Under the pieces are notes generated by a model that saw only the letters and a list, made by a program, of their open reading frames with translations, ran no database searches and was not told where the DNA came from. This document shows, in pieces, positions 1 through 46,704 of a DNA stretch of 46,704 nucleotides. How positions within the stretch are numbered: the first letter of the stretch is position 1; the number at the start of each line of letters is the position of its first letter. A program made the position numbers and the translations under genes. The stretch comes from an uncultured Bacteroidota bacterium (GTDB lineage: Bacteria > Bacteroidota > Bacteroidia > Bacteroidales > 4484-276): contig CAJATL010000075.1 of NCBI GenBank assembly GCA_903944895.1, forward strand, positions 1 to 46,704, given 5' to 3'.

Positions 1-82
1 GCATTTCAGTTTTTTTATTTGCACAGGAAATTACAAAAAGCCCCGAGAGAAAAATGATCAGACTATAAAATGTGTTTCTCAT
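1..82 (-). CDS. Lipoprotein, N-terminal fragment (cut by window edge)
   Basis: Reading the minus strand from the ATG at position 82 gives an open frame of 27 residues that runs off the window. It starts MRNTFYSLIIFLSGLFVISC, a hydrophobic signal followed by a lipobox ending in Cys20, then a charged linker. The start is 12 bp after the stop of the GH53 lipoprotein gene, so it is probably the third gene of the galactanase unit. The catalytic part lies outside the window. In known galactan loci of Bacteroides a beta-galactosidase often accompanies GH53, but nothing here proves that. Confidence 0.7.
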   Translation of the reverse strand, partial: MRNTFYSLIIFLSGLFVISCANKKTEM

Positions 83-94
83 ATATTCCGAAAA

Positions 95-1204
95 TTAATA
101 GTTTTTGACATCGAAAAAGCCAAAGGCCGGCAAAGCTTCATATTTATTTTTGCCATCAAAAAAAGTCGCATTATCCCAGTGAGAGCCATGCCCCCATGGC
201 GTTCTGCAATCCGACGAAATCCAGGCAGGCTCCCAATAAATCACGCCTTCCCCACCTCCGGCAATCACATTTTTTGTAAGATCGGTAAGATAATTGAGCT
301 GCCCTTGATGCGTTGCCGGATAGGCCGGAATCAAGGCATCCTCACCCAGAATATTTCCAGCCGGATCTGCATTTTCAAGGGTAAAAGGATAGGCTGTTTC
401 GACGATCATCACCCTTTTGCTGAATGTTTTTCTTATCGAATCAATGGCCACAGGAATATCCTGAAAAGGATAAACTGACCATTTTGGATAATACGAAAGG
501 CCAATCCAATCAAATCCTACCAAACCATTTTTTATAGCCTTTGTAAACCACCAAAAAGCGTTTTCGGGTTGGGCGATGTGAATCATGATGCCAATATTTT
601 TACCTGTAACTTTTGAGGCTTCTTTAACTGCTGAAATTCCTTTGTTGAGCAAAAAGATATTGCGCGGCCAGTTTATCGAATCAACCACCATGCTATCGGC
701 AGGTTGCAAAATTTCGATGTTGGTTTCGTTTCCAACCTGAACAAATTCAGGCAAAAGCCCGTCGTTGTTGAGGGCAAGCAAAGTTTTCAGGGTATATTGG
801 AAAACCGAATCGCCAAGTACCGTCAGATCACGAATATCTTTCCATGCGCGCGGGATGATCTGATTGTGGGGATCGGCCCAGATATCCGAATAATGGAAGT
901 CGAGCAAAACTTCCATCTTGTTTTCTTTAGCGCGTTTGATTGTTTTTCTCACATCTTCAAATCCTGAAAACCGGTTGATTTCGGGTGTATGCCAAAGCCT
1001 GACCCTGACAAGGTTTGCCCCCTTTTCGGCGAAAAGCTGAAACGGGTCAACCGGTTCTCCGTTCGATCGGTAAATCCCACCACAACTTTCGATTTCGTTG
1101 ATGTAGGAAAGATCAGCACCGAGGCAAATTTTCTTCTTATCATTGTTGCATGCAGTAATTACCAAAATCGCTGCAATGAAAAACCAAAGCTGTTTTACAT
1201 TCAT
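95..1204 (-). CDS. GH53 arabinogalactan endo-beta-1,4-galactanase, lipoprotein form
   Basis: A 369-residue GH53 endo-galactanase, which cleaves beta-1,4-galactan (the side chains of pectin or type I arabinogalactan) inside the chain. The signal ends in a lipobox (VITAC, Cys19), so it is predicted to be membrane-anchored, on the cell surface or in the periplasm. The family hallmark GADLSYINEIE follows at about residue 29. The acid/base Glu160 sits in VQVGNETN and the nucleophile Glu269 in MIVETAYPF; DFHYSD and SYYP are also typical. It fills one GH53 domain with no extra module. Its ATG overlaps the stop of the upstream GH53 gene (ATGA), which suggests translational coupling. It probably trims oligosaccharides made by the secreted paralogue. 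Confidence 0.93.
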   Translation of the reverse strand: MNVKQLWFFIAAILVITACNNDKKKICLGADLSYINEIESCGGIYRSNGEPVDPFQLFAEKGANLVRVRLWHTPEINRFSGFEDVRKTIKRAKENKMEVLLDFHYSDIWADPHNQIIPRAWKDIRDLTVLGDSVFQYTLKTLLALNNDGLLPEFVQVGNETNIEILQPADSMVVDSINWPRNIFLLNKGISAVKEASKVTGKNIGIMIHIAQPENAFWWFTKAIKNGLVGFDWIGLSYYPKWSVYPFQDIPVAIDSIRKTFSKRVMIVETAYPFTLENADPAGNILGEDALIPAYPATHQGQLNYLTDLTKNVIAGGGEGVIYWEPAWISSDCRTPWGHGSHWDNATFFDGKNKYEALPAFGFFDVKNY

Positions 1205-2892
1205 TTTCTGATGAGTTTGTGGGTGGTGAAAACATGTTTACCGGTAAAAATTCTCACAAAATAAATTCCATCCGGTAATCCGGAAACATCAACAAAAGCT
1301 TGTTTTAAAAGTCCGGCAGGTTGTTGGATCAAACTTCGGCTGAACAAATCATCAATCCTGACCTGAAGTATATTTTCTGATGATTCGATTTTTATAAATG
1401 AATTTGCCGGGTTGGGAGATATTCTCACCGTATTTGATGCCACTTCCTCAACCAATAATCCGCTTAGTTTATCGCAGGTTTCCCAGGCATATCCAAACTC
1501 AACATCCTGATCAATAATGACAAATTCCCTGTGCGTGTCCCATTTTAAGGCACATGCGGCAGGCACGGCTTCACGTGATCCGGTATTCCAGTCGGCTTTA
1601 TTTTGAAAAATATAGGCGCCGGAATTTCTTCCAGGAATTTTGGTATCGTATTGAAAAATATTGGCCCCGGTATGATGCATTCTTTTGAATTGCCATGTTA
1701 AACCTGTAAAATCGCCGGTTACAAAAACGCCGTTGGTGGTATCAACGCCGGTCATATCAACCCGAAAAGTAACAAAAACCGAGTCGAGCGCAGGAGGTTT
1801 CACAGTGTAATCATAATCCAAAAATCCAATGCCTTCATGGAGGTTGTAGTCGAAATCAAAAAAAGTAGCATTTTCATAAGAAGAACCAGTTCCCCAGGGC
1901 GTTGTACAATCCGTCGAAACCCAGGCAGGTTCCCAGTAAATTACACCCATGCCGCCATTTTCTTTAACGAGGTATGAAAATTCGGTAAGAAATGCGCGCT
2001 GATTTTCTTTTGAAGCCAACGAATTATAAGCTTTCAGCAGATTTGATGAACCAAGAATATTACCAAGATTGTCGGCCCATTCCAAAGTCCAGGGATAGCC
2101 TGTCTCGACAATCATGACTTCCTTTCCGTGTGCTGCTTTTAACTGCCCGACAATTTCGGCGGCTTTGTGAATATCATAATCCGACCAACCCGGATAATAT
2201 GAAATCCCGATGATATCATAACTGGTAAAACCATTATTTTTTGCATCGTTAAACCACCACACCGCATTTTCTGGAGCTGCGATGTGAATTATTGTTTTTA
2301 CATCCGTACCAAAGTTTTGATTTATTGCTTCAACGGCATCAATCCCATGCTGCAAAAGCAGTTTATTTCGGGACCAATTGTTGGGATAAAGCGGTTCACC
2401 GGCTTTTAATAGGATGTTGCCGTTGATTTCGTTTCCGATTTGAACCATGTCGGGCAGCAATCCAAGCGACTGCAAATGGTTTAAGGTATTGAAAGTATAG
2501 TTGTAGAGCGAATCTGCCAGAATATTCAAATCAGTGATTTCATTCCATGCGGCAGGGATTTTCTGATTTCCGGGATCAGCCCAGGTATCGGAATAATGGA
2601 AATCGAGCAAAATCGTAAAGCCCTGGTTTTTTGCTCTTCCGATAGATTTGATCACATCGGTAAGGTTGCTGTAATTTGTCCAGTCGGGAGTGTGCCACAG
2701 CCGAAAACGGGCAATATTTGCGTGGTGTTCATCAAAAATCAGGTAAGGGTCTTTAGCTTGCTGATTTTCATAAAAAACTGCCCCGCAATCTTCCATTTCG
2801 TTGGTGTAAGAAAGATCGGCACCGAGATAGAAGTTTTGTCCAAAAAGGTTGGATACCAGAATAGTTAAGAGAAATAGCAGCTTTGATTTCAT
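1201..2892 (-). CDS. Secreted GH53 endo-beta-1,4-galactanase with T9SS sorting domain
   Basis: A 563-residue, three-part secreted enzyme. Residues 1-18 are a signal peptide. The GH53 domain spans about 20-365, with GADLSYTNEME at 24, acid/base Glu155 (QIGNEING) and nucleophile Glu263 (MIVETGYPW). Residues about 370-475 are a beta-sandwich module of the VTFRVDM...GVFVTGDF type that often precedes sorting domains and may bind carbohydrate. Residues about 488-563 are a type IX secretion C-terminal domain (ISPNPANSF then GIYFVRIFT and the lysine/arginine-rich end), so the protein should be exported and attached outside the cell. It is a paralogue of the next gene and overlaps it by 4 bp. A separate promoter and an upstream terminator suggest it is not simply the tail of the sus operon. 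Confidence 0.94.
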   Translation of the reverse strand: MKSKLLFLLTILVSNLFGQNFYLGADLSYTNEMEDCGAVFYENQQAKDPYLIFDEHHANIARFRLWHTPDWTNYSNLTDVIKSIGRAKNQGFTILLDFHYSDTWADPGNQKIPAAWNEITDLNILADSLYNYTFNTLNHLQSLGLLPDMVQIGNEINGNILLKAGEPLYPNNWSRNKLLLQHGIDAVEAINQNFGTDVKTIIHIAAPENAVWWFNDAKNNGFTSYDIIGISYYPGWSDYDIHKAAEIVGQLKAAHGKEVMIVETGYPWTLEWADNLGNILGSSNLLKAYNSLASKENQRAFLTEFSYLVKENGGMGVIYWEPAWVSTDCTTPWGTGSSYENATFFDFDYNLHEGIGFLDYDYTVKPPALDSVFVTFRVDMTGVDTTNGVFVTGDFTGLTWQFKRMHHTGANIFQYDTKIPGRNSGAYIFQNKADWNTGSREAVPAACALKWDTHREFVIIDQDVEFGYAWETCDKLSGLLVEEVASNTVRISPNPANSFIKIESSENILQVRIDDLFSRSLIQQPAGLLKQAFVDVSGLPDGIYFVRIFTGKHVFTTHKLIRK

Positions 2893-2981
2893 TTCAAAAT
2901 TATTAGGTAGTAAAAATAGAGATTATCCTTTCCAAAATACACCGTATCTTAAATAATAATTTATTGCGACATTATCATGTG

Positions 2982-3013
2982 CAAAACTAAAATCAACCAT
3001 CCATACGAATCAA
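2982..3013 (-). promoter_or_regulatory. Candidate Bacteroidota promoter for the GH53 unit
   Basis: On the minus strand TTG (3013-3011) is followed after 21 nt by TAGTTTTG (2989-2982), which matches the Bacteroidota -7 consensus TAnnTTTG with a -33 TTG at an accepted distance. Transcription would start near 2976 and leave a leader of about 85 nt before the ATG at 2892. It lies downstream of the susE terminator, which supports separate expression of the GH53 genes. Confidence 0.5.
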
Positions 3014-3039
3014 GCTTATGATGAGTACCTCATTAAAAT

Positions 3040-3076
3040 AAAAAAAGGCCATCACACGAGGTGACAGCCTTTTTTT
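3040..3076 (-). terminator. Terminator after the susC-susD-susE genes
   Basis: An inverted repeat with arms AAAAAAAGGCCATCAC and GTGACAGCCTTTTTTT around a short ACGAG loop. The arms pair except for a two-base internal mismatch, and A/T tracts on both sides allow action on either strand. It begins 18 bp after the SusE-like stop codon. Confidence 0.7.
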
Positions 3077-3093
3077 CAATTATTTAATTTTGA

Positions 3094-4251
3094 TTACTGT
3101 GCGGTGACAGTGTAAACCATTCCTACAACATCCATTACAATCAGGTATGAACCTGTTGCAGGTGGAGGAGGGATTGCTTTTGGATCCGGGTCGGCTTCAG
3201 TTGGGCGGGCAACCAGGATTCCATCGGTAAATGATGCACCAACAACAGTACCATACATAGGCGCCCATGCTCCCTGATTAACAAGAAACTTGAACCCTTC
3301 GGTAGCAGTAGCGCTAAGGTTAGCAACCAACTGGAATTTTCCGGGAGCTAATTTTTCCATCGGAATTGCAATCGTGTTTGTCCAGCCTGCTTCGGTAGCA
3401 TCACCAATAATATGCATGGTTTGCGGAATATCAGCAACAACAACAGTATAAACCATATTTACCAGGTCGAAAGTAATCAGGTAATCACCGGCAAGCTCAG
3501 GTGCTGGAATCGCTGCAGGATCAGCAACGGTCTCATCAGGACGATAAACCAATGGTCCACCTGCAGAGGTTCCGGTGGCATCGGTACCCCATTGAGGAGC
3601 CCATTGACCCTGAACTCCGAAAGCCTTGAAGAATTTGCCTGCACCTCCGAGTGTGGCAACAATTTTATACACTTCCAGATCAGCATCGAATGAAAATTGA
3701 AGCGATATATTGGTATTATCCCAACCTGTGGTAGTTCCATCACCAATCAGATACAATGAAGGAGCAGCAGCGCCACCTGACAGATATGGTGTAAAATTAA
3801 CCTTTGTTATTTGAGATGTTGCTTCGGTATAATTCGTTGAGGCATTCAGCGATGAAACTACACGAATTTCGACTGTTGCTGTAGAATCAGCAATAATTCC
3901 CATCGAAAGCAGCGTGTTATTCAAATCAAGAACAGACATACTGAAAGTGGTTTCGGTAATTTCGGCCAATTGTTTTGCATTAACAAAATTGCTGTCAGCC
4001 ATATCGATTTGTAAACGATACTTTATATCGCCCAAATTATCCAGATTGTAGGAAGTTGCAGACCAATTGAAAGTGAACATACTGTCAGCGTTATCTTCCA
4101 AAAGCATAAAATCGCTAGCGTCAACTGGTTCAGAAAGTACAGCTGGTTGAGTCTTACTCATGTCAAGAACTGCCTTTGTTTCATCTTTTTCGCATGAAAA
4201 TAAGATGAATAAACTTAGCAGGCTGAAAACTATTAATGAAATTTTTCTCAT
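3094..4251 (-). CDS. SusE/SusF-like outer-membrane glycan-binding lipoprotein
   Basis: A 385-residue lipoprotein with lipobox LFSC (Cys20). The N-terminal part (about 25-155) matches the SusE Ig-like domain (TQPAVLSEPVDASDFMLLEDN, then FNWSATSYN). Two tandem homologous modules follow, about 160-272 and 275-385. Each starts with an IGDxTxxGW motif and ends with RP(D/T)E...AIP...G(D/S)YLI...MVYTV. This is the duplicated SusE/SusF carbohydrate-binding layout, with Trp residues (GW, QWAPQW, AWAP) that could form the binding platform. It would hold glycan at the cell surface for SusC/SusD. Its start is 19 bp after the susD stop, and it closes the operon before a terminator. The ligand cannot be read from sequence. 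Confidence 0.88.
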   Translation of the reverse strand: MRKISLIVFSLLSLFILFSCEKDETKAVLDMSKTQPAVLSEPVDASDFMLLEDNADSMFTFNWSATSYNLDNLGDIKYRLQIDMADSNFVNAKQLAEITETTFSMSVLDLNNTLLSMGIIADSTATVEIRVVSSLNASTNYTEATSQITKVNFTPYLSGGAAAPSLYLIGDGTTTGWDNTNISLQFSFDADLEVYKIVATLGGAGKFFKAFGVQGQWAPQWGTDATGTSAGGPLVYRPDETVADPAAIPAPELAGDYLITFDLVNMVYTVVVADIPQTMHIIGDATEAGWTNTIAIPMEKLAPGKFQLVANLSATATEGFKFLVNQGAWAPMYGTVVGASFTDGILVARPTEADPDPKAIPPPPATGSYLIVMDVVGMVYTVTAQ

Positions 4252-4270
4252 TTTATTTAAATTTTAAAGT

Positions 4271-5869
4271 TTAATAACCATCATTTTGATGAATATTTGG
4301 ATTTGCTCCAACTTCAGATGCCGGGATTGGGAAAAGGTTGCGATAACTTTCGGTAGCTTTTCCTTCTTTAACATTGCCTTTCCAAGACCAAAGGTAAGCA
4401 CCTCCGGTAAATTTGTCGTATCTGATTAAGTCTGTACGTCTAACGCCTTCCCAATAAAGTTCGCGTCCACGTTCGTCCAAAATGTAGTCAAGGCTAAGCT
4501 GGCCTGCGGTGATATTACCACTTGCGTCGCCATAAGCTCTTCCTCTAACCATGTTTACATCACTTAATGCCTGACCAGCATCGCCACCAACTAACCTCAG
4601 ATTAGCTTCAGCACGCATCAGATAAGTATCAGCCAGACGGAAAATCGGATAGTCGGTGCATGGAAAATCGTTGTGTGGGTGAACTGCCGGTGTTCCATCA
4701 TGATTCATGTTCGTAAATTTACGTACACCAATACCGTCGCTGAAAGTTCCAACATTATTAATTTCCCAGCTTTTAAGTAACCACAAATAAACCCTTTTAT
4801 CAGGAACTCTGGCAAAAGTTGTATCGGTAGCAAGCGGTGGATAAGCTAAAGTATCAACCAGAATATTTACAAATTCTTTGGTTGTTCTGTTACCGCCCCA
4901 GCCACTCCCAATGCCGAGTGCTGCAGCACTCATGTTGTCGCCTGTGGCAGCATGAATAATGTAGGTTGTTCCACCATACGAACGGGTAAATTCGCCATCA
5001 TAATTGATAGCAAAAATCATTTCCTGGCTAAGGTGATTATCGGCACCAAAATTCATCCGGTAATCCGGCTCAAGGGTATATCCGGCGTTAATAACCTTTG
5101 TTGAGTATTCGATACACTCGGCATATTTTGAATTACCAGCACCAAGATAAACTTCTGCATTGAGGTATAAACGGGCAAGAAGCATCCATGCGGCGGCTTT
5201 ATCAGCGCGACCATATTCAAATCTTGGTTCGCCAAGTGAGTTTTCGATGGCTTTCAATTCGCCTTCAACATAGTTAAACAATGAAACTCTGTCGGTTTCT
5301 TTTGGGAAGAATGCACCTGGTAAATCGGCTTCGGTAATAAAGGCAGACCTTCCATACATATCAATGGCGTGATAATAAGCCAAAGCTCTCAAAAAACGTG
5401 CTTCAGCATTATACTTAATCACGTCTGGGTCAGAACTTCCTGCACTGTTTCTGACGTATTCGTTACAAATTGAAACTGTGTAGATAATACGGCTGTACAT
5501 AGCTGCATTGAAAACATCAGTTGGTGACCAGGTATGCCAGTGAAAATCTTTAATTGTCTGATCGTTCCAGGCACATAAGGCTTCATCGGTTGTTAATTCC
5601 TGAAGCATCCAGAGGGCTCTTGTGTAAACACCAAAACCATTATCAATTCCGGAAATATCACCACTTCCGCCAACCCCATCCTGTCCCGGGACTGCGAAAG
5701 AAGCATAGAGTTTCGCCAAAGCCTGTATCATGGCGCCTTCGCGGTCCATTAAATTTTCTGATACAATAACATTGCTGTCAATTGGCTTTACATCCAAATC
5801 TTTTACACATGATGTTACGATCACTAAAGTGAAAATAACAAATAATGATATAAATTTAATACGTTTCAT
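4271..5869 (-). CDS. SusD/RagB-family nutrient-uptake outer-membrane lipoprotein
   Basis: A 532-residue SusD-type lipoprotein (lipobox VTSC, Cys21) that forms the lid of the SusC transporter and captures oligosaccharide. The typical N-terminal SusD-like region (TPR-type helices, ...ARFLRALAYYHAIDMYG at about 165-180) is followed by the C-terminal RagB/SusD domain, with YPIFRLADTYLMRAEANLRL and the signature ILDERGRELYWEGVRRTDLIR. The protein ends in NDGY, a common SusD ending region. It lies 21 bp downstream of susC in the same operon. The galactanase neighbours suggest a galactan-like substrate, but this is inference. Confidence 0.95.
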   Translation of the reverse strand: MKRIKFISLFVIFTLVIVTSCVKDLDVKPIDSNVIVSENLMDREGAMIQALAKLYASFAVPGQDGVGGSGDISGIDNGFGVYTRALWMLQELTTDEALCAWNDQTIKDFHWHTWSPTDVFNAAMYSRIIYTVSICNEYVRNSAGSSDPDVIKYNAEARFLRALAYYHAIDMYGRSAFITEADLPGAFFPKETDRVSLFNYVEGELKAIENSLGEPRFEYGRADKAAAWMLLARLYLNAEVYLGAGNSKYAECIEYSTKVINAGYTLEPDYRMNFGADNHLSQEMIFAINYDGEFTRSYGGTTYIIHAATGDNMSAAALGIGSGWGGNRTTKEFVNILVDTLAYPPLATDTTFARVPDKRVYLWLLKSWEINNVGTFSDGIGVRKFTNMNHDGTPAVHPHNDFPCTDYPIFRLADTYLMRAEANLRLVGGDAGQALSDVNMVRGRAYGDASGNITAGQLSLDYILDERGRELYWEGVRRTDLIRYDKFTGGAYLWSWKGNVKEGKATESYRNLFPIPASEVGANPNIHQNDGY

Positions 5870-5890
5870 AATTATTATCCCTTTCTAATA

Positions 5891-8884
5891 TTAAAAATCA
5901 ACATTTAAACCCAGTAAGAATATTCTAGCACGAGGATAGAAGTTATTATCGATACCACCGTCAACTTCAGGGTCTAAACCTTTATATTTGGTAATCGTAA
6001 ATGCATTCTGCACGGTAAAGCTAACACGGCCGCTTAACTTTTCGGTGATCAGTTTATCAAAACTATAACCGGCGCTCATGTAGTCCATTTTGAAAAATGA
6101 AGCATTTTCAACATAGAGATCAGAAAAATACTGTGCATTGTTAAACTCAGTATTTTCAATCTGGCTAGTCATATTCTGCCAGAAACTATTGTTGTAAAGG
6201 TTTCCATAGAAAGTTTGTGAGGCTACATTATTATAAACATAGTTACCAATGCTGACACGTCCTGACAATGCAAAATCCCAGTTCCTGTAATCTAACCTGG
6301 TATTGATGCCCATCATATAATCAGCAGCAGGTTTTTTATAATGATAAAAGTTGGCCAGATTTCCGGCAACATTACCACCCTGACCTGATAAGTCAACATA
6401 CAAACCTTCGAGAGGCATTCCATTTGAACCATAAACCTGTTGCAAAACGAAGAAAGAATTGGTTGGATAACCAACGCTCTGGATCTGGATGTTGTTTCCC
6501 GTTCCACCACTAATACCGCCTGTAGCAACGCCCATGTAATTTGGATCGTCGGTACGGGTAAGTTTTGTGATTTCGTTCTGGTTGTAGGAAAGGTTAAAAC
6601 CAAAATCCCAAACAACTTCTTTATTTGAAATTGGTTTGAAATTAAGTGCAATTTCATACCCATTATTTTCGAGGCTACCTACGTTGGTGGTAAGATAATT
6701 GGAGAAGTTGCTACCGTTAGGAATCGGAATAAAGTTGATCAAATCGTCGGTTACGCGGTTATAGAGATCAAACGATCCTGAAACACGGTCTTCGAGGAAA
6801 CTAAAATCAATTCCGATATTTTGGGTTGTGGTAGTTTCCCATTTAATATTAGGATCGTAAGCATTTGGGCGTAATGTTGGATACCAGGTTCCACCAAACT
6901 GATAATATGCTGATGGTTGCGAAATACGGTAAGTTCCCATGTAAGGATAATCGCCGTTGTTGATATTCTGCTGTCCTGTTTGTCCCCAACCTAAGCGTAA
7001 TTTCAAATCATAAAGAGCGTCAACATCCTTAAAGAATGATTCATTCTTGAGTTTCCAGGCCAAAGCAACTGATGGGAAAAGCCCCCAGCGGTTATCTTCT
7101 GAAAATCTTGAAGAACCGTCGTCACGTAAAGTAAAAGTAACCAAATAACGATCCATCAACGAATAGTTAATACGGCCGAAGAAAGAAACAAGGAAATTTT
7201 CGGTAGCATAATTTGAGCTGTCAGCTACAATGAGTGGATGACTTTCGTTAACAATACTTCTTTGATAATTATCACCTTTACGATAGAAATGCTGCCATGA
7301 ATAACCTCCCATCACTTCAATTTTACTCTTAATCGCGTCTAAATCTTTCTTATAGTTTAAAGTAAAATCAAGTGTTTTGGTGTAACCTTCCTGATTGTAA
7401 TCAATTAATTGTCCGAAACCGGCACGTCTTGTCCACATCGCAGTTGTATCGGCATTATTGTGACCAGAACTTGAATACTGATCGATTGCAAGGTTTAAAT
7501 TGGCATGTAAATCAGGCAGGAAGGGTAATCTGTAATCAAACTGACCATTAGCAATATACCTGTTAACTTTTGACTGATTATCAGTCAGGTCAATCTGAGC
7601 AACAGGATTTGAGGTAGCCATTTGGTTATATTCTCCGTTTGGAGTTCCATCCATTGTCCAGGTGTAATAACCAGCGTATCTGGAATTACCATTCATCACA
7701 GGTTGTGTTGGATCAAATCTTACCGCCGAACCTACTGCACCATCGTTCCCAAAGTTATTTTTGCTGAACGATCCTTTGGCATTAATATTAACCTTCAAAT
7801 CATCGTTTAAAAATGTTGGATTAAGATTTAAAGTCAACGAATTTCTCTTCATATCGGTATTCTCGAGAATACCTTGTTCGTTGGTGTAACCATACGAAAA
7901 GCGATATGGCATTGTCTTGTATGAACCGGTAGCACTAATATTGTGGTCCTGCGAAATTGCCGAGCGGTAAATCTCACTTTGCCAATCGGTATTTGCTGTA
8001 CCTAAACGGGCAAGTCCGGCACTATCAATATTGTTTGTACCAAATTTATCACTTGCCAGTTGTCTGAATTCATCACCTGAAAGTACATCTACAAACTTGG
8101 GAGCTACTCCCATCGAAAGATAGCCATTATAGCTTAATTTCAGTTTGCTGCCTGCTTTACCTTTTTTAGTGGTGATCATAATAACACCATTAGAAGCTCT
8201 TGAACCATAAATTGCAGTTGCAGAAGCGTCTTTGAGAACTGTAAAAGTCTCGATGTCGTTAGGATTAACAACTGATAAAGGGTTTGACATACCGGAAATT
8301 CCCACATTGTCAAGTGGAACACCGTCAACAACAATCAAAGGATCGTTGCTTGCCGACATTGATGAACCTCCCCTGATACGGATAGTAGAGCCACTTCCAG
8401 GTGCTCCACTGCTTGAAGTAATAACAACGCCGGCACTTTTACCAGCCAAAAGTTGTTGAGGTGTTGTGATGGCTCCCTGGTTGAAATCCTTGGAACCAAT
8501 AACACTTACCGAACCGGTTGCATCACCTTTTTTCTGGACGCCATAACCGATGACAACTAATTCTGATAATGCCGTTGATTGCATTTGTAAAGGCACGTTC
8601 ACAACAGTATTGGGCTGTACCAATACTTCCTGCGATTCGTAGCCCACAAATGAAAAGACCAATGTTGCATTTGGACTTACTGAAATACTGTATTTACCGT
8701 TAATGTCGGTAACAGTGCCGGTAACAGTCCCTTTCACTACAACTGATGCCCCCGGAAGGGTGGTTCCGTCTCCTGCATCGGTTACCGTGCCGGTAACCTG
8801 CCCAGTTTGAGCAAATGCTGACATAGAACCCCAGAAAAGTATTGCCAGAAGCAATAACGTTTTTGTGGATAGATGTTTTACCAT
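5891..8884 (-). CDS. SusC/RagA TonB-dependent outer-membrane transporter
   Basis: A 997-residue TonB-dependent transporter that imports oligosaccharides across the outer membrane using energy from TonB. A signal peptide ends near residue 26 (SAFAQ). Next comes a carboxypeptidase-regulatory-like beta domain (about 27-110; GTVTDAGDGTTLPGASVVV ... FSFVGYE), and then the plug with the SusC-family signature LKDASATAIYGSRASNGV and ITTKKGK. The rest is a 22-strand-type barrel ending in LLGLNVDF with the usual terminal aromatic residue. It is the first gene of the operon and is divergent from the GH13 gene. No anti-sigma/ECF pair or hybrid two-component sensor is next to it, so the regulator must be elsewhere or outside the window. 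Confidence 0.96.
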   Translation of the reverse strand: MVKHLSTKTLLLLAILFWGSMSAFAQTGQVTGTVTDAGDGTTLPGASVVVKGTVTGTVTDINGKYSISVSPNATLVFSFVGYESQEVLVQPNTVVNVPLQMQSTALSELVVIGYGVQKKGDATGSVSVIGSKDFNQGAITTPQQLLAGKSAGVVITSSSGAPGSGSTIRIRGGSSMSASNDPLIVVDGVPLDNVGISGMSNPLSVVNPNDIETFTVLKDASATAIYGSRASNGVIMITTKKGKAGSKLKLSYNGYLSMGVAPKFVDVLSGDEFRQLASDKFGTNNIDSAGLARLGTANTDWQSEIYRSAISQDHNISATGSYKTMPYRFSYGYTNEQGILENTDMKRNSLTLNLNPTFLNDDLKVNINAKGSFSKNNFGNDGAVGSAVRFDPTQPVMNGNSRYAGYYTWTMDGTPNGEYNQMATSNPVAQIDLTDNQSKVNRYIANGQFDYRLPFLPDLHANLNLAIDQYSSSGHNNADTTAMWTRRAGFGQLIDYNQEGYTKTLDFTLNYKKDLDAIKSKIEVMGGYSWQHFYRKGDNYQRSIVNESHPLIVADSSNYATENFLVSFFGRINYSLMDRYLVTFTLRDDGSSRFSEDNRWGLFPSVALAWKLKNESFFKDVDALYDLKLRLGWGQTGQQNINNGDYPYMGTYRISQPSAYYQFGGTWYPTLRPNAYDPNIKWETTTTQNIGIDFSFLEDRVSGSFDLYNRVTDDLINFIPIPNGSNFSNYLTTNVGSLENNGYEIALNFKPISNKEVVWDFGFNLSYNQNEITKLTRTDDPNYMGVATGGISGGTGNNIQIQSVGYPTNSFFVLQQVYGSNGMPLEGLYVDLSGQGGNVAGNLANFYHYKKPAADYMMGINTRLDYRNWDFALSGRVSIGNYVYNNVASQTFYGNLYNNSFWQNMTSQIENTEFNNAQYFSDLYVENASFFKMDYMSAGYSFDKLITEKLSGRVSFTVQNAFTITKYKGLDPEVDGGIDNNFYPRARIFLLGLNVDF

Positions 8885-8960
8885 AATACTTGAGTTAAAA
8901 AATTAATTTATTAAAATGTAATAATTTTGATGATTATTGTTTCCTTTTTTTTACGCGTTG

Positions 8961-8987
8961 CAAAAGTATAAAATTCCTATTACCAAA
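8961..8987 (-). promoter_or_regulatory. Candidate susC promoter
   Basis: The minus strand carries TACTTTTG (8968-8961), a full match to TAnnTTTG. A TTTG (8987-8984) lies 15 nt upstream, somewhat closer than the usual spacing. The predicted leader to the susC ATG is about 70 nt. Confidence 0.5.
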
Positions 8988-9140
8988 TAAACATTGTTAA
9001 TTTTTTAACATTGGAAAAAAAATTTATAAAGTTTCTTAAGGAATGGTTGCTTAAAAAGCATGAGCTTTAATAATCTCAGATCATTAAAACCACACTAAAA
9101 AAGGCTGGTTTTATTAAAAAATTCAATACCGAAATTTTAC

Positions 9141-9148
9141 TATTTTTG
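9141..9148 (+). promoter_or_regulatory. Candidate -7 box for the GH13 gene
   Basis: TATTTTTG matches TAnnTTTG about 50 bp before the ATG. No clear TTG is found at the right distance upstream, so the call rests on the -7 box alone. Confidence 0.4.
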
Positions 9149-9198
9149 CCCTTAATTATTCTGTTGGTGTTTATTTAAACTTTTAATAATCTCGTGAT

Positions 9199-12009
9199 AT
9201 GAAACGCATTCTTTCTACCTTTTTGGTCCTGCTGATTTTACCTTATGGTCTGCTCTTTTCCCAGGTTACTACCAATCCGGCTTTACCTACAGCCGATGCA
9301 CCGGTTACCATTTTTCTTGATGCCACAACCACCGGCCTTAATGGCTATACCGGCGACGTTTATGCCCACACCGGAATTACTATCGGAACTGCTGTCTGGA
9401 AAAATGTTGTTGGTGATTGGGGCAATAACACCAATCAGCCCAAACTAATACGAACTGCAACAAATCAGTACAAACTTGAAATTACTCCCTCAATCCGCGA
9501 GTTTTACAGCGCTTCCTCATCCGATGATATTACTCAAATGAGTTTTGTTTTCAGGAGTGCTGATGGTAGTCAACAAACTTCGCCTGACTATTTTATTGAG
9601 GTTTACGAAGTGGGTTTAAATATCAGTCTTGTAAGTCCGGCACAGACTCCATATTTTGTCGATCCGGGTCAGAATATCACAGTAATTGCTGAAGCAGTAA
9701 TGGCCAATACAATTTCTCTCTATGTGGATGACCAGTTTATCACAAGCGTTGCCGGAAATTCACTCAATCAAAACATTGTTGCTTCATCACAAACCGACAC
9801 CAAACATTGGATTAAAGTTGTAGCTACCGATGGAACAAATTCGATTTCGGATTCGACCAATTATTATGTTCGTGGTGCAACTTATGTTGAACCCCTGCCA
9901 TCAGGAGTCAGGGACGGCATTAATTATATTAACTCTTCAACTGTAACGCTGGTTTTACGCGCTCCTTACAAAAACAGTGTTTATGCCATCGGCGATTTTA
10001 ATAACTGGCAGTTTGGTCCTGAGCATAAATTAAAAAGAAACCTCCAAAATGTGAATGACGGTAATGTAAGGTACTGGGTTACCCTGCAAGGCCTGACACC
10101 TGGTGAAGAATATGCTTTTCAATATCTGATTGATGAAAGTTTAAGATTAGCCGACCCTTACACTGATAAAGTTCTCGACAAATGGAACGATCCTTATATC
10201 ACCAGTACAACTTATCCAAACCTGAAACCATACCCGGTAAATAAAACCGAAGGGATTGTTTCGGTGTTTCAAACCAATCAGCCACAATACACCTGGCAGG
10301 CGACAAACTTTACTGCCCCCGCTCCCACCGACCTCGTTGCCTACGAATTGTTGCTCCGCGATTTTATCGATAAACACGACTTCAAAACTTTAAAAGACAC
10401 ACTTTCATATATTAAACGACTTGGCATAAACGCTGTCGAACTCATGCCTTTTAACGAGTTCGAAGGAAATCTGAGCTGGGGCTACAACCCATCCTTCTAT
10501 TTTGCCCCTGATAAATATTATGGACCAAAAAACGACCTCAAAGCTTTTATCGATGCCTGCCATGCCGAAGGAATAGCAGTTATCATGGACATGGTTCTTA
10601 ACCATGCTTTTGGGCAAAACGTAATGGCGCAGATGTACTGGGATTCTCAAAACAACCAACCCGCAGCTAATAATTTGTGGTTTAATGCTGTGTGCCCGCA
10701 TCCACCCTATTGCTGGGGTAGCGATTTTAATCATGCAAGCGCAGCTACACAGGCTCTCGTTGATAGCATCAGCCATTATTGGATGTTGGAGTACAAGATT
10801 GATGGATTTCGTTTTGACTATACCAAAGGCTTTACAAACGGAACCGGAGGAGGTTATGATAATTCGAGAATTGCCCTCATCAAGCGCATGTCGGATGCAA
10901 TCTGGGAGGTAAACCCCAACGCCTACATTATTCTTGAACATTGGTGCGACAACAGCGAAGAAAAAATCCTGGCCGATTATGGCTGCATGTTGTGGGGAAA
11001 CTTAAACTATGCCTACAACGAAGGCACCATGGGCTACAACGAAAATGGGAAATCCGATTTTTCGTGGATATCCTATAAAAAACGTACCTGGAACAATCCT
11101 CACGTCATGGGCTACATGGAAAGTCACGATGAAGAAAGGCTCATGGCAAAAAACTTCATGTATGGCGCCAGTAATGCTAATTACAACACAAAAGATACCA
11201 TCACAGCCATCGAACGCATGGCTCTTGCTGCGACATTTTTTTATACGATCCCCGGCCCGAAAATGGTCTGGCAGTTTGGCGAAAGAGGTTTCGATTATTC
11301 CATCAACTGGCCATCGGGCACCGAAAATGACCGTTTAACAGCAAAGCCTCCAAGATGGGATTACATGAATAATTACCATCGCAAATATCTGTATCATGTA
11401 AATGCTGCCCTCATCGATCTTAAAAAGAATTATGATGTTTTCCGTACCACCGACTTTACGCTTGATCTTGTAAATGCTACCAAATCGATCGTTTTAAAGC
11501 ATTCAGGCATGAATGTGGTTGTAATTGGGAATTTCGATATTGTCTCTGGAGATGCTTCCCCGGTATGGCCTGCAACAGGAACCTGGTACGAATTTTTTAC
11601 ACAAACCGAGCTTTCGGTGACCAGCCTTACCCAAAAAGTCAATCTGTTGGCCGGCGAGTACAGGCTTTATTCATCCGTGAAAATCGACAAACCTGAATAT
11701 CTCAACACCGGCATCGAAACACCAGGAAACTATGATAAAGAGAATTTTGCACTGATTTATCCTAATCCATCTTCAGGAAGTTTTGCAATTAATCTAAGTC
11801 TCACCAATCAGGAAAACGTTTCCATCGAAGTTTTTGACAGGATTGGAAATAAACTGATGGATTTTGGTCCTGTAAAAATGCAGGCAGGATTTGTTACCAT
11901 TTCATCAGCACAACTCAACGACACACATCGTAAATTAACACCTGGCTTGTACATGGTTAAAGTAAAAACCGATGAAAAGCAATCATGCACTAAATTAATC
12001 ATCAATTAA
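9199..12009 (+). CDS. Secreted GH13 alpha-amylase-family enzyme with T9SS sorting domain
   Basis: A 936-residue secreted glycoside hydrolase expected to act on alpha-1,4/1,6-glucan. The order is: signal peptide (1-22), beta-sandwich modules (about 25-235), a CBM48/isoamylase-N-like E-set (about 245-330, YAIGDFNNW), then the (beta/alpha)8 catalytic domain. All four GH13 regions are visible: I at D464-H469 (MDMVLNH), II with nucleophile D540 (GFRFDY), III with acid/base E580 (ILEHW), and IV with D644 (ESHDEE). A T9SS sorting domain fills about 852-936 (YPNPSSGSF ... LTPGLYMVKV). The E-set and region spelling resemble debranching or neopullulanase-like subfamilies, but the exact activity is not fixed. 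It is divergent from susC, so starch-type and galactan-type enzymes meet at one locus. Confidence 0.93.
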   Translation: MKRILSTFLVLLILPYGLLFSQVTTNPALPTADAPVTIFLDATTTGLNGYTGDVYAHTGITIGTAVWKNVVGDWGNNTNQPKLIRTATNQYKLEITPSIREFYSASSSDDITQMSFVFRSADGSQQTSPDYFIEVYEVGLNISLVSPAQTPYFVDPGQNITVIAEAVMANTISLYVDDQFITSVAGNSLNQNIVASSQTDTKHWIKVVATDGTNSISDSTNYYVRGATYVEPLPSGVRDGINYINSSTVTLVLRAPYKNSVYAIGDFNNWQFGPEHKLKRNLQNVNDGNVRYWVTLQGLTPGEEYAFQYLIDESLRLADPYTDKVLDKWNDPYITSTTYPNLKPYPVNKTEGIVSVFQTNQPQYTWQATNFTAPAPTDLVAYELLLRDFIDKHDFKTLKDTLSYIKRLGINAVELMPFNEFEGNLSWGYNPSFYFAPDKYYGPKNDLKAFIDACHAEGIAVIMDMVLNHAFGQNVMAQMYWDSQNNQPAANNLWFNAVCPHPPYCWGSDFNHASAATQALVDSISHYWMLEYKIDGFRFDYTKGFTNGTGGGYDNSRIALIKRMSDAIWEVNPNAYIILEHWCDNSEEKILADYGCMLWGNLNYAYNEGTMGYNENGKSDFSWISYKKRTWNNPHVMGYMESHDEERLMAKNFMYGASNANYNTKDTITAIERMALAATFFYTIPGPKMVWQFGERGFDYSINWPSGTENDRLTAKPPRWDYMNNYHRKYLYHVNAALIDLKKNYDVFRTTDFTLDLVNATKSIVLKHSGMNVVVIGNFDIVSGDASPVWPATGTWYEFFTQTELSVTSLTQKVNLLAGEYRLYSSVKIDKPEYLNTGIETPGNYDKENFALIYPNPSSGSFAINLSLTNQENVSIEVFDRIGNKLMDFGPVKMQAGFVTISSAQLNDTHRKLTPGLYMVKVKTDEKQSCTKLIIN

Positions 12010-12023
12010 AAATTCTATTAAAA

Positions 12024-12440
12024 ATGAAATTCAGAAAAACCTCTGTTTTTTTCTACACAGTGCTGGCATTATTTTTGGCATCGTGTAGCACCAGTTCCTT
12101 CGATTATTTAGGAAAAACCTATCCTCCAACCACCAACCCTGAGTTGTTTTTCCGCGATCAGGATGTTCCGAAAGATTATGAAGTGATGGGCAAAGTAATG
12201 GCCGAAGTGCCTTACAGCAAAAAGTTAAAGTATGTTCAGGCAAAAATTGAACAGGTTGCCCGTGAAAATGGAGCCGACGCTTTTATCCTTTCTGATGTAA
12301 ACATTCGGTCGAACGGCATGGTAAGCGGCAGTGGCGGCGCCTCTACCGGTGGAAAAGTGAGGATTGGCGGTGGCGTAAGCAAAACCAAATCAAACGAGTT
12401 AAAGCATGTGGAGGCAACACTGCTTAAATACAAAAACTAA
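12024..12440 (+). CDS. Small lipoprotein of unknown function
   Basis: A 138-residue lipoprotein (lipobox LASC, Cys21). The mature part has the pattern YEVMGKVMAEVPYSKKL ... ARENGADAFILSDVNIRS, like small envelope proteins that are described only by short alpha/beta domains. A Gly/Ser-rich stretch (MVSGSGGASTGG, about 99-112) precedes a basic end. It follows the GH13 gene by 14 bp and is probably co-transcribed. I do not recognise a named family and assign no function. Confidence 0.75.
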   Translation: MKFRKTSVFFYTVLALFLASCSTSSFDYLGKTYPPTTNPELFFRDQDVPKDYEVMGKVMAEVPYSKKLKYVQAKIEQVARENGADAFILSDVNIRSNGMVSGSGGASTGGKVRIGGGVSKTKSNELKHVEATLLKYKN

Positions 12441-12478
12441 GATCAAAGATAGCTTTGAAAGTCTGACTGAATAACAGT

Positions 12479-13774
12479 CTAAGATAATTTGATGACCCGT
12501 TTTCCGATGAGAAACGGGTCATCTCCTTTTTCAAGAGCGGTTAAAACCACTTTCACAAATTCGTTTGACGAAACTCCTTCAGCCGGAAATTTTATCGGGA
12601 GATAGTTTTCGCCGTAACCCTGAGCGATTCCGTCAATTATCTTTTCGACAAGCACAGTTTGTTGTTTCCCGATCATCCGAAGGCGATATTTCCGTTTTTC
12701 TTCTTCGCCAACTAACCGGACAATTTCGCTTCGCCGGGTTTTAAGCTTTTCGCCGGTCTGCTCGGGCATCCGCTCGGCGCGGGTTCCATTCCGAACCGAG
12801 TATTTAAAGGTGTGAATGTGGCCGAAACCGATGTGACGCGAAAAATCAACCGTTTGCTGAAAATCTTCATCCGTTTCACCCGGAAATCCGACAATAATAT
12901 CGGTGGTAAAATTAAAATCCGGATATCGTGCTCTCACTTTGTCGACGATCTCCAGAAAGCCGGCAGCCGTGTACATTCTCCGCATCTTTAGCAGGATTTT
13001 ATCTGAACCACTTTGCAGACAAAGATGCAAATGAGGTGTAAGTTTTGGATGCGAAAACAAATCAAAAAGCCGATCACCAAAGCCTTCCGGCTCGATGGAG
13101 CCGATCCTCAACCTGAAATCTCCCGGCAATGCGAGAATTTTTTCGACAAGATTTTCAAAATTCAATCCTTCATAACTATATCTGCCAATATTTACGCCGG
13201 TTAAAACGATTTCTTTGTATCCAAAACCAATTACCCTGCTGATGTTCTCCAGGATTTCGTTCACCGGGCGACTTGTGGCTCGTCCACGCACTTTTGGGAT
13301 AATGCAGAACGTGCAGAAGTTATCGCAGCCATCATGGATTTTTATCCAGCTTCGGGTATGAAAAGTTTTGTCGGCAGGCTCGTAATCAAAAAGGTTTGGG
13401 TTGAGATTTTCGGGATGGATGATTTCTCCTTTGAAATGGCCGTCAACCAACGAAAAAATGGAGCTTTTATGCTCGTTATCCACAAAATAGGTAACATTTT
13501 TCGGGTCACTTTCCAGCTTTTCGCGATGGTTGTTCACCATGCAGCCTGTCACCACCACCAGCGCATTTTCGCCAATCCTGGAAGCCTGCTTGATGACCTG
13601 CCCCGATTTATGGTCGCTTTGGTTAGTTACCGTGCAGGTGTTCACCACCACCACGTCGGCATCCTGGCCAAAAGGCACAATTTCATACTCATTTTTTTGA
13701 AATTGCGAGGCCAGCGAATCCGTCTCAAACTGGTTAAGGCGACAACCCAAAGTTTTGAATGCTACTTTTTTCAT
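12479..13774 (-). CDS. mtaB: tRNA t6A37 methylthiotransferase MtaB
   Basis: A 431-residue radical-SAM enzyme that adds the 2-methylthio group to N6-threonylcarbamoyladenosine at position 37 of ANN-decoding tRNAs. The N-terminal UPF0004 domain carries Cys11 (TLGCRLNQFE), Cys47 (NTCTVTN) and Cys78 (GCMV), which hold the auxiliary cluster. The radical-SAM cluster motif is Cys150-x3-Cys154-x2-Cys157 (CDNFCTFC). CRLNQFE and CTVTNQSDHKS separate it from MiaB. The C-terminal region fits a short TRAM-like domain. It converges on the small lipoprotein gene with a 38-bp gap, and the last 11 codons form a perfect hairpin (listed separately). Confidence 0.93.
   Translation of the reverse strand: MKKVAFKTLGCRLNQFETDSLASQFQKNEYEIVPFGQDADVVVVNTCTVTNQSDHKSGQVIKQASRIGENALVVVTGCMVNNHREKLESDPKNVTYFVDNEHKSSIFSLVDGHFKGEIIHPENLNPNLFDYEPADKTFHTRSWIKIHDGCDNFCTFCIIPKVRGRATSRPVNEILENISRVIGFGYKEIVLTGVNIGRYSYEGLNFENLVEKILALPGDFRLRIGSIEPEGFGDRLFDLFSHPKLTPHLHLCLQSGSDKILLKMRRMYTAAGFLEIVDKVRARYPDFNFTTDIIVGFPGETDEDFQQTVDFSRHIGFGHIHTFKYSVRNGTRAERMPEQTGEKLKTRRSEIVRLVGEEEKRKYRLRMIGKQQTVLVEKIIDGIAQGYGENYLPIKFPAEGVSSNEFVKVVLTALEKGDDPFLIGKRVIKLS
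12491..12523. terminator. Perfect 12-bp hairpin inside the 3' end of mtaB
   Basis: GATGACCCGTTT and its exact complement AAACGGGTCATC are separated by 9 nt. The element encodes DDPFLIGKRVI at the end of MtaB and lies between two convergent genes. It could act as a terminator for readthrough of the plus-strand genes. There is no strong U tract, so the role is inferred. Confidence 0.45.
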
Positions 13775-13835
13775 TACGTTTTATTATTCTTTTTTATGGC
13801 TAACACCAAAAGCAAAATCTACCAGTTACCTGGAA

Positions 13836-13868
13836 AAACCTACCAGGTTTGCAAAACCTGTGAGGTTT
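13836..13868. repeat. REP-like palindrome copy 1
   Basis: Arms AAACCTACCAGGTTT and AAACCTGTGAGGTTT around loop GCA. The stem is 15 bp with a two-base mismatch. It lies upstream of mtaB and is the first of a cluster around the RAYT gene. Confidence 0.9.
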
Positions 13869-13959
13869 TAATCTAAATTTTTCATTGGGTTTTAACCTAA
13901 TAAACATTTTTCAATCTCTCCAATTACTTAATCAAACCCACTAGATTTCATCTACTGCA

Positions 13960-13992
13960 AAACCTACCAGGTTTGCAAAACCTGTGAGGTTT
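13960..13992. repeat. REP-like palindrome copy 2
   Basis: Identical in all 33 bases to copy 1, 124 bp away, and to the copy at 21590-21622. Such identity suggests recent spread or continuing homogenisation. Confidence 0.9.
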
Positions 13993-14005
13993 CAAATTAT
14001 TCCAC

Positions 14006-14036
14006 AACCTCACAGGAATATTTATTTGGTAGGGTT
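14006..14036. repeat. Degenerate REP-like palindrome copy 3
   Basis: AACCTCACAGG at the left and TGGTAGGGTT at the right keep the outer arms, while the centre has drifted to an AT-rich loop. It lies between two intact copies. Confidence 0.6.
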
Positions 14037-14048
14037 CAACTAATGCCA

Positions 14049-14081
14049 AAACCTACCAGGTCTTAGAGACCTGGTAGGTTT
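14049..14081. repeat. REP-like palindrome copy 4, perfect, 3' of the RAYT gene
   Basis: AAACCTACCAGGTCT pairs perfectly with AGACCTGGTAGGTTT around TAG. It ends 12 bp from the stop codon of the transposase gene, and a second perfect copy lies on the 5' side of that gene. Confidence 0.92.
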
Positions 14082-14093
14082 CAACACAAAAAA

Positions 14094-14690
14094 TCACTCA
14101 TCAATCTTATCAATTTCTCCAATTATTCCATCCGACCTGATTTTCTTAAAATCATGCCAAAAAACAAAATTGGATTTATCATCAAAAAATTCAATAACCT
14201 CATTTCTTTTAAGTTTTGTTGGACTGGAAGATAAGATTGATTGGTAAGAGGAGTGATAATAATTCCTAAAATCCTCTACAAATCCGTGTTTTACTGGATT
14301 TAGGTGGATATAGGCAACCAGATGTTGCAAAAAAGCAAGGTCATTCACCCGAATTTTATGAAAATGTTCCTGAAAAAGGCTTCCAGTTCGATTGTAGGCT
14401 TTGTTGATTGCTTTGGTGTAGGCATTAAACAAATTTGAAAACGGTTGATAAATTCGGTTTTTATCCTTAACCAAATCATCGGGCAATTCTTCGTAATCTT
14501 TGATTCTCAAAAGAAAATGAAAATGATTTTTCATCAGGCAGTAACAATAGATTTCTGAGATTGGTAGCAGATGCCGGGAAACCAATTCAAGAAAAAATGA
14601 ATAATTCTTTTCCTCAATAAAAATATTTTCCTTGTTATTTCCACGATTGTAAACATGAAAGAAATATCCTGGCTCAAAAATTTCTGGCAT
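14094..14690 (-). CDS. REP-associated tyrosine transposase (RAYT, Y1/HUH family)
   Basis: A 198-residue single-domain Y1 transposase of the IS200-like/RAYT group. Such enzymes cut and join single-stranded DNA at REP hairpins through a phosphotyrosine link. The HUH motif is His56-Phe57-His58 (MKNHFHFLL), and the likely catalytic Tyr127 lies in AYIHLNPVKHGF, the position of Tyr115 in the E. coli enzyme. The start FEPGYFFHVYNRGNNK and the segment NRTGSLFQEHFHKI are family hallmarks. It has no accessory tnpB and no IS ends. Instead it sits between perfect 15-bp-stem palindromes at 14049-14081 and 14725-14757, with further copies on both sides. It looks intact and is more AT-rich than mtaB and miaB. 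Confidence 0.92.
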   Translation of the reverse strand: MPEIFEPGYFFHVYNRGNNKENIFIEEKNYSFFLELVSRHLLPISEIYCYCLMKNHFHFLLRIKDYEELPDDLVKDKNRIYQPFSNLFNAYTKAINKAYNRTGSLFQEHFHKIRVNDLAFLQHLVAYIHLNPVKHGFVEDFRNYYHSSYQSILSSSPTKLKRNEVIEFFDDKSNFVFWHDFKKIRSDGIIGEIDKIDE

Positions 14691-14724
14691 AGTTTAAATT
14701 TAAGTTGAACAAATTCAATCTAAT

Positions 14725-14757
14725 AAACCTACCAGGTTTGCAAAACCTGGTAGGTTT
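14725..14757. repeat. REP-like palindrome copy 5, perfect, 5' of the RAYT gene
   Basis: AAACCTACCAGGTTT pairs perfectly with AAACCTGGTAGGTTT around GCA. It lies 34 bp upstream of the RAYT start codon, in the place of its promoter region. Confidence 0.92.
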
Positions 14758-14769
14758 TAACTAATTCCA

Positions 14770-14806
14770 AAACCTATCATCCACCAACTGGCGGTCTGGT
14801 AAGTTT
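14770..14806. repeat. REP-like palindrome copy 6 with a CCACCAACTGGCGG core
   Basis: The outer arms AAACCTATC and CTGGTAAGTTT are kept, but the loop is replaced by CCACCAACTGGCGG, a degenerate form of the palindrome found inside the copy at 16257-16293. The outer pairing is weakened by drift. Confidence 0.7.
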
Positions 14807-14819
14807 CTATTCATTTTAT

Positions 14820-14851
14820 AACCTACCTGGTTTTTCAAACCTGTAAGGTTT
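14820..14851. repeat. REP-like palindrome copy 7, overlapping the miaB stop codon
   Basis: AACCTACCTGGTTT and AAACCTGTAAGGTTT around TTC. The miaB stop codon (14837-14835) lies in the loop region of this copy, so the element supplies the end of the reading frame. Confidence 0.8.
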
Positions 14852-16223
14852 CCTTAATTCCCAAAACCTCACAGGTCTTGAAGACCTGGTAGGTTTCAAG
14901 CTCTCCTTCCATCGAGAAATCGCTGGCTGAAGTAATTTTTACATCCACAAAACCGCCAAAAAGGTCTTCATTTTCCGAAGCAAACCGCACAATTAATTTA
15001 CCCTCGGTGAGTCCTGATAAATACCCTTCCTTGCGGTCGTGGCCAACAACGAGCAGGCGACAAGTTTTTCCAACCATTTTCTGGTTGCAGGCAAGGGATT
15101 CCTTTCTGAGGTCTTCGGTAATCAGGTGATACCGGGCTTTTTTAACTTCTGCAGGAATATCGTCGTCCCATCGTGAAGCTGCTGCGCCTGGCCTTGGCGA
15201 ATATTGAGCGATGTAAGCCATGTTGTAGTTAAACTCGGTAATCGCTTTGCGTGAATTTTCGAACTGTTCGTCGGTTTCGCCGGCAAAGCCCACGATAATA
15301 TCTGTAAACAAAGTTGCTTCAGGAATTATCCGGCGGACAGCATGAACGATTTCGCGGTATTTTTCTAGGGAATGCTTTCGGTTCATCGTAATCAAAACCT
15401 TATCGTCGCCGGATTGCAGTGGAAGATGGATTTGTTTTGCGAGACAGGGATATTGCGAAATTACTTCAATCACCTCATCAGTCATGTCGCGCGGATGTGG
15501 CGAAGTAAAATAAACCCAGAACTCCTTTTCGATGGAATTGCCCATCTCCCCTATTCTCCGCAGCAAATCTGGAAATCCTATCTCCTCACCTTTTTTATCC
15601 AGACCATACGAATTAACATTTTGCCCAAGCAGGGTAATGGTTTTGTAACCCTGACCAACCAGTGATTTTACCTCTTCAACAATTTCGTCTGAAGGCCTTG
15701 AAACCTCGCGCCCGCGGGTGTAAGGGACGGCACAGAAAGTACAGAATTTATCGCAGCCATTTTGAATGGGGACAAAAGCCTCAAAATTTGAACTATAATG
15801 TGGTGTAATTTTCCAAAAAGTATCAATGCTCTGGTTTTTAGGCATCGAATCGAGATCGCTGAAAAGTGAAGCCGGTGTAACCACGCCATAATGCCGCAGC
15901 ATTTCGGGGAGTTTTTCGAGTTCGCTCATGCGGAATACGATGTCGAAGAGCTTGAGGAACTTTTCCATGTCGTTGGGCAGGATGCAACCCGAAATAAAGG
16001 TGACCAGGCTTTTTTTATGCTTCCATTTATTCCATTTGGTGATGCGCGAATAGACCTTGTTGATGGCCTTTTGCCGCACCGAACAAGCCAGAATGCCTAC
16101 TAGGTTTGCTTCAGCTTCGTTGTCGGTCCATTCGTAGCCGGTTTGCGACTCGATAATCGTGCGCACCCGCTCGCTGTCCGAGATGTTCATGTAGCAACCT
16201 AAGGTGATGAGATGATATTTCAT
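14835..16223 (-). CDS. miaB: tRNA i6A37 methylthiotransferase MiaB
   Basis: A radical-SAM enzyme that converts i6A37 to ms2i6A37 in tRNAs reading UNN codons. I place the start at 16223 (MKYHLITLGCYMN), giving 462 residues. The frame is open to 16298, but that extension reads through a repeat and adds non-family residues. With this start the UPF0004 cysteines are Cys10, Cys47 (ACSVRQKA) and Cys80, and the radical-SAM motif is Cys157-x3-Cys161-x2-Cys164 (CDKFCTFC). A TRAM domain follows to about residue 440. The last 19 residues (TYQVFKTCEVLGIKETLQV) are encoded by two palindromic repeats and are not part of the family. The gene is followed by the FNR-like gene on its 5' side. Confidence 0.93.
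   Translation of the reverse strand: MKYHLITLGCYMNISDSERVRTIIESQTGYEWTDNEAEANLVGILACSVRQKAINKVYSRITKWNKWKHKKSLVTFISGCILPNDMEKFLKLFDIVFRMSELEKLPEMLRHYGVVTPASLFSDLDSMPKNQSIDTFWKITPHYSSNFEAFVPIQNGCDKFCTFCAVPYTRGREVSRPSDEIVEEVKSLVGQGYKTITLLGQNVNSYGLDKKGEEIGFPDLLRRIGEMGNSIEKEFWVYFTSPHPRDMTDEVIEVISQYPCLAKQIHLPLQSGDDKVLITMNRKHSLEKYREIVHAVRRIIPEATLFTDIIVGFAGETDEQFENSRKAITEFNYNMAYIAQYSPRPGAAASRWDDDIPAEVKKARYHLITEDLRKESLACNQKMVGKTCRLLVVGHDRKEGYLSGLTEGKLIVRFASENEDLFGGFVDVKITSASDFSMEGELETYQVFKTCEVLGIKETLQV
14864..14896. repeat. REP-like palindrome copy 8, inside the miaB coding end
   Basis: AAACCTCACAGGTCT and AGACCTGGTAGGTTT around TGA, with a two-base mismatch in the 15-bp stem. On the minus strand it is translated as part of the MiaB C-terminus (ETYQVFKTCEV). 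Confidence 0.88.
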
Positions 16224-16256
16224 TAAATATTTGTTTTTCGATTTTAATACTTCCAT

Positions 16257-16293
16257 AAACCTCACATCCGCCATCTGGCGGACTGGTAGGTTT
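16257..16293. repeat. REP-like palindrome copy 9 with a CCGCCATCTGGCGG core
   Basis: Outer arms AAACCTCACA and CTGGTAGGTTT enclose the inner palindrome CCGCCA-TC-TGGCGG. It lies between the FNR-like gene (whose stop is 14 bp away) and the miaB start. Confidence 0.85.
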
Positions 16294-16306
16294 CGCAACG
16301 TTGCAC

Positions 16307-16978
16307 CTAAAAATAAACTTCAGCATGCATCTGATCTGAGCTGATCCCTTTTTCCTTTAAAATATCAAAAGCCTGATGAATCATCTTAACGTTGCCGCAA
16401 AGATAGTATTCTGAATTTTTATCAGCCGGATTTGTGGTGAGATAATCGGTAACGCGCCCATGAAAATCGCCGGAACCATCGCCACTGGTGCAAAGGTGAA
16501 AACGTGCGGCATCATAATTTTCCCGCTCGATGGCTTCGTGTCCAAACCTTACGCCGTGTAATATTTTGTAATCGAGGCCGGGAACTGATTTCACGAAACT
16601 GCTGAATGGCGCAATGCCCGTTCCTGTGGCGATAAATACAAATTTCTTGGTCAAAACCTGGTCAGGATCAAGGGTAAAAAAGCCAAGCGGGCCGTCCATT
16701 TCGAGCAAATCACCGGGTTGCACCTTCCGGAGCTTTCGCGAAATATCGCCTTCCTGAACTTCCTTGATGAGGACTTCGAAAAAGTCGTCCTGTTCGCCAC
16801 TGTAAACCGAGTATTCGCGGCCATTGTTTTTGCTTGCCAAACCAAGGATTACATGCTGTCCCGCCTCGAAGGAAAGGCCATTTCTGTCGAAACGTAAAAC
16901 ATAAACCGATTCGGAAAGATGGCGGATTTGCTGAACTTTAACCTGGTTTTTCACGGGCTTGATGGTGTTTTCCTGCAT
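16307..16978 (-). CDS. Ferredoxin-NADP+ reductase-like FAD/NAD(P) oxidoreductase
   Basis: A 223-residue two-domain flavoprotein. The N-terminal FAD-binding barrel has the RxYS motif Arg54-Glu-Tyr-Ser57 (GREYSVYSG). The NAD(P) domain has FIATGTGIAPF (115-125) and the late CGNVKMI motif. The chain ends in EVYF with an aromatic residue, as in the bacterial Fpr-type reductases, where the terminal aromatic stacks on the flavin. It would pass electrons between NAD(P)H and a ferredoxin or flavodoxin, which are not encoded nearby. It lies upstream of miaB on the same strand, and such reductases can supply electrons to radical-SAM enzymes, but a functional link is inference. Confidence 0.85.
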   Translation of the reverse strand: MQENTIKPVKNQVKVQQIRHLSESVYVLRFDRNGLSFEAGQHVILGLASKNNGREYSVYSGEQDDFFEVLIKEVQEGDISRKLRKVQPGDLLEMDGPLGFFTLDPDQVLTKKFVFIATGTGIAPFSSFVKSVPGLDYKILHGVRFGHEAIERENYDAARFHLCTSGDGSGDFHGRVTDYLTTNPADKNSEYYLCGNVKMIHQAFDILKEKGISSDQMHAEVYF

Positions 16979-17117
16979 GAAATGAAAATGATTTCTTTTT
17001 AAATGATAATGAAAAGTAGTTCTTAAACAGAAGATTTGAAGGGATGTTCAAAATGAACCTAGCAGGAAGTAAAATCTGTGAAGTCGAAGAATTACGAAAC
17101 TACTGTGCTCTATGTGT

Positions 17118-17145
17118 CTATTGTGGTGAAAATTAACCACAGTAG
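17118..17145. repeat. Imperfect hairpin between the nuclease and FNR-like genes
   Basis: CTATTGTGG and CCACAGTAG are separated by about 10 nt and pair with one G-T type mismatch. The rest of the roughly 210-bp gap shows no gene. It may be a terminator of the FNR-miaB strand or a repeat relic. Confidence 0.35.
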
Positions 17146-17189
17146 GTACAGCAGGACACAATAGAAATGAAATGGATTTTTGTGGCAGA

Positions 17190-18191
17190 TTATTCTTTCC
17201 CTTCAATTAGCTTTTTCAATTCGTCTTTGCCGGGTAAAATTGTTTGGTATTTGCTGGCAAAGATTTGTTCGTTATTTTCGGGAAGGGTGTAACGAACAAC
17301 TGCTTCGCTTTTGTTTTGACATAAAATGATGCCGATGGTTTTATTTTCATCTGCCAACTTCACTTCTCTATCAAAATAGTTGACATACATTTGCATTTGC
17401 CCAATGTCCTGATGTTTTAGCTCGCCTATTTTCAAATCAATCAGCACAAACGACCTGAGTAACCGGTTATAAAAAACCAAATCTATACGGAAGTGCTTGT
17501 CGTCGAAACTAATCCTGTGTTGACGGGCAACAAATGTAAATCCCGTTCCCAATTCCAATAAAAACTGAGCCAGCTTATCAATCAACCGCTGCTCTAAATC
17601 GCTTTCTGAATAGACTGACTTTTCGGGCAACCCAATAAATTCGAGTATGTAAGGGTCTTTGATTGCATCTTTGGGTTTTTCGATAATCAATCCCTTTTCT
17701 GATAATTCGAGTACCTTACTTTTATTGCGGCTTAGCGCTAATCTTGTGTATAATGCCGAATCGCACTGGCGCTGTAATTCCCTTAGACTCCAATTGTTTT
17801 TGAATGATTCGATTTCGTAAAATTTGCGTTCGTTTACATCGTCTATCCGCATCAGTTTGAGGTAATGCGACCAACTGAGATTAAATTCGTCAGACAGTGT
17901 CTGACCTTTTGCGTAGGCCAGGTAAAAACTTCGCATCTGCTTAATATTTGTTGTCGAAAAGCCTTTGCCGTATTGTTTTGACAAGCTGCCGGAAAGTTCA
18001 TTGATGAGTTGCAGCCCGTATTCTGCCCGGTTTTTCCCGCTTTGTTCTTCTTCCACAATCAGTTTACCAATTTCAAAATAAGCCAAAACCATTGTTTGGT
18101 TGATGCTTCGAACGATATTTGTCCGGGCGTTATCAAGCAATTGGATAACTTTTTCCAGAAGGTTGTTGCCCGTTTCTTTACTGATATTCAT
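17190..18191 (-). CDS. YhcG-type PDDEXK nuclease (DUF1016 family)
   Basis: A 333-residue protein taking the start at 18191 (MNISKETGNN); the frame is open to 18242, but that part is atypical. The N-terminal DUF1016 helical region (about 10-150) has the family pattern NQTMVLAYFEIGKLIVEE, YGKGFSTTNIKQMRSFY and LSWSHYLKLMRI. The C-terminal PDDEXK nuclease domain (about 195-320) has FRIDLVFYNR (Asp237) and LIDLKIG (Asp252-x-Lys254), with a downstream QMQMYVNYFD. The usual ELK is IDLK here, an E-to-D change that keeps the acid. The family occurs near restriction and mobile loci, but here no partner genes are present, and its biological role is not established. Confidence 0.88.
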   Translation of the reverse strand: MNISKETGNNLLEKVIQLLDNARTNIVRSINQTMVLAYFEIGKLIVEEEQSGKNRAEYGLQLINELSGSLSKQYGKGFSTTNIKQMRSFYLAYAKGQTLSDEFNLSWSHYLKLMRIDDVNERKFYEIESFKNNWSLRELQRQCDSALYTRLALSRNKSKVLELSEKGLIIEKPKDAIKDPYILEFIGLPEKSVYSESDLEQRLIDKLAQFLLELGTGFTFVARQHRISFDDKHFRIDLVFYNRLLRSFVLIDLKIGELKHQDIGQMQMYVNYFDREVKLADENKTIGIILCQNKSEAVVRYTLPENNEQIFASKYQTILPGKDELKKLIEGKE

Positions 18192-18329
18192 CGTTAAATT
18201 TTCATCAAAAATAGCAATTTCATTTAAACAACAATTCCCCATGCAAGGCTTTATCCAATTGGTTTATCATCGTAATGTTATGAATTTTTAGTTTGGAAAA
18301 GGATTTTTGATGTTTTTTCCCAAACAAAA

Positions 18330-18365
18330 CCGGCCTACGGAAAAATTGGATTTTCGGTAGGCCGG
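18330..18365 (-). terminator. Terminator after the FISUMP lipoprotein gene
   Basis: CCGGCCTACGGAAAA (18330-18344) and TTTTCGGTAGGCCGG (18351-18365) form a 15-bp stem with one mismatch and a 6-nt loop. Read on the minus strand it is followed by TTTTGTTTGGG, a usable U-rich tail 45 bp after the stop. Confidence 0.7.
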
Positions 18366-18410
18366 GGAATGTCAATTTTGAAATAATTCGGCAATTCGGC
18401 GAATAAATCA

Positions 18411-19115
18411 TCAATTGTCCTTCAGGCAACGGACAGAAAAGCCAGATGCTTTTTTTAGCGTACTTTGATGCGCTGCCTCACCACTGGTATAAAGAATAAA
18501 AGAAAACGAAGTAGATGGACTATTCTCCTGAGATGACCACCAGTATCCAAAATAATTTAAATCCCAGAATTGTCCATTATAATTGTAGCTCCTTTGACCT
18601 CCAGGTAAACCAGTAAAACCAGATTCATTTGTAGCATCTGAATTATCATCAAACCAATGGGCATTTCCTGCTTCTTTCAGCTTACTACCTGCATGTTCTT
18701 CACCACCTAAATAATCGGTAAGAGTTCTCCACTCTGAATCGTTGGGTACATGCCACCCAACAGGAGCCAATTTCCGACTGTCGTTTACTGAATACCAATT
18801 GTACAGCCGGCCATAAATTACTGAATTGTTTTCGTCGTTATTGAAATTACAGTAGGCACCGGTAATAAGATTTGCCCATGCTAAACTATCAATCACGTTG
18901 GGGATTGGATCACCATTGCTGTATTTGGTAGTTTTCAGGTTTTCGAGCATCCATGTTTGTGTGCCAATTTTAATAGTATGGTAAATATTTCCATCCCTGT
19001 CTTTCACAATGTTATCATCATTACTATTATCATCTTTTTTACAACTAAAAGTAAGCATAAGTATTACTCCCATTATAAGCGCTGGGTAAATCAAAAATTT
19101 AGTTTTCGTTTTCAT
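18411..19115 (-). CDS. FISUMP-domain lipoprotein
   Basis: A 234-residue lipoprotein (lipobox TFSC, Cys25) with the Fibrobacter succinogenes major paralogous domain. Hallmarks are DRDGNIYHTIKIGTQTWMLENL, YGRLYNWYSV, APVGWHVPNDSEWRTL, SGFTGLPGGQRSY, YWWSSQE and the ending SGFSVRCLKD. The domain is common in Bacteroidota surface proteins and related to C-type-lectin-like or formylglycine-enzyme-like folds, but its function is unknown. A short acidic linker follows the lipid-anchored Cys. The gene is alone on its strand between two larger gaps and has its own terminator. Confidence 0.9.
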   Translation of the reverse strand: MKTKTKFLIYPALIMGVILMLTFSCKKDDNSNDDNIVKDRDGNIYHTIKIGTQTWMLENLKTTKYSNGDPIPNVIDSLAWANLITGAYCNFNNDENNSVIYGRLYNWYSVNDSRKLAPVGWHVPNDSEWRTLTDYLGGEEHAGSKLKEAGNAHWFDDNSDATNESGFTGLPGGQRSYNYNGQFWDLNYFGYWWSSQENSPSTSFSFILYTSGEAAHQSTLKKASGFSVRCLKDN

Positions 19116-19160
19116 ATTTCAATTTTCATCAAAAGTACAAACTTTTATGGATCCTCAAAT

Positions 19161-21389
19161 TTATCTTATCACCACAACCTTCCTGCTTTCGACAACCTGG
19201 CCGGTTTTTAAAGTAAGATAGTAAATTCCGGATTTGAGGCTGGAATTATCGAGCGCCATTTCGTGGGGGCCTTTACTTATGAATTCATTGGCAATCGGTC
19301 TTACCAAAACGCCATTGCAGTTGTAAAGAGAAAGGTTTACGTTACCTGATTTTGAAATATCAAAACTGATTTTTGAAACGCCGGAAACAGGATTGGGGGA
19401 AATGACAAGGGTATTTGTGGTATTGTTTTGCTGCTCATCTACGGAAGTTACAAACGGGGCAAAGGTCATGCCATCAATCCAGAGTTCAAATCCCATGTCC
19501 CAGGTATCGGCGTGAAATTCGACATAGCTGATATCCGACAGCGAAACATCGCCAACGATCGACCTTGACCAGGGCGAACCTCCGGCCAACGGGACTTTAT
19601 AGCGCTTCCACTGCGTCATGGTAGGGTTGAGGATGGTGGCAGCCGAAGCCGTGTATTTATAGTATCCGCCGCAATTGTTGCCCAGTTTGATGTGGCAAAA
19701 CTGAAAGCCATAACCGGTGTTGTTTACCGATTTTAGCCAGATAACCAGCGAATCCTGCTCGGTGAGGTTCCATGATGCAAGTTCGTTGTTGCCGGGACGG
19801 TACATCATCCCCAAATCCCAGCCATTGGCCGTATTGAGATGAATGGAGGCTTCGCCAACCATTTTAAGATTATAATCCCAGTCAACGGTGGTTGGCTGGT
19901 GCAACCCGTAACCCAGACAGGCTTCGGGATAGGCGTACCAAACGGCAGGCGGCTCGGCCATATCGGCTTCGGGGATGGTTTGATAAACGGGTGCCTGCCC
20001 CGGCTGAAAAGGCTGCCAGATAACATCGCCATAAACGGCATTATCATTTTTATCATAGATTTTACAAGCTGTCAATTCATCGTCCATCCAGATAAACTGG
20101 TTATCGGTGGCATAAATATTATCGGGAGATTTATTCTCAAAATAATAGGTGGTTGTTCCTTCGAAAATATTGTTCGAAATGGTGTCGTTAAACGAATCGC
20201 CTTCAAAATAAAAATCGGAACGGTTGTTAAGAAAGTGGTTGTTTTTGGCTATGAGATGTTCGGTTTTCTTAGCCTGAACAGCCCTGAAATTTCCTTCGAA
20301 AAGGTTGTTGTACAAAAAATAATCATGCGAAAACTGATCCTGATAAGGCGAAATGGCGCTGCCCTCCCAAACATCGAGGCCAACAGGGTTTTCGCTGATT
20401 TGATTTCCTGTAAAGGAATTATTAAATCCGCGATCAATGGCAATGCCGGTGTTTTGATTGCCAATAACTTCGTTGCTGTCAACGATGGTGTTGAACGAAT
20501 ATCCCAACCAAAAGCCATACTGGCTGTAGTTGCAGTTGTTGAACTTGTAAATATTGCCGTCGGCAAAAGTGGCTTCGACAGCGTTGTGGGGCGAGTAGGA
20601 GCAATCGTTGTAATAAAAGCGGTTGTTGTTGGGAATTTGCGAATATTCGTATTGCCCGAGAAAAACACCATCACCGGAATTGGTTAAATCATTATATTCG
20701 ACAAGGTTGCTGTTTGAAACAATTAACAAAATGGCTGCGCAATCGCTGGGGTCGGTTTCGCGGTTGACGTTGGAAAGGTCATTGTGATGAATCCAGCAAT
20801 TGTCGGTAAAATTCATGCGGACGCCAAAGCCACAATTCCAGTTCATGATATTGTTGTAAATGACGGCGCTATCGCACTGGTACATGGCAACGCCGTCGTT
20901 TTGCTGGGTCATCAGGTTATCGTGGACATCAAGACGCGAAGAATTATAAAACAAGACCCCGCCTCCAAGCGCTGCGGTATAGGTTGTCCAGATTTGAATC
21001 CATCCTGTGGTATCTTTTTTATTATGAGAAAAGTTGTTTCCTTCGATCATGATGTCGTGCGAATTCAGGCAACGGACGGCATATTTGTAATTATTTACCT
21101 GCTCGAAGTTTTTTATGATGATGTTGTCCGAGTTTTCGATGTTGATCATGTAACCGGTGTAATTGCCGCCATGCACCGTAACGCTGTCGCCATCAATGAC
21201 GATGTTTTCCTTTCCGACAATCTGAATCACGCCATCGAGTTGATAATCGCCAAAAACATAATCTCCTCCCAGAATTTTGATGTTCGAATTCGAAGTAATC
21301 TCCATGTTTTCGGTAAGTTCCACGTAGGTTTGAGCAAAAGCTACGATTGAAAAACAAAATAACCATAACAGTAAAAAATGTTTTTTCAT
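19161..21389 (-). CDS. Secreted right-handed beta-helix protein with T9SS sorting domain
   Basis: A 742-residue secreted protein. The signal peptide ends at about residue 19 (VAFAQ). Residues about 25-440 are many short parallel-beta-helix coils with Asn/Ser-rich turns (NSDNIIIKNFEQV, NSHDIMIEGNNF, RLDVHDNLM, NNIMNWNC), like NosD/pectate-lyase-fold repeats. Residues about 485-650 look like a carbohydrate-binding or lectin-like beta-sandwich (ASIHLNTANGWDLGMMYRPG ... YVEFHADTWDMGFELWIDGMTF). The end (about 665-742) is a T9SS sorting domain (LVISPNPVSG ... LKSGIYYLTLKTG). No lyase catalytic residues can be placed with confidence, so it may bind or cleave a polysaccharide. Confidence 0.85.
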   Translation of the reverse strand: MKKHFLLLWLFCFSIVAFAQTYVELTENMEITSNSNIKILGGDYVFGDYQLDGVIQIVGKENIVIDGDSVTVHGGNYTGYMINIENSDNIIIKNFEQVNNYKYAVRCLNSHDIMIEGNNFSHNKKDTTGWIQIWTTYTAALGGGVLFYNSSRLDVHDNLMTQQNDGVAMYQCDSAVIYNNIMNWNCGFGVRMNFTDNCWIHHNDLSNVNRETDPSDCAAILLIVSNSNLVEYNDLTNSGDGVFLGQYEYSQIPNNNRFYYNDCSYSPHNAVEATFADGNIYKFNNCNYSQYGFWLGYSFNTIVDSNEVIGNQNTGIAIDRGFNNSFTGNQISENPVGLDVWEGSAISPYQDQFSHDYFLYNNLFEGNFRAVQAKKTEHLIAKNNHFLNNRSDFYFEGDSFNDTISNNIFEGTTTYYFENKSPDNIYATDNQFIWMDDELTACKIYDKNDNAVYGDVIWQPFQPGQAPVYQTIPEADMAEPPAVWYAYPEACLGYGLHQPTTVDWDYNLKMVGEASIHLNTANGWDLGMMYRPGNNELASWNLTEQDSLVIWLKSVNNTGYGFQFCHIKLGNNCGGYYKYTASAATILNPTMTQWKRYKVPLAGGSPWSRSIVGDVSLSDISYVEFHADTWDMGFELWIDGMTFAPFVTSVDEQQNNTTNTLVISPNPVSGVSKISFDISKSGNVNLSLYNCNGVLVRPIANEFISKGPHEMALDNSSLKSGIYYLTLKTGQVVESRKVVVIR

Positions 21390-21403
21390 AAGGCCTCCTT
21401 AGA

Positions 21404-21436
21404 TTTTTGATTTGTGATTTGTGATTTATGATTGAA
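21404..21436. repeat. Degenerate heptamer array (TTTGTGA type)
   Basis: Units such as TTTGTGA TTTGTGA TTTATGA follow each other in 7-bp steps just upstream of the beta-helix gene. It starts a 580-bp stretch without genes that is made almost entirely of repeats. Confidence 0.7.
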
Positions 21437-21455
21437 GAGGTAAAGGTAGTAAAAA

Positions 21456-21808
21456 CATGGAAAGATGGAAGAGTTGAAGAATGGAATGTTGGAAAGATGG
21501 AAACTTGGAAAAATGAGATAATTCGACTATTCGGCAATTCGACAATGGAAGAATGCACCCCTGATAGTTATCGGAGGAAATTTGGAGCGAAACCTACCAG
21601 GTTTGCAAAACCTGTGAGGTTTTTTTTTGATGTAAAAAAAGTGTGGAAAAATTGCTAAGTTGAAGAATGTGACAATTCGACAATAGAAGAATGGAATGAT
21701 GGAATGGTGGAATGATGGAACGATGGAAGAATTCGACAATGGAAGAATGGAATGATGGAAAAATGAAACAATTCGACAATTCGACAATTCGACAATTCAA
21801 CAATTGAT
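21456..21808. repeat. Long degenerate 8-bp-period array with embedded palindromes
   Basis: From 21456 to about 21547 and again from 21653 to 21808 the sequence runs in octamers such as GGAATGAT, GGAAGAAT, TCGACAAT and CAATTCGA, with about 19 consecutive units in the second block. Between the blocks lie a degenerate CCCGATAGCTATCGGG palindrome (21558-21575) and REP copy 10. Open frames across it on both strands are by-products of the repeats; I see no gene. Confidence 0.85.
21590..21622. repeat. REP-like palindrome copy 10
   Basis: Identical in all 33 bases to copies 1 and 2 although about 7.6 kb away. It is followed by a run of T, so on the plus strand it resembles a terminator. Confidence 0.92.
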
Positions 21809-21896
21809 GAAATGGATGAATCTATAAGTTTTCTAATTCCGGCTCCTGACTTCCGGCTTTTACCTGCCGACTGCCGAATGGCAACTGCCACCTGCC

Positions 21897-21990
21897 AACT
21901 TCTGACTTCCGGCTATTGACTTCTGACTTCTGACTTCCGACTTCCGACTTCCGACTTCCGACTAACGCCTTATGCCTTATGCCTTACGCC
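21897..21990. repeat. Heptamer arrays (TTCYGAC and GCCTTAT types)
   Basis: About nine units of TTCTGAC/TTCCGAC run from 21897 to 21963, then units of GCCTTAT/GCCTTAC to 21990. The second array enters the 3' end of the methyltransferase gene and supplies its stop codon. Confidence 0.85.
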
Positions 21991-22569
21991 TATAAATCTG
22001 ATCACATCAGCCCAGCCATGATGCTTACCTTCGTTTAGAAAGACTTTTTCGTAGGAGAGTTTTATGATGGATAATCCGGAGAAATCTTCTTCGAGCAGAG
22101 GCATTGAAAAAAGCATGTCAATATCCTGCGGGCCTCCGGATTCATTGCCAAGTTGTTCTTTGGCAAAGGCTTCGATGAGGATGTGCCCGCCGGATTTTAA
22201 GGATTTTATAAACTTTTGATGCAGATCCTGCCTGAAAGCCGATGGGAAATGCCCGAAAATGATGGCAATAAAATCGAATTGATCAGGCCTGGCTTCAAAA
22301 TTCTGGAGGTCCAGAATTTCGTATTCGATTTCGACACCTTCATCCCTGGCAAATTTGAGCGCTTTTTCGCGGCCAACCGCACTGCTGTCGAGGGCTGTAA
22401 CTTCCCAGCCTGACTTTGCAGCAAATATCGCGTTCCGGCCTTCGCCTTCGGCGGGCAAAAGGAGTTTGCCTTTCTTATCAATTGATGACAAAAATTCAGC
22501 AAAAAACGCGTTAGGTTCTTTGCCATAAAGAAAATCTTCTCCGCCAAAGCGGCTATCCCAAAAATTCAT
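21970..22569 (-). CDS. Class I SAM-dependent methyltransferase (TehB/TPMT-like)
   Basis: A 199-residue Rossmann-fold methyltransferase. MNFWDSRFGGEDFLYGKEPNAFF is the typical start of the small-molecule (thiopurine/tellurite-type) group. Motif I is LLLPAEGEGRNAIFAA (about 37-52), followed by ALDSS and the LDLQNF acidic motif. GHFPSAFR and GGHILIEAF correspond to later motifs. The substrate cannot be told from sequence. It starts 6 bp after the pepE stop codon and is probably co-transcribed. The last residues GVRHKA and the stop are encoded by the GCCTTAT-type heptamer array, so the natural C-terminus has been replaced or extended. Confidence 0.85.
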   Translation of the reverse strand: MNFWDSRFGGEDFLYGKEPNAFFAEFLSSIDKKGKLLLPAEGEGRNAIFAAKSGWEVTALDSSAVGREKALKFARDEGVEIEYEILDLQNFEARPDQFDFIAIIFGHFPSAFRQDLHQKFIKSLKSGGHILIEAFAKEQLGNESGGPQDIDMLFSMPLLEEDFSGLSIIKLSYEKVFLNEGKHHGWADVIRFIGVRHKA

Positions 22570-22575
22570 GCAAAA

Positions 22576-23313
22576 TTACTTTAAGAGGAAATCGATATCA
22601 GTGCCCGGAGTATATTCCACCGGCTCTTTCATAAAGTTGAAAACCCGCATCGGCCGTGCACCTTTGAGGTGGATCTGGCCATTTTCGACCCAAAGCAGCG
22701 TAGCTTCACGTAAACCAACAACTGTAATATCACGGTTGACAATCAAAAACTCTTCGATGCGCTGCTGGCGGGTTTCGCCGCCGTGGCCTTCGGGATTTGC
22801 ATCGAGATAATGCGGATTTATCTGGAAAGGAACCAGGTTGAGACAATTAAAACTTTCGGGTTCGATGATGGGCATGTCGTTGGTAGTTTTTAAGGAAGGG
22901 CAAGCCACATTGGCTCCGGCACTCCATCCCATATAAGGAATTCCTTGCTGCACGCGGTTTCTGATGGCATCCATGATTCCCATTTTGTGCATCAGATAAA
23001 CCAGGTGAAACGTATTTCCGCCTCCAACAGCAATGGCTTCGGCCTGATTTACCGCTGCCACAGCATCTTTTTCGTGATGAATCGAATAAATTTCGTAACC
23101 CAGGGTTTTGAAAACGGCATTAACGCGCTGTTCGTAAACGTCGAAGGATTCGCTAAGACCTGCTGGTGATAAGCCAACTCCGGCGTAAGGAATGAACAAA
23201 ATCCTTTTTACCCCGGTGGGTTTTATAAATTCGCTGATAAAATCGCGGGGCCAGCCCAGGTAGGCTTCTCCAAAATTTGTCGAGTTGCTGATGAGTAATA
23301 ATTTCTGTTTCAT
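22576..23313 (-). CDS. pepE: Dipeptidase E (alpha-aspartyl dipeptidase)
   Basis: A 245-residue cytoplasmic serine peptidase of family S51 that hydrolyses dipeptides with N-terminal aspartate. The nucleophile is Ser131 in GWSAGAN; by spacing with the Salmonella enzyme, Asp147 (TTNDMP) and His168 (INPHYLD) complete the site. GGGNTFHLVYLMHK and ANPEGHGGETRQQRI are family signatures. Length is a little above that of the enterobacterial protein. It is followed after 6 bp by the methyltransferase gene. Confidence 0.93.
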   Translation of the reverse strand: MKQKLLLISNSTNFGEAYLGWPRDFISEFIKPTGVKRILFIPYAGVGLSPAGLSESFDVYEQRVNAVFKTLGYEIYSIHHEKDAVAAVNQAEAIAVGGGNTFHLVYLMHKMGIMDAIRNRVQQGIPYMGWSAGANVACPSLKTTNDMPIIEPESFNCLNLVPFQINPHYLDANPEGHGGETRQQRIEEFLIVNRDITVVGLREATLLWVENGQIHLKGARPMRVFNFMKEPVEYTPGTDIDFLLK

Positions 23314-23388
23314 ATTCTTGTATCTTTCATTTAGTCTTTAGTTGGCAAATATCTTAAATAATTTATAAAGTATGGCCAACTTTATGAT

Positions 23389-26061
23389 TTATTTCTTGTT
23401 TTTCCAGGTTTTCAAATAAGCTGATTTGAACGGCTGGAAGTCTTGTTTTCCCAAAGTTAATTTTTCGAGCATAAAAACCGGGTCATTTTGTGGGAAACGC
23501 TCCTTGTCGTAATTGGCCATAAATGTTCCTGCTTCGGATAAATAAGCTTCATATTTTGCGATGTCGTACCCATTTTGGAGATAAACATGAAAAAGGTTGA
23601 TCATTTTACGATAATCCTGCTTCCTGCTGTAATATCCGATGGCTGTGGAATTAAGCCCGGGGCTTGACTTTGCCATGATAAACGCCTCGATGGGCTGGTA
23701 CGCTTCGTCGAAACGGGAAATATTTTTCTGATAAAAGAAGTTTTCGGCTTTCAGATGAATTTCGATGGAGGCCAGAAAGTCGCTTTTGCTAAATTTCTCG
23801 TCAGCCTGGTTGAGCAACTGATAATAGGCAAAAACGTCGCTAAATTCGGTTTGCAGGTTTACCAGCATTGAATCGCTGATTTTGCAATCTTTAAGCGATT
23901 GAGCCTCGACCAAAGCCAGATTAATGGTTTGTTGAGCATCGGAATATTTTTTCGCTCCAATCAGTCGTATTGCCCGATCAGTCTGCCCGGCAACATTGCT
24001 TTTTAACAGGCTGCATTCCTCCGATTCGAATGATTTTATCAATTCAGCGAAAGCTTCATCAATTTCCTGATCGTGAAAATCCGGAAAGCTGTTTCTCAGT
24101 TTTACGATTCCTGAAAACATCAGCTCCGCCTCATTTCGCTGGCCAACAATTAAGAATGTTTCGGTGGCATCGATTTTTTGAAGCATTGCAGGTTTGAAAT
24201 ATTCCTGAAAATATCCGGTAATTTCGTGCTCCGACTTCTTAAAATCTTCCGGATAACTTCCTTTTAACGATTTCAACCGGACGGCAGCCTGATCAAAACT
24301 TTCTTCCTTTAAGGCCATTTTCAAGCTGGTTAACTGATTTTTAAACCTGGCTTCGCGGATACTATCCGTCAAATTCTCAAAAGACCTCCTATCAAATTTT
24401 ATCTCAGGATATTGACTTGCCAGCGATTGAATCTGCGCCAGAAAATGTTCAGCCTGATCAAGATTGCCTTCGTCAAGACCTTTTTCGCTTTTTTTGACCA
24501 ATTCCAAAAACTTCATCTCAAAAGCGTTATTCATTTCATTTTCACATTGCACCAAAAAATCGTTACGATGCAACTGCTGATAAATGCTTTTTGCCCGCGA
24601 TAAGTCATTCAACGCTTCGATGTAAAATCCATCCTTTGAATCCTGCCTGCCACGCTGAAGAAATTCATTGGCAAGCTTTGCGAAATATTCATTGGTCAGC
24701 TCATCCGAAATGATCATACTCCTGTTCGCAGATTGAAAATCACGTGCCTGCTCAAGGTAATTTTTGGCAAGTTCGAGATTCCTTTTTTGGAGTGACTGAT
24801 CTGCAATTTTAATAAAGGAGGTGTAAATCCCGTATTTCGCTTTCGAAAGCCGGTGAAATACTCCGAGGTCACAATCGGCTTCCGGCTGATAACTACAGAT
24901 TGCACCGGCCGTTTCGAGCATAAAAACTGCCTCGTTATAATTTTGCTGCAAGAGCAGCGAATCTGTGGCATCCAGAGCTGTCTGATACAATCGTTGTCCA
25001 AAATACTTTTCAAAACCAGGCTGGAAAACGATATTTTTCCTGGACGAGAAAAAAGCCACTATTTCATCCAGCAAAAAATTCCAAGAATTTTCATCCTTAA
25101 ACATTTCGGCCATTTGCTCATAAACCGGTTGAAACATGTAACTCGACAGGCTCAGGCTTTTCAGGTAACCCAACTGCAGGTTGACGATTTCGTGGGATGC
25201 CGCCACAACTTCGGCCTCGCCGATTTCCTTGTGCAAAGTGTCAACATTTTGCTCGTAAATGGTTTTTAACCTGCGAAGATTAATGGAATGTATGCTCAGA
25301 TTTTCGGCGTACAAGGATGATTCATTTGCAGGAATTTGTAAATCCGGATCAAAATGCTGCTTTGCTATAATTTTACTGAAACGTTCCAGATCGTATAATT
25401 TCAGGAAGTTCGACAGTACTTTTTCCTCTTCATCGGGATTTATCAGGCCGGCCTTTTTTAACATTTTACCGGATAAATCCAGAAATCCCAAAAAATCGTT
25501 CACCTGTCCGATGCGCTGCGTAAATTCGGCTTTATCCGTTTCGAGATATTTAAAAACGATATTGTTTACTTTATAGATTATTCCCGCCTGAACCGGGACT
25601 TCCATCGAATAAATCACTTCATGGGCACTCCCTTTTATGGTCAGATCTTTAAAATTCAAAACATTAATTAAACGCAAATCCTGATCATAAACCGAAATAT
25701 CGAAACTGTAGGTTGTTGGCATTAATACGCCGGAAATATCAAAACCTTCATAAAAAACATCGCCGTCCATGCTTTTTAGGGTCATCGAACTGGTAATTTC
25801 GTATTTCCTTCCCGACAACTCATGAAAGACTACAACATGCTCATAGCTAAGATTATAGTTTGTTTTGTAAAGTTCGAGATAATTGTATTTTGCGATTTCC
25901 TTGATAAAGAAATTTTCAAGCGACCTGCCATCCGCCGGATCGTAGCGAAAGCTGTAACTGGTTTTGCCATAAACGGTAAAACCATCGGGGTTGCTTGCCA
26001 CGAGCTGTGCACAAAACAACAGCAAAACAAGAAAAAGTGTGTGTGTTTTATTGATCAACAT
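23389..26061 (-). CDS. Large secreted helical-repeat protein, function unknown
   Basis: An 890-residue protein with a signal peptide (about 1-22, AQLVAS). An N-terminal beta-rich part (about 25-175) is followed by a long alpha-helical region (about 180-870) of TPR/SEL-like helical pairs, for example YNEAVFMLETAGAICSYQPEAD, LELAKNYLEQARDFQSANRS, YIEALNDLSRAKSIYQQL, NLDQAEHFLAQIQSLASQYP and YSDAQQTINLALVEAQSLKD. There is no T9SS tail, lipobox or transmembrane helix after the signal, so a periplasmic scaffold is the simplest view. It is a single gene upstream of pepE with a 75-bp gap. I do not recognise a named family. Confidence 0.75.
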   Translation of the reverse strand: MLINKTHTLFLVLLLFCAQLVASNPDGFTVYGKTSYSFRYDPADGRSLENFFIKEIAKYNYLELYKTNYNLSYEHVVVFHELSGRKYEITSSMTLKSMDGDVFYEGFDISGVLMPTTYSFDISVYDQDLRLINVLNFKDLTIKGSAHEVIYSMEVPVQAGIIYKVNNIVFKYLETDKAEFTQRIGQVNDFLGFLDLSGKMLKKAGLINPDEEEKVLSNFLKLYDLERFSKIIAKQHFDPDLQIPANESSLYAENLSIHSINLRRLKTIYEQNVDTLHKEIGEAEVVAASHEIVNLQLGYLKSLSLSSYMFQPVYEQMAEMFKDENSWNFLLDEIVAFFSSRKNIVFQPGFEKYFGQRLYQTALDATDSLLLQQNYNEAVFMLETAGAICSYQPEADCDLGVFHRLSKAKYGIYTSFIKIADQSLQKRNLELAKNYLEQARDFQSANRSMIISDELTNEYFAKLANEFLQRGRQDSKDGFYIEALNDLSRAKSIYQQLHRNDFLVQCENEMNNAFEMKFLELVKKSEKGLDEGNLDQAEHFLAQIQSLASQYPEIKFDRRSFENLTDSIREARFKNQLTSLKMALKEESFDQAAVRLKSLKGSYPEDFKKSEHEITGYFQEYFKPAMLQKIDATETFLIVGQRNEAELMFSGIVKLRNSFPDFHDQEIDEAFAELIKSFESEECSLLKSNVAGQTDRAIRLIGAKKYSDAQQTINLALVEAQSLKDCKISDSMLVNLQTEFSDVFAYYQLLNQADEKFSKSDFLASIEIHLKAENFFYQKNISRFDEAYQPIEAFIMAKSSPGLNSTAIGYYSRKQDYRKMINLFHVYLQNGYDIAKYEAYLSEAGTFMANYDKERFPQNDPVFMLEKLTLGKQDFQPFKSAYLKTWKNKK

Positions 26062-26081
26062 AACCGAAAATTCAAAGCCGG

Positions 26082-26089
26082 CAAAGATA
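26082..26089 (-). promoter_or_regulatory. Candidate -7 box for the helical-repeat gene
   Basis: The minus strand reads TATCTTTG, matching TAnnTTTG, 20 bp before the ATG at 26061. No clear -33 element is seen. Confidence 0.3.
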
Positions 26090-26184
26090 TAAATTGTGAG
26101 GATAACGGCTGGCCGGAAGATTAATTTGATGATAACTCCTTACAAAATCAGTGATAATTTGCGTTAATTTGCACAAAAAAACTT

Positions 26185-27459
26185 ATGAAGGTTTTAATCC
26201 TTGGTTCGGGTGGAAGAGAGCATGCGCTGGCATGGAAGATTGCGCAAAGCCCAAAATGCGATAAACTTTTCATCGCACCCGGAAATGCAGGTACAGCGCA
26301 GGTTGGCATCAATGCACCTTTAAATATCAGCGATTTTAAAAGTATAGCAACTTTTGTGCTGGAAAACCAAATCGACATGGTGGTTGTTGGCTCAGAGGCG
26401 CCACTGGTCGAAGGTATCCGGGATTATTTTGATGCACGTGAGGATTTATCAGAAGTTACGTTAATCGGGCCTTCAAAAGCAGGAGCCCTGCTCGAAGGCA
26501 GCAAGGATTTTGCGAAAGATTTTATGCAAAAAAATGCTATTCCAACCGCTGCCTACAAAACCTTTACTGCTGGCGAAACCCTTGAAGGTTTTCGTTTCCT
26601 GGAAACGATGAAACCTCCTTATGTTTTAAAAGCCGACGGGCTGGCGGCAGGCAAAGGCGTAATTATCTGCAATAAAATCGAAGATGCCCGGGAAAACCTG
26701 CGGCAGATGCTCGATGATAAAAAGTTCGGTCAGGCAAGTCAAAAAGTGGTCATCGAAGAATTTCTTGATGGCATCGAAGTTTCAGTTTTTGTTTTAACCG
26801 ACGGGAAATCATACCTGCTTTTGCCGGAAGCCAAAGATTATAAACGGATTGGCGAAGGCGACACCGGCCCAAACACGGGCGGAATGGGTGCGGTTTCACC
26901 GGTTCCTTTTGCGGACAAAGCTTTTATGCAAAAAGTCGAAGACCGGATTATCAAACCAACTATTTTGGGATTGCAAAAACTAAATATCCTTTACCAGGGA
27001 TTTGTTTTCTTTGGTTTGATAAAAGTCGGTGATGAGCCTTTTGTGATCGAGTACAACTGCCGCCTGGGTGATCCTGAATCGGAAGTAATTATCCCACGGA
27101 TAAAGAGCGACTTAACCGACCTTTTTGCCGCTGTGAAACATCAAAAAATACACGAATACAGAGTCGAATTTGAGACTTCCACAGCAACCACGGTTTTCCT
27201 GGTTTCGGGTGGTTATCCCGGCGATTATCAAAAAGGCAAAGAAATTACCGGAATCAGCGAAACCATAGGCAGCCTGGTTTTTCATGCAGGCACAAAGTCA
27301 GATGGCAAAAAAATTGTAACCGACGGCGGGCGGGTTTTGGCGATAACCTCTTTTGGCACCGGAATCACCGAAGCTTTAGCTGTTTCATACAAAAATGCAG
27401 CGGTGATAAATTTTGAAGGAAAATACTATCGCAGCGACCTTGGAAATGATCTTTTATAA
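26185..27459 (+). CDS. purD: Phosphoribosylamine-glycine ligase (GAR synthetase)
   Basis: A 424-residue ATP-grasp ligase that joins glycine to 5-phosphoribosylamine in purine synthesis. It starts MKVLILGSGGREHALAWKI, the PurD signature. Other family motifs are PPYVLKADGLAAGKGVIIC, VVIEEFLDGIEVSVFVLTDG, GEGDTGPNTGGMGAVSPVP (nucleotide and substrate loop) and EYNCRLGDPE. The C-terminal domain has the expected VFHAGT...DGGRVLAITSFG. Length is standard. It is the first gene of a plus-strand trio with the DUF6427 protein and rnhB. Confidence 0.97.
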   Translation: MKVLILGSGGREHALAWKIAQSPKCDKLFIAPGNAGTAQVGINAPLNISDFKSIATFVLENQIDMVVVGSEAPLVEGIRDYFDAREDLSEVTLIGPSKAGALLEGSKDFAKDFMQKNAIPTAAYKTFTAGETLEGFRFLETMKPPYVLKADGLAAGKGVIICNKIEDARENLRQMLDDKKFGQASQKVVIEEFLDGIEVSVFVLTDGKSYLLLPEAKDYKRIGEGDTGPNTGGMGAVSPVPFADKAFMQKVEDRIIKPTILGLQKLNILYQGFVFFGLIKVGDEPFVIEYNCRLGDPESEVIIPRIKSDLTDLFAAVKHQKIHEYRVEFETSTATTVFLVSGGYPGDYQKGKEITGISETIGSLVFHAGTKSDGKKIVTDGGRVLAITSFGTGITEALAVSYKNAAVINFEGKYYRSDLGNDLL

Positions 27460-27508
27460 ATTCGCTTAACCAACACGAATCCTCATCGTTTCGTAAAAAA
27501 ACCTGTTT

Positions 27509-28492
27509 ATGTTAATCCGCATTTTTCGATCGAAATATTTTTTACAATACCTGCTATTTTTTATCCTCGCTTTTGCGCTCTGGATAGATGTTTTAATAAA
27601 TCCTGTAAAAATCAATTTAGCACTGCAAAATACCGGTGCCGCCTGGCTTGACAAGATTTTTACCGGTTTTCCGCTGATTACCGTTATTCTTTCCATTGGT
27701 TTATTGATTTTCCAGGCATTGGTTTTCAATCAGATTCACGACAACCAGCGGCTTGCCGAACGCAACCAGATGCTTGTTGCGGCATTTTATATTCTGCTGA
27801 TGAGCAGCACTCCTATTCTTGTAAGACCAAACATCATGATCATTGTCAATTTTCTGATGATTATCCTCATAAATACCATGCTGAATATTTTGGGCAAGCA
27901 TGAACCTTACCGGCAGGTTTTCGATGCCGCGTTTCTCGTGGGAATTGCTTCACTCCTGTACTTTCCGGCTGTTGTTTTCATTGTTTTTATCTGGCTCTGC
28001 TTTGTCGTATTCCAGATTTTTACCTGGCGCGAGTGGGTGATTTCGATATTTGCATTTTTGATCCCATACCTCTTTGTGGGCACCTATTATTTTTACACCG
28101 ACGAGCTTTTGGAGGTTTTACAAAAGTATGTAACCAATTTTTACGAAATCAAACCTATAATCGTTTCTACCAATACCTACGCCTTTATTATCTGGGGCTT
28201 GCTTACGTTTTTGGTTTTGCTTGTTTTTAGCAGAATGCTCAAAGGTATTGCCGAAAGCATCAGTGATTTGCGAAAGAAAAACCGCGTGGTATTATTCTTT
28301 TTATTCATCGTTGCAGTTTCGTCGGTTTATTCGGGCGAAAATTTCAGGATGCATCTTTCGCTTGCAGCCATCCCGGTTTCGGCAATATTCGGAACTTACT
28401 TTTCGCAATCCAAAAGAATGCTTTTACCAGAAATTATCACCATGCTGATTTTGATGGTGATTTTTACAGGAAAATTCATGACACTTAAGTAA
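27509..28492 (+). CDS. DUF6427-type multi-pass membrane protein
   Basis: A 327-residue integral membrane protein with about eight hydrophobic segments (for example [57 protein letters not shown] and [20 protein letters not shown]). The pattern and the position next to purD fit DUF6427, a family known from Flavobacteriia and relatives. No function is known. It lies 49 bp after purD and one base before rnhB, so the three are likely one transcript. Confidence 0.75.
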
Positions 28493-28493
28493 A

Positions 28494-29096
28494 ATGCTAA
28501 AAGCTTCCTTTTCGGGAAAATATGTCGAAGCCGGCTGCGATGAAGCCGGACGCGGTTGCCTGGCAGGACCAGTATTTGCCGCGGCAGTAATTTTGTCCAA
28601 AGGTTTTAAAAACGAATTGCTGAATGATTCGAAAAAACTGAACGAATCACAGCGCGACCTGCTGCGCCCAATCATCGAAAAGGAAGCCCTGGCCTGGGCA
28701 GTGGCCGCGGTGGATCATGAAACGATTGACCAAATCAATATTTTGAAAGCTTCCTTCCTGGCGATGCATCGTGCCATAGCCAAACTTACCACAATTCCGG
28801 AGTTGTTGTTGATAGATGGAAACAGGTTTACACCCTATCCCGGAATAGCACACCAGTGCATTATCCGTGGAGATGGGGAATTTATGGCCATCGCTGCGGC
28901 TTCAATTTTGGCCAAAACCCATCGGGATGAGTTTATGAAAAATCTTCATGAAGAATTCCCGGAATATTTCTGGAAACAAAATAAAGGCTACCCAACTTTG
29001 GCACACCGACAGGCAATTTCGATTCACGGAATTACGCCCTACCACAGGAAATCGTTTAGCATGGGCGTGCAGCTAAAATTAAGCCTGGACGAATAA
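28494..29096 (+). CDS. rnhB: Ribonuclease HII
   Basis: A 200-residue endonuclease that cuts the RNA strand of RNA-DNA hybrids and single ribonucleotides in [28 protein letters not shown] holds the first acidic pair (Asp16, Glu17). [13 protein letters not shown] and LLIDGNRF follow, then the catalytic-region [13 protein letters not shown] and the family ending [18 protein letters not shown]. It begins one base after the stop of the upstream gene. Just after its stop lies a gene remnant (29117-29167). Confidence 0.96.
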
Positions 29097-29116
29097 TTTG
29101 TCGGTTAAATTTCAAT

Positions 29117-29167
29117 CTATTCACCAAGTCCCTCATTGCCGTTGTCAAGTACAAATTTCCAGTTAAC
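29117..29167 (-). pseudogene. Remnant of the DUF4440-like lipoprotein gene (3' end only)
   Basis: Read on the minus strand this piece encodes VNWKFVLDNGNEGLGE followed by TAG, nearly the same as the last residues NWKCVLDTGNEGLGE of the intact gene at 30850-31323. DNA similarity extends from 29096 to about 29166 against 30832 to about 30900, with roughly five mismatches and one gap. Beyond that it stops. It is a broken copy or a repeat end, and the DUF4143 ATPase gene lies between the two copies. Confidence 0.85.
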
Positions 29168-29217
29168 TTTTTTGCTTGATTGGATTTTCTATTTTTATAT
29201 TTAGCCGGCCGAAAATT

Positions 29218-30537
29218 TCAACTTACAATATTTTCGATGGCATACAACGGAAACACATCAACTCCCTGATAATGTGTAAAATTCTCTAATGAAATCCGGA
29301 GGCCCTGATGCAGTTCTTTTTCTTTTAAAAACTGCCACAGGCTTTGCATTTTTCCTTGTGTTCCCGATTTCACCTCAACAGGAATCAGGTTTTCAGATTT
29401 TTGAATTACATAATCAACTTCAGCCGTGCTGCCCTGCTTTTCGCGATGCCAATAATAAAGCTGCGTTTTCGACTGTGGGTTGCTGTATTTTATTAGTTCG
29501 GTTCCGGCAAATTGCTCTGCCAGAAATCCTTTGTTGATGACCTCAAAATCTTCAGCCAGAATATGTTCCGAAAGTTTTAATCCCAAAACCCTCTGAAAAA
29601 TACCATGATCAAACATAATCACTTTGAACATCTTAGGATTGACACCGGCGCCAAGCGGAAGTCCGTTGGCACTGCTGTGTTTAACCATGTAAATAAGTCC
29701 GGCCATTTCGAGTAATTCGAGCGCAACTTTTACCTGCTCAACGCTCATTTTCTCCGACGATTTTGAAAACGAAAACTTGCTGCCCGATTGCGCAGCAACA
29801 GCCTGAAATACTTCCCTCAGGCGATAAGCCGGAATCCTGTTTTTGTACTTTGCAAAATCATCTTCAAATCCTGTAATCAGGCGGTCGAGAATAATTTGGG
29901 CCTGGTATAAATCGTTGGTGTGGATAAAGGCATCCACCACTTCAGGCAGTCCTCCGGTAAACAAAAACTTTTTGAGGTACCTTTTTAATTTTTCATGGAA
30001 AACCTCATGCAAGGGTGTTTCCGGGTTTGCCTGCCGGAGCATTTCGAGGAGTTCAGTTTCGTCATTTGCCAACAAAAATTCTTTAAACGACATGGGATAC
30101 AGAAAAAGAAACTGGATGCGGCCAACTCCGAATGATGGCAGTTCATTCAGGGCAAATTCGAGCAATGAGCCGGCGGCCACAAGATGCAAACCAGGGCGTT
30201 TTTCCTGAAAAAATCTCAATGATGAAATGGCCGGCAAGCATGCCTGGATTTCATCAAAAAACAGCAAGGTTTCACCATCTTTAAAGGGCGTTTTATAAAA
30301 AGCAGCAAGGTTGGCGCAAATTTCGGCAGGATCAAGATCACCCCGAAAAAACTGATGAACCGAGCGATCGGCTTCAAAATTTACTTCAACGAAATATTTG
30401 AATTTCGCTGCCAGGTTTCGTACAGACCATGTTTTCCCTACTTGCCTGGCGCCTCTTAAAAGCAGTACTTTGCGCTGAGGAGAGGTAATCCACTTGTCAA
30501 GATGAAAATCAATTGTGCGTTTCATGCTATCAATCAA
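29218..30537 (-). CDS. AAA-type ATPase with DUF4143 domain
   Basis: A 439-residue ATPase, or 435 if the second Met (MKRTIDFHLDKW, 30525) is used, which fits the family better. The Walker A motif is GARQVGKT (about 29-36) and Walker B is LLFFDEIQ (about 93-100). The C-terminal DUF4143 part (about 200-430) has TGGLPEVVDAF and a restriction-endonuclease-like segment with YYWHREKQGSTAEVDYVIQ and PVEVKSG (D...ExK). Such proteins are often scattered and mobile in Bacteroidota; their substrate is unknown. It lies between a gene remnant and the intact parent copy, which suggests insertion. Confidence 0.9.
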   Translation of the reverse strand: MIDSMKRTIDFHLDKWITSPQRKVLLLRGARQVGKTWSVRNLAAKFKYFVEVNFEADRSVHQFFRGDLDPAEICANLAAFYKTPFKDGETLLFFDEIQACLPAISSLRFFQEKRPGLHLVAAGSLLEFALNELPSFGVGRIQFLFLYPMSFKEFLLANDETELLEMLRQANPETPLHEVFHEKLKRYLKKFLFTGGLPEVVDAFIHTNDLYQAQIILDRLITGFEDDFAKYKNRIPAYRLREVFQAVAAQSGSKFSFSKSSEKMSVEQVKVALELLEMAGLIYMVKHSSANGLPLGAGVNPKMFKVIMFDHGIFQRVLGLKLSEHILAEDFEVINKGFLAEQFAGTELIKYSNPQSKTQLYYWHREKQGSTAEVDYVIQKSENLIPVEVKSGTQGKMQSLWQFLKEKELHQGLRISLENFTHYQGVDVFPLYAIENIVS

Positions 30538-30570
30538 ATTATTAAATACTAAATCCTGAAAATATCAAGG

Positions 30571-30578
30571 CAAAGATA
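30571..30578 (-). promoter_or_regulatory. Candidate -7 box for the DUF4143 gene
   Basis: TATCTTTG on the minus strand matches TAnnTTTG. A TTG about 25 nt further upstream (30606-30604) is slightly too distant. Confidence 0.35.
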
Positions 30579-30742
30579 AACATAAACCCTGAAAATATCG
30601 GGGCAAAAAGATGGAAATAACATAAAAATACAGGGGCGAATAGCGGGTACTTACTGAGTAAGTAAATGTTGGATTATTGAGTCCAGTCTAAAAAGGCTCT
30701 GCAAATTTTATCATTGTGGATAAAGCACTAAATATCACGGAC

Positions 30743-30774
30743 ATCAATTGCCTCAACCTTAAGGGGCAATTGAT
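30743..30774. repeat. CAATTGCC palindrome, left copy
   Basis: ATCAATTGCC and GGCAATTGAT form a perfect 10-bp stem around a 12-nt loop containing CAACCTTAAG. An inverted copy of the same element lies at 31404-31440, on the other side of the lipoprotein gene. Confidence 0.85.
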
Positions 30775-30849
30775 AACCAGATAGTTTCCGGGTTTTAACC
30801 CAAAACAATTCAGTTTTTAGTCCGGATTTATTTGTCGGCTAATTTCATT

Positions 30850-31323
30850 CTATTCTCCAAGTCCCTCATTGCCGGTGTCAAGTACACATTTCCAGTTTCC
30901 TCTGCTGTCTTTTTTCCAGATGGACAGGTAAGTTCCTTTTTCAGTTTTCAGACCATCCGATTTTATGGTCATCGTGTAAATTCCATAACTGTAGCCGAGG
31001 TCGCCACTTGTCGAAACCTCTGCAAACAAAGGCTCCCAGACAAGTGTCATTTTAGAGTCGTCAAAATTTTTATAAAAATCGCTAAAAGCAACTTTCCCGA
31101 CAACGGGCATCGAATTTTCGCGAAGCATTACCAGGTTTTCGTCTCCATAGAGTTCAAAGGCTTTCTTCATCCCATTTTTTGAGGAATAGTCCGAAAACTC
31201 ACGGTCAGTTTTGAGGATGCCATCTTTTTCACTGGCGACATCAACGGTTCTGATGGTTGAACATTGAACCAATAATATCGTCAAAACCAGAAATAACAAT
31301 GGTTTCAGTAGATTTGCTTTCAT
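30850..31323 (-). CDS. DUF4440/SnoaL-like lipoprotein
   Basis: A 157-residue lipoprotein (lipobox VQCS, Cys21). The mature part is a small NTF2-like fold: REFSDYSSKNGMKKAFELYGDENLVMLRENSMPVVGK, then WEPLFAEVSTSGDLGYSYGIY and YLSIWKKDSRGNWKCVLDTGNEG. This is the DUF4440/SnoaL-like pattern of Bacteroidota. Ligand or activity is unknown. Two copies of one palindrome bracket it, and its 3' end is duplicated downstream of rnhB. Before insertion of the ATPase gene it may have stood directly convergent to rnhB. Confidence 0.8.
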   Translation of the reverse strand: MKANLLKPLLFLVLTILLVQCSTIRTVDVASEKDGILKTDREFSDYSSKNGMKKAFELYGDENLVMLRENSMPVVGKVAFSDFYKNFDDSKMTLVWEPLFAEVSTSGDLGYSYGIYTMTIKSDGLKTEKGTYLSIWKKDSRGNWKCVLDTGNEGLGE

Positions 31324-31403
31324 TTCGCTATGATGTTTTTCTTTAAACTAAAAGTTCGGTCTAAAACAGATGATTTTGGGATAAAGCCCGGTAACTGACT
31401 ATT

Positions 31404-31440
31404 TTTCAATTGCCCCGACTTAAGGTTGGGGCAATTGAAA
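31404..31440. repeat. CAATTGCC palindrome, right copy (inverted)
   Basis: TTTCAATTGCCCC and GGGGCAATTGAAA form a perfect 13-bp stem around GACTTAAGGTT. Its reverse complement matches the left copy, including the CAACCTTAAG loop, so the two copies are inverted with respect to each other. Confidence 0.88.
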
Positions 31441-31519
31441 TTCATGTTATTCAAGGCTTTAGCCAGTCTTTTTAATTCTTAATGTCTTTTTTGACGGATC
31501 TCATCAGACTCAAAAATTC

Positions 31520-31681
31520 TTACGAATGTCCGCCAACGATGATACGCATAATTTTAAGGTTTAGCACGAAAAACCTGATGATTTGCCACGGCCAGAATTT
31601 CCGCATAAACTTGTTTGTACGCGTTGGTACCGGAGGATAATCCTCATCTTTATAGCCTTTTGGTGTTGGTTTGTTGATCAT
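31520..31681 (-). CDS. Small protein of 53 residues next to the SQR-like gene
   Basis: A short open frame with ATG at 31681 and TAA at 31522-31520. The product starts MINKPTPKGYKDEDYPPVPT, then RTNKFMRKFWPWQII, then an amphipathic hydrophobic end RFFVLNLKIMRIIVGGHS. The composition (Pro/Tyr-rich start, Trp-Pro-Trp, membrane-seeking helix) and steady coding pattern make it look real. It probably belongs to the same transcript as the flavoprotein gene at 32407-33864, from which it is now separated by the four-helix-bundle insertion. It could be a membrane-associated partner, but this is inference. Confidence 0.6.
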   Translation of the reverse strand: MINKPTPKGYKDEDYPPVPTRTNKFMRKFWPWQIIRFFVLNLKIMRIIVGGHS

Positions 31682-31719
31682 TTTGTTGAATATTTATTTG
31701 TTATTTAATTTTTTATTTT

Positions 31720-31804
31720 GGAATGTTGGAATGTTGGAATGTTGGAATGTTGGAACCCCGATAGCTATCGGGGGGAATGTTGGAATGTTGGAACGTTGGA
31801 AAAA
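31720..31804. repeat. GGAATGTT octamer array with an 18-bp palindrome inside
   Basis: Four units of GGAATGTT, then CCCCGATAGCTATCGGGG (31756-31773, perfect), then three more units resume in the same orientation. The rest of the gap up to 31852 is AT-rich with nothing recognised. Confidence 0.9.
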
Positions 31805-31852
31805 TGATTTGCCAATTGGTAAGCGTTGATATTTTGAATAAATCTATCATAG

Positions 31853-32275
31853 TTAATTGTTTTTCTCATTATCAAAATTGTCCTGCCAGTTGTTATCCTT
31901 TACTTTCATTTGAATTGATTTGATCAATTTCAGAAGTTCATTTTCCATCTTAAAGTGGAGCTGGTCCAGCGATTCAAAATCAATCTCTGAAATTTGATTT
32001 GCTTTGAAAAAACAAACAAAGGAGCTATGAAATTCGCCACTCGAACCTAAGGCAATATTTAAAAAATTCAGGTATTCTTTGATTGATCTCCGGCAATACC
32101 CTTCCGCAATATTCCGGCTGATGCTATGAGCAGAATCCATTGTATTTGCAGTGATTTTTTTTAACTCATAAGGAAAAGTTGACAATACTTTGGTACTCAA
32201 AACATACAATTCGACAGCATCCTGCCAAACCCGCAATTTTTTATACCCCCGATTAATATTCAACCTTTCAGTCAT
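31853..32275 (-). CDS. Four helix bundle protein (S23/TIGR02436 family)
   Basis: A 140-residue member of the family first found as an open frame inside 23S rRNA intervening sequences, now common as scattered single genes in Bacteroidota. The signature is complete: YKKLRVWQDAVELY (about 11-24), TMDSAHSISRNIAEGYCRRSIKEYLNFLNIALGSSGE (about 46-81) and the final long helix. It should form a four-helix bundle related to Avd-type proteins and may bind nucleic acid. Function is unknown. It is bounded by GGAATG-type octamer arrays in inverted orientation and splits a likely two-gene unit. Confidence 0.93.
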   Translation of the reverse strand: MTERLNINRGYKKLRVWQDAVELYVLSTKVLSTFPYELKKITANTMDSAHSISRNIAEGYCRRSIKEYLNFLNIALGSSGEFHSSFVCFFKANQISEIDFESLDQLHFKMENELLKLIKSIQMKVKDNNWQDNFDNEKNN

Positions 32276-32325
32276 TGAAATTCTCGTCTTAACAATTTCT
32301 TATGTTTTACCTCTTTTCCACTCTT

Positions 32326-32406
32326 CCCCCCGATAATCCAGATAGCTATCGGGTTTCCATTCTTCCAGTCTTCCATTCTTCCATTTTTCCATTCTTCCCC
32401 TCTTCC
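32326..32406. repeat. TTCCATTC octamer array with a split CCCGATAGCTATCGGG palindrome
   Basis: CCCGATA, then ATCCA, then GATAGCTATCGGG (32329-32353) is a palindrome with a small internal duplication. It is followed by about six octamers of CATTCTTC/CATTTTTC type, the reverse complement of the unit at 31720-31804. The array ends at the stop codon of the flavoprotein gene. Confidence 0.85.
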
Positions 32407-33864
32407 TTACTCCGGAATCAGCGACCATCCGGGCAAAGCTTTGGCTTTGTACATAAACATGTAGTGCATAAAAAGCTTCATCCAGTGGCCGGCAAGGCCG
32501 GGTTCACCCACAGTGTAGTTGAGGTCGCGGCCCCATTCGGGATATTTCTCAAAATCCGGAACAACAGGATAAACGGTCATCGTGGCTGCCATGCCGTCGC
32601 GGATTCCATAACCCGAAGATACGATGCAGGCGGCACCCATCCTACCCATTGAGGCACGATGGTTAGTTATTGTTTTACCGGCCTTTACCGATTCGGCCAC
32701 ATTTAAAGCAACAACTTTGCCCATAACCCCCGAAGGCATCCCGGTGCGTGGTGGCGTTGGGAAAATCGGGTTACCATTTTTACTTTTAAACGGCTTGGAA
32801 ATGGAATGCGGTGGCGCGAAGGCAATTCCGCAGGCAAAAATATTTTCATATAGAGGGCTTTGGTATTTCGAAGGCCAATCGTTTATACTCCAGTTTTCGA
32901 AATCTTTGGGAACATAATCGGCATCAACTTTCATCAGCCCATTTGGAGCAAAAACAGATGCAGAGATATCTTCACCGGCTTTATTTTTCGCCGTAAGGCC
33001 AACACCAGCAAAAGCAGGGATCAACATGGCAAAATCAAAACCTATTTCGCTCATTTCACCATCGAGCGTTTCGTAATGAATAACGCCGGGTTCAACCTTT
33101 TTCACTCCGGCACGTTTAATCCATTTAATGCCATATTCCGACATGATCGATTCGGTAAAAATGCGGGTCGAGGTTACGTATCCGCCCTTTCTGATAAATG
33201 CACCACCCATTCCAAAATCGCCAAGCTCATACTCGTTGGTTATCCAGGTGATGTCAGCCAGGTGCATCAGTTTACGCTTATTGATTTCAAAAGCTACGTT
33301 GAGGGCATACTCAAAAGCCGCACCCTGACAGGTGGCCATCGGGTGCCCAGTTCCGATGACAAACCGCTGCCGTTCGCCTTTGGCCATCTTATCCAGCGCA
33401 ACCTGAAGTTTACTCCAGGCATCGGCGGCATGGCCGAATGTACAAACAGAAAGTGAGTTTTTATCGGGGCCAAGGCCTTCGGTGGCCGCAAAATTGAGTT
33501 TGGGGCCGGTGGCGTTGATCAGATAATCATATTCCACTTTTTCGATCTGCCCTTTTTTGCCATCTTCAACAAATTCGATTTCTACAAAAGGTTTTGTCGA
33601 GGCTGCGTCGCCTTCGGGGAAAATTGTTTTTGCAAGCGCCTGTTTAAAGGTCACATTTTTCCGTTTATAAACCGGCGCAAGCGGAAAAATCACCTGGCTT
33701 GTTTTCATTTGCCCGATTCCAACCCAGATATTTGAAGGAATCCATTGGTAATTGCTGTTTGGGCTAACCATGATTACTTCGTGCTTTTTCTCAAGCTTTT
33801 TGCGAAGAATCATTACAGCAGTGTGGCCGGAAATCCCGGCACCTAGAACGACTACTTTTGCCAT
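32407..33864 (-). CDS. Sulfide:quinone oxidoreductase-like FAD protein
   Basis: A 485-residue flavoprotein of the SQR/flavocytochrome-c sulfide dehydrogenase/NDH-2-like group. The N-terminal FAD motif is VVVLGAGISGHTAV (4-17), with the acidic end of the ADP-binding strand replaced by MVSPNSNY. LINATGPKLNF is the second FAD motif. Cysteines at 141 (VCTFGHA), 179 (ATCQGAA), 345 (FACGIAFAPP) and 413 (AACIVSS) include candidates for the redox pair used by SQR, and the end HWMKLFMHYMFMYKAKALPGWSLIPE resembles the membrane-binding C-terminus. It would oxidise sulfide with electrons passed to quinone at the membrane. The exact type and substrate are not proven. Confidence 0.75.
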   Translation of the reverse strand: MAKVVVLGAGISGHTAVMILRKKLEKKHEVIMVSPNSNYQWIPSNIWVGIGQMKTSQVIFPLAPVYKRKNVTFKQALAKTIFPEGDAASTKPFVEIEFVEDGKKGQIEKVEYDYLINATGPKLNFAATEGLGPDKNSLSVCTFGHAADAWSKLQVALDKMAKGERQRFVIGTGHPMATCQGAAFEYALNVAFEINKRKLMHLADITWITNEYELGDFGMGGAFIRKGGYVTSTRIFTESIMSEYGIKWIKRAGVKKVEPGVIHYETLDGEMSEIGFDFAMLIPAFAGVGLTAKNKAGEDISASVFAPNGLMKVDADYVPKDFENWSINDWPSKYQSPLYENIFACGIAFAPPHSISKPFKSKNGNPIFPTPPRTGMPSGVMGKVVALNVAESVKAGKTITNHRASMGRMGAACIVSSGYGIRDGMAATMTVYPVVPDFEKYPEWGRDLNYTVGEPGLAGHWMKLFMHYMFMYKAKALPGWSLIPE

Positions 33865-34177
33865 AAAACGAACTGTTAAATTAAAAGTTGAATTTTAGTT
33901 CTTTCTATCAGAAAGTTAAAACCGAAAGAAAATCTTTCGTTGGAAACACAAAAATTCTGATGAGTCAAAAGTAGAAAAAAATGCTTATCGGCATTGATAA
34001 TAAACAAAAAAGCAAAATAAATTCTCAATTATTCAAGAAGGAAGCTAAAAGGTTGAAACAAAATGAGGCTGATCAGCTAATTTCTGTCGAATGATGCGAA
34101 AATACAAAATGCGTTCTCAGTTGGATGCTGGCAAAAATCCGGAGCCAGTTTACAACTAAAAACGCATGAAAAAACTG
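33865..34177. other. Gap between SQR-like and M15 genes
   Basis: The stretch holds a -7-like box (TACTTTTG on the minus strand, 33973-33966) that could serve the flavoprotein gene, and two short hairpins (CTTTC/GAAAG near 33900-33916; CGAAAG/CTTTCG near 33923-33939). A lysine-rich open frame of 37 codons (33981-34094, plus) is not convincing. No tRNA was found. Confidence 0.5.
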
Positions 34178-34193
34178 AAACCCGGTGAGGTTT
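34178..34193. repeat. Short REP-like half element at the M15 gene stop
   Basis: AAACCCGGTGAGGTTT keeps only the outer arms of the REP family with a minimal centre. It overlaps the stop codon of the M15 gene by two bases. Confidence 0.6.
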
Positions 34194-34674
34194 ATGGTTT
34201 AAAAAAACGACTCGACTTAACCGGGTAAGTGTCGATATGAATCCATGCTCCGGCAATATCTTCCATCCTGATATTCCATTCTTCCAGATGTGGCAGAATG
34301 GTTTGCCTCACCTGCACACATTGATCGGCACCTTGTTTGCCATTCACATGAAAATCGACAGCCCGGCCAAAAATATGCGCCGACATCGTTGACTTAGAGC
34401 CTACAAAGGCATTGTAGTTTTGGTTGTGATACTGTGTTTCGGGAGCGTTTGCCTGAAGTGGACGCATCCAGCAATGTATTGATATGCCTGTACCAAACAA
34501 TGCCCGGATTTTTTCCATCACATCAGCGGTTTTAACGATCTCTTCCTTTTCTTTATCAGAAGGAATATGATAAACACGCCATGATGGCAACAACAAGGCT
34601 TCACCTACCTTAAAATGGTCTGAAATATTTTCGTTGAGATCACTCCAATTGATTTGTTTCCAGTCTTTAGCCAT
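34192..34674 (-). CDS. Peptidase M15-like (D-Ala-D-Ala carboxypeptidase-type) protein
   Basis: A 160-residue protein with the zinc-site pattern of peptidase M15: His100 and Asp107 in SAHIFGRAVDFHV and His146 in WIHIDTY. The N-terminal part GTGISIHCWMRP fits the family. No signal peptide is seen, which is unusual for a cell-wall enzyme but usual for phage- or cytoplasm-type M15A members. It would cut D-Ala-containing peptidoglycan cross-links or act as an endolysin-like protein. No other phage genes are nearby. A -7-like box lies at 34727-34720. Confidence 0.8.
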   Translation of the reverse strand: MAKDWKQINWSDLNENISDHFKVGEALLLPSWRVYHIPSDKEKEEIVKTADVMEKIRALFGTGISIHCWMRPLQANAPETQYHNQNYNAFVGSKSTMSAHIFGRAVDFHVNGKQGADQCVQVRQTILPHLEEWNIRMEDIAGAWIHIDTYPVKSSRFFKP

Positions 34675-34719
34675 AATTTTTTCTCCTTATTAATGATATT
34701 ATCCTGAAATTAAGTTAAG

Positions 34720-34727
34720 CAAAGATA
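34720..34727 (-). promoter_or_regulatory. Candidate -7 box for the M15 gene
   Basis: TATCTTTG on the minus strand matches TAnnTTTG about 45 bp before the ATG. A -33 element is not obvious. Confidence 0.35.
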
Positions 34728-34825
34728 AAACGGAAGAGCTTTATCTTCGAACTTTATGTTTGGATAATTAACAAAAATAACGGCTTAATGTTTTTGGATT
34801 TCTCAAAGTTATCGTAACAACACAA

Positions 34826-34887
34826 AATTTTACCTCAAATCGGAATAAATTGAAAAAAACCACTGTTGCGAAAGAATTTTACCTCAA
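34826..34887. repeat. Pair of 13-bp direct repeats after the porin gene
   Basis: AATTTTACCTCAA occurs at 34826-34838 and 34875-34887, 49 bp apart, in the gap between the porin stop and the M15 gene. No function is evident. Confidence 0.5.
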
Positions 34888-34907
34888 TCAAACAACAAAT
34901 TTTGGAT

Positions 34908-36185
34908 TTATTTTGATGAGAAAATCTCAGGTTTTACGGTCAGCATCAACCATCCCCAATAAGCAAACTTACTGTTTCCTTCACCAACTCCCTGAATGAT
35001 TTCGAGGCTTGAAGTTGGCAGCATCATCGAATAACCGCCTTCCAAATAAACGACTTTACTAAAATTTGTTCGGAAGGAGAGGTCAATTTCTGAAGCTAAC
35101 TGGCTACCTAATTTAGTATTAACATCTGCAATATTTACCGTAGTTTGTTGAAGGGCAAAATAATGATAATCGGCCGAGAGTTTCGTTTTTTCCGTAATCT
35201 GATAATTAATTCCTGCAAAAACATCCACTAAACCGCCATTGGCCGTGCCTTTGGGCAAATTGTTAAAATAATCCATCAAACCGTAATAGCGATGACGATT
35301 ACCGTAGAGTAAATCAAAAAGTTGGTCTTTATCGGCTGAATCATTTGTTTTATCTCCAGACAAAATGGTTAACCCTGCATTTAATCCCAGTTTTCCAAAT
35401 GAATAATCGCCGAAAACATTCCAGTTCCACGCACTTACCTTAAAGCCTTTATTATTCTTGCCATTTTGATAATAAAATGACGTCCATAAGTTTATCGGAC
35501 TTTTTTTATAGTTGGCATATAAACCGTAAGAGCCGCGCATGTAAATGGTTTCCGATTTACTGTCGGCAGTGTAGCCCGACCCAATTCCAATGACGGAAAC
35601 CAGCAAGTCCGGATTGATTTTTTTTGCGATCCTTATAAAATTAAGTGTTTTCATCTTTCCGGAAGGATAATTGTTGCCAAAAGTATTGTCAACCTTGTTG
35701 TTCAGCGAAATCGCAGCATCAACATTCCAGCTGTCTTTTGCATACTTGTAAAGGATGGCATCGTAGGTAATTCCGGTCTGTCCCCAATTGCGCGTCGAAA
35801 GAAGCCTTGTATCGTCATAATCGAAAACCTGTCTTCCGATTTTTACAGATGAATTTTTCAAAAACGAAAGTTCCACCCAGCCTTCATAAAGGTCAATACT
35901 GGCCGTATCGCCATAAACTCCGGTCGAGTTGAACGTGTTTTCGTCTCCCCAAATCCTTGCATCCTGAATGGTGACGGAAGTTTTGAGCCATTCGCTCTGA
36001 TAGGTAAAACCAATACGCGTTCGCTGGCTGATAATTGATGATGGAACACTCAGACTATCGGGCAAAGCTTTGTATCCTTTTCTTACCTCAGCACGTGGCC
36101 TAAGCTCTGCATTTACAGTAAATTGAGCCATAACAAATATCGGGAAAAGCCCTGATGCCAAAATCGTAATAATAAGTTTTCTCAT
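34908..36185 (-). CDS. Alginate-export-family outer-membrane beta-barrel (porin-like)
   Basis: A 425-residue outer-membrane barrel. The signal peptide ends near residue 20 (FVMAQ), and the barrel starts with FTVNAELRPRAEVRKGY. SQRTRIGFTYQSEWLKTSVTIQDARIWGDE, LYEGWVELSFLKNSSVKIGRQVFDYDD and LLSTRNWGQTG are typical of the alginate-export/porin group. The chain ends with GWLMLTVKPEIFSSK after paired strands. It follows pstB by 41 bp with no terminator between them, so it is likely the last gene of the phosphate operon and may let phosphate or phosphorylated compounds cross the outer membrane. That role is inferred from position only. Confidence 0.82.
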   Translation of the reverse strand: MRKLIITILASGLFPIFVMAQFTVNAELRPRAEVRKGYKALPDSLSVPSSIISQRTRIGFTYQSEWLKTSVTIQDARIWGDENTFNSTGVYGDTASIDLYEGWVELSFLKNSSVKIGRQVFDYDDTRLLSTRNWGQTGITYDAILYKYAKDSWNVDAAISLNNKVDNTFGNNYPSGKMKTLNFIRIAKKINPDLLVSVIGIGSGYTADSKSETIYMRGSYGLYANYKKSPINLWTSFYYQNGKNNKGFKVSAWNWNVFGDYSFGKLGLNAGLTILSGDKTNDSADKDQLFDLLYGNRHRYYGLMDYFNNLPKGTANGGLVDVFAGINYQITEKTKLSADYHYFALQQTTVNIADVNTKLGSQLASEIDLSFRTNFSKVVYLEGGYSMMLPTSSLEIIQGVGEGNSKFAYWGWLMLTVKPEIFSSK

Positions 36186-36226
36186 TTTATTTTAACTTTT
36201 AATTCTTTAATAATTCTGTAATCCTC

Positions 36227-36985
36227 TTAATAAAACATTCCCTGAAAATAAGATTTGGTTTTTTCCTCCTGCGGGTTTTCAAATATTTGGGCGGCGGGAC
36301 CTTGTTCGATAATTTCGCCCAGGTACATAAATATCACATGGTCGGCGATACGCCTGGCCTGTCTTAAAATGTGAGTTACCAAAATGATGGTATAATTGTT
36401 TTTAAGTTCGATAAATTTTTCCTCGATGGTCTGGCTCGAAATCGGGTCGAGTGCCGAGGTTGGTTCATCGGCAAGGATAATATCAGGGTCAACGGCCAGA
36501 CCCCTTGCCAGACAAAGCCTTTGCTGCTGACCAATGGATAATGCCGCAGCCGGGTCGCGCAAGCGGTCTTTAACTTCTTCCCATAAATTCACCTGCCGCA
36601 GGTAATGTTCCACACGTTTATCGAGGAAACGCTTGTTTTTTCGTCCGCTGATGCGGAGGCCGTAGGCAATGTTGTTGTAAATATTCATGGGCAGCGGGTA
36701 TGGCCGCTGGGCGAGCAATCCCATCTTTTTACGGATATCGGTAATATCTCTTTTTGTGGTTAAAATATCTTCATTATCAATCATAATGCTACCGCTGACC
36801 TTAACGTCGGTATTGAGGTCGGTAAGCCGGTTTAAGCTTTTAAGCAGCGTGGTTTTTCCACAGCCCGATGGTCCCAGAATTACCGTAATCTTCTTACTTG
36901 GTATCTCAGCATTAATATTCTTAAGAATATGTTGTTTGCCAATGAATAGGTTGAGGTCGCTGATTGCTATTTTGGGATTTTCCAT
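36227..36985 (-). CDS. pstB: Phosphate ABC transporter ATPase PstB
   Basis: A 252-residue ABC ATPase that powers high-affinity phosphate import. Walker A is GPSGCGKTT (38-46), the signature is LSIGQQQ (149-155) and Walker B is IILADEPT (169-176). PstB-specific spelling is seen in QRPYPLPMNIYNNIAYGLR (93-111). The usual LSGGQQQ reads LSIGQQQ here, a conservative change seen in this family. It lies 4 bp after the pstA stop. Confidence 0.94.
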   Translation of the reverse strand: MENPKIAISDLNLFIGKQHILKNINAEIPSKKITVILGPSGCGKTTLLKSLNRLTDLNTDVKVSGSIMIDNEDILTTKRDITDIRKKMGLLAQRPYPLPMNIYNNIAYGLRISGRKNKRFLDKRVEHYLRQVNLWEEVKDRLRDPAAALSIGQQQRLCLARGLAVDPDIILADEPTSALDPISSQTIEEKFIELKNNYTIILVTHILRQARRIADHVIFMYLGEIIEQGPAAQIFENPQEEKTKSYFQGMFY

Positions 36986-36989
36986 CGAA

Positions 36990-37844
36990 TTAAAAATTAA
37001 TCTTGTTTTTATGGAATTTACTCGAAAAAACTCTTGCCAGAATACTGATTATCAAAATGATTGTAACCAGAATTACAGCCGATGCATAAGCCCTGTTCTG
37101 AACTTCGACGATGGGTGAACTCAACTGAAAAAATATAGCCAGCGGCAATGTTGCTGTAGGCTGGTTAAGGCTTGTGGGGATATAATCGGTGTAGCCGGTG
37201 GTAAAAAGGATTGAGGCTGCATCGCCGATGGCACGGCCAAAGGATAACAAAATTGCCGTAATCACGCCAGGGATGCACTGTTTTAAATAAACCCGGTAGG
37301 ATGTTTCGGCTTGAGTCGAACCCAGCGAAAGCGACGATTCGAGAAGCCCGCGCGGAACTGATTTTAAAACTTCATCCATTCCCCGCACCATAATGGGGAT
37401 AATAAAAAGCGTAACCGTAATAATCCCGGCCAGCAATGAAGCCCGGATTCCAAAAAAAATCATAATCGTAAATCCAAACGCACCATACACAATCGAGGGC
37501 ACTCCCCAGAGCAAATCGAGCACAAACCGTATTCCATTTACCAGTTTTTGATGTTTTATCAGATGAACATTCATATAAAGTGCCAGCGGCAACCCAAACA
37601 GAAAAGCCAGGAATGTTGCGCCCAGCGAAAGATACAATGAACCAATGATGGCGTTGAGAACTCCTCCGCCTTTTCCAAAATAAAAACCACCTTTGGGCGT
37701 GCTGGTAAGCATTTCCCAAGATACCGACGGAAGGCCTTTGTAGAGAATACTGAAAATAATTAACATCAGCGTTGTGGCAATAATCACTGTTGAGCAAAAC
37801 ATCAGTACTCTGAAAAACCTTTCTTCAATTTTCTTGATATTCAT
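36990..37844 (-). CDS. pstA: Phosphate ABC transporter permease PstA
   Basis: A 284-residue inner-membrane permease with about six helices. The EAA-type loop is MDEVLKSVPRGLLESSLSLGSTQAETSYRVYL, and DLLWGVPSIVYGAFG and ILLSFGRAIGDAASILFTTGY are typical of PstA. It pairs with PstC to form the channel. Its start is 3 bp after the pstC stop, and pstB follows after 4 bp. Confidence 0.93.
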   Translation of the reverse strand: MNIKKIEERFFRVLMFCSTVIIATTLMLIIFSILYKGLPSVSWEMLTSTPKGGFYFGKGGGVLNAIIGSLYLSLGATFLAFLFGLPLALYMNVHLIKHQKLVNGIRFVLDLLWGVPSIVYGAFGFTIMIFFGIRASLLAGIITVTLFIIPIMVRGMDEVLKSVPRGLLESSLSLGSTQAETSYRVYLKQCIPGVITAILLSFGRAIGDAASILFTTGYTDYIPTSLNQPTATLPLAIFFQLSSPIVEVQNRAYASAVILVTIILIISILARVFSSKFHKNKINF

Positions 37845-37847
37845 TCT

Positions 37848-38753
37848 TTACGCATGTTTTTCTGATTCGATAATCACAAGCCTTGAAGCAAAGTTGAACA
37901 ACATGACCACCACAAAAAGGATTAATGCGGCAAGCATCAAAGCCGAGTCGTACAATGGTATCGAGAGCATTTCGCCATAATTGTTGGCGATAAGCGCAGG
38001 CAATGGGTAACCGGGCTGGAAAAGTCCGGTGGGGATTTTTGTGACATTTCCAACCACCATCAAAACGGCGATGGTTTCGCCAAATGCCCGCGACATCCCT
38101 AAGCCCAGCGCTGAGATAATTCCAGGCATTGCCCTTTTTACCAGAACAAACTTGATGGTTTGCCATTTGCTTGCGCCCAGCGAAAGCGATGCTTCACTGA
38201 GTTCGGTGGGGATATTTCTGAAAATTTCGATTAAAATATTCAGGATAAAAGGGATAATCATAATCGAAAGCACAATAGCTCCGGCAAGGATGGAGTATCC
38301 CGAAACCTGTTTTCCCAGAAATGGTCCAACATAATTTGAAATCGCCGGAACCACTACTAAAATTCCCCATACTCCATAAATTACCGAAGGTATTCCAGCC
38401 AGAATATCAATAATGGGATGCATGATTTTGAGCACCCACTTTTTGGCATATTGGGTAAGATGGATCGACGTGAGCAGGCAAATTGGCGCCGAAATCAACA
38501 AAGCCACCACCGTAACCCAAACCGATGAAATGATAAACGGATAAAAACCAAATTGCCCCGACAAAGGTTTCCATTCTTTGGATAACAAAAGGTGAAAAAT
38601 CGAATTCTCCTCCAAAAGCAACCAGGATTTCACCGAAAGGCCCACAAATAAAAAAACAGGGCTGCTCATCACCAGCACAAGACTAATCACCATCCAGCTT
38701 CCATGAAACTTATCCCTGAGATGACGACCTATCTGAATCCTTCGAAACTTCAC
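37848..38753 (-). CDS. pstC: Phosphate ABC transporter permease PstC
   Basis: A 301-residue permease with about six membrane helices. Characteristic segments are LLISAPICLLTSIHLTQYA, PIIDILAGIPSVIYGVWG, FRNIPTELSEASLSLGASKWQTIKFV (EAA loop) and GMSRAFGETIAVLMVVGN (AxGE motif of PstC). It follows pstS after a 79-bp gap that holds a stem-loop, an arrangement that often gives more binding protein than permease. Confidence 0.93.
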   Translation of the reverse strand: MKFRRIQIGRHLRDKFHGSWMVISLVLVMSSPVFLFVGLSVKSWLLLEENSIFHLLLSKEWKPLSGQFGFYPFIISSVWVTVVALLISAPICLLTSIHLTQYAKKWVLKIMHPIIDILAGIPSVIYGVWGILVVVPAISNYVGPFLGKQVSGYSILAGAIVLSIMIIPFILNILIEIFRNIPTELSEASLSLGASKWQTIKFVLVKRAMPGIISALGLGMSRAFGETIAVLMVVGNVTKIPTGLFQPGYPLPALIANNYGEMLSIPLYDSALMLAALILFVVVMLFNFASRLVIIESEKHA

Positions 38754-38763
38754 GCTTTATACC

Positions 38764-38833
38764 TTTATGATTGATGTTTTATGATTGATGATTTTAGATT
38801 TATGATTGAAATCCTAAATCTAAAATCCTAAAT
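38764..38833. repeat. Heptamer-like AT-rich array between pstS and pstC
   Basis: Units such as TTTATGA TTGATGT TTTATGA TTGATGA, later CCTAAAT CTAAAAT CCTAAAT, run in 7-bp steps up to the pstS stop codon. The pattern resembles the heptamer arrays near 21.4 and 21.9 kb. Confidence 0.6.
38790..38827 (-). promoter_or_regulatory. Stem-loop between pstS and pstC
   Basis: GATTTTAGATTT (38790-38801) pairs perfectly with AAATCTAAAATC (38816-38827) over a 14-nt loop, beginning 6 bp after the pstS stop. It is AT-rich with no strong U tail, so partial termination or protection of the pstS message is more likely than full termination. Confidence 0.5.
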
Positions 38834-39819
38834 CAATTAAATTTTTCAAGTTCGCCGGTAACTTTTTCTGGCGAAAGCTGCACATAGCCTGCTTCGTTTA
38901 CAAATTTCTGCCCGTCGGTTAAAATCCATTTTAAAAAGGTTACAACAACAGGATTTTGAGGCACACCCCGCGAAACAAAATACAGATCACGGGAGGGAGG
39001 TGAAGGATATTTCCCATCACGAATCGCCGCCATAATTTCGTCGAGGGTGTTGTAGAAATTTTCTTCGGGATCGATTTTACCGTTGTTATTTACATCTACC
39101 GGCAACACTTCGAGACCGTCGTATTTTTTGCGGCTGTTCACATCATAGGCATAAATCACATTGTTGAATCCCAGACCGGCAGCATCGCCTTTTACAGCAC
39201 TTGCAATTCCGGGATCACCAAAAACGCCGATTCCCTGAAGGCTTTCCTGATCTTTTCCGAGATATTCTCCCCACATCTGCGCAGCGCCGCAGGCATCGGA
39301 ACGGGTATAAACATTAATGGCATCGGTAATTCCGGGCTCCCCAAGAGCCTCACCCCAGGTTTTTATTTTTTGGGTAAGAAAAACATCAACAAAAGTCTCA
39401 CGTGAAAGCCCTTTTTCTTTAATCAGCTTTAAATGCGGGTTTTGGGCATTAATGGTTGGTAAAACTGCATCTTTGGTAACGGCAATCCACCAGGCTCCTT
39501 TGTCGGCTTCAGCCTGGCTCACACCTCTCGAAAACATGCCCAGGTCGATCATCCCCGAAAGGGCATCGGCCATACCTTTTCCAGCACCACCTGCGCTGAT
39601 GTCGATTCTCACACCCGGATTAACCTTCTGAAATTCTTCAGCCCATTTCACCGTCAGCGGATAAAGTGCAAAAGCACCCGAAATTGATATATTTCCACTC
39701 AGTTGTCCACCTTCTTTTTGCTGATTTGCCGAAGGGCTTCCACAACTCTGGAAAATGCCGGTTATCGCAGCAAGTAACAGCATAATGGCTGCCGCTATTT
39801 TGAATTTTTTCGTTATCAT
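38833..39819 (-). CDS. pstS: Phosphate-binding lipoprotein PstS
   Basis: A 328-residue substrate-binding lipoprotein (lipobox FQSC, Cys26). GNISISGAFALYPLTVKWAEEFQKVNPGVRIDISAGGAGKGMAD is the PBP-like phosphate-binding start; ARxxxx-type segments INVYTRSDACGAAQMWGEYLG and DAAGLGFNNVIYAYD follow. Phosphate is held by backbone and Ser/Thr/Asp groups in this family. It is the first gene of pstSCAB. No phoU is seen at the usual end of the operon; a porin gene stands there. Confidence 0.92.
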   Translation of the reverse strand: MITKKFKIAAAIMLLLAAITGIFQSCGSPSANQQKEGGQLSGNISISGAFALYPLTVKWAEEFQKVNPGVRIDISAGGAGKGMADALSGMIDLGMFSRGVSQAEADKGAWWIAVTKDAVLPTINAQNPHLKLIKEKGLSRETFVDVFLTQKIKTWGEALGEPGITDAINVYTRSDACGAAQMWGEYLGKDQESLQGIGVFGDPGIASAVKGDAAGLGFNNVIYAYDVNSRKKYDGLEVLPVDVNNNGKIDPEENFYNTLDEIMAAIRDGKYPSPPSRDLYFVSRGVPQNPVVVTFLKWILTDGQKFVNEAGYVQLSPEKVTGELEKFN

Positions 39820-39894
39820 AATTTTAAATTAAACGATTTCGTCCCTTAGATTGATCCTGAAAAACAGCGTTTAAAGGCAAAGTTCTTCACGGAA

Positions 39895-39902
39895 CAAAAG
39901 TA
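39895..39902 (-). promoter_or_regulatory. Candidate -7 box for the pst operon
   Basis: TACTTTTG on the minus strand matches TAnnTTTG about 75 bp before pstS. No TTG at standard distance is present, as can occur at activated promoters. Confidence 0.4.
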
Positions 39903-40010
39903 TTTGGAACCCGACTGATTGGAAACCCCACTTATGCCCAAAAATAAAAGATAAGGGCGTAATTTGAAAATGGGTATAAATGCGTATTAGGAAGTTTCAG
40001 CTCTGGCTTT

Positions 40011-40661
40011 CTAAACCAGAATCCATTTGTTTTTAATGGCGTTCATCACCAGTTGGGCCGAGTTGCGTGAGTTTGTTTTGGTGAGAATATTTGCGCGGTG
40101 TTTGTCGACGGTGCGCTTGCTGATGAAGAGTTTTTCGCCGATTTCCTGGTTGGAAAATCCCTGGCAGATCAATTCGAGAATCTCGATTTCACGGTCGGAC
40201 AGGTCAATTTTATTATCGGCAAACATGCCCGAAGAGCGCATGTTTTTTACAACATTGTAAAGCAGTTCTTTAGAGAAATAATTGTCGCCCTCCAAAACTG
40301 CTTCGATGGCTTCGGTGACTTCGTTGATTTCTGAATTTTTAAGTAAAAATCCCTTCACACCTGCATCAATCATCTTGTAGTAATAGGCCTCATCGCCAAA
40401 CATCGACAATGCAATAATTTTCAGGTCGGGGTTTGAAGATATGGCCCTTTTTGTTGCTTCGATGCCATCCATTACTGGCATGTTGATGTCGATCAAAACA
40501 ATGTCGGGATTGGCGGAAGCAAGCATATTTAAAAACTGTTGCCCGTCGGAAGCCTCACTGATGCTAATTTCGGGAAAATAGTTCTTAAGCAGTAATTTTA
40601 ACCCATCCCTGAAAAGGGAATGGTCGTCAACAATGATCAGATTAAATTTTCCCATAGCCAA
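40011..40661 (-). CDS. NarL/LuxR-family response regulator
   Basis: A 216-residue response regulator. The receiver domain has the acidic pair IIVDDHSLFRDG (about 9-20) and the phosphate-accepting Asp58 in VLIDINMPVMDG; Lys at KGFLLK is the conserved switch residue. The C-terminal LuxR-type helix-turn-helix (LSDREIEILELICQGFSNQEIGEKLFISKRTVDKHRANI) is complete. It is encoded 4 bp after its histidine kinase. The pst operon lies next on the same strand, separated by a promoter-like gap. Confidence 0.92.
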   Translation of the reverse strand: MAMGKFNLIIVDDHSLFRDGLKLLLKNYFPEISISEASDGQQFLNMLASANPDIVLIDINMPVMDGIEATKRAISSNPDLKIIALSMFGDEAYYYKMIDAGVKGFLLKNSEINEVTEAIEAVLEGDNYFSKELLYNVVKNMRSSGMFADNKIDLSDREIEILELICQGFSNQEIGEKLFISKRTVDKHRANILTKTNSRNSAQLVMNAIKNKWILV

Positions 40662-40665
40662 AAGT

Positions 40666-41613
40666 TTAAACGCTTACTCCGATAGTTACCACAACGCCTT
40701 CGCCGGGCAAACTATCAACGGCAAAGTTACCATTTATCGAGTTGATCCGTGAGCGAATATTTGGAAGTCCCATTCCGCCGGTTTCGTTGAGCAGCACCTG
40801 GTTATAGTCGAAACCTCTGCCATCGTCCTGATAAAGAACTTTCAGTTTGCTGTCTTCTTCATCAAGGCTGATGAGTATTTTTTTTGCCTTTGCATGCTTC
40901 AGCGTATTGGTAATCAATTCGCAAATAGCACGATAAAGGATAACTTCGGTATTTCCGGTGTATCGTTTTTCCTGGATATTCGAACGGAATTCAATTTTTA
41001 TCTTGCCGGTTTGGTCAATTTTGTTGGTGAAAGAACGGATAGCACTAGCCAACCCAAAATTATCGAGAATATGCGGGCTAAGATTATTAGAAATTTCCTT
41101 GAGGCTACTGATGGCTTCATTGATCGCTTGTTTGGCACTGCTAAGAATGGCCTTTTGATCGCTGTTGTTGTCCTTGACTTCAACTGCCGAAAACGACATT
41201 TTAACCGACGAAAGCAAAGGTCCCAGGCCATCATGAAGATCTTTTGCAAACCTTTTACGTTCGCTTTCTTCGGTATTAATCACGGCATTCAATACGCGCT
41301 TTTCCATGATCAGCCTGGCTTCTTCGGCTTTTTGCAGTTCTTTAAAGATTTTTTTGATATAGAAAACGCCAACAACAATCAGCACCGAAATCAATATTCC
41401 CAACCAGTTATTGATGCTGATCACAAACCGGGACAATTCAAATCCCGTGAAGGGCAAAAACTCAATCAACCGTCTGATTGCCATAAATATAAAACCAATC
41501 GACAGCAAAATCCAGCTAACATTAAAACGGGTAACTTTAATGAGGCTGATGATAACGATGGTTGCAACGATCTGCAGTATTATTGAAATGATGAGGGCTG
41601 AAATGGTTAACAT
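40666..41613 (-). CDS. Membrane histidine kinase (HisKA_3/NarX-like)
   Basis: A 315-residue sensor kinase with three membrane segments in the first 85 residues and almost no periplasmic domain. A short coiled coil (about 88-118) leads to the HisKA_3 dimerisation domain, with phosphorylated His127 in KDLHDGLGPLLSSVKMS. The HATPase domain shows ELITNTLKHAKAKKI (N box), DDGRGFD and GGMGLPNIRSR (G boxes). Lacking a sensing domain outside the membrane, it probably responds to membrane or cytoplasmic signals. It pairs with the regulator just downstream. Confidence 0.92.
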   Translation of the reverse strand: MLTISALIISIILQIVATIVIISLIKVTRFNVSWILLSIGFIFMAIRRLIEFLPFTGFELSRFVISINNWLGILISVLIVVGVFYIKKIFKELQKAEEARLIMEKRVLNAVINTEESERKRFAKDLHDGLGPLLSSVKMSFSAVEVKDNNSDQKAILSSAKQAINEAISSLKEISNNLSPHILDNFGLASAIRSFTNKIDQTGKIKIEFRSNIQEKRYTGNTEVILYRAICELITNTLKHAKAKKILISLDEEDSKLKVLYQDDGRGFDYNQVLLNETGGMGLPNIRSRINSINGNFAVDSLPGEGVVVTIGVSV

Positions 41614-41656
41614 GATTAATAATTTTGTGATAAAACAGAAATGGTCATTTATCTAA

Positions 41657-41702
41657 AAACCTCACAGGTTTTATCCCGATAGCTATCGGACCTGGCAGGT
41701 TT
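41657..41702. repeat. REP-like palindrome copy 11 with a CCGATAGCTATCGG core
   Basis: The outer arms AAACCTCACAGGT and ACCTGGCAGGTTT (two mismatches) enclose the perfect inner palindrome CCGATAGCTATCGG (41676-41689). The same core occurs as a free palindrome at 31756-31773. It lies 11 bp after the stop of the acyl-CoA synthetase gene. Confidence 0.9.
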
Positions 41703-41712
41703 AGACAAACTA

Positions 41713-43773
41713 TCAAATTTTTTCGATCCGGATTCTGGCATCCACAGCTACCACTTCATCAACTTTTCCGAGCAATGGGTTCAGGTCCATTTCGATAATT
41801 TCGGGAGCAGCATTAACCAAAGCCGAAAGCCTGAAAATGATCTCAGCAAACATCGCTTCATTAATCCCTGCTTTGCCCCTCACACCCTGAATAATTTTAT
41901 AACTCTTCAGATTTCTGATCATCCGTAAAGCTTCATCTTTAGAAAATGGAGTTAAACTTGTACTTACATCCTTGAGTACCTCGATGAAAATACCACCCAA
42001 TCCACAAAGCACCAAATGTCCGAACTTAGGCTCGAATTTAGCGCCGGCAAAAAGCTCAGTGCCCGAAAGCATCGGCTGTAAAAGGATTGCCGTAGTATCT
42101 TTGATTTGGATCATCCTTTCAAATTCGCGAATCACTGTTTCGGCGTCTTTAACATCCAAAACTACACCTCCAACATCCGATTTATGAACCGGGCCAACCA
42201 CTTTCATTACCACCGGGAAACCAAGTATGGCAGCTTTTTCGGCGGCCTCAGCAGCAGATGTTGCCACAGCTTCGCCGGCCCTGGGAATACGGGCTGCATC
42301 GAGCAAACCCTGAACGTCGTCAGGCAGCAGGTAACCCGAAATATTCGATTCTATGATTTTTCTGATTTTTGGAATATCCATTTCAGGAAAATCAACAATT
42401 TCACTTGCAGGAGGCAAGGTATGGAAAACCCGGCACAAAGCGTTTCCAAGGGTGGCCTCGTCGGGAAAATTAACCCGGCCTTTCGATAGAAATTCGGCAA
42501 CTTCTTCTTTGGCCGTCAAAATGGAAGGCAAAACCGGGTAAATGGGTTTTTTGGCAGTCTTCATTTTTTCATCCAAAACCTGGTAAGCATCAAAAACTTT
42601 GACCAGTCCGGGAGTTCCAAAAATCACGACCATCCCATCAATTTCATCAAATTTATCTTCAACGGCATCAATAATATTTCCAAGTTGTTCGGCAGTGCCG
42701 GTAGCGAGAAAATCAATCGGGTTTGCCACCGAAGAGCCAGGATAAAGTTTGGTGAGCAGCTCTTTTGTTGCTTCATTTTCGATATGCGGAACCTTCAAAC
42801 CCCCGTTCGACAAAGCATCGGTGAGCATCACGGCAGGTCCGCCGGCATGGGTGACGATGGCAATATTTGGTCCTTTCAGTTTTGGATACATAAAAACCGA
42901 AGCCACGGCAATCAAATCTTCGCGGCCATAACAACGGACAATGCCGGCTTTACGGAAAAGTGCATCCACTGCGCTGTCGGAGCTGGCCAAAGCGCCCGTG
43001 TGCGATGAGGCAGCCCGGCTCCCGGCTTCCGACGATCCGGCCTTGATAGCGGCAATCCTGCAGCCTTTCCTGATTAAAGATGAAGCGTGTTTCAGAAGTT
43101 TCTGGGGCTGGTTAACCGTTTCGATATAAAGCAATTTTACCCTTGAACTCGTTTCGGGGTCGAAAGTTTCATCGAAATATCCGAGAATCTCTTCAACGCC
43201 CATTTGTGCGCTGTTGCCCACCGAAAAAACGCTGTTAAAAGTCAATCCTTTCGGGATGGCCGACTCCATAATAAAAACGGCAGTTGCACCAGAACCCGAA
43301 ATAAAATCGATGCCCGTCGGCTCAAGTTTTGGGGTGGGAAGCGTAAAAACGCCGTTATAATTGGGCGTCATCACACCGATGCAATTTGGCCCGATAAGCG
43401 ATCCGCCGACTTCGTTAACCGTCTTCACAACCTCATTTTCGATGATTTTACCTTCGGTGCTTTCTTCGCTAAAACCGGCCGAAAGAATAATAAAAGCGCG
43501 GGTTTCCTTTTCGTGAGCAAGCATCTTTACGGTTGCCGGCACGTATTTGGCGGCTATGGCGATGATGGCCAGATCAACTTTGGGCAAATCGGCGGGATTG
43601 ATAAAACTTGTGATTCCCTGAACCAGCGTTTCTTTTGGATTGGTTACGAAAAGATCACCATTGAAATTCCCATCAATCAGGTTTTTGAGGATTTTGCCAC
43701 CAGGCTTGGTGATGTCGTTGGAACCTCCAACAACCACAATACTTTTCGGATCTATTAATGCTTTAGTTACCAT
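41713..43773 (-). CDS. ADP-forming acetate/acyl-CoA synthetase (fused alpha-beta)
   Basis: A 686-residue NDP-forming acyl-CoA synthetase that makes ATP while releasing acetate from acetyl-CoA, or the reverse. The CoA-binding domain (about 5-130) has IVVVGGSND; the succinyl-CoA-ligase-like domain carries the phosphohistidine His258 in ASSHTGALASSD; the C-terminal ATP-grasp domain (about 460-686) has FPVVMKVVGPVHKSDVGGV and GTELFAGAKFEPKFGHLVLCGLGGI. Alpha and beta parts are fused in one chain. It suggests fermentative energy conservation. A cluster of GCAAAAT motifs lies just upstream. Confidence 0.92.
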   Translation of the reverse strand: MVTKALIDPKSIVVVGGSNDITKPGGKILKNLIDGNFNGDLFVTNPKETLVQGITSFINPADLPKVDLAIIAIAAKYVPATVKMLAHEKETRAFIILSAGFSEESTEGKIIENEVVKTVNEVGGSLIGPNCIGVMTPNYNGVFTLPTPKLEPTGIDFISGSGATAVFIMESAIPKGLTFNSVFSVGNSAQMGVEEILGYFDETFDPETSSRVKLLYIETVNQPQKLLKHASSLIRKGCRIAAIKAGSSEAGSRAASSHTGALASSDSAVDALFRKAGIVRCYGREDLIAVASVFMYPKLKGPNIAIVTHAGGPAVMLTDALSNGGLKVPHIENEATKELLTKLYPGSSVANPIDFLATGTAEQLGNIIDAVEDKFDEIDGMVVIFGTPGLVKVFDAYQVLDEKMKTAKKPIYPVLPSILTAKEEVAEFLSKGRVNFPDEATLGNALCRVFHTLPPASEIVDFPEMDIPKIRKIIESNISGYLLPDDVQGLLDAARIPRAGEAVATSAAEAAEKAAILGFPVVMKVVGPVHKSDVGGVVLDVKDAETVIREFERMIQIKDTTAILLQPMLSGTELFAGAKFEPKFGHLVLCGLGGIFIEVLKDVSTSLTPFSKDEALRMIRNLKSYKIIQGVRGKAGINEAMFAEIIFRLSALVNAAPEIIEMDLNPLLGKVDEVVAVDARIRIEKI

Positions 43774-43787
43774 GAATTTAATAAGAT

Positions 43788-43846
43788 ATTTTGCAAAATG
43801 AATTTTGCAAAAATAGCTTTATAATGCAAAATGGACTTTGCAAAAT
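43788..43846. promoter_or_regulatory. GCAAAAT cluster upstream of the acyl-CoA synthetase
   Basis: Four GCAAAAT-type motifs start at 43793, 43807, 43826 and 43840. The first lies in the perfect 12-bp palindrome ATTTTGCAAAAT (43788-43799) and the second in TTTTGCAAAA. The minus strand also carries TATTTTTG (43815-43808), a -7 match. The cluster could be an operator, or a small repeat. Confidence 0.4.
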
Positions 43847-43942
43847 CAATGTTTCTTAGTGGAATTTATGATCAGGAAATTGAGATTCTGTAATAGATGT
43901 TCTTCATTTGATTCTGAAAACAATAGTTCTGCTCAATAATCA

Positions 43943-45238
43943 TCAACGATTTACAGTATCTTTTACCAGGAATGTTGCGCCTGCTCCGAAAATCATAAAA
44001 ACTCCGGCCATAATCAGCGAATTCAGCGGATCATCATTAAAAAGATAATGCAGGATAAAACCCCCAAAAATCCCGTTTACAATTTGTGGGATGGTAATCG
44101 ACATATTGAAAAGTCCCATAAATACGCCCATTTGTTTGGGGGGGATCGAATTGGCCAGCATGGCATAAGGCATGGCCAGGATGCTGCCCCAGGCAATTCC
44201 TATTCCGATCATCGGGATAATGAGGTAGTGGTAATCGTTGAACAACAAAAACGAGAGAAACGAAAGTCCACCAAGAGTTAGCGCGAGTGCGTGAGTTGGT
44301 TTGCGTCCGATGATTTTTGCAACTTTAGGAAGTAAAAGTGCGATGATTGCAGAAACGCCATTATAAATCCCGAATAAAATTCCAACCCAGTCTCCTGCCT
44401 CCTGATAACCTGCGGAAGCCGGATCGGTGGCATTAAAAAAATGTCGTGCAATAGCCGGCGTTGTGTAAACCCACATCGAAAACAAGGCGAACCAGGAGAA
44501 AAACTGCACCAAAAGCAACTGCCACATGGCTGTTGGGATTTTAAACTTTTTCTTTTCGAGGCTTTCAGTTTTTTCATCGTCATAAAACTCGGGTGGATAT
44601 TCTTTGGTTGTCACCACAGTCCAAACAATTGCTGAGATTAAAACGGCTGCGCCAAAGTAAAATGAATACACCACATTGGGAGCGATCAGACCTGCACCAG
44701 ATGCTTCTTTTGAAACTCCAAGCCAGTTTCCCAAAATATAGGGCAGCCATGAACCAACCACGGCACCTATCCCGATCAGCAATGTCTGCATCGAAAAGCC
44801 AAGAGTGTGCTGCTCCGGAGGCAGTTTATCTGCAACCAGTGCCCTGAAAGGTTCCATCGAAATGTTGATGGAAGCATCCATAATCATGAGCAAACCGCCG
44901 CCAATAAACATGGGTGCAATAAAATTAGCCAGTGAAGGTGCGTTAGGCATCAAAATCAAGGCAGTGCTTGTGAGCAGGGCGCCCGCGAGAAAGTACGGTC
45001 TTCTGCGGCCAAGGCGGTTCCAGGTGCGGTCGCTGAAATAGCCGATGATCGGTTGAACGATCATTCCGGTGATGGGCGCCACCAGCCAAAACCATGAAAG
45101 GTGCTCCACTTCGGCACCAAAGGTTTGTAAAATTCGGGAGGCGTTGGCATTTTGAAGGGCAAATCCAAACTGGATGCCCAAAAATCCGAAACTCATGTTC
45201 CAGATTTGCCAGAAAGTAAGTCTGGGTTGTTTGGCCAT
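43943..45238 (-). CDS. MFS sugar transporter (SLC45/GPH-like)
   Basis: A 431-residue permease with about twelve membrane segments. It starts with FWQIWNMSFGFLGIQFGFALQNANASRILQTFG and carries the loop GYFSDRTWNRLGRRRPYFLAGA between helices 2 and 3, both typical of the SLC45-like group that takes up maltose or sucrose with protons. MEPFRALVADKLPPEQ is also a group signature. It could import oligosaccharides released by the enzymes near the other end of the window, though it is 34 kb away. A -7-like box lies at 45280-45273. Confidence 0.87.
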   Translation of the reverse strand: MAKQPRLTFWQIWNMSFGFLGIQFGFALQNANASRILQTFGAEVEHLSWFWLVAPITGMIVQPIIGYFSDRTWNRLGRRRPYFLAGALLTSTALILMPNAPSLANFIAPMFIGGGLLMIMDASINISMEPFRALVADKLPPEQHTLGFSMQTLLIGIGAVVGSWLPYILGNWLGVSKEASGAGLIAPNVVYSFYFGAAVLISAIVWTVVTTKEYPPEFYDDEKTESLEKKKFKIPTAMWQLLLVQFFSWFALFSMWVYTTPAIARHFFNATDPASAGYQEAGDWVGILFGIYNGVSAIIALLLPKVAKIIGRKPTHALALTLGGLSFLSFLLFNDYHYLIIPMIGIGIAWGSILAMPYAMLANSIPPKQMGVFMGLFNMSITIPQIVNGIFGGFILHYLFNDDPLNSLIMAGVFMIFGAGATFLVKDTVNR

Positions 45239-45272
45239 TACTGTAAAGTTTTTTTTTGATAGTTAGATGCGA

Positions 45273-45280
45273 CAAATATA
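45273..45280 (-). promoter_or_regulatory. Candidate -7 box for the MFS gene
   Basis: TATATTTG on the minus strand matches TAnnTTTG, 34 bp before the ATG. The upstream -33 TTG is too far (about 29 nt). Confidence 0.4.
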
Positions 45281-45397
45281 ATTTAAAATCGGAACCTGAA
45301 AATGATTATCAAATTTCGGTTCAGACAATTTCCGACTGGAGTTGCGGAGAAAACAATGTTTCAACGGAAAAGCAACAGCAATTTTTTGATTAAAACA

Positions 45398-45431
45398 TTG
45401 TAACCATCAATTTTTTAATTCGTTACATTTG
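45398..45431 (+). promoter_or_regulatory. Candidate plsC promoter
   Basis: TTG (45398-45400) and TACATTTG (45424-45431) are separated by 23 nt, at the upper limit of the Bacteroidota consensus. The leader to the ATG at 45464 would be about 26 nt. Confidence 0.5.
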
Positions 45432-45463
45432 CCGACTATTTTTAAAGTAAAAAATACGCTTCA

Positions 45464-46189
45464 ATGGCTTTTAAATTCAGACTGATAAATATTGCTTTTG
45501 TATCCCATGTTTTGCTGATTGCGTTAATCTCGCCATTTCTGCTGCTCACCGCAGTGCCGGTTTACTGGTTTGGCGGGAAGAAACGCTCAGATCATTACAT
45601 TCACATTCTTGGTGCCTTTTTATCAAGGAATCTGCTTTTTACTTTCGGGATAAGAGTAGATGTTCAGGGTATCGAAAACCTTCCCAAATCCAATAATCTT
45701 TGTTTTATCAGCAATCATCAGGGTTTGGCCGATATTCCGATTATTGTTGGATACATTCCTAAAACAGTGGGTTTTATAGCAAAAAAGGAACTCGGACGAA
45801 TTCCATTCCTCAACATCTGGATGGGAGTTTTGGGTTGCGTTTTAATCGACAGGAAAAACCTCCGAAACTCGCTGCATACCATCGAAAAAGGGATACATCA
45901 GATCGAAAAAGGACACCCAATGGTCATTTTTCCTGAAGGCACACGCAGCCGAAATGCCAATATGGGGAACTTCAGGCCAGGCAGTTTCAAACTTGTAACT
46001 GGCGCAAATGCCCTGGCAGTGCCGGTTTCGATAAGCGGATCGTACAAGGTTGTCGAAGAAAGGGGAATCCTGACAGGCTCAAAAATAAAACTCACCATTC
46101 ATCCCGCAATTGATGTTTCGACCCTTTCGGAGATCGAAAAAGCCAATCTTCATCAAAAAGTCAAAGAAATTATTCTTTCGGGATTGTAA
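45464..46189 (+). CDS. plsC: 1-acyl-sn-glycerol-3-phosphate acyltransferase
   Basis: A 241-residue membrane-bound acyltransferase that makes phosphatidic acid. Two hydrophobic N-terminal segments (about 8-35 and 50-63) are followed by the catalytic H(x4)D motif in SNHQGLADIP (His85, Asp90) and the phosphate-binding FPEGTRSR (156-163). Spacing and length are standard for PlsC. It is a single gene with its own promoter-like sequence and ends before a strong bidirectional terminator. Confidence 0.94.
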   Translation: MAFKFRLINIAFVSHVLLIALISPFLLLTAVPVYWFGGKKRSDHYIHILGAFLSRNLLFTFGIRVDVQGIENLPKSNNLCFISNHQGLADIPIIVGYIPKTVGFIAKKELGRIPFLNIWMGVLGCVLIDRKNLRNSLHTIEKGIHQIEKGHPMVIFPEGTRSRNANMGNFRPGSFKLVTGANALAVPVSISGSYKVVEERGILTGSKIKLTIHPAIDVSTLSEIEKANLHQKVKEIILSGL

Positions 46190-46234
46190 GTACTTTTTTC
46201 TGCGGGAATAAAGCCAAGCAGATAATATGATTAG

Positions 46235-46249
46235 AAACCCGGTAGGTTT
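46235..46249. repeat. Short REP-like element after plsC
   Basis: AAACCCGGTAGGTTT keeps only the outer arms AAACC and GGTTT, like the half element at 34178. It lies 46 bp after the plsC stop. Confidence 0.55.
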
Positions 46250-46272
46250 ATAATCACCGTGATAGAAAATAA

Positions 46273-46305
46273 AAAACCCTCAAAGCATGAATCTTTGAGG
46301 GTTTT
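46273..46305. terminator. Bidirectional terminator between plsC and the DUF2147 gene
   Basis: AAAACCCTCAAAG and CTTTGAGGGTTTT pair perfectly (13 bp) around CATGAAT. A and T tracts at the two ends allow termination of both convergent genes. Confidence 0.85.
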
Positions 46306-46326
46306 CGATTTATCGAAAGAAAATCT

Positions 46327-46704
46327 TTAGTTCACTCTCGTCCAGTAGGTTGTTTTCCCTATCAGCGACACGCCAATGTAACCGCGAACTTTGAGTTTGC
46401 TTTTTGCATCATCCTCAAATTCCATATAGCAACTGTACGTCTTGCCACTTTTGGGATCGTAAATTTCGCCGTCTTCCCATTCATCATCGCCATCAAAAAC
46501 AAAATCTGAGAGCAACTGAAGCCCCATCACCGGGCGTTTTTGAAGTTGTATGTCCGGATTTTCATCATCAAGTTTGGCTTTTCCATCGAGTTCGTTGGGT
46601 TCCTTGAGCCAGATAATTTTTCCGAAATACTTGCCATCACGGTTCTCCACCTGAATATGAGCATCCTTGTCTTCGTTAAGCCAAACGCCCTTAACGTCAT
46701 CACC
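46327..46704 (-). CDS. DUF2147-family protein, 5' end beyond the window
   Basis: The frame is open from the window edge to the stop at 46327 and encodes the last 126 residues. It begins GDDVKGVWLNEDKDAHIQV and continues ENRDGKYFGKIIWLKEPNE, the DUF2147 pattern (xGxWxxE...YxGKIVWL). The end GYIGVSLIGKTTYWTRV is also typical. A GTG at 46650 is internal, not the start. Members are small secreted or periplasmic proteins of unknown function; the expected signal peptide lies outside the window. Confidence 0.85.
   Translation of the reverse strand, partial: GDDVKGVWLNEDKDAHIQVENRDGKYFGKIIWLKEPNELDGKAKLDDENPDIQLQKRPVMGLQLLSDFVFDGDDEWEDGEIYDPKSGKTYSCYMEFEDDAKSKLKVRGYIGVSLIGKTTYWTRVN

Follow-up and report, generated by a model that had tools for sequence, protein, structure and literature searches.

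Short palindromic cores shared by REP-like hairpins and tandem repeats in a Bacteroidota genome

Two very short palindromes recur in hairpins and repeats of a Bacteroidota genome. One, which we call core 1, reads CCCGATAGCTATCGGG and is closed there by a C–G or a T–A outer pair; the other, core 2, reads TCCGCCANCTGGCGGA. Judged from their sequences we hold, with slightly more confidence than doubt, that both are non-autonomous mobile micro-palindromes which would replace short unpaired stretches of hairpins or of slipped repeats. Comparison established a high copy number, an exact length of the unit, its presence or absence between relatives, the ability of one host to take different cores and, for core 1, a host enlarged by 12–14 nt net. 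The window, i.e., the whole stretch of 46,704 nt that was analyzed, contains the following features:

13836..13868, forward strand, plain REP-A (the copy that was folded)
13960..13992, forward strand, plain REP-A
14049..14081, no strand, plain REP-A with symmetric arms
14094..14690, reverse strand, RAYT-A, a REP-associated tyrosine transposase-like gene within the REP-A cluster, product with the motifs NHFH and YIHLNP
14725..14757, no strand, plain REP-A with symmetric arms
14770..14806, forward strand, REP-A outer arms with a decayed core 2
14820..14852, forward strand, plain REP-A, slightly decayed
14864..14896, reverse strand, plain REP-A, orientation (CAC..GGT) opposite to 13836 and 13960
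16257..16293, forward strand, REP-A outer arms with core 2 (TCCGCCATCTGGCGGA, 16267–16282)
21590..21622, forward strand, plain REP-A, distant from the transposase gene
31719..31808, no strand, 8-bp tandem array (TGGAATGT) hosting core 1
31756..31773, no strand, core 1 alone, CCCCGATAGCTATCGGGG, in the 8-bp minisatellite between GGAA and GGAA
32337..32354, no strand, decayed core 1 directly behind CCCCCCGATAA, resembling a core-in-core that has decayed
41657..41702, forward strand, REP-A arms with core 1 replacing the loop and part of the inner stem, reads AAACCTCACAGGTTTTA + TCCCGATAGCTATCGGA + CCTGGCAGGTTT
41674..41690, no strand, core 1 copy TCCCGATAGCTATCGGA with broken outer pairs, inside the REP-A composite

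REP-A is a multi-copy extragenic palindrome. Several 33-bp copies, identical or nearly so, are spread over the window and other parts of the genome. The plain copy that was folded forms a 33-nt hairpin with six outer pairs, an internal mismatch, seven inner pairs and a loop of 3 nt, the loop length that the original prediction had given for ordinary copies. Six plain copies and one core-bearing copy lie around the RAYT-A gene, and the REP orientation is inverted about this gene, the copies at 13836 and 13960 reading ACC..GTG and the copy at 14864 CAC..GGT. The sequence GTAG is found inside the REP-A arm (CTGGTAGGTTT) and does not adjoin the foot of the stem. The RAYT-A product matched NF047646 with an E-value of 4.2e-17 and 62.4 bits, which is under the curated cut-off of 80, and a Pfam search with it was without match. 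We take its NHFH and YIHLNP sequences to be the HuH and the Tyr motif, respectively. This assignment fits a published motif table (PMC6006769). In a genome of another genus of the same family (G007) there is a syntenic orthologue of RAYT-A which is 75% identical and also lies amid REPs. A second RAYT of the present genome (locus L053) reached 98.7 bits, above the cut-off, and is flanked by arrays of other palindromes, only some of which contain core 1. Three more Y1 transposase genes (L139, L140, L141) are each situated amid their own palindromic arrays, e.g., AACCACGAAGTGGTT in L141, and the genome therefore seems to hold several REP systems.

All four places on which the original prediction was built were found as described, namely the composite at 41657–41702, core 1 standing alone at 31756–31773, the other core TCCGCCATCTGGCGGA at 16257–16293 and its decayed form at 14770–14806. 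The loop of the 41657 composite had been called a complete second palindrome. Core 1 is indeed present there, but besides the loop it occupies the inner stem tip on one side, with TTTTAT staying unpaired to the left. Only the inner 14 bp of this copy match perfectly, and both outer pairs of the 18-mer are broken. The left and right junctions of this composite recur in L089, L103, L112, L117, L024, and L094. Folded as nested hairpins, the composites at 41657 and 16257 were each better than 200 of 200 shuffled sequences; the decayed copy at 14770 showed no such excess, 113 of 200 shuffles folding as well. It had further been proposed that one set of arms carries alternative cores at the same position. 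One arm set does carry several cores, but not all junctions in REP-A lie at the loop, and cores 1 and 2 have just the right junction in common there, with CTGG following directly after both of them in the window's composites; the left junctions differ by 7 nt, core 1 beginning after CACAGGTTTTA and core 2 after CACA. A genome-wide extraction of the arms gave 26 REP-A-like arms with a long insert compared to 4 in the control. According to our own reading five of these 26 places hold core 1, three core 2 or a likely relic of it, two a third double palindrome, and one a core 2 that is nested and has a further palindrome at its tip; the other 15 hold other sequences.

The cores also occur without REP-A arms, both alone and in other hosts. 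In the 7.17 Mb genome (7,167,115 bases) the sequence CCGATAGCTATCGG of core 1 is present in 113 copies and its reversed control in none; 105 of the copies correspond to one of two perfect 18-bp palindromes, 56 to CCCCGATAGCTATCGGGG and 49 to TCCCGATAGCTATCGGGA. For core 2 the sequence CCGCCANCTGGCGG had 41 forward and 38 reverse matches, again with 0 in the control. Since these counts, together with the 26 arms versus 4, are far above those of the reversed or control patterns, chance occurrence of the cores, which the prediction had named among the outcomes that would refute it, is excluded.

The surroundings of 107 of the 113 core 1 copies were compared, for which about 0.73 Mb of distinct sequence, roughly a tenth of the genome, was sampled. 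Sorted by ad hoc patterns into ten context classes, 28 copies are found in 8-bp minisatellite arrays, 16 in CACATTAGG arrays, 13 in CAAA/CTCAAA arrays, and 7 and 3 in other arrays, followed by REP-A tips (7), a AATCACAAAAGTC host (7), the inside of another core (6), the space between two REP hairpins of the L053 family (5), and a CCTTCCCC/GGGGAAGG hairpin (3), with 12 copies left unassigned; because the sampled stretches were mostly chosen for containing cores, these fractions are not genome-wide estimates. The original idea that palindromes insert into hairpin tips therefore has to be qualified: several host hairpins hold cores at their tips, but 67 of the 107 collected copies sit, by these rough patterns, in tandem-repeat arrays, often between 4-bp direct repeats, and what is seen where an empty form exists is mostly the replacement of a short loop or spacer and not plain insertion. 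Genes are avoided, with 13 of 107 core 1 copies inside ORFs of 150 or more amino acids versus 1464 of 2140 random positions. The period-8 minisatellites (TGGAA+3, ATTCGACA), the commonest home of core 1 in our sample, are present in the window at 21450–21820, 31719–31808, and 32354–32411 and recur in the genome as well as in G001 and G007. Between two core 1 sites of the window (31853–32275) there is a gene for a four-helix-bundle protein of the 23S rRNA intervening-sequence family (PF05635, TIGR02436).

Among 98 genomes the core 1 14-mer was present in 19, the present one included, with 1 to 113 copies each, and seven of 12 genomes of the same family contain none. A scan with one genome per species yielded at least 117 stretches with core 1. 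Among the 117 matches listed, 116 carry Bacteroidota names and one is named "uncultured bacterium"; within this list there is thus an indication that core 1 is confined to Bacteroidota. The same 18-mer dominates in distant members of the phylum, and in other genomes core 1 is also seen within terminator-like hairpins (L260, L285). Environmental viral contigs, consisting of phage or host DNA, contain core 1 in 41 stretches (L444–L484). Core 2 is found in at least 120 stretches of viral contigs, and its specificity may be far lower than that of core 1.

Nine comparisons between filled and empty hosts could be read clearly, most of them between paralogues or species and not between isogenic strains, and four low-identity pairs (L466, L470, L480, L481) were ambiguous. 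In these nine comparisons, which cover seven unrelated hosts, a short loop or spacer gives way to core 1 and the host becomes 12–14 nt longer; in the eight other than that of the L053-family spacer the net gains are 12, 12, 13, 13, 13, 13, 13, and 14 nt. REP-A grows with core 1 from 33 to 46 and from 33 to 45 nt. A host CCCTTCCCCA[AATT]GGGGAAGGG changes to ..A[core]GG.. and from 23 to 37 nt (L163 compared with L030 and L122), and a host with CACATAG exists in two forms which lose CATAG or CATTA and grow from 37 to 50 and from 35 to 48 nt. In G007 the host TCCCGAA[AGCTT]TCGGGA is enlarged from 25 to 38 nt, the centre of TCCCGAAAGCTTTCGGGA being replaced (L330 compared with L322). A Flavobacterium host of 27 nt with GCCGG[GGTTC]GGC (L261) has 40 nt when it carries the core (Flavobacterium L300); the same host shows a third tip, TCCCGTTAAAAAACGGGA, in L231. 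The host in viral contigs (35 to 47 nt; three filled and three empty copies) reads GAGAG[GGGTT]AGGGG when empty and has TCCCGATAGCTATCGGG between GAGAG and AGGGG when filled, and contig L455 contains both filled and empty copies. Finally, the spacer between two REP hairpins of the L053 family measures 16 nt in seven of seven clean empty copies, 29, 29, 29, and 28 nt in four copies with a single core, and 35 and 43 nt in nested or decayed forms. Three pairs do not follow the 12–14 nt rule: L230/L204 (18 versus 11 nt), L315/L046 (different hairpins at one place), and L339/L383, which differ by the whole host palindrome. Several of the hosts are high-copy repeats, and therefore many filled copies may stem from few events.

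The two flanks of core 1 resemble each other more often than cross-paired flanks do. For the 107 copies of this genome, where the cross-paired control includes members of the same host, direct similarity of 5 or more nt was found 24 times versus 2.5 expected and inverted similarity of 6 or more nt 10 times versus 4.4. The inverted excess is small here, shrinks at 7 or more nt (5 versus 3.4) and has vanished at 10 or more nt (1 versus 1.4). With 129 copies from named genomes the values are 15 versus 1.6 (direct, 5 or more) and 14 versus 2.3 (inverted, 6 or more), and with 47 copies from relatives 9 versus 0.8 (direct) and 5 versus 1.8 (inverted), these two sets overlapping at no fewer than three places with the same flanks (L199/L311, L200/L305, L207/L317) and containing several copies per genome. 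Exactly abutting 4-bp repeats enclose 21 of the 107 copies of this genome, where 1.3 would be expected; the corresponding figures are 7 of 129 in the named genomes (0.8) and 2 of 47 in the relatives (0.15). By type they are found at 19 of 55 C-type copies (1.85 expected) and at 2 of 49 T-type copies (0.25). Seventeen of the 19 C-type cases lie in 8-bp arrays in one of two phases (GGAA/TTCC or CGAC/CGGC/GTCG), and the other two in an ACAA-rich array. Despite these strong statistics a simple 4-bp target-site duplication does not agree with the hairpin hosts that have empty counterparts, which show loss and not duplication; in the 8-bp arrays such a duplication fits as well as a replacement of 4 nt.

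Decay was followed in 119 core 1 copies of this genome within two changes, a sample in which exact copies were mostly chosen: 100 show no change, 11 a single one, and 8 two, all eight being unpaired at both positions. Among 51 copies sampled from relatives there are 18 that differ from the 16-mer at two positions, and 17 of these have kept perfect pairing, but these loci were fetched by the inner 14-mer and the changes therefore fall mostly on the outer pair; such copies may represent other subfamilies. A symmetric correction of the arms was not seen in the present genome.

Exchange and nesting are also evident for core 2, of which 24 distinct copies were read. The junction after AATCACAAAAGTC carries core 1 in L016, L088, and L130 and core 2 in L094. 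The arms TGAGCGG..CCGCTCA have a native tip in eight copies of 25 nt, core 2 in L181 and L163 (starting with C), and a decayed core 2 in L051, and the arms AAAGCGG..CCGCTT have the native tip nine times and core 2 once. In a further comparison (L037 versus L168, L177, and L184) a host reading AATCCGCG, TTTGAAAA, and TCCGTTAG, with TTTGAAAA as the central stretch, stands against one with the 16-bp core. Two other candidates, TCCCAAAGGGATGCCTGCGGCA (core 3) and TTCGACTGAGCTCACGCCGAAG with its variants (core 4), were noticed in few copies only. Triple and possibly deeper nests were noticed at G000:C374:42658–42720 and on the minus strands of L127 (1217) and L046 (1477); they are composed of REP-like arms, core 2, and a TTCGNCTGAGCTCACGCCGAA palindrome, which in L127 encloses a further palindrome resembling core 2. 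The reverse arrangement, several arms with one tip, exists as well: three different stems of the L053 REP family in L036, L051, and L053 (GCGGC-, GGACA-, TTGA-) have the tip ATTGCAAAT or ATTACAAAT in common.

The cores mark presence/absence differences between close relatives. In G001, which belongs to the same genus, the array orthologous to that at 31756 (G001:C855) runs on without the core and is aligned on both sides, and the whole REP-plus-core of 41657 is absent. The G001 array corresponding to L056:14609 is likewise without core, anchored by a gene on one side only. In G007 the gene whose upstream region holds the 41657 composite in the window is preceded by a plain REP-A. At the site of 16257 no REP was found in the aligned stretches of G005, G007, and G010.

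How could such an exchange proceed? The target would be the tip loop of a hairpin already in place or the short spacer between two direct repeats. We envisage a folded single-stranded stem–loop as donor and, as acceptor, a loop or slipped-repeat bubble exposed during replication. The exchange could be carried out by a core-recognizing enzyme, most naturally a HuH/Y1 protein of the TnpA-REP kind, or by a template switch of a polymerase; REP hosts with a transposase, such as REP-A, might then carry the new composite onward as a REP subtype. TnpA-REP proteins are described as acting on single-stranded hairpins and cutting at CT or CA (PMC8266576). In REP-A the sequence CTG directly follows seven core 1 copies and the window's two core 2 copies, and this fits cutting at CT but is suggestive only. 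The RAYT at L053 was considered as the mover of core 1. RAYTs like it occur in 8 of 19 core-positive versus 13 of 79 core-negative genomes (98 genomes, Fisher p 0.026), which is a weak association, and at E<=1e-10 none was found in the core-rich genomes G023 (44 copies) and G062 (50 copies); both results speak against this candidate.

Other explanations have to be set against mobile cores. A stalled nascent strand might copy another hairpin and return, i.e., by template switching or gene conversion independent of sequence, common palindromes being spread by mutation alone. The sites are classic substrates for such events, namely hairpin tips and short direct repeats, duplicated half-cores CTATCGGGG CTATCGGGG exist (L111, L097), and the two-change copies of the relatives are mostly paired. 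In E. coli and other organisms, inverted repeats are described as sites of template switching (PMC7202029, PMC8794818). A sequence-blind process, however, predicts less than an identity of 14–18 bp throughout the phylum; the dominance of one 18-mer in distant Bacteroidota together with its 14-mer lacking in 79 of 98 genomes, the near-constant net gain over nine comparisons, and the eight unpaired two-change copies, by which arm correction is not prominent in this genome, make this explanation unlikely in our view. Because one sequence of 14–18 bp recurs across the phylum, we favour a dedicated enzyme over chance template switching. That the cores are mere passengers, with one origin per host repeat and amplification only within RAYT-moved REPs or other repeats, we consider quite improbable. 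It would agree with the one junction common to seven REP-A composites, with the RAYT-like gene within the window's REP-A cluster, and with the composites of another REP family that surround another RAYT, but core 1 has ten context classes in one genome, enters terminator-like hairpins elsewhere (L260, L285), and is lacking in two arrays of a congener.

Noc, ParB, and MatP have palindromic sites. A perfect palindrome of 14–18 bp with about 100 copies, mostly outside long ORFs and partly in terminator-like hairpins, could in the same way be a selected protein-binding site or part of a terminator. This appears very improbable to us with copy numbers of 0 to 113 between relatives, with whole units gained by replacing loops and not by point mutation, and with decayed copies beside intact ones. 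We give hardly any credence to the explanation that the core is the scar of an excised insertion sequence ending in the core halves CCCGATAG and CTATCGGG, even though IS1272 is described as swapping target stem–loops for its own (PMC5678879). In 1.45 Mb, comprising sequence of this genome and 117 named loci, half-cores occur 40 times, close to the approximately 44 that we estimate by chance for two 8-mers, and no facing pair 10–4000 bp apart was detected, many of the named loci having only about 3 kb so that a long insertion sequence could be cut off. In this sequence there is accordingly also no parent element with the same terminal inverted repeats as expected for a MITE. We rejected the scar explanation on the missing facing half-cores; core 1 acts as one undivided unit.

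The original prediction knew of no named element class with this behaviour, but partly similar behaviour has been published (PMC3733652, PMC4478555, PMC5678879). REPs or BIMEs with a RAYT (TnpA-REP; PMC2817692, PMC8266576) are alike in that REP-A, too, is extragenic and palindromic, has many copies and surrounds a RAYT-like gene, and that the L053 RAYT lies amid another palindrome family including core 1. Unlike these, cores 1 and 2 have 16–18 bp and enter several unrelated REPs and non-REP repeats, the GTAG is placed inside the arm and not at the foot, and the cores have no assigned RAYT. In the REP families GTAG-23 of T. roseum, GTAG-15 of A. variabilis, and CGTC-1 of H. neapolitanus (PMC3733652) a palindromic repeat likewise lies inside other palindromes, and the T. 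roseum target also occurs empty; there each family has one target consensus, whereas here one core has many unrelated hosts, one host several cores, and the loop is lost. The same source describes REP loops of the E. coli type GTAG-3, with several loop types on one stem, some self-complementary with up to 6–7 bp paired, but these are variants within GTAG-group REP families and not units found also alone or in unrelated hosts.

Very short palindromic elements that are held to be mobile are known from mitochondria, namely the GC clusters of yeast, which merge and shuffle (PMC4478555), and the hairpin elements of sponges (PMC2800124). The GC clusters share direct-repeat flanks with our cores, and GC42 is found merged and stand-alone at one homologous site, much as core 1 occurs alone, in hosts, and core-in-core, with filled and empty copies of one site in L455. 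These elements, however, lie in organelles and in AT-rich surroundings, and their mergers are not known to us as nesting at hairpin tips, whereas core 1 is bacterial, phylum-wide, and nested. With IS1272 (PMC5678879) the cores may have in common that an inverted repeat of the target is swapped for an incoming one without target duplication. IS1272 is a full insertion sequence that removes the target stem–loop, while here 16–18 bp, too short a unit to encode a transposase, take the place of a short stretch within host arms that are largely retained. When the strings of core 1, core 2, and REP-A were looked up in open-licence full texts, there was no match except for CGATAGCTATCG in a paper with an unrelated title.

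We raise, tentatively and as a possibility we would sooner doubt than assert, that the cores represent an undescribed class of mobile DNA, consisting of fixed palindromes of 16–18 bp which are distributed phylum-wide, move as folded single-stranded hairpins, and replace short loops or the spacers of direct repeats, so that palindromes would grow inward by successive nesting. If this is right, the cores would in our judgement be among the smallest mobile units of bacteria and would allow one to study directly the assembly of long hairpins, REPs and terminators for instance, from modules that can be exchanged. Simple comparisons of strains can test the mechanism, since the unit is exact, recurs across Bacteroidota, and adds a nearly constant 13 nt or so net.

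The window contains further repeats. A 57-nt direct repeat (29108–29164 and 30841–30897; 93% identical, 1733 bp apart) brackets an ORF of 439 amino acids, for which an NCBIfam search gave no match. The direct repeats at 155–247 and 1855–1947 and at 780–909 and 2483–2612, about 1700 bp apart, look like two tandem paralogous genes.
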